A stretch of 64,000 nt of DNA from NCBI GenBank assembly GCA_945643635.1, contig CALZFC010000042.1, positions 377,501-441,500 of the forward strand, in the 5' to 3' direction. This DNA is from Allodiplogaster sudhausi (lineage: Eukaryota > Nematoda > Chromadorea > Rhabditida > Diplogasteridae). Made by a program: the position numbers and the translations under genes. Positions 1 to 64,000 of the stretch are shown in pieces; positions within the stretch are counted from its first letter, which is position 1; every line of letters begins with the position of its first letter. Below the pieces are notes generated by a model. It saw nothing but the letters and a program-made list of their open reading frames with translations, searched no databases and was not told where the DNA came from.

Positions 1-65
1 CGTCCACTGGATGTTCTGGAAACGATGGCCACCGCCGCCCGCGCCAATAGTCTCGTCCATGTCAT
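1..65 (-). CDS. Partial exon of an unidentified minus-strand gene at the window edge
   Basis: On the minus strand a good 3' splice site (TTCTGTCCAG) precedes an open stretch that runs off the left end. In the open frame it reads DMDETIGAGGGGHR followed by FQNIQWT, with a Gly run and G/C-rich third positions like the other real exons here. It could be an internal exon of the gene whose stop codon lies at 417-419, but that stop is upstream of it, so it more likely belongs to the next gene downstream. Product not recognised. Confidence 0.45.
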   Translation of the reverse strand, partial: MTWTRLLARAAVAIVSRTSSG

Positions 66-416
66 CTGGACAGAATGACTAATATTACCACAACAGCACT
101 TTAATTGCCTTAACAGTTTTTACTTTGAAACGGGTAACAGGAAATATATAATTCGCGGAAGGGGATAAATGGGAATATAGATAAGAACCAAAAGTATCAC
201 ATAAATTATTTGCGATATAAAAGAATAATCAATCACTGTTTTCTTCAAAATCACTCGAATTATGGTAAGCTAATAAAGCGAAGGGAACTAATATTGAGTC
301 ATCATAAAACTACTCGCATTTCTATGACGAATAAAAGTTGAGGAACAAATTAAAGGTAGCTTTTTCTTTGCTTTTTTCCGGAGATAAAAGTAGCACAGAG
401 AAAAGAGAGGAAGAGA

Positions 417-570
417 CTAGCCTTCATTCTCGACGTCGCTAGTGTTAACATCGTCGGCGCCATCGGAAGCCATGTCCTCGTCGCCGTCCTCTTCCTCGTC
501 CTCCTCGTCACTGTAGTACGACTCCTCGTCTTCGGAGAGGTAGTCGTCGTCGTCCGGAGAAGCCTTAACA
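417..570 (-). CDS. Last exon of an unidentified minus-strand gene with a highly acidic C-terminus
   Basis: Read on the minus strand from a 3' splice site at 571 (TTTCCGAAG) to a TAG at 419-417. The frame encodes about 51 residues dominated by Asp, Glu and Ser (for example SPDDDDYLSEDEESYYSDEE) and ends DVENEG. Such tails are common in nuclear and chromatin-binding proteins, but the composition alone gives no function. Upstream exons were not found; the only long open stretch nearby is the doubtful reading frame at 809-1417. The call as a coding exon rests on the splice site, the open frame and the non-random acidic composition. Confidence 0.5.
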
Positions 571-808
571 CTTCGGAAATCAACGTCATTTTATCAGATG
601 CAGGAAAATCATACAGAATCTAAGTGCCCATATGTTTCTTGCAGCGGCAACCATATTTTGTTTTACTTAGAAACAATAACAGTACGTAGCTTCACCCAGT
701 TTACAAAAAAAAACTTAGTCGACATAACAAGACGGACAACTTGACAACATTCTTACTTTTTTGAACTGCCCCGGTTGTCCCTTGGGCTCGCTAAAGAATG
801 GTTCCCTC
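571..808. other. No gene seen
   Basis: AT-rich sequence between the acidic terminal exon and the doubtful reading frame at 809-1417. Probably intron or spacer. No repeat or regulatory site that I can support. Confidence 0.4.
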
Positions 809-1417
809 TTAAATATCCTTAAAACATGCAAACGAACGGACCACGGTGGAAGCGCAATTTGACTCGCAGCTGCTAGACGCAGTTGCGAGACTCTTCAACC
901 TAAAATAACATATATCAAACCTCCATTTACCATCGTTGGCAAACTTGGAATGCTTGGATATTACACACATGCCATAATAATATTTAAGCATGCCCAATTT
1001 CACAACAAATTGCAGGGATTCCTCAATAAAGGCACCTGAATTATCATCAAAACCCCGACATTTTATAGCGAATTTAATTGTCATCTGCTCAAAGTATACC
1101 GTAACCGCATAACATCTCAAATGCTTTTCGCTGTAAAGTCTTTCGCATTTCAATTTTTCGTTTGCATCATGGACAAAGAGCACTGTTCTCGGCCTTTGAG
1201 AACTGGTAACGAAGTGTCTGTAGTTGTTAAGACGCATCAAATGGTGGAAGTTGTCTGATTGCCAATTCTGAACTGGTTGTTTGTGGCCGTTCTCTTGTCT
1301 CTTGCTAGTAGTGTTCCTGGTTGGAGGGCGGCTGTGTTTGATGTGGCCAGTCTGTGGTCTAATGACAACTTGCTTTCTCTTCCTCTTCTCCTTCCTGCAT
1401 TGCAGTTTTACCCACAC
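809..1417 (-). CDS. Possible single-exon gene, 202 codons, unidentified
   Basis: An uninterrupted minus-strand reading frame of 202 codons in otherwise AT-rich sequence. The N-terminal 55 residues are basic (runs of K, R, Q); the middle is a plausible mix of hydrophobic and charged residues (such as AVTVYFEQMTIKFAIKCRGF). There is no signal peptide, transmembrane segment or motif I can name. It may be an exon of the gene whose last exon lies at 417-570, but no phase-compatible donor was found. It overlaps an open frame on the other strand at its right end. It could be a chance frame. Confidence 0.3.
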   Translation of the reverse strand: MWVKLQCRKEKRKRKQVVIRPQTGHIKHSRPPTRNTTSKRQENGHKQPVQNWQSDNFHHLMRLNNYRHFVTSSQRPRTVLFVHDANEKLKCERLYSEKHLRCYAVTVYFEQMTIKFAIKCRGFDDNSGAFIEESLQFVVKLGMLKYYYGMCVISKHSKFANDGKWRFDICYFRLKSLATASSSCESNCASTVVRSFACFKDI

Positions 1418-1517
1418 AATTTAATATGGAATGGTCTAAAGAGTACGATTGAAGCTGAACAACTTATGCACGGTGATGGAAGAAAGACGTTGAACGGCAG
1501 GAAATGATAGAATGAAG

Positions 1518-1563
<46 letters not shown>

Positions 1564-1814
1564 GAAGAGGGAGAGATAAAAATTCGAGACCAGAGAGTCA
1601 ATGCGAAAAAGAGAACGAGAGTGAGGTGAGAGTGAGTGATATAGAAACATACAGACAGGGAGAGAAAGAAAGAGAGAGAGAGATAGAGAGAGAGAGAGAA
1701 GGCATATTTTTGTGGAAAACGAATAGCAAACGGGTGATAGAGTTGGCAGGATTGGAAGGAGCGAACTCGTCCACTCCGCCCTCTTCTGATTCTCACTCCT
1801 GGAGGCGCAGGAGA

Positions 1815-2469
1815 ATGCCGCCTATCAGAGATGGGCCAGAGGGAGTGAAGGAGTCGACCGTCAAGCAGGTGAGAGACAGCATAAACTGACTTGCATATGT
1901 TTGTGGTATACATTCTATTGTTAAAGTGTCAAGAAGTGGCTGCATCCTCGATGGAACACGAAGTGGAACATTCTCCGCTGGCTGCAAGACCACGACTACG
2001 ACGCGGACAAGACCATCGACATCCTCAGGAAGCATCTCAAGTATCGGAGGGAGAGACGACTCGATGAAGACAAGGCCGGGCTGCAGCGCTGCCCGGGATC
2101 ATCGTCTTCTTACTGCCTCCTTATCATTAGCAGTATAGAATACTAACAAAATAGATGGGTGCTAGCGAGGATTCTTTGGCAAGCAGGCATAAATAATTGG
2201 CTATAGACGAAAACATAAGTTTAAAGGAACCATGCACTGAATGATGCTACAGTAGTATAGTATGACCATTTTGAACGCCCGCCATGTACAAAATGTACAT
2301 ATATATTCATTATATTTATTTCAAATAAATAAAACATGTATAACAAATACACTCGGCCAGGTAATCGAAGAGTTCCACCCGATCACGATCGTTGGCCCGA
2401 ACAGGAAGGTCGGCGGAGATCGGCTTCTAGTCTTTGAGCAGCCAGGAAAAGTTAGTGATCTCATAAATC
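1815..2469 (+). CDS. CRAL-TRIO (Sec14-like) lipid-binding protein, N-terminal fragment
   Basis: Exons seen: 1815-1868 (ATG start), 1934 to about 2100, and 2360 to about 2448. Exon 2 encodes KWNILRWLQDHDYDADKTI and then DILRKHLKYRRERRLDED, the helical CRAL-TRIO N-terminal motif that precedes the Sec14 lipid-transfer fold. Exon 3 encodes EFHPITIVGPNRKVGGDRL and LVFEQPGK, fitting the opening strand of the CRAL-TRIO lipid-binding domain, and ends at a GTTAGT donor. Exons 1 and 2 join in phase 0. The exon 2 donor is unclear: no GT in the right phase, though a GC donor (AAG|GCCGGG, near 2081) would fit. No later CRAL-TRIO exons are visible on the plus strand over the next several kilobases, so this is a decayed or truncated copy, or its remaining exons were missed. 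Confidence 0.6.
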
Positions 2470-3009
2470 ACATCTCTCCAACCCTTACGCTAGACTACAC
2501 GTTTACGAAAAAAAAAGACTATGATGAGAAGGTAGCAAAAGCGTCGTAGACTTTGTCAATATGAATAGTATCTCTGAGTAAGAAGAGTTGCTTGCAGACA
2601 AGAAGAGTTGCTCACTTCTGGCTAATCAGAAATGACCTCTCTCTCTCTCTCTCCTCTCTCTCTCTCATGCTGGAATCCACTCGAGACATTTCTTCTCCAA
2701 GTATCATATGCTATATGTCATCAGTATAATCCGTCTTTGAAAGACGTTTAGCTTTTTGTATTGTCAATGCTACAGTAAGAAACTTTAATTACGTTTCGAC
2801 TGCTTAATCATACAAGGCCAAAGAAACGAAAGAAAACAGAACAGAGAAAGCTAAATGCCACTATTATGCAAATAAAATAGAATGGAGACTTAATATTGAG
2901 CAAAATGAGGGAAATAAGGTGCGATGGGTGTTCTCAAAGGGGTCCAAGATAGCAGAGGAGGATGGGCATACCAGTTGTCGTTTGGGCAGACCAGTGGCGG
3001 TCTGTAATC
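2470..3009. other. No gene seen; short CT repeat
   Basis: AT-rich sequence with a CT run at 2639-2668 and a short direct repeat (AAGAAGAGTTGCT near 2581 and 2600). The expected continuation of the CRAL-TRIO domain is not found here. Confidence 0.4.
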
Positions 3010-3515
3010 CTAGCGCCGGCTAGCGGAGTCCGCTCCTCCACAACGTCCTCCTCCCGTAGTGGTGTTCTTGGTGGGAGTGGTGCGAGGATGGCCCCCGGCT
3101 GCTGGGGGTGCACTTCCAGCACCCACTGCGTCCTCGTTGCGCATGATGGACGGACGCCAATTTCCTGCAGCTGCTCCTCCGGATTCGGCAGCTCCGGTGC
3201 GAGGCAACAGACCGTCCTTCTCTGTAATGAACAGGTGCTTAGTAACCCTACAAACCATAGACCCCCTATAGCCTTAGACCCTCTCGATACTTCGCTCACC
3301 CTCGGGGGTCGCAGTCTTACGAAGAGTGGGCTGGGGCTCCATGCAGTACTGCAGGTCGAGGAGTGGGAGGGGGGCAGGGTGGGAGAGGAGTGAGCGGAGC
3401 TGCTGGGGTGGTCTCATCGTTCCACCGCCGCGTCCAATGCCTCCTGCTTCGTGTCCTCCGAACCCGTCCAAGTTCTGGGATTGGGAACCGAAGCCACGAT
3501 TCTGGCTTGATCCTA
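3010..3515 (-). CDS. Unidentified minus-strand gene, two 3' exons, Gly/Pro-rich
   Basis: Two minus-strand exons: 3515-3300 and 3221-3010, joined in phase 1 (donor GTGAGC, acceptor TTCATTACAG) and closed by TAG at 3012-3010. The first enters in phase 1 after GTTACAG, so earlier exons exist but were not found. The protein is low-complexity: GRGGGTMRPPQQLRSLLSHP in exon 1 and GGGRCGGADSASRR at the C-terminus. I recognise no domain. Clean splice sites, matching phase and GC-rich composition support it as coding. The plus strand has overlapping open frames that I take as shadows. Confidence 0.55.
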
Positions 3516-4039
3516 CTGTAACGGTTATAAACATAAATCGGGTTGTAAAAACATATAGCATTTAATTAAATAAAGCATTTTTATCGCTTCCGAATCATTT
3601 TTAAGGAACAGAACTGCATCTATACATACGCAACCTATTATTTCCAAGAAGCATAAATTTTTGGCTTGATAGTATCAGAGTATCAGTTTTTTCTTCTCTT
3701 TTTTTTCTCTGCAAGAGTGAGAGAAAGAGAGAGATAGAGAGAGAGAGGAGAGAGGAGAGAGAGAGATCGAACGTGGAAAGGACTAAATCTCATCTCTCGA
3801 ATCCTGGGGCTGTATTCCCATCCCCCCGCCGCGTATATAAATCGCTCCCCGTCTTGATCCGTTGAAACTCTGCGATCCGCCGTTCGAACGATTTTGGTTT
3901 TCTCCTAAAAATATTTCATTAAATATTTAATATATTTTTTTTATTTTAGGTTTGCTTTTCCGATAAAAAGGTATTTTATCTTTTTTTTGATCAACAAAAA
4001 AAAGTGTTTACGTTCCTTTCAGAGACCGAAAGAGAGGAA

Positions 4040-4087
<48 letters not shown>

Positions 4088-4436
4088 TAGTAGGAGAGAG
4101 AAAGAATGAATGACAGCGAGAGAGAATGAGAGAGAGAGAGAGGGATAGTAGGAGAGAGAAAGAATGAATGACAGCGAGAGAGAATGAGAGAGAGAGACAA
4201 CGAGAGAGAGAAAGGGAGAGAGAGAGAGCAACAAAGAAGACTAACGATCATCTCTTGGCTGGCCGGCAGATGCAGCAGCCACACTTTCCTGTCTCTGCCC
4301 CATCATCTCACCATGGATTGTCTCTGCAATTATTTTTATCAAATTATTTTGTTTTTTTTTCATCCATATTTCATCCATCCAATGGTCAAATACCATAAAA
4401 TGCAGCTCGGCGTTTTTAAATCCAATATTTAGCACG
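3516..4436. repeat. GA-rich repeat region with a 59-bp tandem duplication; no gene seen
   Basis: GA tracts at 3718-3770 and 4038-4200. Inside the second, a 59-bp unit starting GGGATAGTAGGAGAGAG at 4084 repeats at 4143. A TATATAAA at 3834-3841 in a GC-rich setting looks like a TATA box, but no gene follows it. The rest is AT-rich. Confidence 0.6.
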
Positions 4437-4757
4437 TCGTCGTTTACCCTAGTCTGTGAGCATACTCATTACGGGTTGTTTCAATCATCCTGTACATCAA
4501 ATTGTAGAGGCAGATTCCACCATTTTGACATCCGGAAAAATCAACATAAACATATTAATTTTGCGTTGAAAGTATGAAACTATTTCGCCGCGTAATTCGA
4601 ATCCTGTTTGAATTTGTAGGCAATGAAAAAGTGGTTATTTCGGGAATCAAAATTGTGCAATCTGACTCCCCGAATTTTTTCTACAATTTGATATATTGGT
4701 TGACAGAACAACCCCCTGGAAGTATACTCACAGACTAGGGTAAACGCCGACGAGCTC
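4437..4757. mobile_element. MITE-like element with terminal inverted repeats
   Basis: About 320 bp with no coding capacity. The left end reads CGTCGTCGTTTACCCTAGTC then TGTGAG; the right end is its inverted copy, ACAGACTAGGGTAAACGCCG. The inverted similarity continues inward with gaps (ATCAAATTGTAGA near 4497 against TCTACAATTTGAT near 4679), so the repeats are imperfect over about 75 bp or more. This is the structure of a non-autonomous DNA transposon. I could not fix the target-site duplication; AGC flanks both ends within a few bases. No autonomous partner is in the window. Confidence 0.7.
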
Positions 4758-5071
4758 TTTCTTTTTTTGCTGTCTATCCTTCGCCTCTTTACACGTTATG
4801 CAGGAATGCTGTCGTATATTACATAAAACTCATAACTGATCGCTGCCGCGTTTCGATCCAAACATATTTAAACAAAATTATATTTTTACTACCCTACCCT
4901 GTTTTTCGACTTCATTTTTGGCCTAGCCTACCCTGTTTTGGAATACCATCCGACAAGGTTGTTATTCCCTGTTCTGGGCTCAAACCCCAATATTCTACCC
5001 TTTTTCTCAAACAATCAATTGTGGCTTGTATTCCTAGCCCTTTTATGCATTATAAGTATGCAAATACAGAT

Positions 5072-5300
5072 GCAGGGAATACATGTCAACTGCTTGGAAA
5101 AGCAGGGCGGAGCGGGGGCTTGGGGCCCGGAAAGCCCGGTGGGGACAGTAGAAACAGAATTTGCACCTCAACACCATGTACAGATGGAAACGGAATATGC
5201 AAGGAAAGAAATAACACTACCGTACCTCTGTCCTGTTCGTGCTCCTCTTCCTCAGGCGCTCCTCATGGTGAACCCTGCAAACTACATATCAAAGAAAGTG
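5072..5300 (+). CDS. Possible EGF-like exon of an unidentified secreted or membrane protein
   Basis: After a possible acceptor (ATACAGATGCAG) an open stretch encodes a Gly-rich segment followed by ICTSTPCTDGNGICKERNNT, then TVPLSCSCSSSSGAPHGEPC. The six cysteines follow the EGF-like spacing (CxxxxCxxxxxxC, then CxC, then C after a Gly-containing loop). Alternative frames across the same bases are also open, no donor is certain, and no neighbouring exon was found. The surroundings contain repeated text (CCTACCCTGTTTT near 4890 and 4926), so it may be part of a repeat. Confidence 0.35.
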
Positions 5301-5490
5301 TAACAGTCGTCTACGGGATAGGAAGCCATCAGGCCAGAACTATTCGGAAAACGTTGTGGAATAAAAAAAACAGTTCTCCCGTCACAAATATGGCTATCAG
5401 TAACTATACATAATGTTTTTTGTACATATAGGTTAAGAATATACAAAGCACATAGAGCCTTTCTCGAGCTGGGGAAGGATGTATTGGGTT

Positions 5491-6868
5491 CTAAAACTTG
5501 TGTGGAGTTGGCTGAAAACGAAGCTTCTGTTAAAATGTTCAAAAATATTGCGGAGTAGTTCTTTAGGTGGCCCAAAACCAGGGTGGATCTATGGACTCGC
5601 CTTTGATATACATAGCTTGTCAGGTTAGAAAATAAATGACGAAGAAAATAGGATGAAAAATAGCCACTCGCACTGACCGTAACGGCGACGCTTCCAGTAT
5701 GCCGATTCTTCAGAGAATCTGCGAAGCGGATCTTCTTTGTGGGCGGCTCGTTTCCATCAATCTGGTCAAATCAAATCATACAGTTGTTCACCTGATTAAA
5801 GGCGGACCGAACGAACAGCACATTACCTTTATTACAAATAAAATATACGAAAATATGTGCCTGTCTGACTTGTTTGCTGTTGCTTCTTCAAATTATAAAA
5901 GTTAAAAGTTTTTGCTACGAAATAATATTGTCTAACAACACGAAATGTCTAGTAGATATAGCAAACGTACGAAAATCGCACATTAGAACTGAAAACCAAT
6001 TGGCTCAATGTCGCTGCTGCTATGACAAGTCGTATGCTTACAATGATGATAAAAAAGTTGAAATTTAATACCTGGTGACTTTCAAGAACCGCCTTGATCC
6101 TCGCTAGCTTCTTGTCGGCTTCATCAATGGCCAACTTAAATTGCAAGGTAAAAAAGTATTATAAAATTTTTTTTTAAACAATTCATACTGGAAAAAGGCA
6201 CAGTTAGTGTAATAACACCTATATTGTGCATTAAAATCAGTTTTAAAAAAGGGAAAAGAAAACCTCTCGAATCCGCGACTGTTCTAGCAGTTTGTCGTTT
6301 TCCTTTCTCTTCTCGTCCAACTGCGTGGTCAGGGTATCTACCTAAAAAGAAACTCCGTTCCATATTAACAATTCATACCAAAGCTCATCATTGCTCATCA
6401 TTTAGCTCCGGAATTAAATATTCAAAATATCATATGAAATTCGAAATGATTACATTACCTGCTCCTTCGCTGTCTTGAGATCCTGTCTAACGATAAGCGT
6501 GGCCAGCGCCGCCTCGTGCTTCTCTGACAGCCTCTGTCGCTCTTCAGCCATTGAATGCTCACGCAGCTCGTGGAGCTGAAAGCAGAATATGGCTCCATAA
6601 TTTCAGCAAAATCACGAAGGTTAATATTGTCGTATTTCATTCTATCATACCGGTTACTCCTGCCCTCTTTTTCGGAGTTACTCTTTTCAGTTATACTATT
6701 TCGGGGATTTTTTTAAGCAACTACAATTCTCAGTCAAAAAAAAATTCCATTAAAAATGTTTAAAAAAAACCACAAGGCATTGACAATCTCGTGTTGCTTT
6801 TTAGCCGCGAATTCATCTTCCAGATTACTCATCTCCCTAGCCGTGCGCACTTCGAATATCGCACGTAA
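5491..6868 (-). CDS. Coiled-coil protein, six 3' exons of a minus-strand gene
   Basis: Minus-strand exons 6868-6785, 6575-6459, 6341-6264, 6134-6072, 5761-5678 and 5511-5491, all in phase 0 and ending in TAG. The first four give about 114 residues of charged heptad-like sequence without Pro or Gly: LEDEFAAKKQHEI, LHELREHSMAEERQRLSEKH, VDTLTTQLDEKRKENDKLLE and LAIDEADKKLARIKAVLESH. That is a continuous dimerising coiled coil. The tail is basic (PPTKKIRFADSLKNR) and ends in TPTPHKF. The donor at 6784 (GTCAAT) was chosen over nearby GTs because only it keeps phase 0. Upstream exons and the start codon are not found. Coiled coils are too generic to name the protein. Confidence 0.7.
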
Positions 6869-7289
6869 CTGAAAGGGTAGATATGGAAAGGAGGAAAGAA
6901 GGAAACCCGAGTAATAGAGAGGGGATGAGACGTGAGATACAAGTATGCAAAGGTAACAAAATGAGATTCCGCGACCACTTGACAACATTTGGGAATCTGT
7001 CTTTAACCCTTAAAAGCACGGTAGAATTCGGAACGAGGATGCGGGAGGACGGAATTCAACAAACGATTTCAAGACAACAAAGAAGCAAGGAATCAGTCAA
7101 CAAGCAGCTTAAAATGACATTCGATAACCGGGCCCCTGAAATGGTCATGAGAGGACAACGGCGGTCAAGGACTTTGAATTGGGGAAGAGGGCACGAGATT
7201 AGGGAGCTGAAATAAGGAATTAACACTTCCTAAACAAATGAGGTGCAATCCTAGTTCGGAGCCTAACAATTTTTTTTACTTTTCTAGAA
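6869..7289. other. Upstream flank of the coiled-coil gene; no gene seen
   Basis: A plus-strand open frame of 110 codons (6883-7215) is K/R/E-rich with no motif. It lies where upstream exons of the coiled-coil gene should be, but none with good splice sites was recognised on the minus strand. Confidence 0.3.
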
Positions 7290-7910
7290 TATTAAACCCA
7301 GAACAACATTCTCCACACATTTAAACAGCTTTTTAGTGTGTGATTCATAACTAAATTACTAGAACAAATTACTAATTATCGAAAATTTTCAGCATAAAAG
7401 CAGCTCCTTTTCCTATTTCTTTAAAAGCAAATAAAAAATAAGTAAAATTATTTAATAAATGGGTGTGAAATTCTGCCTCCGATAAATAACAATAAAGCAA
7501 TTTATCAACGGTGTTGCAAACGTGTATCCTTTTAAGTGTTATATCAGAATTGAATTTAACAGCATGATTGCATTCCGTTCGAGACGTATTCTCATATGAA
7601 TAACATTTCAGTTTATACGCTCAAAACTCTCGAACGGATTACGATCATACTGTTAAAAACTATTTCAAATATTACACTTAAAAGGATACACGTTTGCAAC
7701 ACATTCGACATATTGCGTTAATTTTCCTTAGCGTAGGCAGGATTTAGCACTACTTTATTAAACTATTCTCCTAATTTTTTATGCTGTTTTGTAGAACTAG
7801 TAGAACTATCGGCTTTTATGCTGAAAAATTTAGTTAATTAGGAATTTGTTCTAGCAATTTAGCAATCTGAATCACACACTAAAAATACTTTGAGACGTGC
7901 AGAATGTGTT
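7290..7910. mobile_element. Long palindromic (foldback) element
   Basis: Two nested inverted-repeat segments share one centre near 7605. Outer arm: TTTTTAGTGTGTGATTCATA at 7331 continuing to TTTCAGCATAAAAGC near 7400, matched inverted at about 7795-7890 (GCTTTTATGCTGAAAAATTT to GAATCACACACTAAAAA). Inner arm: GTTGCAAACGTGTATCCTTT at 7512 against AAAGGATACACGTTTGCAAC ending at 7701. No open frame of note. Such long imperfect palindromes are typical of non-autonomous foldback or MITE elements. Exact ends and target duplication were not resolved. Confidence 0.7.
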
Positions 7911-8229
7911 GTGGCTTCCAATCGGTTTCCCTACTCACGAACTCTTTTCGTTGTTTATTGCTTTGTGTTCATCGATCCAATTCGTTCAAAGCTTGTAACC
8001 GAACGGCAGCGCGCGTTTTCTTTTACTGTTTGATACTTTTTTTCTAAGTTGTAAAGAGGCGCCCGCATTGATGCGTTTGTGCTAAGCGTTTGACCTTGTT
8101 CAATGTTCGATATGGCCCGGCCGGGTAGATCTTTTCGTGCCTCCTTTTTCAACCACTCGCGCTAATCTCTCGTCCACTGTGTTGCTCCCAGTTCACACCA
8201 GTCAGAGCAGAGTTATTCCTGCCGAGTAG

Positions 8230-10056
8230 ATGTCGCGTGCTCTTCTCGCTCTCCTGCTCGCTGCTTCAGCCTTCTCCACCAGTCCTCAGCTAACAACCGA
8301 TGCTTCAGGTTCTCATAGTCTACAATGCTTACAATGCTTATTATATTGTGATTGATACGTAGTTCGCGAGTTCCCCAAGACTGCTCTACCCTACCCTTCA
8401 GCTCGCGCCCTCTACCAAGATGTGAATGTGTCGACAGTCCTGAATGCGGTTGGCGCGCCGCTTTGCATGCGTCGCTGCTCGCATCGGCTCACGGATGCTG
8501 TTAAGCAGGTTTTTTTCCATTAAAAAAAACCTTTAAAGTTAATTATTTGGTCAAAATGTCCATGTCATAATCACAAATGAAATCTCCTTCTTTTGTTATC
8601 TCTTTCTTACTCTTTGCTTACTTATCAAACCGAATGATTAGTTGATCAAAGCTTAAAAGAAGATTAAAACTATTTAAAGATGCTGAGCTTCAACGGCACG
8701 ATGAATAAGCTCGACTCGCTCTGCAACATCTTCGAGAAGTCGAAGAAGTGCATCCATCGCCGCAAGGCTTGCGGCCCAACTGATGTCTTCGATGCGGTTT
8801 GTTCTTTCGCAGATGCAGATATTAGGGAAGCGCACCTAAATATAGTGTTCCTCGAGGTACAGATATCCTCCTCTGGTATTAGTAGCACTATTAGGTGTAC
8901 ATCTGAAATAAAGATGTTTGCACAACACTCCAAGTTCCTAGGTAGTATTATTTCTTTGTTTAGTTTAATTTACGTATTACAATTTGTATTATCATAACTA
9001 TGATTTCACATCAATATATGGTGTGGGATAAAAAAAAATATCTATCCCTTTTATCATTACAGGTGACTTCGGGAATCGAGTACGCGTGTGTCACAAAGCG
9101 GGATTCGTTTGAGAAGGCGGCACCGTGTCTTGCGGGCAAAATCGATCAACTACTCATAGGTTGCAAAGGAGTAGAGCCTCCCTTTTTCCTCTATATTAAA
9201 TAAAGTCTATCCAGAATAGAACAGAAGTAAAAGCAGTAATAGTAATAATAGTGTTAAATAATAGATTGCATTGACAGATTGCGACAAGGAGTGCTCGATT
9301 CGCGCTGCCCTCGCTTCTCTCTCTACGGCAGACACCACTCAGATCGCAGCGAACATGGGCGGCAACCTCGTGCTCGTCGCAGATGGACTCCCACCCTTCT
9401 GCAAGTATCTAATCCATGCTTTTCACTCGTCTCCATTCTCTGATTTCTCTATCTATCTGGCATGCACATTCTTTATCTCTAACTTATCTCTAACCTCTCT
9501 CCCTCTCTTCTCTCTAGTATTTCATCTAACTCTCTCGCCCTCCGTCCTCCTTCCTCTTCTAGCGCCACTCGCTGCATGTTGCCGTGCGTGACTCGTCGTG
9601 CCAACGCTGCGTGCCCGCTCTCCGGATCGCTCTTTGTTGTTGGAATATTATTTCTTTATTAGTCACCATCAGTGAAAGCTTCCTCCTGTTTTCCAATAAC
9701 AACTATGCCAAGTGTTGCATTTCTTTTAGTGAATAGCGTTTGGTTACGGTAACAAGATGTCATATTCCTTGCAGGACTCGATGGTGCAGCCTTTCGACCG
9801 GGCAGCGCGCCTCCTGTCGAATGCCAGTTCATTCGTCCAGAAGGTTCGTTTTGTTACCTTTCAGACTATTCTATTTCCCTGAACCCCATTTCCCAACAAC
9901 AAACAAAACTGAATTAATTGCTGACCAAGAACTTGAGAGGGTTATAACGTTGTAAGATGTCTCGTTCAGATGGTTCGCCAGAAGCTATCATCCGATTGCA
10001 CGTTCCTCGTGGACATGGAAAGCCTCGAGCAACTCCGCCGCGGACTCTTCCACTAG
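8230..10056 (+). CDS. Secreted Cys-rich protein, CPG4-domain-like (chondroitin proteoglycan 4 family), copy 1
   Basis: Eight exons: 8230-8308, 8363-8508, 8680-8796, 9063-9159, 9278-9404, 9563-9635, 9775-9843, 9970-10056. All join in phase and encode 264 residues. Residues 1-20 are a clear signal peptide (MSRALLALLLAASAFSTS). The rest has about 14 cysteines and the block FDAVTSGIEYACV, matching FDKITSGLKYMCI in the next gene; intron positions also correspond, so the two are tandem duplicates. The Cys layout resembles the nematode CPG4 domain as I remember it; that assignment is from memory and needs a profile search. Copy 1 stops soon after the domain and lacks the Ser-Gly tail of copy 2, so it is probably a secreted protein without chondroitin chains. 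Confidence 0.8.
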
Positions 10057-10527
10057 GCAGAGAAGAATTCCTCTGCCAAATCAGATTGCCAGACAACGCG
10101 TAGTGTACCTGTCCCTCTCTGTCCCCTCTCTCCTCAATCCTGCTCCCTCCCTCCCTCCACTTTGACCTTTTAACCTGCTCTCTGATTTGTGGTGATATGT
10201 TGTTGTCTCTTCTCAGGTTTCATACTTTCCTCTCTTTGACATGTGTCTTCTTATGCTTTATCTTCTCTCTCTTCAACTGTCCACTTTTCAACATTGCTCT
10301 GTGTGTCTTCTATGCCCTTCCCAATGCCCCTTTTCTCCCTCCCAGAAGTAGCCAGCCATTTCACATGTCTGAAATCCAAGGCGAATCGCGCTTTCAATGC
10401 GCGCCCCCCCCCCCTTATCTCGCTTGTATCATACATCATAGTCATTGAAGACTCTCCTCACTTTGTATCATCTCCCCTTTCTTGGCCGCTCTCTCTCTCT
10501 CTCTCTCTCGCTCTCCATCTCTCTCGT

Positions 10528-10575
<48 letters not shown>

Positions 10576-11021
10576 ATCTTGACCAACCCGCCCACCCTTG
10601 CCTTCTCTCCTCATTTCTCATACATATCTTGACACTGGCCCCCACTGACTTCTTCTCTTGGCAGGCTCTTCAGTGCACTCCCCCTCCCTTCTCTCTTCCT
10701 CTCTCTCCATTGTGTCAAGGGAAGAGAAAGAGAACAGGCATTTTCAACCCTTTCACTTTTGTGCTGTCATCATAGGTAATTTTTTTAGCTGTCCCCAGTC
10801 AATCTTTGCCGTTCCCAAGCACAATTTCTTTTATTTTTGCTAATTTGAATATGATCCTTTTAAATAACGAGTGTTAGAACATATGCTGATAAAATGAGCT
10901 ATGATATTACAAATGGACAGAGTTCTCCTGTGTTTAAAACACTTTTGATATCTGAACTCTTGTCTAGGAGGGAAGCAAGAATAGAAGAAGTGTTTCAGAG
11001 AGAGAGAGAGAGAGAGAGAAG
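10057..11021. repeat. Intergenic spacer with CT microsatellite
   Basis: Spacer between the two paralogs. A CT tract with interruptions covers about 10490-10570, with a C9-C10 run near 10405. A GA run at 11001-11020 sits immediately before the next start codon. No gene seen. Confidence 0.7.
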
Positions 11022-14000
11022 ATGAGTGCTCGGTTAGGGCTACTCGCTTGCTTCGTAGTTCTCATTGCCAAGAAGGAGGAAGTCTACGCCCGTCCATCTC
11101 AGAGTTGGAAATGGCTTCTTTCTTTCTTTCTTGCTCTTTTTAGCACCGTAGACTCAACCATCTTAAGTGCCTTTAAATGGCCGAGTTGGTGGAATGAGTT
11201 TTGTCATTTCTTAGGTGGCTTGCCATTGATGGGCCGGCCATCACCGTTGGACTCGAAAGATGGCGAGATTGGACCGTGGTCGGACGTTGGAGGTTCGACT
11301 TCTGTTTTTACTTTTTTAAAGCGATATTGTTAATCCCCTTAAGCCATGTTGTTTGTTTATGAGTCTGAACATTAAAAACAAGCAATTTTGATCGCAGGCC
11401 TCTTGTAACTATCCTTATTGTATGCATGAAGTGGTTTTGTTAATCCTCATGTTCCCTTGAGAGTTGACTGCTGCCGCTGATTCCTTGATTCCGTCGCTGG
11501 GCGCGCAGCCGACTCTTCAAGAATGTTCCACCGTCTGCGCCTCTCCCGTTCTCCAGACTCTCAACATGTTCTTTCGCCGGGGAAACAACTCGGAGATTAT
11601 GCACCTCGCATGCAAGTTAGCCACTTTTTACATTAAAAAAAAAGTATTCCTTGGAAATGTTACTTTTGTTTTTCTTCTTCTTACAATTGCCAAAAAAGTG
11701 TATAACTAACGCAGCTTCCATAGAAATAGAAAGTGGGTAATCAGACACATCGGTGGTTTTCACGACTGTTAATTGCTGATATGTTTTGGAGATTTTTGAA
11801 CTGGGTGGTTTTCACTGCTAGATTCTGCCTATTATTTGTACATTGTCTGAAAAGATATATATCGAAGCAGAACAAAAGTGAATATTAAGATTGGAATGAA
11901 AAGTTTGGCAGGGAATACATGGGCGCGGTGGATTGCATCGAGGGTCATCCCGAGTGTGGTCCCCACGACTTCTTCGACAAGATCACCAGCGGCCTGAAGT
12001 ACATGTGCATTGAGCAGCGAAATGGTGAGATATGGAGTACTTTAGTGTTGTTTTTACCACTTGTTAAGTTTCATATCCTTTTTAAATGTAGTTTTAGTTG
12101 TATAACTAATTTTGTGGGGGAAAATAGAAATGCCTTGGTTAGTCTATGAAATTGATTGGATTTGTTCAGCTTTCGAGTCCGTGATTGGCTGCGTGGACAG
12201 AGTTGCGTCCTATGTTCACACTGGTAAGTGTCTTTTATTTGTTTCTAATTTAATGTTTTATTTAAACAACTATTAAATGTAACAAGGCATTATTTCTACC
12301 TGGTATAAAAAAGTAAAGTAGTATTAAGTAATTCAAGGAATTGAAAAGTTAAAGAGTATTTAGTAATTCTAGTATTTGATTTGTATATTTCTCGTTTCCT
12401 CTTCTAGAATGCAACGCGGAGTGCCATCCAGAGTCCATCATGACTGGCCTCGCAGTCAAGGACCTCTTTGTCAAGGTCATACTGTTTTTTGCGATTATTC
12501 ACTTTGTTTTTACAGAATTTTTCTGAACGTTGGTATGGTTGTTTCATTTATTATTTTAATAATATCTCAATATCTTTCTAATTGGTAATTTTTAGGGATT
12601 CGACGCCGTCGACCGCATTCTCACTCCTCACATGGCAGAGATCGTCATGAGCGAAAGTTGCCGGTCAGAGAATGCATTGTTTTTGCCTTTGAATTTATTT
12701 ACAGAATAGTCTGTTTACTGCAACTTGTTACTTTACTACTAAGTGTACCTTATCTTTAATATCTTTCTTGAGAATCGGCCACTGCCTCCTCAAATGCTTC
12801 CGGACCAAGCTGAACGCGCGTTGTGACGGAAGCGCGGGCTCTCTGCTAGCGGTAAAACATTTTCTACCATATTTTTTAAGCAGTCTAAGGCACTAAACGA
12901 CTTTATGACATGAAAGTTCTATAACTAATTGAGCAGCATATAAATTAGTCAAATCTTATCGCTCATCTTACAATTAGAGTGAGTTTGCTAAATGGAATTT
13001 TTGAGAGCTATGTGGTTTTGTGTTTCAAAGATATCTTTTATTGGCCTTGACATTTTGCTCTGGGTTCGAACCAATTGGTGTAGATCTTACAATTAGAAAA
13101 AGTTATATCGGTAATTCGGGCTGTTATACTGTTTCTCTCTCACTCACTCTCACTCAGTCGCTCTCTTACTCTATCTCTCTCTCTATTTACGATCACTTTT
13201 AGCCCGTTGAATAAAAGGAAGAGTTTAAATGAATGTTGACCTCTCCAATAACTCTGTTATTTTTTTTTTGAATGCGAGACATGTTTTTTTTCAATGCTTT
13301 TAAAAATGCCATCTCTTTTGTCCAGGGATTCCCTTTAGTTGAATAGTAAAACAACTGTTTTTGTGTATCTATATACATTAATACCGGATAATAATAAAGA
13401 CTAGTCTATCAATTGATTTGTGAAAAGAATTTATTCAGTAATGTAAAAGAAAGAGTTAATAATAACAATTGTTTGCACAGGAAGCCATCGCCCGTCCACT
13501 CGTTGCAGACTCCGCGCTTGACACGACATTTGGTGGTCTCTTCCGCGCTCTCCTCCCTGCCCAGTGCTCCTTCGTCATCGATCCCAAGGTTCCTTCTCTC
13601 TCCTCTTTGCATCTCCTTCTGTTAGATCTCTTCTTAATCAATCGATATTTCAACTACTCTGCTTAATATCGATATGTAGGAGATTAGCGAACTTCGCATT
13701 GATCCCCAAATTGACCACGACCTCAAGCGACTCTACACATCCAAGAAGGTCTCATTATTTTTTATTTTGTTTTTATTTAGTGTTAAATGTTTTACTATTG
13801 TAATTTCAAAGATGACTAAATTATACCCTGCTGTTTTTTGCAGACCCCACCATCGCCAGAGCAGATCTTGGTCGAGTCAATTTTTAATCAACCAGAAGAG
13901 CCAGCCGTTCTTGATCCATTCCGTCAGACTCCGCCGAAGTGAGCGCGACTTTTTTAATCAAGTTATTTTAGCCTCAAAATAGAGTTTAAATTACGGAACA

Positions 14001-16116
14001 TTTTGTTTACTTTTTTATATATATGTTATATATCGTTTTTTTTTTCTAGACTGGCCAAAGGAGCGTCGCCAATTGACTCCCAATATGCTGCAAGCCACTC
14101 ATCTTTCCGTGAGGGGGAGGAAGGCTCGGGCGAATATTGGAGGTCGTTTTATCCGCCCCCCCCCCCCCCCCCCCCCCTCCCCCTCCTCTCCCCCCCTCAC
14201 TCCCTCTTCACACCCAACCTCTGCTTTTCGTCATTTCTAACTTACATAGTTTGTTCATCGAAGAAATACAACAATTGCTTCTTTCTTCAGTGCAAAGTCA
14301 GCAGCGGAAGCACGTAAACGGGAGCGTTTTCTGCGAGAAGAGGAGCGTAGAGAGTGGAGAAGGAGAATGGAGGAGGAGAAGAAAGAGTTCGATGGCGAAG
14401 CTTCTGGAGATTGCATGTTTTTTTTCTTCTTCTCAAATTACATAAACATTTTATTGCAACTTGCTCCTATATAAGTTTTAGTTAACCTTCTAAAAATGGA
14501 AAAAAAGATTGGCATTTGTTTACTTATCTCAATTTGAGATTTATTTTAAAAGAAATCTAATTTAGACTCTGAGGGCAGCGGAATTGCGAATCACACCATT
14601 GATGACATGACGAATTCGAATTCAACGCAGTCGCCAACCGATTCTTCACTTTTTGACAATTACGATGAGGAGACTTCATCAGAAGACTTCTCCACTGAGA
14701 ACGACGATGTAAAGCATAGGTTCATTCATTTCACCAGATTATTATTTTGTCATCACTAATTTTTCCCTCTTTTTAGGTACCATCGTGTTTATATGGTCAA
14801 AAAGTATTTTTAATAATAATTATATTATATTTAAAAAAAATCTCTTTAGCACGGTGCAAGGAAGTGGAGAGCCTGCGGTCGGCCATTTTCCTTCAACTAA
14901 AACTGCATTCAAGCGGCATTTGGGTGAGGATATTAGAACATTTTGACATTTTTACGACACAACGAGATTTTATAGGCATTTTCGTTTCGGTTTGGACGAA
15001 ACTATATTTTAATATAATCGAGGTGATTCCTTGATCCTTCAAAAAGAATAGTGGATTGCTCACATTACAATTCTCATTCCATCAATCAGTATTTGCAGAT
15101 GATGTCGAATTTCGCACGCATGACGAAGGGCCATTGCAGCTATCGCCGGAGGTTTTTTAAAATTATAATTTAGTGATTTTTTCTTTTGCTAGTAAGAAGG
15201 AAGTTGTTTACTTTTTTTACTTTTAAAAGACGGTGTCGGACCTGATGGGAGAAGCGACGTCCGCATCGACTGCTTCTGCGTGGACGGACGTGCCGACTAC
15301 GCCATTCGTCCCGCACAAGGATCTCCGTGTTCACTATGGTTCTGAAAATGCATTTATAAATTAAACTGTTAGTCGTAATATGTAATTTAAATTGCTCGTT
15401 TGAGTATACCAGCAAAATAAATGTATAAAAAAAGCTGTGATTCGTCATGATTTTTCTTTAGATGAAGTGTTAATATGTTTTTAATAGAATAAATTAGATA
15501 AGCTCTATATTCCATTCAACTGTTTTCGCCAGACGGTTCAAACGACGAATTGACGGTGCTGCGACTCCATCGCACGGGCGACAACGCGGATCTCTTCGTG
15601 TCCAGTCGAGTGGAGCCGAGCAAGCGCTACCAGGTCAACGTGCAAGTCGAGCCGGCTGATAAAGGTTTACGAGTTTTTATTTATGCATATTTAAAGTAAT
15701 GTTTAATGCAATTTATTTTATTTTGCTTTTATGCAGATGCTTGTCTTTGCTTTTTTAGACGCATTGGATTCAAGAAGTGTGCGTTGTTTTGCCCTAATTC
15801 TTACAAAAATTCGGAACAGTCCCTAGTTTAAACAGCTTTCTGTTGCCTCTCTTCTCTCTCACTCACTCTCTAACTACTTTAGCGGTCTCTCTCTCTCTCT
15901 CTCTCTCTCTGTCACTGTCACTGTCACTGTCTCTCTTTCTTCCAGTTTTTTTTATTTGCACGCACCTTTCACATTCTCACGAAATATTTTTTTCTCATTG
16001 TAGGCGAATTGGTGTGCGTGCTGCGGACTGACAAAGCACTGGCTGTCAATCGGATTCCGAAGCCGCGAATCGAAGGGAACGACGACGAGTTTGCTGCTCT
16101 TCTTGCTGACATGTAG
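11022..16116 (+). CDS. Chondroitin proteoglycan core protein-like (CPG4 family), copy 2
   Basis: Twenty-one exons: 11022-11103, 11215-11292, 11462-11615, 11912-12024, 12170-12223, 12408-12475, 12596-12663, 12773-12851, 13481-13588, 13680-13748, 13844-13938, 14050-14142, 14291-14412, 14566-14719, 14777-14803, 14850-14923, 15099-15151, 15230-15338, 15533-15664, 15759-15776, 16004-16116. They form one frame of 620 residues. A signal peptide (MSARLGLLACFVVLIA) is followed by the Cys-rich domain shared with copy 1. The C-terminal half is acidic, Ser/Thr-rich, with Ser-Gly sites in acidic context: EGEEGSGEYW, DGEASGDY, SEGSGIAN, QGSGEP. Such sites accept chondroitin chains in nematode CPG proteins, which act in the eggshell and in cytokinesis. 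The intron at 14413 must use a GC donor; the 18-bp exon at 15759 has an alternative acceptor at 15736. Confidence 0.8.
14155..14186 (+). repeat. Poly(C) tract within an intron of the proteoglycan-like gene
   Basis: About 23 consecutive C followed by CTCCCCCTCC, in the intron between 14142 and 14291. It is the longest mononucleotide C run in the window. Confidence 0.9.
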
Positions 16117-17231
16117 GCTTTTCTGCAAGTATTACGGTATTCCACGTTCCCTGCCGCCTTAGCCCAGATAGGAGCCTCTGTAATTAATGCAGCACGCCAC
16201 CATGAATTCGCCTGAAATATGTCATTATTTGAAAATAACTATCGCATTCCCTGCCGCTCTCTTCCTCTATCACCATATTTCTTCTCCCCTTCCGTCACTC
16301 TCTTTCTCCCTCTCTCTCTCTCACTCACTCACTCCATCACTATTTCTCTCTCTCTCTCACTCATTTATTCTCTATAATCTCAATTCCACTCTAGCTAAGC
16401 CGCATTCTTCTTACCTTTCCCCGGCATTGCAGTTGTCTACTCGTTCCTTCTCACTCGTGATCTGTTCAGCTATACTAAAGTATTATCACACTGTAAAATA
16501 GACTTGTGTATCTTCCTTCTGCTAACTTTCGCCAACGAATTGCAGCGTTTTATCATTTTCTTTAGCTTGTATCGCCGCCCATAACATAGACTTGCTTTGT
16601 GATATATCCATATTCAAGTGGGTAATGATAGTCTGACTTGTAGAATGTATTATATATTATATATATTATGTCTCTGATATGCTTGAATAGTCTGTACATG
16701 CTGTGCATAATTGAGTTCTGTTGATCTCAAATGACTAGTCTGAAGGCGGTGAATCAGAAGGCAAGAATAAATGAAAGGGCTAATCAAGTGTTCCAGGAAG
16801 CGCAGTGCCGTATCATGTTTCACGAAACGTGAAGAGGAAAGTGAGTCAGTATTAAGGTACGTGAGAAGAATCAAGGATCATTCCCATAGAAGGGGTGCAC
16901 TGGTAATTCACAGCAGTGGGGATAGAATCGTCGAGTACATGGATATAACGCGTTTTGGCGCTGTCGTGAGAATTCTCGGACATAGTGTCCTTATCTGGAT
17001 GCATACATTTGTCACTGATCAACACAGAATAGGGCCAAAGTCGAAGTGCAGCGTTCCCTCTTGAATCTCTAAAACGTCATGAATGTGTGGTGTGCATACG
17101 TGTTATCATTAAGGAAAAGAGAACAACATCCGGTTCTCGATTTCAAATTTGCTTTCTTTCTCTCTCTCACTCTCTCGCGCGCTCTCTCTCTCCCTCTCGC
17201 TCTCTCTCTCTCCCTCTCGCTCTCTCTCTCA

Positions 17232-17279
<48 letters not shown>

Positions 17280-17809
17280 CCTTTCCTTTCCAACTGCCAC
17301 TCTCATCTTCCCTTAGTGTCTCTGTCACTCTCTCATGTGCATTCGGAAGTCGTCACTTCCACTGTCCAAATAAGAAGTATGTTCAAGGCATTTCCGCCTT
17401 CTTTTCTTTATATTTTTCCGAACGAATTGTTTTTTTTATAAATACCTCTCAGTGTTAATTCCATCTTTTATTTTCTCTTTATTTCTCTCTCGTCACTATT
17501 CTCACCCCATTCATAAAATGATGATTCTGCTGCTCAGCCATCACCCAAGAGAGGAAGAGAAAAAGAGACCGACTGGAGGGCGGAAGAAGTTGCATTCCTG
17601 CTACGTAGTCCCTTATGATGTTGTTTTCTCTCTCTCTCTCTCTCTCTCTCTATCACTCTTGTTATCTTGCTCTACCTCTCCGTCTGCCTCTCTATCACTC
17701 TTATTATATTTCTCTTCATCTTGCTCTCTCTCCCTCTTCCTTCTCTTCCAGCTATCAGTCACTTTTTCTCCACCTTTCATCTGCTCTCTTTTTCTTATTG
17801 TCCCTTTCT

Positions 17810-17856
<47 letters not shown>

Positions 17857-20800
17857 CCCTCTCTCTACCATTCTCTCTCTCTCTCTCTCTTTCTCTTTCT
17901 CTCTCCTCTCTTTTCTCCCTCTCTCTCTCTCCCTCCCACCCTCTCTCTCTCTCTTTCTTTCTCCCCTCTCTCTACCATTCTCTCTCTCTTTCTCTCTCCC
18001 CTCTCTCTACCATTCTCTCTCTCTCTCTTTCTCTTTCTCTCTCCTCTCTTTTCTCCCTCTCTCTCTCTCTCTCTCTCTCTCCCTAAATGGCTACGTATGA
18101 ATGCCTTCGCCTCTCTTCTGGCATTACTTGTACGCGACTGTCACTGTCGCCAATTGCTCCTCTCTCACCCCTCACCTTTCCTCCTTCACGCTTCCCTATC
18201 GCTATGCTGGTGCTTGGGGTCACCCCCCCCCCTCTCCCCCTTCCCGCCACCTTTCGTCATCTTTCCTCAGCTCCATATGGTGGTTTGCCACTCTCTCTCT
18301 CTCTTTCTCTCTCTCTCTATCTATCTCTCTTTCTCTCCCTCTCTTTCTTCATTTGCCTAATTCTCTCTCTCTTCTGTCCGTCTTCCTTACTCTCACTCCC
18401 TTTCTCTCTCCTTTCTCTCTGCTGATCAGAAAGGCGAAAATCGACGGCTGCCCTCGTTTGGGCTCGTCCGCATACACATATGCGGGTCATAATGCTCTCG
18501 GCCCTTTTCTTCTTTTACTTGCCGACGCCATTTTACTTTCCTCTCACTCTCTCTCTTCCTCTTTTTCTCCTTCTCTCTCCGTCTCTCTCTCTATCTCTCT
18601 TTCTCTCTTTCTCCCTTTCTCCTTCTCTCCCTTCTCCTCTCTCTAATTCAAGACAGTTCCAAACTCGCAGCGGGTTCCTTCCCGTTCTTGAAAGTAGTCA
18701 ATGTTGATAATAGTGAAGAATGAATCTCCCTCTTTCTCTCACTTTCCATATTTCTCTCTTTTTCTTTTTTTTCCATCTCTCCATCCTTCTGTTTCTTTCT
18801 CTCTCTCTCTCGCTCTCGTTCTTTCTCTCTCTCTCGCTCTCTCCCTCTTCTCCGTCCTTCCCGTTGTTTCTCTTCTGCCATTGATCACGTGTCTGAGATA
18901 GAATTCGTTGCTTCCTTCTTCTCGCTCTGCATAGTGGCCGAGCGAAATCATTCTTGCTTTTTTTTAACCCTCACATTCTAGATCACGCTCCATCAACCGT
19001 CCGTGGCGCGAGACTTTTTCCTCTCTTTGCTGCGAGCTCTCCCTTTTAGTCCCTCTATCTCTTTTCCTCCCTCGACAATCCCTTTCACTTTCTGTATCAC
19101 TGTCTATGTCTCTCTCACTACCATACTCTATGCCACTCTTTCTAGCTCCTTCTCCCTCTCTCTCTTACTCTCTCTCTCTCTCTCTCACTCTCTCAGTCTC
19201 CCCTTCCTTCCAACAATTCTCTTCTCATTCTCTCCTCTTCGCTTATCTGGCCACTAGTCAGAATAGTGCGTTGCTATCGCCCGAAGCGATTTGGCCGATC
19301 GCATTCAACTCCTCCATTCTCTCTTCATTTCTTCCTCTTCTTCTTCTCCCCCTCCCCCTCTCTATTCTTCCCTTCATCTCTCTCTCGTTCTCTCTCTCTC
19401 TCTATCTCTCTCTCTCTTTCTTTTCCACTCCCTTTCTCTCTTTTTCTCCCTCTCTATTTCTCTATCTCTCTCCCCCTCTCTTCCCCTCTCCCCCAGTTAC
19501 CGTCCTCCTTCCCGGTTGGTTGGATTCGACCGCTAGTTGTACATTCCGTTCATTCCATTTGTGTTGTGCTCAATTTGCAAGCCTCTAAAGTTCTATCTAA
19601 TCAGACTGCGGTCCCATCGTTCAGTTCAATGCAATTCAATATGGTTGTATGCCAAAAAAGTTATTATTATAATTAAGATCTGTGAGAAGCAGCCACGTTA
19701 TTTACATCTGTATCCTTGTGTATATGTATATGTATGTATGTACATAAACTCATCTCACAAAGTATATTAGATTTGCCAGCTTCGTTTCATTTTCTGCGAC
19801 CACTAATTGTTGTTATTTCTTAAAATAGCCGTGTTCGTTAATTGTAAGATGATAGCGTGTGAACAAAAATAGAGAAGGATGTGCGTGTAAAGAGGAAATG
19901 ATTCTATCCTGTTTTGCTTCCTTTTCCGATCACCGGAAACTCGGCCGGTATCTGATGTCGACCGATTCGCCCTTGCCTCTTCTTCTTCTCAATGGATCTG
20001 ACTTCGTTCTGCGAGTTTGTCTCTTTTATCTTTCCTTTTTTAACACTTTTCCAGACGTTTTTGTTTTCCTTTTTTTATATGATTTCTATTTATCTCCTCC
20101 ATGTTCCACTCTTCCTCACTCTCCTTCATCTCATCTTTCTCTCCCACTATACATCTCGTTCGAAATCGCTCTTTCACCTGTTTCACTCTCTCTCTCTCTG
20201 TCTCTCTTTATCTCTCGCTTCTCTCTCCCCCTCTCTCTCTCTCGTTCCCATTGGGCAAACTCGGACCGACTTCAGCAACAATTCAATCACACCACAACTT
20301 TTCACGGCGAGGCCTCCTCAAAAGTGGGCGAACTAGCGTGACGCGTATGTAGCTGATGTTCTGATGGTTTTTAGAGGACTTCTTGTCTAGAGAGAGCTTT
20401 AAATCGCGGTCGGACGCCGAATTTTTCTATTATGAATTACTCATTGTCCGGGAGCATGTTTGACATTTTTAGTAAGTTATTTATACCCATTACCTTATCG
20501 CTACGAAGCCATTTGTTCGAGTTCAAATCGACAATTCTCCTAGCGCGAAAGCGAGCAGACTGTGGTGAGCAAAGAGAGATATGCTGGTTGGATGAGAGAG
20601 CGAGAGAGTTAAAGAGAGAGAAGAGCTTAAGTATGGCCGTCTGGACCCTCCCTGAGGGGTGCGCTCTCTCCGCCCGCTTCATGCTCTTCCTTCTCTCGCC
20701 GTCTGCGCGCTCTCTCTTTACTCTGTCTCTCTAATGTGTTCTCTGCTCCCGCTCATCGTCTGGCTTCTCTCGCTTGGCCACACTCTCTCCTTGCAGCCAG

Positions 20801-21042
20801 CCCATCGGCTGGTTGTGCAAGAGCTAGCAGAGCTGCCGCTCTCCTTCCCTTTCTCGCTCCGTCTCTCCGGCTGACCCTCACCCTATACCTCGCCCTTTCT
20901 CACTCTGTTTCTCTCAGTCTCTCTCTATATCTCTCGTTCTCTCTCTCCCTCTCTCTCTCTCCTTGCGCACGTAGCCCATGCCACAGACACACTTCACGGA
21001 CTGACTGCACTCTTTTCCACTTGCTCTCTCCCTCTCTCCTTC

Positions 21043-21088
<46 letters not shown>

Positions 21089-21825
21089 TCACAAAGACAC
21101 ACTTACCGAGAGAGCACACACACATTTCTACCTCCTCGCTCGCCCGCTCTGCCCGCCGGCTGCTTATTCTAGCCTCCAGCTTCCCTCCCTTTCCGATCTG
21201 CGCTCTCTCTCGTCAGCGATCCCCCGGAGGCAGCTTCTCCCTTCCCTTGCTGATGACGCTGGTATTCACGCGCCACGCGCACACCATTCTCACGTCATTC
21301 TTTTGCTGGCTATTTCTGGCCCTCTCTCTCTCTCTGTCTCTCCCTCTCCCATGCTCTCTCTCTCTCCTCTCTCCTCGTGCTTCATCCTATTCATGTCGCA
21401 ACCGTTGAATTAGACGTGTATACATGCATACGCATAGATTCTGTTGCAAACATGAAAGGAAGTCGCTCTCGCAGCCTCGCCGTCTCTTTATTCTCTTCTC
21501 TCTCGTTCATTTCGAAACAATAAAAAGCTTATCATTCACGAGGCGCGCTTATTTCATCATATCTTGTTATCATCTTGTGCCTTAGGCAGTTTCCTACGAT
21601 GTGACGCCCACTTGCAATTGGCTACATTTTCGCGCACTATATATGCACTTATATTGATGCTTTTCTTTTAGTGGCTATGCTGAAAGTTCGTTCTATTATC
21701 TTCCTTCCGAGAACATGCCTAGCTTTATTATTCTTTGATCCAAAAAGTTTTTTTTAAAGGTTTTTTTGGAGTTCAAAAATCACTTTTGAATTCGCGCGCT
21801 TTCCCTGATGCTTGTTTAATTTTAG
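16117..21825. repeat. 5.7 kb of polypyrimidine repeat, no gene seen
   Basis: Dominated by CT-rich sequence: about 16300-16375, 17155-17280, 17620-18090, 18290-18620, 18750-18850, 19130-19490, 20180-20245, 20890-20965 and 21040-21086. In 17855-18080 the phrase CTCTCTACCATTCTCTCTCT recurs three times, so there is higher-order tandem structure. Long plus-strand open frames here (up to 302 codons, almost all S and L) are translated microsatellite. The 16117-16800 part is probably 3' UTR and flank of the proteoglycan-like gene. The 20900-21825 part may hold promoter and 5' exons of the MLK gene, which I could not place. Confidence 0.75.
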
Positions 21826-24800
21826 CGCGGCCGTTCTTCAACGACCACAGAAGAGTCGCCTCTTCCGTCTCCGCCTCCGCCGCCTCTCCATCTGAACCGC
21901 AGCTGCGAGATTCTGTGCTGGGACGAGCCGGCGGCCAGCTTCTCCTCTTCCTCGGCCGCCGCGACTCCCAAGACGGCCGCCCAGCTGGACGCCGTCTTCC
22001 CGGCCGCCGCCGCCATGCACACTCCGAGCCATCAGCGAACGTTCGATTCTTTTTTGTTATTCTGATTTTAAGATTGTTTAGATGCAGTCATACATGATAT
22101 GTACATACATATCTGGTGTTGTCACATGATTATTTTGATGAATAAATACCAAGTAAATATTATTGTGATCATGCATACAAATTTACGCGACGAAGCCGTG
22201 GTTTTCGATTAATTTTTTTAATATAGAAATAGATCTTTCTCTGCAGCAGCAGCATGGGTGGCCGCGTCGAATATGTAAATCTGCTGCCAACGATTGCCCC
22301 GCCGCAGTCGCTCGCGCCCGCGCCGTCCACCGCTAATGGTTCGTATTTCTTTTTTTTATTTCGTCACTTTTATTTTCCTCTTTTAATGCTTCTTTTGTTG
22401 CTAATAAGCACTCTATTGACTGTTTATTTTTTTCATACGATTGATTATTGAGAGTTAATAAACGGAAAAAATGTCTCCTTTGCAGACTCGTCTCTACCGC
22501 CGTCTCGGCCAACTCGCCTCTCCTCCATCGACGAGCCTCTCCCCTTTCAGTCCTCCGATCTCGCGGCCGGCTCCACTGTCACCACTCCAACAGGTGCGTT
22601 CTTCCGTGCTTCTGACCTCAATCGCATAGGAAAAGCTGTCCCGGTCATAGCATTCTTCTTCTTCTTCTTTTCTTTTATCTCTCTTTATACATTCAAAATC
22701 CTCAGGCGAATTCGGATGATCACTGATCACTTGACACGTGGTATAGCTAACGAGTTTATTTTGCTGATTGTAGAGAGAGAGGGAGAGAGAGATGGAGAGA
22801 GAGAGACGGCGAGAGCAAAGAAGAAGCTCTTTCCCTTTCAGCGATTGCTGGAGTTCGCTTCCGTCCGGACGAGGACAATCTCTACGAGGTCGCCTACGAC
22901 TACCGGGCGAGTAACACCGACGAACTCGACGTCCGCAGGGGCTCCGTCGTGCGCCAGCTTTCCAAAACGTACGAGTTTAACACCCTGTATTTCACTTTGT
23001 TGGGTTTTTTTTTACTTTTTTGATAATGAGATGTCCGTTATCTTCGCTAAACTGTTATAGTTCACATTGTACACACTTGCAAAAGTATCTATCACTTTTA
23101 CACTCTTGCTTTGAAGCGCAGAGCCCGGCTGGGTTCGCGGTGAAGTGGATGGCAAGCTTGGCTATCTGCCTTCCAACTACGTCCGCTGCATCGGCCCGCA
23201 GCGACAGCAACAGTGCCATTCACATGAGATTTCGGTTCCTTGCTTTTTATATTGATTATTATTCTTTTTTTAATTAGACATTATTGTCCACTTGTTTATA
23301 TTCTGTTAGTTGAGTCTTTCTCCTTTTATGTATTTTTCATTTTATTTTCTTTTCACTTAGAAAATATTTTCTAGCTTTCTTAATAATAAAATAGGTTATA
23401 CTTGAGCGCGTGAGCGAAATTGGCGAAGGCATGTCCGCTAAGGTCTATACTGCGTGGTATAAACAAATGGTAAGTCTTTCTTCTCGCATTCGTTCTCTCA
23501 GTCCCACGTACTCTTTCAATTATCATTCCGTCTCTCTTTCTCCCTCTCACCCTCCCCCTCCCTCTTCCTCTCTTTCACTCTTTCACACTCTTACTGTATC
23601 TCCCCTTTTTCGCTTTCTCTTTTTCTCTCTCTCTCCCACTCCATTTCATGCGTGTCCCACATGTTAGAGTACGACTTCTTGAAGCATCTGCTGCAGACTT
23701 CGTGTGATCCCTTGAAAAAGTAGCTAGGAACTTCTTTTCTTACCATTAGTTTTTCCACGATTCCTATTGAAAGAATAGTTGTTATATGACATAAACTAAC
23801 TTTAGAAAGTCGCGTACAAGCAGCCAAAGATGACGTTGCGTGAGGGAAAGAGCAAGGACTTTAAGACAGTTCGTACAGGTGTGAACAGTTCTCGTGTCTT
23901 TATCAGTTGTCGTTATCATTATAGATTTTTATATCCGTAAGGACATATAAAATGCACTCTATGTCTTGCAGAAATCATCCGCGAAGCTGCCTACGTCACC
24001 AATCTCGGCCAGCACCGCAACATTGTCGGCCTACACGCGATTTGTCTGGAAGAGCCCAACTTTGGCCTCCTCCTCGAACTCTGCCAAGGCGAGCATCTTT
24101 CTTCTTACTAATTTAATAAAATTAATAAACTACAATTCATATTATTTCCGGCCCTGATATATTTTTGCTTACATTGGTAAATATAAAAAGGTTTTTCTTT
24201 TCGATATTACAGGAACACGGAAATCATCCGTAGTCTATTTGAATTTCCTGACTCTCACTTGTGTAAGGCAAAAGGCCGTGAATTAATAATTGAGTATCTA
24301 GCTCCTTTTAAGCTAACGAATAAGAAAATAGTGTTTAAGAGAAAAAAGAAGATTTAAAGAATGGACGAAGAAGTTCCTTGTTCGCCAGGCGGCAGCCTGA
24401 GTCACGTGTACAAGAAAGTGGAGCACGCGGCCGTCCCGAAGAGGATCCTCGTCGACTGGGCCGTGCAGATCGCTGAGGCCATGTGCGTCATCTGCGCCAA
24501 GAATCTCATTCATCGCGACCTCAAGATGGACAACGGTCGGTTCCCCCTCGTAATCTCTCTGTTTCTCTGTTGCTCTCTATCTCTCGTCTTTCTCTCTTCT
24601 TTCTCTCTCCATCACTCTCTCTATTTTGCTTTCTCTCTGTCGTTCTGTCTCCTTCTCTCCCCTTCTCTCTCTCTTTTTCCAAATTTATCTTTAACCTTTG
24701 AGATCTCGCTTCTTCAATATATGTAAATAATAGACCATCTTTTATCGAAACGAATGTTACTCTTTCTTGCAGTCCTGATCCTGGAGAGTGTCTGCTTCTG

Positions 24801-25906
24801 TGCTCTGCCAGCGCCAGGCGCGCCCGATCGACCGGACGCAGAACTCTACCAGCACGAGGACATCGGGGTTGGAATTCTCTCTCTCTCTCTCTCTCTCTGT
24901 CTCCATTCTCACGCAGGCTCTCTCTTTCGTTCTCTTTTTTCTTCTGCCCCTCTCTTTCTTTCGCTCCTTTTCTCTCTTTCATTCTCTTTCTGCCTTTCTC
25001 TCGCGCCACCTATCTCTCTCTCTCTCCCTCTCTCTCTCCCTCGGTCTCGATTTCTCTTGTCACATTATCGTTACATTCCCATCTTCTGCAACCTAATTTT
25101 TCTGTGTTCTTCATTATTCTCTGAGCTGCACTTTGATGCTTGTGAGAGGAGTTCTGCGAGGAAGCTTTAACCGTTTATCCATTCTGGAGATGTATGAACT
25201 CTCTTTGTCTTCTATGATATCGCTAAGCATCGCCGTCCTTGCCTGCGCGTGGATGGAATCGAGTGGGCAGTCGCTGTACGTTGACGTTACCAAAGTCATG
25301 TCTGACTTCGTGCTGGTCCACGTCGACGCGCGGCAGCAGCAAGAAGGCGACGCGAGGCCGCGCGACACTCCGATGCTCGACGAGGATGTCGTGGTGGGCG
25401 CCGCCGCCGCCGCCAGATCCGCCCGCCCCCTTGCCGCCGGCCCGACGGAGGATGACAGCATCACTCTGCGTCGGACAGCGATGCAGCACGAAGAGATACG
25501 GCTCACGCAGCTGGCCCTCCTTCTGCGGCACGGAGACGCGTCTGAATTTCGCGTGACTACATCTCTTGTTCAACTTGGCAGATTGCCAGTTGCTCCAGAA
25601 ATCAAGACTACCTTATAGGAATCAAAAGTCAAACTAAACTAATTATTTTGAAACTTAAAATATAAAAAAAGAACGTTGTACCCGTGGATGGTGAAAGGCC
25701 TTCCGAACGAGATGGCCATGGTATCGGAGAGTTGGTCGTCGAGTGCCCGTCCGAATCCGTCGACGTCGTGCTCCTCGAGCAGCTTCACCGTCGCATCCCC
25801 CCGTGACATACTCGCGTCTTCGCAGAGCAGCGTGCCGGAATACGTCAGATTCGCCTAGGGGGAAATCCTTCTTTCTTCCTCTACTTCTTTCAACACTCCC
25901 TCTCTT

Positions 25907-25955
<49 letters not shown>

Positions 25956-28900
25956 TATTCATGCTCCATAATCGTCACTGATTATGCTGAGAGAAAACGA
26001 GTTCTCATTAAAAAAAAGTATAAAAAAGTGAAAGATACACATGTACAAACCTTGTAATATGCATGGAAACACTCGCCGCAGCTTGTCAAAGTTGTGAGCA
26101 ATTCAAATGCAATAACAACGACGACGGCGGCGCGACGCATTTCTCTGACTTTTCCACGTTTTGTGGTGGCGAGTGGAGGAGATGCGTTTTGGCTGCTGCT
26201 TCGTACCTCGAATGTTACTAGATGGTCTTTCTCTCTCCCCTCTCTCTCCACTCTCTCTCACTCTCTCTATCACTCTCCCTCTCTCTCCACTCTCTCTCAC
26301 TCTCTCTATCACTCTCCCTCTCTCTCCACTCTCTCTCACTCTCTCTATCACTCTCCCTCTCTCTCCACTCTTTCTCTCTCTCTCTCTTCTGCTACTCTCT
26401 GTTTTCTCTCTCTAGACCTCTTTCGCTCCCTCAATCTATTGGCAGATGTAGTAAGCAAAGAGTGTGTGTACGAGGGCGCTCCCATTTACTCTTTTGCGTT
26501 TGCTCTGCTTCCATCTGCTTTCTCTCTTTCTCCTTATCTCTTTATCTCTCTGCCTCACTCGCCTTTATCCCTGTTTATCTTCTCTCCCTCTATGACGCAC
26601 CAACACTCTCTCTTCTCTCTCTCGTACTGTCTACCAGTGCGACATGAGTCTCCTCATTGTTTATATGCTCGAAGATCGCGAGACGCCATATGCTTGCTGA
26701 GTAAAGAAAATCAGCTGCGCTTTAGAAATCTAAAAATAATCCACTCTTTCATGCTTTTCATACTCATAGAAATTTTTCTGTGGGATTTTATACATTGAAA
26801 TGTATCACGCATGTTTATGCATAAAAAATATTTGAGTCCAAGATGAGTTGTATAAAGTATGTGCATTGTACGATCCGTACTTTGTTATGTGCTGACATCA
26901 ACATCATAATTTAATTTTGTTATAAGTATTTATTTATTCGTTTATTTCAGTCGCATTTTATTATACCTCAAATTTTATGGCATTAAAAAGAAATTTAAAA
27001 AAATAATGAGAAATAGAATAAAGCGTATATTTGAAGGCTGACGGCGTCTGCAGGAAATGCAAAGGCAAGGCATTCGATCGACTCACTCTCAAACTCTCCG
27101 ACTTTGGCCTCACGAGAGATGCCAATGAGTTCGTTCCTTGTTCTCCTCCGTTACTACATTCTATTTTGGCATTACTCTTTACTCTCAACGAAGTAAACAA
27201 CAATGGCATCGCCTATCAATCTTCAAAATCTCACATTTTGGCAGATGGAGCTAATGAATTCATCAGGAAATTATTTATCCGATGTAATAATTTCAGGTCC
27301 TCTGAGCCAGGCTCCGTGTCGCTTGAGCCGCAGCCAAAGGGACCGGGGAAGAACACGGCGGGCACGTCGCTGTACCTCGCTCCCGAGTGCTTTGTAGATC
27401 ATACCTTCTCGGAGAAGTCGGACGTCTGGGCATTCGGCATCACTCTGTGGGAGTTGTGGACAAGGAAGCGGCCGTACGAGGGAGACACCGAGGACGAGCG
27501 GAGCATTCCTTTCAAAGTGGTCAGTCTCGCACTTTTTGCCGATGTCTTTCTGAATATTGCTAATCTTTCTAGTCGTCTCTCTCCAAATCATATGTTTGTT
27601 CCCTTTCTTTTGGTCAGGCATTTTGGTCAGGCAAAAGGTTCGAATTCAAGAGTGTTTTTTGGTTCCTTTAAACTCGATATTTGAGACTGTACAAATGGAA
27701 GATTAGATAAGGCATTATGTCTCATTGATTTCATGTATAAGAGCGAAAATCATTGATTATATAAAATGAAGCATAGTAAGTGCTAAATTGCAGGCATTCT
27801 TCAATGTCCGCCTGCCCATCTCAAAGGAGTTTCCGCAGGCCATTGCTCATCTCTTGCGCAGGCTCGTAAACCTCTGGTCTTTCAATCCTATTTGCCTACG
27901 TTGCAACAGTGGTAGTTGAATTATATATGGAGTGACCTATCCTATGGGAAATTTTATTGGCTTATGGTTTGTAACGGTAAGAAGACTTGTAGTTTCAGCA
28001 AATTGTTCGGAATATAGCTTCAGCATAACTTTATGCATTTAATTCTTTTAGATGTTGGGAGAAGGAGCCGGATCAGCGGCCGACTTTCCAGCAAATTGCT
28101 GAAGAACTCACAGCCTACCACCACGAAATATCTTCTGTCAATGACGTGGTCAGCATTCTTATTATTAAGAGAAAAGCAGTTATGGCTCTGATAAAGCAGA
28201 CCAAATTCTTCTAACATTCCTATTATAATGTACGCAAATCTTTAGTTTTCTCTGGCGGAGCAAAAGGCACTGGAGAAGCAGATCAGCGAGGATCTCGAAA
28301 AGCTGAGGTATCGCTATCTTTTAGTAGATCAGTTTATATCGTCATTTATTGATTACTTTTAAACATGTAACAAAACTTCTAAGAAATGTTTCTTTACATG
28401 ATGTACTTTAAAGTATTAAACTACGAATGAAGAAGAAGTATTCAGGGGTGACTTCTTAGCTCGCCGAGACAAGGACGACGAGCTCTACCGGCAGTTCAAG
28501 AAATTCATAAGTACACACGAAATACTAAGTATATTTCTCAAATTTCTTTCTGCAAGTCAAAAACAACTATATCAATTGCTTTCAACGAATAATAATCGTA
28601 GGCATGCTTCCGAAAGCGGAAGCGCCCGCCGTGAGGCCGAGGAAAAAAGTTGTGGACAAGAACAACATTGGCGCTCCCAGCGGTAAGATCCCTTCAAAAT
28701 CATTCATTATTGGTTTTGCCAAGAAATCCCCCATGATAATTAATAGTTATTCCTAATAATTAAAATAAATTTTTATGCTGAGCGGATATGACATATTATT
28801 TAAAATGCACCTTTGTGATTATAAATAAATGTACACAACTATGTTCTACACGTAAACTCGTGAATATAATATCTCGGTGTGCACAGCAGTACAATTCATT

Positions 28901-31900
28901 GGCGTGCACAGTGGCAATCTAGTGATTTGGATAATATCGAATTCTTCGAATCGCATGACGTGTTTTGCTATATTTTATTTTATTTCATTGCAATTCTCGG
29001 TGCATATTAACAATAAGAAGTTACATGATTTCTTACCACATTTCACGAGGAAATGTTGTATGATTAGAAGTGTAAGATATTGTTGAAATATTGTAGACTT
29101 CCGCACGATCGTCTCAGTGAAACCAATGACGACTGGTCAGGAGACTGGCTTCCAGGTCGAGCATGGTATGGTCACTCACTCACTTTCTCTCTCTCTCTCT
29201 ATCTCTTTCTCTCTCCCTCTCTGTTACTCTCTCTCTCTGCATCTTATACCTATGCTCTCTCTCTATGTTCTCTCTCTCTCTTTCTCGCACCCTCTCTCTC
29301 TCTCCGTGGTTGTCTGTTGTAGCCAAGGGCACGGATACCCTTCCCCGTCGCTCTGGCCTCCGTCCTCCGGATGCCGCGGGCCCCTCGACCGGCCAGCATT
29401 CCAAGCTGAACTCGTCGCTGTCGATCTCGCAGCCGAATCTTCATCAGCTGATCTCCTCCTTCTCCTCCTCCACCACTCCTGGTGGAACACTGAAGAGGAC
29501 GGACGCCATCAGGCGGAAGAAGGAGAGCGGCGGAGAGATCCGTCTGGATGGTCAGTCAAGGGAGAGCACGATCATATCATTTCCGATTAATCATTATTCA
29601 ATAGTGGTACCGTTAGCCTCAATGTTGTACAATCTCTGTTCAAGACCTAAGTTTCTGCTTTCCTCACAAACATCATCTTCAGTTCAGAATCTTAGATAAC
29701 TCTATTCCCAATTATTATCATTTGATTTATCATCAAAATCATTGTCATTAATTTAGTTTAACTGTCAAAGTTTGCGAAAAATTTCGTTAGTTGAGAAGTG
29801 CGTAAACCACAAGCAAAGAAACCACGCAATGTACTTATCATTAGCTGTTCCTCCATGATACTGCTTATGCAATAGCTTTAATATCTATGATATATAGTCT
29901 TTATTCAGTGAGAGACGATAATTTATAAATATTGGCAACTTAATACTACTTCGATCTCGCCTGCCAGATGATTTGAAATCGGTAAACTATTTGTTTAGAA
30001 TTGCCATCGCCGGGCGAGCGGTTCGGCTTCTCGCACTCGCAGACGGCGACCATGCTTGGCAGCAATATGGCCTCTTCGCCCACCAGGAGGTCCTTTTTCT
30101 CCCCCTCTCTCTCCCTGTCACTCCCTCTCTCTCTCGCTTTCTCTCTCTCTCTCTCTCTCTAACCATAAGTCTTCTAATCTTATCTTTCTCCCTTATACCT
30201 ACTTCTCTATGTTTTCAGTTTTTTTTTGGTTTTTTAAAGTGTCAATTTTTTCACTGAATAACTTTCCAGTTCACTGAGTCACGCGACGCCTTCTGCCTCC
30301 GCGTCTCTCTCGCCCATCTCGGCCTTTGGCTCTTCACTCAACGCGACCGCGACGCAAGCCGCAACGCCTGACCGCGAGCGCCATCCCAAGAAGACCATCG
30401 CGCGCATTATCAACTTCTTCGTCAGAATTCTTTTCTGTTTTCGGCGGATTCTATTTCATTCTTCTTTAGCTCCTATTATTGACCGGCAAAGAAATCAACA
30501 TAGTTTTTATTCTGATGTTGATCTTTCTGGAGGAGTTCCTCGTGAAGGTAGATCATATTTTGTCTTTTAGAAAAGGTCGTCAACATCGATCGATTCTGAG
30601 GATGGGGGAATTGAAGAACGAGGAGATCATAATACGCCGAGGTAAGTATATTAAGGAAGTTATCCATTTTCTGAGCAATCCTCAAAATAGACGTTTTTAT
30701 AGTTTGGAAATAAGCAAATGAACAACATTCAAAGATTCAAATTGTAAAAAAAAACATTATTTTCTCCAATCATATACCGAAAAAAGTACGCGAGATATTG
30801 ATGAAATATAATGGAACGGCGAACATGAGTATTTCTCTTTTCCAGATCTCACTCGGTGTCGGTGGTGAGCTCGTCGTCTTCGCGTGGGAGCACGCCCGCC
30901 ATCTTCCACCCGACTCGCGGACCCGGTGGCATCAGCTACATCTCTGAGGTCTACTCTTCTTTCAGCGCATACATTTTTTTCACCCTTACAAATACTTTGT
31001 CGATTCTCGGTGTTGAGCGGGGAAAAGATGTAAATATAAACATATGCTGGAACAAAAACTTAAATAAAATAAAACATTTAGTAGGAATATAATAATTATT
31101 CTAAATCTATGAAGAAGAAAAAGATTTGCAGGCAACGCGGAATGGCAAGAGTTCGTCGCGCGTCTCCTCGGACTACAGCGATGAAAGCCAGTCAGCGCTT
31201 CCTTATGTCATTTCCTTTTATTCTTACGAAATTAAAAAAAAGTGATATTCGGTACTTCGGATAAAATAGTTCCTTGAGCAGCAAATCGAGGCACCATTCG
31301 AATGAGAAGGGCGCCGCTCATCGGCCGACTGCGACGCCGCAGACAGTGTACGGAATTTATATTTTATTTCTTCAAATATTATTCTTATTGATTAATATTT
31401 TACTTTTTTTAGCGATTATTAGTAGAATTTGTTTTTTTTTTCAAAAGATTTATTTTAATAATAAAACAAAACAAAATATGGTTAATTTTCTTTCTGATTG
31501 GCTAGAACCTACAAGCGTCCGTCCGTCTCTCAGTCCTCATCGACGATTGCCGCTTCGTCGTCATCGTCCGCGCCCCTGGCCACGCCCACTTCCACGTCCT
31601 CCTCCTCTCTCTCCGCCTATCACACTCTCATGCCCGGCAGGCCGGCAACCCTCGCCTCCCAGCAGCCACTCCATCCGTCCGCTTCATATTCGCACCATGT
31701 ATATTCCATTTATTTATTCATTATTGATAGTCACTTTGCTGCAAATATACTATTTATATTATCTCTATTGTAGTCAGCATTGATAAGATTTATCACGATT
31801 TGTTAAGTTCTCACGAAGAATGCGTTAATATACTTCAAATACTAACAAAATCGTAAAATCATAAATACTTTTTTTAGCTTGAGACGCCCCCGCACACGGG

Positions 31901-33040
31901 CAGCTCGTCGGCGACACCCCCCTGCTCGCAGATTGGATTGGATGACGAAGTTCCCTCTCGTATGTTTTCCCTTTCTCTAAATCTCTTCAATCTCTCTCTC
32001 TCTGTCTCTCCCGTCCCTCTCTCCCTCACAATCTTCATTGTCAGCTCACACGAACCCGTACGTGCTGCTGCCGGCCGAGACGAGAGAGAGCGGAGTTCGT
32101 TGGGAGGAAGGCGCCGCTGCTGGTCTCTCTCATCATCACCACCACCACCACGCCCCTCTCCGGGTACGGAGCTTACATTTATTTTATTTAAAAAAAAAAC
32201 TAAATTTATCTAATAATTACAAGAGTCGTTACAGTAGTTGAGCAGAAATGAATTAGTAGTCTTGAACGGAAGAAACTTGCAGCCGGAGCTGTCGATGGAG
32301 GTGCCACTGAAGCAAGAGTCTCCCACAGACGCGCCGCCCGCTCCGAGAGCGTCCGTTCTTTCCCTCTCTTCTTCTCTTTTCCTTAGTATTGTTTAAATAT
32401 TGCGTGAGCAAATTGCATCTTCATGAGCTGAAACAAATTAAATGTAATAATATTTTCTACAGAGATCGCTCGTCTCGGACGCACTCTTCCGAGGCGGAGC
32501 CGTACTTCACGCTGGCGAAGCCGCCCGGCCCGCCGCCGCTGCCCGCGCCGCGAATCCCGGCCACGCTGCCGCACGCGCCGCCGCACCCCACCAAGTTCGT
32601 GCACAACGAGAGCTACGACGTCTCCGCCTATAAGGTCTGTTTTTGGGAGAGAGATCATTGCTATTACTAGATGTATTATTCATGCAGTTTTGACGATATC
32701 CCATATGTCAGAGCATCACTGTGCATGCTTCTCTAGATAATGAAGCCCGGCGTGGCACCCGTGCTGCCATCGGCGGAGACCCGCAAGATGTGCTTCATTA
32801 TCAATGGGTATAGTTCATTTATTTTATTTTAACATTTTTATTTTATTTTATTTCCAGGTATTTACTGAATAACCTACTTACTGAATAAATATAATAATTT
32901 TTCTAACTAGAATAATGTTATTGTTCTCCCTCTGCAGGGCGAACAGCTCGGGCGCGGACTCGATGGACGTGCCGACGGCGTCAGCTCCGCCGCCGCCGAT
33001 TGTTCCGCCGCGCAGCGGTTGCGTCACACTCGCCAAGTAG
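21826..33040 (+). CDS. mlk-1: Mixed-lineage kinase (SH3 plus protein kinase), MLK family; 5' end not found
   Basis: Thirty-two exons from 21826 to the TAG at 33040 (first 21826-22040, last 32938-33040) give one frame of 1,170 residues. SH3 is at about 152-206 (EVAYDYRASNTDEL; GWVRGEVDGKLGYLPSNYV). The kinase domain starts near 221: Gly-rich loop GEGMSAKVY, VAYK lysine, HRDLKMDN, SDFGL, LAPE, DVWAFGITLWEL, RCWEKEPDQRP. SH3 directly before a kinase of this type marks MLKs, MAP3Ks feeding JNK/p38-type cascades; in worms MLK-1 acts with MEK-1 and KGB-1. The HRD-DFG spacing is 59 residues, about 30 to 40 more than usual. No CRIB motif or long leucine zipper is obvious; the last 550 residues are Ser/Pro-rich with seven His. 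Two introns (after 24088 and 27861) need GC donors. The start codon lies upstream. Confidence 0.9.
25223..26140 (-). CDS. Transthyretin-like (TTR family) secreted protein, nested in an MLK intron
   Basis: Minus-strand exons 26140-26051, 25854-25682 and 25541-25223 join in phases 0 and 2 and give 193 residues. Exon 1 encodes a signal peptide (MRRAAVVVVIAFELLTTLTS). The mature part opens ANLTYSGTLLCEDASM, then ATVKLLEEHDVDGFGRALDD, then FTIHG and REPYLFVLHRCP. This follows the TTR-like order: strand with LLC, KL-x-(D/E)-x-D, a DD(L/Q)L segment, F-x-(I/L)-x-G, then a P-Y-L-x-(I/V)-x-H-x-C strand. A Gly-rich insert (GGKGAGGSGGGGGAHH) lengthens it beyond the usual 135-150 residues. TTR-like proteins are a large nematode-specific secreted family; most lack known ligands. 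It lies wholly inside the MLK intron 24868-27036, opposite strand. Confidence 0.8.
26229..26440 (+). repeat. 39-bp minisatellite within CT-rich sequence
   Basis: Just over three copies of a 39-bp unit (TCTCTCCACTCTCTCTCACT then CTCTCTATCACTCTCCCTC) from about 26241 to 26370, flanked by plain CT repeat. It translates as a 13-residue repeat in one frame, but that is incidental. Confidence 0.85.
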
Positions 33041-33340
33041 TTTCACTCCTCCCTCCTCATGCCATTCTAGTGTACTTCCTATAACTAGTACTGTAGCTCC
33101 TGCAATAGCACCTGGTAGTGCTAGCCGACGACAGAGCAACGGTGGATTCGCTAGAGGCCGTGTATTCTTTCCAAATTGGTGGCGTCTACTGAGAAGAGTT
33201 CACAACTGTGCTAATAGTATTAATATTACAATTCTATAAATACAATTGGCACCCTGACAGAGCTGCTTTCGTTCTCTCTTCCCGGTCGGGTTTGCGAGTA
33301 GTAAGGCGCACGAACGGCTGCGTTCTAGGAGATTTTTGTG

Positions 33341-33374
<34 letters not shown>

Positions 33375-34484
33375 GTCTCTCTCACTGTCTATATCCTTGT
33401 TTCCCTCCCTCTCTCCTTCGCCCGTCGATTCTATCCCGTGATTGGATAGCTCTTCGACTCGTTAGATCATGTTCCGTATCTCGTACTCAGCGGTTGTCCT
33501 GTCGCATGGGATTGTTCTGGAGTGGTTGATTTATTTTAATCCTGCATGTTTCTTCTCCATGAGATGACCATAGCAAGTGAAGCAGGGTTTTTCACAAAAG
33601 GAGCCTGAGATCAACCTATTTTGTTAAATTTCTCATGATCTACAGCAATTGTTTAGTAAATGTCGACCACTACAAATACACGATTCGAACGTTGAAGCAT
33701 GGTATTTATGTATGTAGGAATTAATACATAGGTTTAGCGCTTGTTAATAATCATTTATTTCGTAGCAATCAAAGCAGCTGCTTTGAATGAAATGTATGAA
33801 TATACATATATGTTTTATTTCAAAGTTAGCAACTCTTCAGAAGAGATATCAGTGAAGAGTACTAGAAGGGTCAACTCACTATCGAATCTGTCATGATACT
33901 GCATGTGATGACACTGGTAAATTTATATTCGTTGCCGACCGATGACGTCAAGGCAAATGATAAACGTTATTAAGCAAGATGCGATTGTATAAAGGAATTC
34001 ATTTTGCTCTTCTCTTTTTAAAGCAGGCTTTCGTGAAGTAGAAAACTTTCCGCGGCCTGTGAACGACCACGAGGAAATGAGAGGTAAAAAGGGGCCAGTT
34101 TTCTGTGACTATCTTGTTGTAATAAAAAATATTTTAATGAAAGCAGATTGCGTTTGAAGAGTGTATCCCGAAGGAAATCCCTGAGAAAATTCAGCTGAAT
34201 AACGTGAAAACATTTTTCATTATTGTTTACAGCAATTAGTCATTTTCAATTTGCCGCGAGGGTTGAAAGAAGTGATTCACGTCAACTTCAACCCTTTTTG
34301 TGATAAATGTCAAGTTTGGTCGAGTAAAACAAAAGTTTTTTCTGTTGACAGAATGCCTTCAAATAGTCGCTCATCGTCAGACAAAGCAGTTAACAATTGC
34401 TCGTCTTTCCCTAAGAATCGCTTGTCATTTTTAATCGCTTCGAATTACTGGAAATTATATGTGAACAGTTTCAGAATGTTCGGC
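33041..34484. other. 3' flank of MLK and spacer before the first peptide gene
   Basis: A CT tract at 33338-33420, otherwise AT-rich. From about 33590 the sequence loses the CT/GA microsatellites common elsewhere. The 34020-34480 part resembles 36000-36225 in short stretches (for example TTTACAGCAATT), so it belongs to the duplicated unit described for the peptide genes. Confidence 0.5.
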
Positions 34485-34753
34485 ATGAAGTTCCTTCCCG
34501 TTGTGTTCGTGCTGCTGTACGTTGCACTAGCAGTGGTTAGGAAAGTTTTCATGAAACAAAGATGTCTTCAGTGCAATCTCATGGCGCTTAGAACGATGCG
34601 AGCATCTCGAATTCTAGGAAACTGATCCGATTAATTGCCCAAAGAGATGTTTACTTTCAAATTCTTCAGAAGGCGTCAGACGAGCCGGCTTCAGTTGTCG
34701 TGACAAACGAACGACATCAAGAATCGCATGTGGTTCGAATTTTGGATGATTGA
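34485..34753 (+). CDS. Small secreted peptide precursor, 44 residues, copy 1
   Basis: Two exons: 34485-34535 (17 codons) and 34670-34753, joined in phase 0 (donor GTTAGG, acceptor ATTCTTCAG). Exon 1 is almost exactly the hydrophobic signal segment MKFLPVVFVLLYVALAV. Exon 2 encodes a 27-residue hydrophilic tail that includes NERHQESHVVRILDD and then TGA. The same two-exon layout, stop codon and sequence recur at 36226-36492, so the frame is under constraint or the duplication is recent. No Cys in the mature part and no dibasic cleavage sites. I know no family with this sequence. A downstream stretch at 34873 (TTCGATCAAGAG) is also shared by both copies and might be a further exon. Confidence 0.6.
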
Positions 34754-36225
34754 TACCAGTGAAATGCAGTAGTGCGACCTAGGCGAAGATTCGAGAAAAT
34801 ACGTTTGGTTAATGTACTGTTTTCAAAACGACATATTGCAGATGCATAAATTGCTCTTATTCCTTCAATTAATAGATTCGATCAAGAGCCAGACTATCAT
34901 CGTGTGGACCTGGCGGCCACCGAGACGTTGTTGTTGTTCATAACGGAGTCGTCACAACTTATTATGAATAAGAAGATGCAGGAAAAGTGTGCCATGGGGA
35001 TAAAGTACTTTGACAACTAATTTCACACCAAAAGCTTGTCGTAGATTGTCGGTGTCTCGATGAGTGAGTGCCACAAAACTGGTTGTCTACTTATTATGCA
35101 TATGTATGTATGTCGCGTTTTTTTTTTGCTGAATCGAATAAAAACATATAATGACATTCATTGATCTTGCCGGAGAATCATGCACCAGACAGATTTTGGA
35201 AAATCATTACTTGTTCATATGATGGAGAATAATAAAAAAATTACAAACAGCTCATATTCACAAGTGTATAGTTACTGTTGGATTTTAAACTTCTAAGAAC
35301 AAATGAGAGACATTTCTCTTGCCTTTCTTACAACGTATTGCATACATTATTGAATGATAACCAAACATTTCTTCAAAATGATGACAATTACATTTCAAGT
35401 AATTTTTGGATCGCATTACCTGTTAGAGGAAAGGGTCCGAGCGGATAGTTCAGTCTCGAGTAACTAATTACCTTATTTCATCAATGTCGAATTAAGTTGC
35501 TCATTACAATTCTTATCTTCTATAGACGTCCTTTTGGCGACGACGAATACATCCAGTTCCTCTAACAATGAGAGGGAAAAGAAGAGGCGGAAATCAGACT
35601 CGTAATTACCAGCATGCATTACGAACATCTTGTGTTTTTTTTTGGATATTCATTTTAAACTTCATCTAACTCGCATTTATTTCAGTCTCTAAGAGTCTCC
35701 CTCTTTCTCTGGATTTCTCTTTTGTGCTCTGATCATTTAAAAAAACCCTTTTCACTATTGGTTTTCTTCTTGCCTCGCCATCATTATTTATTCTCATAAT
35801 GCATCCTTTGGTGCGTTCTGATTATTCTTCTGGTGGAGTGAATTTCTCTCACAGAAGCGCTCGTAGAAAGGGCGAGAACGCAACGCGTTCATCACCGTCA
35901 GAACTGTAACACATTTTTGAATTTAATGAAAAATCTCAATGCGCCCTTTATTACAATATCCCATGTGAGAAGATATAAAAAAAACAATGCAAAGGAAACA
36001 TTTTTTTCATTGCAATTTACAGCAATTTGGAATAGAAAAAGCTCTCGTTGGAAATGTGATTGACTTCAACCAATCTTGCGAGAAATATCGAACAAAAACA
36101 AACGTATTGTGTTAGCAGAATGCCTTGAAATAGTCGTTGGAACAAAGCAGTTTTTTTTTCGCTTCCGATTTTTTATCTCTTCAATTACTGAAATATTTGA
36201 ATCTAAACTTCTCAGAACGTTCGGC
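34754..36225. other. Spacer between peptide genes, with a decayed copy of the minus-strand Cys exon
   Basis: At about 35890-35810, minus strand, lies a degenerate copy of the exon at 37798-37692. It keeps the acceptor (TGTTACAG), TTCTGACG and CTACGAGCGCTTCTGT but has lost roughly 30 bp in the middle and its stop codon, so I read it as a pseudo-exon. The rest is AT-rich without a recognisable gene. Confidence 0.5.
35810..35890 (-). pseudogene. Degenerate copy of the small Cys-containing exon
   Basis: Aligns with the 37798-37692 exon at its 5' half (TTCTGACGGTGATGAACGCG against TTCTCACGATGCTGTACGCG). An internal deletion removes the CPGYGVFQQYE-equivalent segment and the original stop. It supports a segmental duplication of peptide gene plus opposite-strand gene. 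Confidence 0.45.
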
Positions 36226-36492
36226 ATGAAGTTCCATCCTATTGTGTTCGTCCTTCTTTTCGTTGTTCTGGCAGTGGTTAGGAATGTTTTGATGGAAGAA
36301 AGAAGCAGGTTCTTCTGTGCAATCTCATCTCGATTCGTCCACCCCGGATGCCACGAAAGATTACTGACTGATTGCACACTATCGATTTTGACTTTTTTTC
36401 AGAACGCATCAGTCGAGCCCGCCGCAGTTGTCCCGACAAAGGAACGTCATCAACATCAAGAATCGCATGTGTTTCGAATTTTAGAAGATTGA
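36226..36492 (+). CDS. Small secreted peptide precursor, 46 residues, copy 2
   Basis: Exons 36226-36276 and 36403-36492, phase 0 join, same layout as copy 1. Signal segment MKFHPIVFVLLFVVLAV; tail containing TKERHQHQESHVFRILED, then TGA. Against copy 1 the tail has a two-residue insertion (HQ) and about ten substitutions, but the frame, splice sites and stop are kept. Divergence with frame conservation suggests a translated product. No Cys; function unknown. Confidence 0.6.
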   Translation: MKFHPIVFVLLFVVLAVVRNVLMEERSRFFCAISSRFVHPGCHERLLTDCTLSILTFFQNASVEPAAVVPTKERHQHQESHVFRILED

Positions 36493-37049
36493 TACAAGCG
36501 ATTTGCAGCAGTGCGACGTAGGCTGACATTCGAGAAATACTTTTGGTAAATGTATTGGAAGATGGTGGTGGTCGTGGTTATCAGAATGTCATTTTGCAGT
36601 TTGTGCTATGATCATTATAGTCTTAGAAAAATTCAGCGGAAAATTTTCAACGGGAGTTCTGGAAAAAAATCGTCGTGGCCGATGAGCACACTCATGATTA
36701 TTGGATACTGGTTTCGAAATGACACATTGAACATACATTAGATACCATTACTACTTTAAATACTCAGCAGATTCGATCAAGAGACTTACGCACGTTGGCC
36801 AGACGATGAAGTGGTCATCGATTCTTTCGTGTTGTGGCACAGTATGGCTTATAAATAACATGATTCGGAAAACAGGTCGTGGAAGCATTGTATCTTAAAT
36901 ACCAATTTCACCCCAAAATGTCGAATTCAGTTAAATACACATGTACTGATATCAAAATTAATGTTACCAGAATAGCACCACGCGATGATAAAGTGTTTCG
37001 TGAAAGGCAGTTTTTCAGTCAACTTTCGTCTTAAATTGTTTTCCATAAC
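36493..37049. other. 3' flank of peptide gene copy 2
   Basis: Contains the second copy of the shared TTCGATCAAGAG stretch (about 36773). No complete gene seen. Confidence 0.4.
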
Positions 37050-37490
37050 CGTTGTCCTTTAAAGGAACTATCCATGGAGTTTGAAAGCCGCTTGTGCAGA
37101 ACTAACGTTTGAATTCGCGCAAGATATTGTAAAAAGTTTTGGCGGTATGCTTGCACAGTATCCATCACTACAAACTAGACTTTGTGTGCCTTTTTCTCTC
37201 TGCCTCTCTTCTCTTCCCTCGAATCTCAAGCGTGGCTTGCCGCTTCGCACCTAGTTTTCACCTTCTTTCTGGTAGAATGAGGGAGTGCATTCGGACAAAA
37301 TAGGCAAGGGGTGGTGACGTCACTCCCTAAATTCTACAGTACGGCGTGGGGAAAATGTGGTTTTTCTCCTCAGGGCCCCTTCAGGACGCATTCTCACTTT
37401 TGATAATGATGTTTCTAGTTGGACCGGATAGTATTAACAAAAAATTCAGTAACATTGTAATCTCCATGGACAGCTCCTTTAAAGTGGTTC
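37050..37490. mobile_element. MITE-like element with short inverted repeats
   Basis: The left end near 37057 (CTTTAAAGGAACTATCCATG then GAGTTTGA) matches the inverted right end (rc of 37463-37491: CTTTAAAGGAGCTGTCCATG then GAGATTAC). The repeats are about 28 bp with four or five mismatches; the interior is unrelated and non-coding. Flanking duplication not resolved. Confidence 0.55.
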
Positions 37491-37691
37491 ATTATTTCAA
37501 ATTTTTCGGCGCCCCTCTGATCACTTACAATTAACATTTGCTTCCCATTATCTCAACTGGATTTCTTCTTGAGTCGGCTTTCAACCCTTATCCTCATTTA
37601 TACCATGTGGATGTTTTATCGATCAGATTCATTAAATATTCATACAGAATTAATCTGAAAATTCTCTGGATGAACCCTTGGCGTTCTCTTA

Positions 37692-37996
37692 TTATTGTCC
37701 TGGCGGAGTGCACTTCTCGTATTGCTGGAAGACGCCGTATCCGGGACAGATGCACTCGTAGAGACGGTGAGGACGCGGCGCGTACAGCATCGTGAGAACT
37801 GCAAAAGGTTTTGAAATTTATTTTTAAAGAAATAACCAAAATATAAAAATTTACAAGCTTTTTCTGTTGCCGGGAATTAATTATAGCTGAAAAAATAAGG
37901 TGAAAATAGAATGCGACGAACTCGCGCAAGGCGACTGAAGCGGCTGCTTCTGGAAGTAATCGCTCGGGCTACTCGACAAGTCAGGCATGTGACAAG
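37692..37996 (-). CDS. Small Cys-containing secreted-type protein, two 3' exons
   Basis: Minus-strand exons 37996-37922 and 37798-37692 join in phase 1 and end in TAA. The first reads CHMPDLSSSPSDYFQKQPL then QSPCA; the second LTMLYAPRPHRLYECICPG then YGVFQQYEKCTPPGQ. Cysteines: one at the start, one at PCA, then CxC and one near the end. If the ATG in exon 1 is the start, the product is about 58 residues without a signal peptide. A phase-1 upstream exon with a signal peptide seems more likely, but I could not find it; a stretch at about 38150-38110 is a weak candidate. Family not recognised. Confidence 0.5.
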
Positions 37997-38047
37997 CTGT
38001 TTTTATTAAGAGGCGAATTTGTTTAGCACTTTTTAAAAAAATATAAA

Positions 38048-38075
38048 TATGTATATATATATATATATATATTTA
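38048..38075. repeat. TA dinucleotide repeat
   Basis: Alternating T and A after TATG, about 24 bp, in the spacer between two minus-strand genes. Confidence 0.9.
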
Positions 38076-38269
38076 TTTAATATGTAATTTAAAATAAACA
38101 TTCAGTGCATAGCGAACCTCCAACGAGTTGCGTGAGTACATTACAAGTATCTGAATAGAAAATATTATATCCCAAAAAGTTATAAGTGATAAATATCACA
38201 AGGGCTCGAAGTCATATAAGGAGCTCACACGCTGTCTCGTCTCTCTCCTTCTCTCTTTCTTTATGATCA

Positions 38270-39659
38270 CTAGCCATAGGAAGTGATTGGCCGAGAGAGT
38301 TGCGATGGAGAAGGGGCGGAGAAGGCGGAAGCGGCTGCAGATTCCATGGCATAGGGGGCAAAGTTGGTATTGACGCCTAACTGCTGCCCCGAGAATGCAT
38401 TGCTGTGAGACGCCGCCCCTGCGCCCAGTCCGCCAAGTCCGCCCAATCCTTCGAGGCCCCCAAGCCCGCCAAGACCCTGCACGCCAGATATTCCTAGTCC
38501 TTGCTGTGTCGCAAATTGGTTGGCCCCCATCGGGCTCTGGAAGGCCTGCGCGCCCTGGAGACCTCCGAGTCTCGGCATCCCGCCACCCAGGGGCCCCTGT
38601 TCAAGCTTGTCAAGGCCCCACGGATCGTTCACGGGACCCTTGCATACTGACGAAAAAGGTTGATTTTAGAACAATATGAATAAATCGTAAATGGTTGTTA
38701 ATAATACGTAACAAATGACACAATAGGTTTTCCTTACCGCCGAGAGCGGAAGCGAGAGAGGAGCAGGCGTCTAAAATTCCCGATTTAGAAGCAAGATGGA
38801 TTTCTCTTGGCCACACTGACTTCCGATGTTACGGTCGCTGCACCCTGAAGGTGGATAATTTGTAATGCAAAATATAACTTCGAATTAACAAAATTCAATA
38901 ACCATTTAGAAGCCAGCTAATTACGGTGCAGGGCGCTGAAAGAGAAAAAAATCATGAAGCAAGCAAACCTCACAGTTAAGAAACGTATTAATGATATTTT
39001 AATATTATTTAAAAAGGTAAAAAAAGATTCAAAACAGAAAACAAACGTGTCGCGACGGTTCTCTGTTGAGGCGTCTGCATGCCTAACTGGCTCTGTGGCT
39101 GGAGGCTGAAGATGCTGCGCGGCCCTTGGTCCTCATCTCCGTTCTCCTCTCTCGCTCGTTCCTGCCAGAGATGGTGGTGGATGGGAGGAGACGCTCCGGA
39201 AGACGGCGTCGCCAAGCCATGCTGAGACGCCATCGCAGAGGAGTCAAATGTCTTGGGCCGGACCAGGGCCGTTCTTTGTGCCGACGTTGGTTCTGATTCA
39301 CGGTCCGGCCCGCCAGCACCGCCAGAGTCCTGCCAGTCGTCGTGCGAGATCGGCACAAATTGACGTCCGTCCACCTCGATTGGCCTGTTCATGGTTCGAG
39401 GTGGAATCCGAGGCGAAGACGGCGAACGGGCAGCTGCCGCTGCCCTGTCGGCTGCCATCACCTCTGCACTATAATCATCTACAACCAAATAGAACTTTTT
39501 TAAAGCTTTGTCCAACTCGTTCTCAAAATAAAATAAAAATAATGATAGGTACATACATACTTGTCTTCAAAAAGGAAAAGTAATTTGAATACCTGCAAGG
39601 GTAAGAAGTTGGTGTTGAAGGAGCAAAAGAAGGAGGATGTTTAGCAATGACGAACACAT
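38270..39659 (-). CDS. Secreted Gly/Leu-rich protein, unidentified
   Basis: Six minus-strand exons: 39659-39593, 39478-39043, 38935-38925 (11 bp), 38844-38821, 38770-38738, 38646-38270; one frame of 315 residues. Exon 1 is a signal peptide (MCSSLLNILLLLLLQHQLLT). Residues 24-170 are hydrophilic (VDGRQFVPISHDDWQDSGG; IHHHLWQERAREENGDEDQG). The small exons encode a Cys patch (HRCSDRNIGNACSS, then GVCKGPVNDPWG). The C-terminal exon is low-complexity Gly/Leu (GLGGLGGLEGLGGLGGLG). The 11-bp exon and a 50-bp intron (38820-38771) were placed because other choices run into stops. I recognise no family; an extracellular structural or matrix role is a guess from composition only. Confidence 0.65.
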
Positions 39660-39839
39660 TTGCTAGCGATGAACGGAAGAAGCAAGTGGCAGAATCGATG
39701 AACTCTTAGTGTCAATTTGTGGGCATTACCTGCAAGAAAACAGAAGGGTAAATCGAGTGGTCCGCCAGTAGTCCCGTGAAACTGTTCGGCGAGATTGTGC
39801 TGACTAGGCAAGTTGCAGTGTTCTCAGAGTGGGGTGTGA

Positions 39840-40515
39840 GAGAGAGAGTGAGTAGGCAGGAGGGAGGGAGAGATAAACATAGAGAAAGAGATTGAATGAG
39901 AGATAGAGATAGAGAGATAGAGCGAAGTGCGGGAGAAAGAGTGAGAGATATAAGGGAACGATCGGAGATTCCGAGAACGTACGCTTCGATTTCGAAAAGA
40001 ACAAAATGTCTTGAGGTTAAAGATACACGATATTCGTTTCCGCGTTTTCTCTTTCGCTCTTATCAGCTGTTTCTTTTAGTCTATGCATAAAGTGTTACCA
40101 AGCGAACTGTATCCCAACCTTTTTTTTGTGACGCCGTTGAATGAAATTTTTTTTTGCTTTCTTGACGGGATTCGTTCCCGCGTACTTTTCATGCTGCTAA
40201 GGCACACTAGCACTAAGCTAACCTCTCGTCAGTCTTCGGCCTCCATCTGATGCCGGCGGGCATTGGAGCCGCCATAGCACATGGCAGCTGCCTGTCAACG
40301 TATCAAGTGTCATTTCGACTAAACGGGCACGGCGATGCACACAAACGAGACCAGAATACGACGAGCGCAGTCTTTAGGGGTGAGAGGGGGGAGGGGGTCA
40401 GCGAAGGGTTGGGAGAAAGGCCCCTCTCTCATCATGCCGCTTAATTTGACACTTTCTACGTCCAATTCGGTTGAGTCACGCCAAGCCGGGTTCTCTTCAT
40501 TTTCCTCTTTCCCTC

Positions 40516-40555
<40 letters not shown>

Positions 40556-40960
40556 CTCTCTCTTCCTCTCTCCCTTGTTTCCATTCTCTTCGACACTTTG
40601 CGTATTCCGTGTTTGCTCTCTCATTTCAAGGAGTGTCGTCAAGCCACGCCGTCCATGGAAACAATTGCTTTGCACCGTTGACGTCTCCTCCCCGTCCTTC
40701 TCAGCTCACGCGGCCGTGGAATTAGACAGTTTGCCCAGCGAAGTAGGAAGTAAGAGTTAGCAATTAAGTGTTGAGGAATTCGTAAACTGCCTATTGTTGG
40801 TCATCAAAACTAAAATTAGTAACGAGTCTCATTATCTTCTTCCTTCCTCGTCAATGTTTAAAACTATACGTTTTCCTGAAAGATTTCCATGACGATATTA
40901 GTTATAACTGAGATAATTGGCACAAACTCTTAGTTGTCTTCACTAATGAGCAACGATACT
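39840..40960. other. Spacer with GA and CT repeats and a tRNA-like sequence
   Basis: GA-rich at 39840-39950, CT at 40520-40560. Between them is the tRNA-like relic at about 40150-40225. No protein gene seen. Confidence 0.5.
40150..40225 (-). pseudogene. tRNA-derived sequence (tRNA pseudogene or SINE head)
   Basis: On the minus strand TAGCTTAGTGC resembles the internal A box and GGAACGAATCC the B box of a tRNA gene (two changes from GGTTCGAATCC). A possible anticodon loop CTTAGCA sits between them. The acceptor stem does not pair well, so it is a relic at best. Confidence 0.3.
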
Positions 40961-40964
40961 TTAA

Positions 40965-41983
40965 GAGAGCCTCTCTGTAAGGATCAAGCAGCCCTCCATG
41001 GGGGCCTGCCCCGGGGTAAAAATTTTTGATTTGGCTATCCAAAATTTTATCAGGGGTACCTATGCGCACTATGAAGAAAATTAGAAGGTCAATTTTGTTA
41101 TAAAAATTTTTTTGTGGCCTGGGCATGCAAATGTATGGAAAAAGTTTAAGTCCCCATAACTTTCTTTAACATCAATATTTTTCAATTTTCTTTTTTTTAG
41201 CGGAATCAACGTTGGATTCTGAACAAACACAGCCCAGGTGTCTCAGTCAACTATTTCATTTTCACATCGAAAAATTACTTTTAATATTTGAATTTGACGG
41301 CAAAGTACCTTATACTCATTTGTGTGTGGGTGTTATATCTCAAAATGTAGAGCATTAAAAACTGTATAACATATATTCTTTTCGCTTCGCGTACACTACC
41401 CCTAAGGGGTGGAAAATAGGTTCAAATATTGGTGCCTCGGATATTTAGGATTCAAGGAATGCGTGAAAAGAAGTTAAATTCTTGTTGTAACATAAAATGA
41501 ACCATTTCATTCGATTCAGCACGTGCTTCTTTTCAAAAAAGCTTTACATTAAAGTTTCATAAAATTATCATCTTCCATGAAAAAAACCCATTTTTCGATT
41601 TTTCAGCCATTGTCCGAAAATGACCTAAAACTATTCGAATCGCTGTAGTTTCAATTCTTTCAGCGAGAACAGAATGCGGATAGTACTATTCAGTACGCGA
41701 CAAAATTCTATACAACATATATCCATTACATCTGGATATGACGTCCCTACGAATTACAGTATCGATTTTCCAAAGGCCGTCGCGCCCAAACTGACAGAAC
41801 CGCATTTGGTAACTTTTCTTGAAATTTTAATGTTTCTTACTCATCCAATATATCATTCTGCTCCATTCAGCATACTGAATTCAGAACAGATGTTTATTTT
41901 GCAGATTTCCCGAGTTTGATTTCATCAATTCTGAATGTTGCACTTTTTTGGTTCCTTTTCGTATCTGTAAAATGTACGAAAAA
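40965..41983. repeat. Left terminal inverted repeat of the transposon
   Basis: About 1.02 kb, inverted against 47414-48419. It includes the 81-codon frame 41674-41919, which is identical in the right repeat. Its inner end overlaps the last exon of the EGF-transmembrane gene. Confidence 0.85.
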
Positions 41984-42227
41984 TGATGATGGCGACAACG
42001 GCGAAAATGACGCAAAGACTGGCAGATACTCCGTGGTCGTCGACTGAAAGAAAAAAATAAGTGGAATGTAATGCCTAACAAATGCGTATAATTAGTAAAA
42101 AAAACTGTTCTGCTTACCAGGTGTGCACATCACTCCAGAAAAGCCATCCGCGCACACGCAGGTGAACTCAAACCTCGTGACTTCCATACATGTCGTGTTA
42201 GGGGGGCAGTCGCACATTTTGTGAACA
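41925..42227 (-). CDS. EGF-like single-pass membrane protein, two 3' exons inside the transposon
   Basis: Minus-strand exons 42227-42118 and 42043-41925 join in phase 1 and end in TGA. The first encodes an EGF-like module: CDCPPNTTCMEV, then FTCVCADGFSGVMC. The second encodes a short linker, the transmembrane segment ASLCVIFAVVAIIIF and a basic cytosolic tail (RTFYRYEKEPKKCNIQN). The layout is EGF, membrane span, short tail. The exon enters in phase 2, so upstream coding exons should exist, but none is seen between here and the transposase stop at 42643, and both nearby transposase donors are phase 0. The last exon crosses the inner boundary of the left terminal repeat. It may be a captured host fragment or a second element gene. 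Confidence 0.55.
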
Positions 42228-42320
42228 CTAAATAAACTCTGAACGTGTACAATAACCAAGATAAGATAGCTTTCATTACAATGAAATCAATTGAATGATG
42301 ACAAACATCACGTATAAATT

Positions 42321-42391
42321 ACAGTACTTTTGTGTTCGGATTGTCAGACAGTATTCTCTTACAGTACTTTTGTGTTCGGTTTGTCAGACAC
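42321..42391. repeat. Two copies of a 30-bp direct repeat
   Basis: ACAGTACTTTTGTGTTCGG plus (A/T)TTGTCAGACA at 42321-42350 and 42361-42390, 40 bp apart, one mismatch. It lies in the non-coding gap between the transposase stop and the EGF exons. Confidence 0.85.
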
Positions 42392-42642
42392 TGTGCCAAA
42401 TAGGTATATGATCTTGCAAAGTGGTGCCGAATATATTGTTAAGTCCTCATATATTCAATGAATTTATCATTATTCTTAAAAGTAGTTCTAACCACACTTT
42501 CCAATACATTTTTTAGAAATTCGAACGCATATAATATTGAAATAGAAATCCAGTAACAGCAATCAGTTATTTTTAGCCATACAATTTTAAGCAGACAAAT
42601 TGCGAACTAAAAAAGTTTGATTATTGCAGATCGGAAGCTTTG

Positions 42643-45600
42643 TTATCGTAATTCATCTTTAAAATGTGTTCCTTCGGTTGTTTCCGATGGGTTCTCCACA
42701 TCTTCAGCTAATTCGGTTTGGGCATGCGCAATTACCCTGTGATCAGCAGTGATGTCAAACTGCGGGTCAGTTTCAAATTCTTCCTCTTCGTCTCCTTCTT
42801 GCGTGAACAGGTCCTGGAGCACCGCATCTGTTTCCTCAGATTCAGTCGGAATTGGTGGGTTCTATAAGAGATATTTTTGTTCTCTGCATCCAGCGATTAT
42901 TCTTCCTAACTTTCTTTTGTTGCTGAGCGAGGCGTGAGAAGATGGAAGCTATTTGGCGATAATTTAGAAGCTCATGTGGTGCGAATAACAGCTTGTCTTG
43001 GCTGTCCACTGCGTTTCGCATACGTTGCTCTGCGGCGCGAGGGTCAGTTTTTACTTTAGTACGCCACCCTTCTTCGAAGATATTCTTGATAAATTCCTTG
43101 GAGCGTTCGGGAAGTCGCTCCCCTTTCTTGCGGTCACGAAGTGCCCATCCTTCCTTAGTTTTCTTTCCGCTTTCAGTAGTTTCCTAAAGCAAAGGATATA
43201 TATACATTATATATAAATATATACATATATATATAATTATAAATGTGTTGAGAACAGCGTTTTCCGTGTTCTTCTCACCATCAGCGAAACTTTGAGTTAT
43301 CAAACCTGCAGTGATGCAACTGCGGCCTGCACCTCAGGGTAGAAACGCTTCTCCTGAACACCTTCTAGTGCACAGGTATAATACTGTAAGGAAATGTCAC
43401 GTAAAGTGAAGCGCTCCGGGATGTAGTTATGCTTGCCAATGAGAAGGTGTCTCGCAAGTTGGTGCGAGCTGAGAAATTCAGACATGCATGCCTCTTCGGG
43501 ACACCGAAACAGATATGTCTCAAGCGCGCATGTGTCGGAGTCTTCGGCTGCACAATCGCCTTTAGTCGAATCAAGCGGTGGGTCACAGGTTGTGCTTTCT
43601 TCTGAGCGCATGCGCTTTCCAGGTGTCGACCAGAAATCGACCATGTGGCTGAGTTTGCCTCCGCTCCTCCGGGTGCTTGAAAACACGACATTCGAAGTCA
43701 TTGTGGAATATGGAACAACTTTTCCAGAGCCGATGCGAGAGTGCCTGTAGGCGCGTACTCCTTCTTTTTCAAACACAAACGTATTGAGGGTTGAAATCCC
43801 GGGGATTTTCGTTGTCGAAGCTTTGGCATTTGTCAGGGTTCTGACGTAAACAGATAGTCCCGACAGTTGCTTACTGCCATGAAGAACAGCTTGAAAAAAT
43901 TCGTCTGCATTTTTGACGTCATGTCCAGAGTCCACGTAATCGTGAACTTTACGTTTCACGACTGCAGCGAAGCGATCGCAAGCCGACTTCCCTGCCTGAG
44001 CCTCACTGAAGAAGTACGAAGCGATCTCCACGTTAGTTCTTGCTGAGACGTCATGCAGACTGGCGATCGTAGCGCTACTTTTGTAACATCCTGGCAAAGA
44101 AAAAGTGATAAAATAATAGCATTTCTAATAATACGATCATTACGTACATGAAGAATATATTATCACATACCGGCATTATCGGACCTAAGATGAACTTTCT
44201 TAATTCCAACACGAGATAGTTCAAGGAGGGCATGAGCGATATTTGAAGTAACGGCAGTTGTGTCCTGAAGATAGGCACCTTGACTGTACTATCATAAGAA
44301 GTAATATGAAAAACGTACCTGAAGATCTCCTTCCATAATGTGAACGAAAGTATGCTGAGTCAGTTCGCCATTAATTCTGGCAAGAACGTGACTAATATGC
44401 CAAGAAATTCCACGCTTGGCGTAATAATCCGTAGTCTTCTCACGTGCGAAGAGGGGAAGCAGTTTCATCGCCCAATCGAGCGTAATCAGAGCTTCGCCGT
44501 TCCCCAAGTTTGAGACTAGGGAATCACGGTCGTGTTCACTTGCGATGGCGCGAAGCTGATGCTTTTTGAGATTTTCTATGGCTTCCTCTATTCTATGCCA
44601 GTCTGCGAGTTTCCGATCCAATTTTTTCCGGCGTTCTGTTCTTGGAGATGCAGCCGAAATCAGAGCCGCGATGGTTTCGCGAATATCACCCAACGTAATC
44701 TGAAGTTTGTACTCTGTGTCTTGGAAAAAATTTTCTCCTAACCTTCAATAGCTCACATCGGTCACAAATAAGGTTGTGCATATGTTCGTCTTCATCCTCT
44801 GCTCCATCACAAGGGTTTGCATACTCAGGAGTCTGGGGATCGCTCAATCCGTGCTGGATGCAGTGGTCCCCTATTCTTGATTTTCGCTTGATGTGGACTT
44901 TGTAGTCTGTTCTTAGATATTGCTTTACTTCCAAGATCTTGATCCTGAGCGATCCGAACCAGTATTCGTCGATATCGCCATCAGCCTTTAAGCTTTCAAG
45001 CAATGCAAGAGCATCATCGAAGGCCTGAGAATAAATTGATAATTTTTGTGTGTAAATAATTAATAACCGACTTCCATTGCTTCGGCCACAAAGAAATCTA
45101 CTCCATGGAGACTCTTTCGGGTAGATGCTGTACAAGCAGACAGAATTCGATAATGAGTTGCTGGTGACATCATCAAATAAACCTCGTCAGTTTCTTCAAG
45201 ATCTCTGAATAAAGTATAAAATTTTCAACGGCAGATGTTATTGCAAGGAATAATAACGTTTACCGCTTATAGAGCTCAATTATCTCTGTTGCGCTATGTT
45301 GTCGGAGAACATTTGGATATTCAATCAGACTTCCATCCGAGAGCTTCGAGGATCGTGTTCCGAACGGAAGGCTAGTCGAAATTTTGAAGCTGAAAAGTCC
45401 AATTATGTTTAACTCGTAAAATATATTTCAAACCCGGTCACAAACCTGGTAATAAATTCGACGAAGCGATTCACTTGCTCATGTGTATACCTCTTTCGTT
45501 TTAGATCCTTGGAGATTTCCTTTCCTCCGCGATATGCGAGACGCTTTGATTTTGTATAGAAATACTCTGATAAGCCAGGTATATAACGCTGCACTTCAGC

Positions 45601-46935
45601 CAGGCCCAGAAGTGGTGTGACCAGTGAGAGCAGATGAAGCTTTTCAACTCGGGAATCCGCATTGAGAAACCGGGACCTTATGGACTTCATCAGGGCATCG
45701 TATTTGTCAGTTCTCTCTCGCTCGTAGAGCTCCTCCAGGTCTGGGGAAACTATCATTTTCTTAAGCATTTCGGGAGAATCGGGAGCTACTATCTCATATA
45801 CCACTTCGAAAGCACTCCGCAAGTACTGCGCTTTTCTCCTCTGGGACCTTTCCGCAAGATCTCGGAAATCCATGCGCCGTATTATCTTCCCTTGCCCGAT
45901 TGCTTTAAGGAAGGCGTTGAATGTCTGCTTTGCAGATTCCGAGGCTGTTGATACAGTGCGTTTCATCGGTGGTCCTTCATGGCGCGGCATGTACGACGTA
46001 TCGTCTTCTTGAGAGCATGTGGGATACTCTTGAACGTTTTCAGTGATAACGTCGGGCGTTTTAGAGAAACGACGCTCGAGTAGAGGAGGGTCGAATGAGT
46101 GCCCTGATTCTTGCACTTTTTTCTGCGTCCTGTCTCTTTCGAGCTCTTCTTTATGAGACGGACATACAGCTGAAATGATAGCTATTATTCTTCGCCTATT
46201 TAGGCACGAAAGAACTAACGCAATCCGATATGAAGTAGGACATGATCCATTGCTAAGGCTGCTCTAGCTTCATTTTTCTCAACAACTGTGCTTCCCGATA
46301 CCACTGGAGGAGAAGGACGACCGTCGGCTGATTCATGTTGTGAATACGGTGGAGGCAGCGAGCACAACTTCTTTGTCGTCCCCTTCTTACGCTTGAAATG
46401 GTAGAATTGGTTAGCGTACCAATCAGTTCCGAGTTCCTTTATATGTTTGTCACATATGTATCTCTCGCCAACTGAACCAATCTGAAGAAAACGTAACCGA
46501 ATTAATTAGCTATTACGTTTATATAAATTTACTTCAGCTTCGTTTTCGTAATTATAGTCGAATTCTCCAGCGCCTCTCGCTAATATCATATCAAGAAGAT
46601 TAGTTGTTCCAAGAGAGTTGGTTGCTTCTTGGTCAATCAATTCACGCATTCTAAAAAAATAATAAATGAAAAGCCTTTCACAAATCCCACTCTAACTTTC
46701 TCTTTGCGCCTTGGCAGTTGGTGCTCACTCGAGACACGGCAGGACGCTCGTATGTCTCCTCAGTTGTCTTGCGGAGGACGGAGAAATAACAACGCACGTC
46801 TTCTTCGACTGACAGCGACGGAATCTTCACATCATCATGAGGTGGAAGAACGTCATCCCCTCCACGTTTGCTCCGGTGTAAGGGATATGCGTGAAATTCG
46901 AAGAGGAACAGCAGAAAAAGAAGAAGTAAGCGCAT
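42643..46935 (-). CDS. DDE-like transposase with C2H2 zinc finger, 1,216 residues
   Basis: Twelve minus-strand exons: 46935-46682, 46650-46533, 46481-46220, 46169-45446, 45389-45264, 45204-45072, 45024-44743, 44699-44319, 44264-44171, 44090-43306, 43183-42911, 42861-42643. One open frame, no stop or frameshift. Candidate acidic catalytic residues: D708 (LDWAMKLLP), D789 (RSDNAGCYKS) and E821 (SEAQAGKSACD), spaced 81 and 32. A C2H2 finger follows (CPEEACMSEF through HLLIGKH, C-x4-C-x12-H-x5-H) near residue 1000. The C-terminal part contains GWALRDRKKGERLPERSKEF and LNYRQIASIFSRLA. I recall uncharacterised proteins in cnidarians, molluscs and fish with DWAMKFLP, DNAGCY and GWAL motifs; that is memory, not a search. 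The start ATG is a choice, as its first 16 residues look like a signal peptide. Confidence 0.8.
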
Positions 46936-47413
46936 TCAGTCTAAATGGAGACAAATATATGTACATACATACATATGTATGAAAATGCGAGAAATGTATT
47001 TATAGTGAAAGAAAAAAGAAGGCAAAGAACAGTTCACTATTCTCTGAACAGTGTTGAAGGCATGATTATAAGTTTGATTGCTGTGAATAAGAAGATGCCA
47101 AAATTGCTATATATACTGCCCAATTAATCTTCGGCACAGCACTTCAGTCTCTCACTTAGTTCGCTCGTTGTTAGGCACCGCCTCACCTTCAATTGCTCGT
47201 AGTAATTATTGTACTAGACACAATTTATTCTCTTTGGCAATGCCTTGCTCATAATGGCTCTAATTGAAGTGTGACTAGGGTATCGCACTTCATTCATCTC
47301 TAAGATATGTCTGTCTAGCCACCCGACACTTGCTAAACAGACCATGAAAAAACGTACCAGAACTTACATACATATAACTACTAACGAAAACTGGCGGATC
47401 TGTTTCATTGCCT
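46936..47413. other. 5' flank of the transposase gene inside the element
   Basis: AT-rich, non-coding; it should hold the promoter of the minus-strand transposase gene. No distinct motif identified. Confidence 0.4.
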
Positions 47414-48419
47414 TTTTCGTACATTTTAAAGATACGAAAAGGAACCAAAAAAGTGCAACATTCAGAATTGATGAAATCAAACTCGGGAAATCTGCAAAAT
47501 AAACATCTGTTCTGAATTCAGTATGCTGAATGGAGCAGAATGATATATTGGATGAGTAAGAAACATTAAAATTTCAAGAAAAGTTACCAAATGCGGTTCT
47601 GTCAGTTTGGGCGCGACGGCCTTTGGAAAATCGATACTGTAATTCGTAGGGACGTCATATCCAGATGTAATGGATATATGTTGTATAGAATTTTGTCGCG
47701 TACTGAATAGTACTATCCGCATTCTGTTCTCGCTGAAATAATTGAAACTACAGCGATTCGAATAGTTTTAGGTCATTTTCGGAGAATGGCTGAAAAATCG
47801 AAAAATGGGTTTTTTTCATGGAAGATGATAATTTTATGAAACTTTAATGTAAAGCTTTTTTGAAAAGAAGCACGTGCTGAATCGAATGAAATGGTTCATT
47901 TTATGTTACAACAAGAATTTAACTTCTTTTCACGCATTCCTTGAATCCTACATATCCGAGGCACCCATATTTGAACCTATTTTCCACCCCTTAGGGGTAG
48001 TGTACGCGAAGCGAAAAGAATATATGTTATACAGTTTTTAATGCTCTACATTTTGAGATATAACACCCACACACAAATGAGTATAAGGTACTTTGCCGTC
48101 AAATTCAAATATTAAAAGTAATTTTTCGATGTGAAAATGAAATAGTTGACTGAGACACCTATGCTGTTTTTGTTCAGAATCCAACGTTGATTCCGCTAAA
48201 AAAAAGAAAATTGAAAAATATTGAGTTTGAAGAAAGATACATCAATTCAGAAATTATCCATACTTTTACCTGTTCACGGAAAAATATTTTTTGAAAAAAC
48301 TTTTTTGCCATTTAATATTGTTACTGATGCCCAGTGCCATGCCCGACTATGTTTTCACATTCGAAATCCAACGTCTGGATCTGGGGCACGCCCTACTGGA
48401 GGCATACAGAGACGCTCTC
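47414..48419. repeat. Right terminal inverted repeat of the transposon
   Basis: Inverted copy of 40965-41983. The inner 760 bp are near-identical; the outer 200 bp (48210-48410) are only loosely similar to their left counterpart. Confidence 0.85.
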
Positions 48420-48423
48420 TTAA

Positions 48424-49160
48424 TCCGAGAAGAGGGAGAAGAGAGAATATGCATGTACATACTACATACATACATATCACAGTAGCTGTCTTTTTGCTCC
48501 AATTGGTATAATACTTATACATATCTGCAATCAGGTAACCATCTTTTTTTCAAAAATTTTCTACAGTTTTACTACTTCTTTATAATAAAGTTTTCTTCTT
48601 CCGTTTTCTTGCACTCGTCTCTTCACTCTGACGATGGCTCCTAATTAGGCGCTTTCTTCATGTACCGATTGTTTTGACTAGTACTTTCTGGCCATTGCAC
48701 TTCCCCTTCTCTCTCTCTATCTCTCTCTCTATCTTTCTCTCTCTTTCTCCCTCGCTCTCTATCCCTCTCTCCCTCCCTCTCTCTCTCCATCTCTCTCCAC
48801 TCTGTCTTGCTTGGACTTCCGGAAGTTGTGAACACCGGCCAGCTAAGGTGTGGACATGAATGCTCGTTGGCCTGTTCAAGCTGTTTCCCTCTCATTCTCT
48901 CTCTCTCTATCTCTCTCTCTCTATCTTCTGTCTTTTTCTCTTGCTCTCTTCATCACGCCTCTCTCTCTCACCTGCACGGCGAAAATACAAAAGCGCAGCC
49001 GTCTGCCTCTAAATTCTAATACATATTCTACCCTTCCTGTGTCACTAAGCCGATTGAGCAGAGAAAAGCAAAGATAGGCCATTCCTGGTTCTTTCAGCCA
49101 CCCGAGGATGCCTCCCATTCTTGACTACCAGGCAAACCCTTCCCTACCTCTCTCTCTCCA

Positions 49161-49196
<36 letters not shown>

Positions 49197-51706
49197 ACTC
49201 TCTCTCGTTTTCTCTCAATCCTCAAACGAAGGACACTTTAATGGCAATCGCATGTGCCTTTTGGCCCCTCTGGCAACGGCGGCTGCTCATTTCCACCGCT
49301 CGCTTCTCTCTCAACATCATGTTTTGCCGATGTATATTTACCATTACTCGATAGGGCCGCACCCTGGTTTCAGCAGCCGCATAAAGCTATAATACTCTGA
49401 ACATTGACTTGACACTGTCTATCTCAAATAGGTTGTAAGTAAATTAATGTCAAAAGGTTGTTTTCAAGTGCTTTGGCCCTAAATACAAATGGATAAGAAA
49501 AGCAAGGCCGCCGTGCTTGCTTTCGAGACTTCTCGAAAAAATTTCCGCCGGGAGCAGCAACTGGGCCTTTTTCCTCTCTCTTTTCGTAATCCGGGTCATC
49601 CATCATGAGCAATCGAGGCGACTTTCTGTATGCTTCACTGGCTCACATCATCTCGGGTAAATCTCTTCTTTCCACTTCCTTTGCATTTCTTTATCTCTCT
49701 CTCATTCTCATTCTCTCTCTCTGTCTCTCTGTCTCTCTGTCTCTCTCTTCCATATCGTTCTCCTTCACCCACCCCGTCATAACATTTACTCTCCGCCTCC
49801 TACGGAAAGTTTTTGAAGGGTCGAAAGATAAGCGATTAACTCCGCCGGATTTACGCTGAGTTGCTGGCCAGCCAGAGAAATTTGGAGCAGGCCTATAGAA
49901 ATTCTGTTAGAAGCCTAAAATATTAATACCGGCCAGATCGGACTATCCATAAGTGTGCGAGAACTATCCATAAGAGCTCTCTAAAAATACGTAAAAAATA
50001 CTTTAACTGTGAGCCATGTACAATTTTTGCGAATCCTTTTTACTGATGCCTCAGAATGCTTTCGGCCTTATTACACATGGCAATATCTCTGAAAGCCAGC
50101 CGCCTCTCTGCCCTCTTCTCCATTTTTGCCATGCCTGGCGTGACATTGTGTCCTTGTCTTCTCCTCCTCCTTCATACCAAAGAGGAAGAGTGCCTGAGGC
50201 ATGTCCCCCCCCCCCACCCTCGCCCCGTCAGGGCATTATGCTGATTGTGCGCTTCGGCCATCTATTTCTTGCTCTCATTCCCCTTCACTCTCTATCTTCT
50301 CTCTATCTCCTTTTTATCATTTTCTCTTTTTCCTCTCCATTTCTTCCACTATCTTTCTCCTTCTGTTTATTTCGCTCTCTCACAACGTACTCTACATTAT
50401 TCAGCCCTCTTTATTTCTCTTACCCTTTCATCTCTCAGGATTGGTTCAATCTCTTCCATTTTATCATTCTCTCTCTCTCCCTTCTCTCCCTCTCTGCCTT
50501 GTCTCGTTTTCCTCTTCTCCAGTACTCTGAAAGAGAGGCAACTGTGAACTTGGCGGAACCGGCGAAGACAGTGGAGAAACGATGGAAAGAGAGAACGAGA
50601 GAGGGAGAAAAGTGGAGTCAGAAACTGAGAAAGGGAGATACGGAAAGAAAGAGAGAGAGAGAGAGAGAGAGAGTAAGAGATGGAGACAGGGAGCGAAGAG
50701 AGATAAGAGCCAGAGATAAAAGAATCGTGGAGACGCAGAGTGTGAGAGCGGTCGGAGTCAGTTGTTAGCTGTTCATTGTTGCGTGCTGATGCTCTGATGT
50801 CGCTGTGATGGGACCTAGGCGGAGAGGCCGAGTGGCTCTCATGATGCCAGAATTGGTTATACGGACTGGGGCTCATCGAATTGGGAGAGAGAAAAAGAGA
50901 AAGATGGAGAGAGAGAAAGAGCGAGAGAGAAAGAGAGAGAAAGAGAGAAAGATGGAGAGAGAGATAGAGCGAGAGAGATTGAGAGAGAGAAAGAGCGGGA
51001 GAGATGGAGAGAGAGAGGGAGAAAGAGAGATGGAGTTCATGAGATAAAGAGAACGCGAATCTAAGAAATAGCGAGAAGTCAATTGTTCTGCTACAAATCC
51101 AGTCATCTTGTTTTGTCATCCAGAGGTGGCCTGGAACGAGCCATCTCGAGTCAATTGGCTCTTCATCACATCTTTGGCAGCCTTCCCACATTTGGAAAAT
51201 CTAGCGTACTTCTGGACGCACTGGACAAATGCAATTTTTTTTTGTTCTACATTTTGGAATGTCTTTGAGTAGCCGCTGCCTTTTTTTGAATCGCTTCACC
51301 CTCTCTTTTACAGCTTTATTTCCCATTTCTCTCTCATCCATTCTCTCTATAACACATGCTGTCTCTCTATCTCTTGCTCTGGCCCTCTCTCTGTCTGTGT
51401 CTCTGGCTCTCTCTCTCTCTCTCTCTCGCTCTCTCTCTCTCTGTGTTTCTGGCTCTCTCTCTCTCTCTCTCTCTCTCTGTGTCTCTGGCTCTCTCTCTCC
51501 ATTTGAGCGCTTCCACCTTGGAATAATCCTTCTCGTCATTCGCTGGCACAAAAAGGGTTTCAGGCGTGCCGTGCCTTCTGTTGTTTCTTGACTGGCCTAA
51601 AATGTATTAGATATGAGCCGCGTGAGACTGAAAGAAAGGTCAGCGCAAAAGGGCCTATGATTTCACTCTTCAAGCGCACCTCCTTCTAACTCATTGTCAG
51701 CTTCTC

Positions 51707-51755
<49 letters not shown>

Positions 51756-53101
51756 TCATTTCCCTTTTCTTATCTCTCACGCTCTCTGCTCTCTAACTTG
51801 CTCCTTGCATATTCACTCTAAAGCTTCATTGCCTCTTCACTATCTTACCTGAATGCACAACAGCCGGCACTCTGTCTCCGCATACCTTGCCTAAATCCTT
51901 TTCAATCTCTCTTTCACTCCATCTTTCTCTCTGCCCGTCTCTCCTTCTCCTTCTCCTTTTATCTCCTTCTCAATCTTGTATTTCACAATAAACGGAAGAA
52001 TTATTTTTGGCCGGTAGATAATGACCACTTAGCTCATTCCTTTACCTGTTCTGATTGCTCTCTTCTTTCTTTCTCTCTCCCTCTCTCGTTGTCTCTCTCT
52101 CTCTTTATCCAATATCTTTCTCTCTTGTCCTGTCTCAATATCTTCTTCTTTTCACAACGTTTATTGCCTACGTATTGTTTTTACTTATGCGCTTCGATAC
52201 CCTTTCCATCTACACAGCTTTTTTGATAAGTTTAAAGGCGCTTTCAGTGTTTCCTTCGACTAACTAAATCCAGATGTAGCTTGTTTTTCCCTTTATTCGC
52301 CAACTCATGAGCCTGAAGTTTTGCCCAAAATATACAATTACTGCTTCGTATCCGTTCTGTGATTATCCGATTTGATTTTTTTTTTATAAATAACAATTTT
52401 ATTCAATTGCTTTCTATAGTCAACATTTGCAAGTTACTTCCTTTGAGATTTTTCACTGGTAATTGTCTGGATTTCATGACGAAAAAGAAGTTGCAATCTA
52501 CACTACCGTATGTTTAAATGTTTGATCTTCTATCATTCTTGCCGTGAAAGAGCAGAGAAGTATTCATTGTTAGCAGCCCTCACATCGCCTTTCAAGTTAC
52601 CGTTCTTTTACCCCTCTCACTTTCTGTCTCAGTTTTCTCTCCTTCTTTCTCTCTCTCTCTCTTTCTCTTTCTCTCTCTCCCTTTCTCTAGCCTTCTCTTG
52701 CTCTCATTTCCGCTCAAACTATTTATTACAAGGATGCGGCATACCACAACTATAACTCTTAGCTGCTCACTTGCTTCTTTCGCTCTCTCTCACTCGCTTT
52801 CTCTCTCACTTTCAATCATTCTGTCACTGTCAATCTCTCTCTCTCTCTCCCGCTCTCTCCCTCTCTCTCTCCCGCTCTCTCTCTCTCTCTCTCTCTCTTC
52901 CTGCCTCGGCTGACCCTGTCACTTCCTTCTCGCTGTAAGGCGCAGATCGCGCGCGTCTCACCTCTCCCCTCTTCCGGTGGTCTCCTCTTTTTGCCCTCCG
53001 GCACGCGGAACAAAGAAGCCAAGAAGGCGAGGAGTTTGTGAATTGGCAGGCAAATGCTTTTCTCGCTCTCTCTCTCTCACTCTTTTTCTCTCTTACACTG
53101 T

Positions 53102-53145
<44 letters not shown>

Positions 53146-53416
53146 TTCTCTCTTCTTGGAATTGACGCTGTTCCTCTTTGTGTTTTCTTCTGCCGCCCCA
53201 TTCGCTGCCCTCTGTTTACTTGTTCTGAACACCAGGCGATATCTTACCTTTTTCATTTTATTTTGCATTCTTTGATACAAATTATGCCTGCATCTTTCTT
53301 TATATCCTTTCTTTTTTCAAACATATATTTCTCTCTTTATCTCTTTCTCCTTTGCTTGCTCTCTCTCGCTCACTCTTTCTCTCACTCTCTCTCCCTCTTC
53401 CTTTTCTCTCTTTCCC

Positions 53417-53454
<38 letters not shown>

Positions 53455-54343
53455 ACCATCTCGCTCACTCCCCCCCCAACTGATCATCTTCTCTTCGTTT
53501 CCATCGTCTTCTCTTGAGTGTTCACCTGAGCATGATATCGATGCGACAACAGCGTATGCCTTGGGGAAGACTAGTAATAGGAGGGCGTCTTGATACTCTT
53601 GGAAAAGCAGGCGAAGAGAACCAGCCAATTTATATAGATCAACAGGTGCTTTCTTCAGGCTGCATCGCTAGTAATTAGAGCTTGTTATAGCTCTCGCATT
53701 ATATCATATCACCCGGTCTTCGCCTATTCATTCGAAGCTCTCTCTCTCTCTCTATTTCTATCAAGCTCTCTAATATTCTCTCAACACAGCAAGTCATAAT
53801 GTGACTGAATATAAGAAACACCACCACCGCTGCTGCTTCGACGTGTTAGCGGTAATAGAATATCGCCGCAGGCTCGAGAAAGGCAGAACCAGTTAGAAAA
53901 GCTGATTGTAAGCTCTTTTAGAAAGCGGTGAGTCTCGAAAATTTATACACTTCTATATATGAAAAGTGCAACCAATCTACTTTAGAAATTGAGTTACTTC
54001 TCGCATATTTATTCCATCTTTTCTTATATAGAGTTCATTTTTTACAGCTCTACTCAAGAGATCGGTTGTCACGGGGCTTGCAAACTTATTTCTCGGGGAG
54101 CGGTAACTTTATCCCTGACATTGTTGATGTGTGTTGATGAGAAAGCTCGTTTTTGACAGGTCGCCGAGTCGGGTAGTTATTTACTATTTGGAGGAGAAAT
54201 TGTTTATTCAATTCTAACGGCAAGAAAATTCGTTTTTAACACTTGGACGCCTGAGGTCTCATTGTCAGACTTTTGCTCAGAGCTACGGCAGGTCGTTTAT
54301 CTTCCTGGAACAGGTGTTCTCCGACTATCTTTGAACTCACTCT

Positions 54344-54383
<40 letters not shown>

Positions 54384-55667
54384 ACTCACCCTCTCTCACT
54401 CTCTCTCTCTCTTGCGCTCTCTCTCTCTCTCACAAACTATCTATTTGTCCGGTCGAATTCTCGCCTTTCTTGCCAGTTATCAGTTTAAGAGTGCAGCATT
54501 TGTCAGCTGCTATGAGTAGATTAGGTATTTCTTCGAAAAAAGAAGAAATTAGAAATTATAAATGTCTTTCTGACGCAAATGAATGTATATTTCTGTTCGG
54601 TTCTTTCAAGAATGGAGAAAGGTTGCTCCAAAGAATGGATATTTAAATGTAGTATCACATTGTTCCTAGAGCAAAAAGGGTATACGAAAGGTTCGCCTAC
54701 GATTCAGTTTCTATGCAAAAGAAAGCCATTGTTTGGCCCAGAAAAAAAAGATGAAGATTTAAAGAACGAAGGAGGGAGATGAGAATGCAAGAGAAAATGA
54801 GTAGAGAGAGAGGGAACGAGGGAATAAAAAGAGAAGTAGATGGTTAGAGGACGAGAAAGGAAGAGACAAAGAGATAGAGGAAGAATTGTGGATAGAGAGA
54901 TACAGAGAGAGCGAAAGAAGGGTCTGATAGAGATTTTGTATGAAGGAGGATGAATGCCAACCGCCTTTGACAATGAGCCACGAAGAAGTAATTACTGGAT
55001 ACAAGCCTTGCCTGTCCTCCTCGCAGTTAATCACCAGTCGAATCCTCGATTTCGTTCTTGCATTTCTCCCGCTCCTTTGCAAGAAACTCGAAACGACAAA
55101 TTACTCCATTCCTTTTCCTTTCGGCCGCATAAAACACGCTTTGAAATGTCGCTGTGGGTTGGACTCAAGCGAGAAAGTTTCTTTGAGAAAATAAATATGT
55201 TTCAATGATAAGGTTTTTAATGATAATGTATTGCAACCGAACATTGGGTGTTTAACCCAGTCATTTCACAGTTTCTTCTCATCCACTCCTTGGCCACCAT
55301 TCACTCTCTTGATATTAGTTTCTCTAACTCTCTCTCACTTCCTTTGTCTCTCTCTCTTCCTCCACTGAACTCATTAATCTTATCATCCTTGAGACCTCTT
55401 CCGAGTCAGTCTCGGCTTCTTTCCCTTCAATAACAGAATCCACTTGACTCTCGAGCTCAGTACCTTCCTTTGCATTCGAAAATGTCACTAGTTAAAATTA
55501 ATACTTTTAGTACCGTACCTTTCTTACATTTTTCAATATAATGGGCGCCCACTCGATATAATTAACGGCGCTAATGAGATGTACTTGTATGTGACCACTT
55601 TTTACACTGATGTGTGATGATTGAAGGTAGAGGGAACGAGATGGGATGAAGAAACGACAGCGAGAAG
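48424..55667. repeat. 7.2 kb of CT/GA repeat-rich sequence, no gene seen
   Basis: CT tracts at 48700-48800, 48895-48960, 49148-49210, 49680-49760, 51370-51510, 51712-51750, 52640-52690, 52830-52905, 53100-53150, 53340-53465 and 54340-54430. GA tracts at 50570-51060 and 54750-54930. Open frames on both strands are microsatellite translations (S/L on one strand, R/E on the other). GC-richer islands between tracts (for example 49560-49620, 50100-50230) show no convincing exon. Confidence 0.7.
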
Positions 55668-56282
55668 ATGGCTGGAGGAATCTCCGTGCTTGTCTCACTC
55701 TCCATTGTCTTCCTTCTCGTAACATTCTCCTCTGCGAATCAGTGCTACTCGTGCGCCGGCATCTGCCACAATGACCATTGCAACTGTCAGGTAAGAAGAT
55801 CTCTGTCAAGGCATTTGTTGTCCATCTTACTATTTCATAAATAAATCCATTTTTCTTAATTCTCTTGCAAAATAACGATGGTTCATTGAGAACAAACACA
55901 ACATGTTCGCATGAAAAAACGAAATAATATCTTGGTAATAAATAAAAAAAATTAATTAAACTAGGCATGGATATACAGTAGGTAAGAAACTTGGTTGAGA
56001 TGGGTTCTTGCTCGGCTGCTCACTGTTTCATCGAGCGGAAGCCAACTGATGAACCTGACGTTTATCGGATAACAAAGGCAAGATCAATTCTTTTGATATT
56101 TCATCAATGAGTTTTTGAAAAAAAAAATTCTGGAAACTGATTGAGAGAATTATTGAAATAAAAGTGAACAGAGAAGTATCTTCAGGGCTGTCTTCGACGT
56201 CCGTCGCGGACGTTGCTTGGCTGCGACTTTGACCGCTTCAGCGACCACACCATGTGCATCTGTGCTGGTTCGCTTTTATCTG

Positions 56283-56325
<43 letters not shown>

Positions 56326-57956
56326 GGAGAAAGTGAGCTCGTCCTCTTTCTGTCATTTTCTTACATTGGTCTCCGCTCTCAGGCAAGTTCTGCAACGACC
56401 ACATCTTCATGCGAAATGCGATTCGTCGAAACGTAACGTGTCGCAAGTGCACGGAGCGGAATCCCGAGTGCAGCGACACGTGTCATGGGCAGTGGTGGGG
56501 CGGCTACTTTATTTATTTTAATTTTCTTGTTTTTAATTTTAATATATACAGTTTTTCTACGCACGAAACACGACTCTTAATGGAATTTTTTCCTGATCAC
56601 TGTATCCACATGCTCACTTGCTCTTTTGTAATGCAAAAAAATTGTCATTCAAAAGTTTATGACATTTTTTTCTGCAAAACATGCCTTTAAAAAATATTTT
56701 CGCTTTAATTAATAATTGTAATTTTCCTAAGGTGCCACGAAGACACGACGACCGGAGCGTCCGGCTGCGGGTTCGGCCCGCCGGCTCTGCCGTACTTCTA
56801 CAAGGGACCAGAGCTGTTGTACTATAAGAACAAGCTCTGCGTCACGATCAGCAGGTTTCATAGCTAATGTTGTACTTTGTTTAATATAATTTAAGGTGAA
56901 ACATTTCTACTTTTTTTATAAATACTTTTTTTGAAGCAATAAGTCCTCAAAAGAATATTGAATATAAAATAGATCTCTTGCCAGAGGCGTTGGCCCTCCT
57001 CGCAAGCATTGCATCTGCAACACGAATCATTGCAATCAATACTATCGATATCGATCGAGCAACGACGGAACAATGCGATCTCGCTCTCTCATTACGCATT
57101 CGTTAGCTTTTTTTTAATATTTGTAATATTTCTTCAGATATAAAAATTCACTTCATGAATTGAGACCACATGGACAAAGAAACAGTGCTAATTGAACTTA
57201 CTTGATGCTGAAAATGTAATAAAAGTTGATTGTTATCTACCTATATTTTTGGAAATAATATTGCAAATCACTTCAGCAGTCTGGAAGTGACGCAACCGCT
57301 CTACGAGTGTGTGAGTTGCGAAGTGACGGCCGTTCAGGACGCTGCCGTCACTCCGTCGTGCAAGGTTGGCTCTTTCTTTACTTCTTTACTCCTCTAAATT
57401 CAGACGTGATTAACAACGAAATATCCCCATTTTTATTATAAAATTAAATAGTATAAAGAATTCTAAACGATAAATAAGTTGGAGATGAACAAAATGACCG
57501 CATTTCTGTTAAGACGCACCGCTGCGTTGGCCACTTCTGCACCCTCGCGGCGCAGCGGCTGTGGCCGGCGGCGCCCGCTCTTCTTGGCGCCGAACGGGGC
57601 GCTGCCGGCGGCAGCGGCCGCGCCGTCCAGCCATTCCCCGTCATCTCGGAGAAGCAAGGATGCATCAACGTCAGCGACAGCACTCAGGTTCATTCTCTCT
57701 CTCTCTCTCACTCTATCTCTCTCTCTCCCTCCTTCCCTCCCTCCCTCTCTCTCCCTTCCCTCCCTCTCTCTCTCCCTCTTTCCAGATCCAACTCGGCTGC
57801 ACGCACAAGTGGATGAGCGGCGACTTTGAGGAGTTGATGTGCGCTTGCCGTGGCAATCTCTGCAATCGCGATCTCTCGACAGCGTTTGCTTCTCTGCATC
57901 TCCAGTCTCTACTCACTCTCTCTGCTCTCTCCCTCCTCCGCCTCTTTATAGCATAG
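55668..57956 (+). CDS. Three-domain Ly6/uPAR-type (three-finger) surface protein, probably GPI-anchored
   Basis: Nine exons: 55668-55790, 56000-56077, 56186-56267, 56383-56494, 56732-56854, 56985-57101, 57277-57364, 57514-57687, 57786-57956; one frame of 355 residues. A signal peptide (SVLVSLSIVFLLVTFSSA) is followed by three Cys-rich units. Each opens with CxxC (CYSC, CRKC, CVSC) and closes with CxCxxxxCN: CICAGKFCN, CICNTNHCN, CACRGNLCN. That ending is the signature of the Ly6/uPAR three-finger fold. After the third unit a hydrophobic C-terminus (LLTLSALSLLRLFIA, stop) fits a GPI-anchor signal. Such proteins act at the cell surface as receptors or receptor modulators; the partner cannot be inferred. 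The intron after 56077 needs a GC donor (AAG|GCAAGA). Confidence 0.8.
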
Positions 57957-60195
57957 TTCCTACCAATCATGGACCTCTTTTCCTTATTACAATTCATTTC
58001 AAATTCTTCAAAGATCAAGCACCCTTTTATATATCAAAGCAAATGCTCTTCTTCGATGTTAGTGATGAATTTGTCTAGAAATCCTTTATTTTTATTCCAT
58101 ATTTCCTCCATTTTTGCCACTGGTCTACATGCGGGTGACGTGAGCCGCTTTATCATATTTATATTTCATTTCTTATCATTTAATTGTGATATTCGGGTGA
58201 GCAACGCTTTGAGATATAATAAAATCGTTTTATATCACTGATAAGCAGCTTTTTTATGTTCATTTTCAGAACATGCAAGGAAGGAGAAATTTAACTGTGA
58301 AATTTCAATGATGCTGAAATAAATTTTGCATAGAATCGGCAATGAATCTCAATTCTTACTGCAGTAAGGCTTACATGTAAAGCTAAAAAGCTATAACATT
58401 TTCAGGATTGTGGTTTTATGAGAAGTAACAAGTGAAGCAGGAAATATGTAGAGAACATAGTATCTGAAAACGATTTTTCCTCTAAATTTTCTTGTTGCTT
58501 TTTATGGACGGAAAAAAAGCAAAAAAAATAAATTCACAATGGAATGATGAAACTTGCCTTCCTGTGTCTTTGCATGTGTTTATACCTGAGTACTCCTCTA
58601 ATATTTGATTTTGGCTTTCAGTTATCAGTTCTCTCACTTTTCTCCTTCTCTTCCTCCTCTCTGTGCTTGTAAATCTGCAATGTCCCTATTGACTTCATTC
58701 TCTCTTTCTCTCTCTCTCTCTCTATCTTTCTCTCTCTCTCTCTCTTACACGCTCTATCTGCTCTCTTCTAACTCTGTCTCCCCTCATGACTCCTCAAGCA
58801 ATGTTGATGGTGTGTGGATAGAGAGGGAAGAGTGCCATAGCCTTGCTGATAAGAACTCCTCTGCCCATTCTTTTGGATTCCTTTCCACTCGCTTCTGTCT
58901 CCTGTTCCATGCTTTCGTTTGCTTACTTTATACAGCCATTTTCAAATTCTTTATTTTAAAATATGCATCTATTAATACAATGTAAAATAAATTATAAACG
59001 TGTATATGTCAAAACATTATGAATATCCATACGCCATATGAATAAATAAGTAGCTACATAGTAAGCATATCAATCAATTGATTAATCAGTCGCTGCAGAA
59101 TGTCAAAGTGTTTTCTGTAATACAAATGATAAGTTTGTAAGTGAATATGTATTAATAGAGATTCGAAGATATGTATATTAGAGTGGGAAAAGTGCGAAGG
59201 TCTTCATTCTGAAGTGATTATAGAAAACAGACTTTCCCTTTCTTCCAATGCTACTTCCATCTGAAGTGTTCGCTCCTTTCTGCTCCACTCTCACCCAGAG
59301 TTTAGAACAACACGGCCGGTCAATTCGGCGGTCATTTTGGAGACGGAGGCTGAGTGGCCGGGTAGAGTCTGAGAGAGAGAAAGAGAGAGAGAGAAAGAAA
59401 GAAAGAAAGAAAAAGAGGGAGAAAGGAAGAGATAGGGCTCATTTGGATAAGAGAGAGGACGGGAGCAAATCGAATTTGGAAAAACTGTTGGATATGTGGA
59501 GGCAGATAACACGAGAGAGATTGAGAGAGAGAATAGCAGAGATGTATCCCATCCACTCCCATCATAGTCACCTTCTCCCTCATCAGATTCGTGTTTCTCT
59601 CTCTCTCTCCTCTCTTCTCTCCCTATCTTCTCCTCTCTTCTATCTCTATCTCTCTCGCTCTCTGGTTTTCTCGAGATCCCTTGCTCCCTTGCCCTGATCC
59701 GTCGGATACACGCGGAGGGCTCTGGCTCTGATTTGCCTTGACCTTGCCGGGCGTGCGCGTTCCGTTGCAATTGACGAGAGGGATAACGAGAGAAGAGTCG
59801 CTCTTTCTCTACTTCTCTCCCTATATCTCACTCTCTCTCTCCACTCTCTCTCTCTATCATTCTCCTCTCCTTCGCTCCTTATCCGCCCTCACCCCGAACT
59901 TGGTCTCGGAGCCCTCCGGCTGCTCCATCGGAGACATCGTATACAAGAGAACGCCAGCGGAGGAAAGAAGAAGGCGCAGAGAGTCTTTCTTTCTCTGCAT
60001 CTCCACTCTCTCTCTCTCTCTCCCTCGGAACCAGGCGACAACCATTTCTCTCTCACCCCCTCCAAATGGACCGCAGCTGAGAGTGTTGACGCCTAACGAG
60101 ATCTATTCTTGTCCTTGCTCAACTCGTTGTTTGGTGGCCGCGCAACTTGAGAAGAAGAAGAAGAAGAAGAAGAAGACCATCTGTTCTTCTCCAGA
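57957..60195. repeat. 3' flank and repeat-rich spacer, no gene seen
   Basis: Likely 3' UTR of the Ly6-like gene with AATAAA-type signals near 58215, then AT-rich sequence. CT tract at 58695-58750, GA at 59370-59420, CT at 59590-59660 and 59820-59870, and a GAA trinucleotide run at 60148-60176 just before the next start codon. Confidence 0.6.
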
Positions 60196-62217
60196 ATGTC
60201 CTTCGCTTACTCGGCTGCCATCTACGCGCCCGGAGAGGCGACGAAGCGCGGTAAAAGAAAAAGAAAATAAATTAAAATATTTTCAACAATATAAATATGT
60301 ATGTAGATTAATGTTCTAGTGTTTTCTTTTAATATTTTAAAGGTAGCACATGATTACTACATTACTGTGTTGGCATCCCTCACACAAGTTACAAGAGCGC
60401 ACTTTACAATCTTCCATTGTGCTCCTGACCCTTCTTGATCGTAATATCTTGTTGTTTACGATGGCCTCTCTGTATTCCGCTGTCAACTCAGCACTTTTCA
60501 ATAGCTCGTAGACGCTGTGGGAGAAATGCATATGTTGTTGGATGAATTTTAATTATTTATTGTCATTATTATATTTTTTTCTGTCTTAACCAACAAACAC
60601 GTATCGATGAAGCAAGGTAGTGCATCTGATTTATTCCGTTCGATACAAACAAAAGCACCGGTTACTCTTTCTCTTCTCGGACATTCTTGAATGAACTCTT
60701 TGTATGCTCTGAAGTATTATTTATGCAAATACTATTTAATGCCCGATATATTTACGGAAATCTTTCAGGCTGGACAGGGGAGAAGACGGAAGCGCCACCT
60801 CCTGCCAAGTCATCCGCGATGGAACGGCCGGCGAAGTTGAGGCCAGAGGATGAGCCACTCGACGAGATGCATCTCAGATACGAAATGCGACCGCCGGTTA
60901 GTATTGCTAGTTAATTTATTTATTTACCTTTATTTATTTATTTATTCATCTATTTATTTATTTATTTATTTATTTGCATAGGCACTATCAGAAGGAGATA
61001 TTTGTCGTAAAGTGCTAAATCATTTAAATATAAAAGAAAAATAATTTTTAATAGACTGTGCCGTATTCATTGTTTATCTTCTAAATATCGCTCTGCTTAC
61101 TGTCGTCACTGAACCGAACTGAATTGTCTCATGCATAACGAGAAAAAGGCGACACAGAGAAAAATAGAAAGAGAGAGTACGAGACAGACGGAGAACACAG
61201 AGGGTAGCCAAGGTCGAATACAGGAGGTGTCGGAAGGAATAAAGGGTGAAAGAGGATAGAGAGAGAGAGTGTGAGAGAGAGAAAGAGTAGAGAAAGAAAG
61301 AGATGAAGTTGGAAAGGAAAAAGAGGCAAGCAGAGCGTTGAATGGTCAACGAAAGTTGGATGGAGACAGTAAAAAAAAGAAGGAGGGAGCCGCTCTACTT
61401 TTCTCCTACTCGTTTGCAAGTTTGCTTCGTTTATAGCCTGAGAGAGTGAAGCGTTCGTCCCTATCCTCATTTATTTTTCCTCTTGCTCGATAGTTAAATT
61501 TAGCTGAATAAAAATGTTATCATATACATTTCTATGTAAATACAAACATGTTAAAATGTTAGTTGAAATTTTAGAATTATCATATGAAAAAAGAATGCTT
61601 ATTTTAATTCAGTTAATTATTGTAAACATCAAATAGTTATGTTAATTAACACTCCAGTGACAATATCGTAATTTGATTTGGTGTCAGTTGCTCGCTTTTC
61701 CGTAGCTGTTTAGCTGTTTGTTCACACCACTGAGATTGCGTGCCTTATTGTTAGTTCTTTTTATTTCCCTCTGATCCTCTGCTTTGTCCTTTCTTCTACC
61801 TTTCGTTCTCTCTCTCTCACACTCTTTCTCTCTCTCTCTCTCTCTCTGTACCTTTATGCTCTTTTTGCTGTCTCTCACTCATGAAATGAGCCTTTCGTGC
61901 ACAAATATTTTTGCACATTATGTCCATGAGCACAGACAAAAGTCAGAAAGCGCAACATTTTGACAGCGTACCGTTTCCTATGACAAATCGCATAGAGTGC
62001 CAAAAAGGTTACAAACTATATTCGCATGTACATACATACATGGTAATTTTAAGCAAGTTTTAAAAAATGAAGATGTTTTTGTGCAATACATATGTACATT
62101 TGTACGTATGTACATTTTTTTACAGCTATACACACTTGCCAAAACCAAGGAACAAGGGCGCTTATCACAATCATCATCCGCTCCCCTCTATCAGATTCGC
62201 CGTCTCTCGTCCTTTCT

Positions 62218-62267
<50 letters not shown>

Positions 62268-62456
62268 CTATCTCTTCCTCGTATTTGTGCATGGCTTATC
62301 GCCTTGTGCCCGGTGGCATCTTTCTGTTTCCTCTTCTTCTTCTTCTTTTCTTCACTGCTCGTAGTGGCTCTTGCTCTGACAAAAGAAGGAATGAGAGAAA
62401 GGGCGAGATTCGTCTCATAATCACCATCGATTTATTCCCTTTCGACCATGTCGCCG

Positions 62457-62497
<41 letters not shown>

Positions 62498-63399
62498 CCC
62501 CCCTCTCTCTCTCTCTTTCTTTTTCTCTTTCTCTCTCCCTCTGTCTCTCTCTCTGCTTCTCTCATCTACTAGTGCTTCGACACTCTCGATATGCTCAGTG
62601 TCTTTTCTTTTCCGTAAGCGGTCCTCCGATGGAGTGGAAGGGGGGGGGGGCAGTGGAAGACTCTCTCTCCCTGGACTGGTCTCCTCTCCCCTGACCCCCT
62701 CTGGCCAAACGAGGTCCCCGGCGGGAAAGAGATGCATGTTTGACATGCACCATGAACAAGATTACAAATTCATTCTCTCGGTACGAGGTAGTACTTCATG
62801 TCGCTCTACCTCTCATTATCTCTCGTCATCCCCTCTTTTTAGAATTCTCTCAATCTCTCTCTTTCTCTTCTCCCTGTCTCTGTTTTTTCTCCCTCATCCT
62901 TTGTCTCTCTCATCTCTCCTCCCCTCTCGCATGAAATGCCCTCTGTATCCGTATACTATGCATGTACTCTCTGGAACCGAGCAAAGAAAGTCGTGGCTCT
63001 GCCAGCAGCTACTTTTTTGTCGAATGGTTACGCCGCGCCGCATACTTATCCCCTTGCTTTGATTCTCATCTCGCGTGTCTGCCTCTGTCTGCATCTCTAG
63101 CACTCTCTCTCTCTCCTGTTCTTTCTCCACCTCTCTATCCATCTCTCTCTCTCTCTCACTCTCTGCGCAGGCTTGTCCACCCGTGCACACCACGCATTCC
63201 ACCCAACGGTGGGAATGCGCAACACTCCTCGCCCTCTCACACCTCTCTATGCCTTCTCTCTCTTCTCTCTCTGCACTCTCTCGGTCACTCTAGCCCTCTG
63301 AGCTCTCTACTCTGTCCACACTCTCTCTCGCTTACTATTTAGATGACCGAGTCCTCTGTCCATCTGGCGGTTGATCCTTCACCCAACAAGAAGCTTCGC
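60196..63399 (+). CDS. Start of an unidentified plus-strand gene, possibly three exons, running off the window
   Basis: Exons 60196-60250 (ATG), 60769-60896 and 63343-63399 join in phases 1 and 0. The protein begins MSFAYSAAIYAPGEATKRG, then a Pro/Lys/Glu-rich segment (KTEAPPPAKSSAMERPAKLR), an acidic patch (PEDEPLDEMHLRYEMRPP) and, if exon 3 belongs here, TESSVHLAVDPSPNKKLR. Exon 2 is the most secure (TTTCAG acceptor, open frame, GC-rich). Exon 3 is inferred over a 2.4-kb, CT-rich intron. No signal peptide and no domain I recognise. It should continue beyond 64000. Confidence 0.45.
60337..60514 (-). CDS. Possible terminal exon of a minus-strand gene nested in the first intron of the gene at 60196
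   Basis: After CTCCCACAG (minus strand) an open frame of 58 codons reads VYELLKSAELTAEYREAIVN, a basic stretch, then DCKVRSCNLCEGCQHSNVV and TAA. It enters in phase 2, so an upstream exon is needed; none was found. If the upstream ATG at 60531 is used it is a 64-codon frame on its own. The five-Cys C-terminus is non-random, but function is unknown. Confidence 0.35.
60915..60976. repeat. ATTT tetranucleotide repeat
   Basis: (TTTA)n with few interruptions in an intron of the gene starting at 60196. Confidence 0.9.
60977..63342. repeat. Repeat-rich presumed intron
   Basis: GA-rich at 61150-61330; CT tracts at 61805-61850, 62216-62265, 62460-62570 and 63100-63160; a G10 run at 62641. No exon seen. 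Confidence 0.6.
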
Positions 63400-63907
63400 G
63401 TCATGTTTTCTCTCTCTCTCTCTCTGCCTTTCTCTCTCTCTCTCTTACTCTACCTCACTACCTCGTTACTACTTTTCTTTCCCTCTCTCTTCCCTCTCTG
63501 TCTTTTCCGAGATGCTCTAGAAATTGAAGTGTGTTGGTGAGGACAATCAACCTCGCAAGAATGTACCGCACCCACTCCTTTCATCAGACGCCTAAAACAA
63601 ATCTTTCTTTTCTTTCGAGTCACCAAGTTGAGGATTTTGTTTTCTGAAATTTTTTTCAAGTTAAAAGCAAGCCTATTTTACGCTTACGAACCGCCACATT
63701 ACAATTTTCTTCAAGAAGCTGCTGAGTACACTGTGCTTTTTTGATGCCCTTCGCCCCATCATTCTCTTCCGTTATGAATATATCTGTCGTCAGCTTTCTG
63801 TCTTGCCTCGTCCTCTCTATTTCCCCCACTCTCCATATCTCTTCTACCTACTCTCTCTCTCTCTCTCTCTTCCTCTTTCTCTTTCACCCCTCTCTCTTTC
63901 TCTGCCG

Positions 63908-63954
<47 letters not shown>

Positions 63955-64000
63955 CTCTCAGTAGTTATCTTCTACCGTTATACAGCTCTTCAATGGCAGA
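63400..64000. repeat. CT repeats at the right edge, no exon seen
   Basis: CT tracts at 63405-63480, 63850-63870 and 63905-63955. The sequence between (63530-63840) is ordinary and shows no exon I can support. Confidence 0.6.

What the first reader, a model, noticed from the sequence alone, without database searches (positions are those of the whole stretch)
40961..48423. Complete, apparently intact TTAA-flanked DNA transposon with 1-kb inverted repeats and an intron-rich transposase
Seen: inverted repeats of about 1 kb at both ends, TTAA directly outside each, and a 12-exon frame of 1,216 residues with no stop. Three acidic candidates (D708, D789, E821) and a C2H2 finger suit a DDE transposase. 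Known: TTAA targets occur in piggyBac and Kolobok, but the motifs here (LDWAMKLLP, RSDNAGCY, GWALRDRKK) match neither as I know them. Inference: this is an autonomous element whose protein belongs to a widespread but unnamed family, and the TTAA and repeats would supply the missing evidence that the family is mobile. An open frame and near-identical inner repeats suggest recent activity.
Basis: partly seen in the sequence, partly recalled or inferred. Interest (0 to 1): 0.85.

Follow-up and report, generated by a model that had tools for sequence, protein, structure and literature searches.

The report
TTAA transposon carrying EGF-like membrane gene
This is a recently active cut-and-paste jumping gene, probably in a nematode genome, whose transposase family occurs in many animals and which, unexpectedly, often carries a second gene for a tiny EGF-like membrane protein and has inverted repeats that appear to copy each other.

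Summary
A 7,463-bp element with TTAA at both ends lies at 40961-48423 and encodes a 12-exon, 1,211-residue transposase. The same genome holds many copies. Of 20 others fetched, 20 begin and 19 end at the same TTAA, in different flanks. Of 11 near-full-length copies compared (this one included), eight keep the 1,211-codon frame and a ninth has an in-frame 3-base loss.

(2) The element carries a second gene, an EGF-like single-span membrane protein, conserved across subfamilies and beside transposase exon 8 at 25 of 40 places. Ten of the 20 copies lack its EGF exon, so movement does not need it in cis.

Empty sites could not be tested. From recall the family may be Sola3; not testable here.

The parts
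40961..40964 (.). left TTAA
   Evidence: TTAA also at the left end of 20 of 20 other copies fetched
48420..48423 (.). right TTAA
   Evidence: TTAA also at the right end of 19 of 20 other copies fetched; L011 has lost its right end
40965..41156 (+). left outer end, L-type, with the tip GAGAGCCTCTCTGTA
   Evidence: L-type ends 91-96% alike among window, L030 and L032; L versus R 55-61%
48240..48419 (-). right outer end, R-type
   Evidence: R-type ends 97% alike among window, L030/L034 and L032/L035
41157..41983 (+). left inner inverted-repeat arm
   Evidence: 98.5% to the right arm over 827 bp; concerted evolution
47413..48239 (-). right inner inverted-repeat arm
46697..46935 (-). transposase exon 1, with signal-peptide-like leader and CYFS motif
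46533..46650 (-). transposase exon 2
46220..46481 (-). transposase exon 3
45446..46169 (-). transposase exon 4
45264..45389 (-). transposase exon 5
45072..45204 (-). transposase exon 6
44743..45024 (-). transposase exon 7; conserved C/H cluster H588 C589 C606 H615 H617 C621 C624
44319..44699 (-). transposase exon 8, with D703 (first acid)
44171..44264 (-). transposase exon 9, with D784 (second acid, RSDNAG)
43306..44090 (-). transposase exon 10, with D825 (third acid) and the C2H2 finger
42911..43183 (-). transposase exon 11 (GWALRDRKK)
42643..42861 (-). transposase exon 12 and stop
42118..42217 (-). second gene, exon A: start and whole EGF-like domain (MCDCPPNTTCMEVTRFEFTCVCADGFSGVMCTP)
   Evidence: pN 0.076, pS 0.439 against L040
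41925..42043 (-). second gene, exon B: transmembrane helix and stop; the part below 41983 lies in the inverted-repeat arm

Best explanation
It is an intact autonomous cut-and-paste DNA transposon of a TTAA-bordered superfamily whose transposase has a DDD catalytic triad in an RNase H core (D703, D784, D825). Most likely the transposase binds the distinct left and right outer ends, cuts at the TTAA borders and joins the element to a new TTAA. Gaps left behind are repaired from a template, and repair that switches between the facing 0.8-kb inner arms produces internal deletions, extended inverted repeats and the arm-to-arm homogenisation. The lineage also carries a conserved passenger gene for a small single-span membrane protein with an N-terminal EGF-like domain, which the element does not need in cis for its own movement. 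Shown by computation: dispersed copies with fixed TTAA ends, near-identical copies, open frames, a predicted RNase H fold, an invariant triad, concerted arms, and the linked conserved EGF gene. Inferred: cut-and-paste chemistry, TTAA duplication on insertion, repair by template switching, and membrane placement of the EGF protein.
Against: No empty site was seen, because the search did not complete; an element that carries its own TTAA ends and makes no duplication would look alike. No expression or transposition data. Plain Foldseek gave no match at E<=1e-3; its top rows were short-Argonaute (SPARTA) and Argonaute chains, among them NurA, E 2.3e-3 at best. The models are of relatives, not of the window protein. 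Of four older copies read on the left, L029 lacks TTAA; of the three read on the right, L029 has ATAA. The pairing of left and right arms in a tree is strong for L032 (support 0.99) but weaker for L030 (0.84) and L029 (0.75), and L029's left arm is as close to L030's arms (97.05%, 97.09%) as to its own right arm (96.87%). Ten of 20 copies lack the EGF exon, and in the window subfamily the end of its TM exon is repeat-arm sequence.
Confidence: 0.88

Rival explanations
1. The element is a member of the Sola3 group already held in Repbase: TTAA target, DDD transposase, long transposon. Only the EGF gene and the behaviour of the arms would then be new.
For: Recalled, from no call: Sola encodes DDD transposases with 4-bp target duplications, and Sola3 uses TTAA. 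Sola3 elements are counted among molluscan transposons (PMC10294476, passages), and this family occurs in Mytilus, Saccostrea and Patella.
Against: No Sola3 sequence could be compared. The founding paper is not held, and Pfam gave no hit for the window protein.
Confidence: 0.6
2. It is a new transposon superfamily that nobody has named.
For: In Pfam the only family hit by as many as 5 of 28 relatives is zf-C2H2; Phage_TAC_4 (3 members) and Rad33 (2) look like chance. Named relatives are called hypothetical, unnamed, uncharacterized or C2H2-type proteins. The strings DNAGCYH and SDNAGCY are in no held paper.
Against: Pfam and open papers are poor guides to Repbase content; a widespread animal transposase is unlikely to have escaped Repbase.
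Confidence: 0.3
3. The EGF-like reading frame is not a working gene of the transposon but a decaying captured host fragment.
For: Ten of 20 young copies lack exon A: seven share one loss of about 184 bases, and L013, L014 and L026 have larger rearrangements. Three of the seven have the transposase frame open (the other four were not tested). In the window subfamily the TM exon ends in repeat-arm sequence. No relative was found in the protein database, at limited sensitivity.
Against: Kept in diverged subfamilies with pN/pS 0.17 (window-L040), 0.34 (window-L038) and 0.23 (L038-L040); for window-L040 9 synonymous changes on 20.5 sites against 6 replacement changes on 78.5, Fisher p 0.0004 on rounded counts, while the intron visibly diverged. 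A further subfamily holds it at 61% protein identity, in the opposite orientation to the transposase, near a TTAA end of the same type.
Confidence: 0.35
4. The inner arms are alike because they were duplicated recently, not because they exchange sequence.
For: 98.5% identity in the window copy; within the young group left arms are closest to left arms of other copies.
Against: Older short copies have the same arms, left and right 97% alike, although they differ from the window's arms by 8-10%; L032, L030 and L029 each pair left with right in the tree (support 0.99, 0.84, 0.75).
Confidence: 0.1

Closest known systems
Sola3 DNA transposons (recalled; Bao and co-workers 2009, not held)
   Same: TTAA-type 4-bp target, DDD transposase, animal hosts (all recalled)
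   Different: No sequence comparison was possible; no EGF-like gene is recalled for Sola
Kolobok (PMC9587614, abstract and passages seen)
   Same: TTAA, termini 5'-RR and YY-3' (here GA and TC)
   Different: C/DxxH signature between second and third acid absent in 29 of 29 rows; third acid is D, 35-40 residues from the second, which leaves little room for the Kolobok zinc finger (inference)
KolobokP composite-like elements (same paper)
   Same: long terminal repeats with their own short inverted ends and an extra gene beside the transposase
   Different: its terminal repeats are direct and its extra gene is a His-Me nuclease; here the arms are inverted and the extra gene is an EGF-like membrane protein
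piggyBac
   Same: TTAA target
   Different: no Pfam piggyBac hit in the window protein or in 28 relatives
Retroviral integrase and Mos1 catalytic cores
   Same: RNase H fold, acids in the same order and places
   Different: fold-level likeness only, 8-18% identity

Membership tests
DDE/D cut-and-paste DNA transposon | terminal inverted repeats at fixed ends in dispersed copies | tested here: met
DDE/D cut-and-paste DNA transposon | RNase H fold with three acids | tested here: met
   predicted models of two relatives; triad 29 of 29
DDE/D cut-and-paste DNA transposon | target-site duplication shown by empty sites | tested here: inconclusive
   TTAA on both sides; empty-site search not answered
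Kolobok | TTAA flanks | tested here: met
Kolobok | 5'-RR ... YY-3' termini | tested here: met
   GA...TC; rule from PMC9587614, passage
Kolobok | C/DxxH between second and third acid | tested here: not met
   0 of 29 rows
piggyBac | TTAA flanks | tested here: met
piggyBac | piggyBac transposase domain | tested here: not met
   no Pfam hit at E<=1 in the window protein and no piggyBac family at E<=0.1 in 28 relatives
Sola3 | TTAA 4-bp target (recalled) | tested here: inconclusive
   TTAA on both sides; duplication not shown
Sola3 | DDD triad (recalled) | tested here: met
Sola3 | sequence similarity to Sola transposases | not testable with these tools
   no Repbase/Dfam; founding paper not held

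The most novel reading that the evidence does not exclude
A cut-and-paste DNA transposon lineage keeps, under purifying selection and over several subfamilies, a gene for a small N-terminal EGF-like, single-span membrane protein that may act on host cells, for instance as a Notch- or EGF-type signal in the germ line, and so raises the element's transmission. The signal-peptide-like leader of its nematode transposases may be part of the same membrane link.
Probability: 0.3. Interest if true: 0.85.

Novelty: new variant of a known kind. Interest (0 to 1): 0.62.

Why it matters
It supplies genomic evidence that an animal protein family annotated only as hypothetical or 'C2H2-type' is the transposase of a mobile, recently active element, and it proposes its catalytic triad. 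DNA transposons with a conserved cell-surface-type gene are, as far as I recall, not described, and one search of the held papers for nematode, DNA transposon, EGF-like and transposase together found none. If the gene acts on the host cell, a class II element would have a tool for manipulating its host beyond moving itself. The arms give a natural case of inverted repeats that exchange sequence inside while the outer ends stay distinct.

Tried and rejected
Kolobok and piggyBac as homes: rejected on signature and domain. The EGF exons as alternative 3' exons of the transposase: unlikely, because the frame upstream of their ATG is not kept between L040 and the window (lengths differ by 11 nt) and in the C4:3472482 subfamily the gene lies in the opposite orientation. 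My early idea that the inner arms are the 3' end of a captured host gene: rejected, because in four older copies the similarity to the left arm stops at element base 946-952, short of the EGF frame. Viral and prokaryotic contigs: 25 and 27 stretches matched a pattern, none confirmed as a relative. Second protein search with the profile: 16 proteins, nematodes and one coral. EGF protein in the protein database: no candidate shared three 5-residue words, which is not proof of absence. PDB sequence search with the profile: the best rows are C2H2 fingers; 60 of 62 rows were shown. Papers: no held paper has the motif strings or the four terms. PHROGs, NCBIfam, PADLOC, Rfam and the viral structure library were not run. 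Of the 19 places at 93-95% only four were read, and only their left 2.5 kb plus three right ends.
Full report
What is there. At 40961-48423 lies an element bounded by TTAA on both sides. Its 19-base tips match at 18 of 19. Twelve minus-strand exons, all with GT-AG introns of 43-122 bp, give an open frame of 1,211 codons.

Other copies. A search with the first 539 bases returned 40 scored places out of 1,757 candidates: 21 at 98-100% identity including the window, and 19 at 93-95%. I fetched the 20 other places of the first group with flanks. Twenty of 20 start with TTAAGAGAGC and 19 of 20 end at GCTCTCTTAA, each in different surroundings; L015 was off by my own end estimate, with its TTAA nine bases inside the printed edge, and L011 has lost its right end. 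Eleven near-full-length copies were compared, window included. Seven (window, L009, L012, L015, L017, L021, L027) are 99.7-99.9% identical; L019, L022 and L024 form a second group, 99.9% or more within and 99.0-99.2% to the first; L013 has a rearranged left interior. The other ten of the 20 are shorter, truncated or rearranged and were not put through the frame test. Eight of the 11 have the full 1,211-codon frame and all splice sites, L012 has an in-frame 3-base loss, L009 has a frameshift and L027 a stop at codon 127. Exon 8 alone was found at 40 scored places of 66 candidates, from 100% down to 94%. So the family is multi-copy, mobile and was active very recently. Counts are lower bounds, as the tool says.

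Two-tier ends. Read in 50-column windows, the arms match 33 of 39 at the tip, 25 of 49, 26 of 50 and 28 of 50 next, then 47-50 of 50. Four of the 19 older places were read in part. Three are short copies with a left and a right arm (L029, L030, L032); L030/L034 and L032/L035 measure 2,864 and 2,801 bp between TTAA ends. L031 showed no right arm in the 2.7 kb read. The outer 190 bases come in an L type (91-96% alike among window, L030 and L032) and an R type (97%), and L and R are only 55-61% alike. The inner arms behave the opposite way: within a copy left and right are 97-99% alike (96.9-97.4% in the three short copies), while arms of the autonomous copies and of the short copies are only 90-92% alike. 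In a tree the two arms of L032, L030 and L029 each pair (support 0.99, 0.84, 0.75); L029's left arm is, however, as close to L030's arms as to its own right arm, and inside the young group left arms are closest to left arms. I read this as concerted evolution of the inner arms, not of the outer ends. Rearranged copies (L010, L013, L016, L026), in which stretches of one side appear inverted on the other, fit template switching between facing arms during repair. This last step is inference.

A second gene. Between the transposase stop and the left arm, on the same strand, two exons with a 74-base intron encode MCDCPPNTTCMEVTRFEFTCVCADGFSGVMCTP plus a hydrophobic span. Pfam gives only weak EGF-type hits below cut-off (best EGF_Mua-3, E 0.0013), but six cysteines have EGF spacing. 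The same region lies in other subfamilies of the genome: C4:720162 (90%), C253:164967 (89%) and 18 places at 74-75%, with 40 of 83 candidates scored. In the six I read (L038-L043) the frame, the intron place and a longer TM exon (in L040 ...VTLFVIVAVLVIILLVFYYVYKTCKAQKRS) are kept; L039 has lost the ATG. Exon A shows pS/pN of 0.44/0.08 (window-L040), 0.15/0.05 (window-L038) and 0.49/0.11 (L038-L040); for window-L040 Fisher's p is 0.0004 on rounded counts. A protein search found 119 matches from 112 candidates. Taking 85 distinct places from that table, 25 of the 40 exon-8 places have one on the same strand within 4 kb; 15 have none, among them copies known to lack the exon. One member of a group of 28 places at 55% identity (C4:3472482) was read further: the gene lies 1.3 kb inside an end TTAAGAGAGCCTCTCTGTAAG, near transposase exons 53-80% identical to ours, in the opposite orientation; the other end of that element was not read. 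The gene is thus a passenger of this transposon lineage rather than part of the transposase transcript.

Against that gene being important: ten of the 20 fetched copies lack exon A. Seven of them (L019, L020, L022-L025, L028) share one loss of about 184 bases, and L013, L014 and L026 lost it in larger rearrangements. They have spread all the same. In the window subfamily the repeat arm has replaced the end of the TM exon, and no relative was found outside this genome, at limited sensitivity. I therefore rate a useful role for the element as possible, not shown.

A smaller oddity. The window transposase and four nematode relatives (P0002, P0005, P0010, P0038) carry a hydrophobic, signal-peptide-like stretch before the conserved CYFS motif: 5 of the 12 rows, of 39 examined, in which a C-[FYS]-F match lies in the first 480 residues; P0014 has a hydrophobic stretch farther upstream. 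P0018, P0020, P0024, P0027 and P0032, from corals, an anemone and a limpet, start close to the first cysteines instead. I have no explanation for a leader on a nuclear enzyme; gene models are of uncertain quality.

Name. From recall, Sola3 transposons have TTAA targets and DDD transposases, and this may well be Sola3. Passages of PMC4455052 and PMC10294476 only show that Sola3 exists as a group and occurs in molluscs; they give neither its target nor its sequence. Passages of PMC5199201 list Sola3 among insect MITE superfamilies. Of PMC9587614 I saw the abstract and passages. Passages of PMC8634313, PMC3627910, PMC10794571 and PMC3878927 gave nothing on the target or sequence of Sola3. All other papers were seen as search listings only.

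Noticed in passing
42118-42217 and 41925-42043, minus strand: EGF-like single-span membrane gene inside the transposon, conserved across subfamilies; its EGF exon is absent from ten of 20 fetched copies.
   Followed up: yes
46880-46935, minus strand; P0002, P0005, P0010, P0038: Signal-peptide-like hydrophobic leader at the N-terminus of nematode transposases of this family.
   Followed up: partly
P0014, residues 1-360: A relative with a long extra N-terminal part that has a glycine-rich hydrophobic stretch (VAIGSVFGGLFGWLFGTV) before the transposase; not identified.
   Followed up: no
42319-42390: A 32-bp unit repeated at 40-bp spacing in the window copy; L038-L043 of other subfamilies have one unit only.
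   Followed up: partly
L010, L013, L016, L026: Copies with extended or shuffled inverted repeats, as if repair had switched between the arms.
   Followed up: partly
window, for example 17600-18100, 20000-21400, 51200-53500: Many CT/GA simple-repeat runs in the window, outside the element, seen as S/L-rich frames.
   Followed up: no
24358-24723 and 27022-27681, plus strand: Frames reading like protein-kinase exons (IHRDLKMDN, LSDFGLT); motifs recalled, no search made.
   Followed up: no
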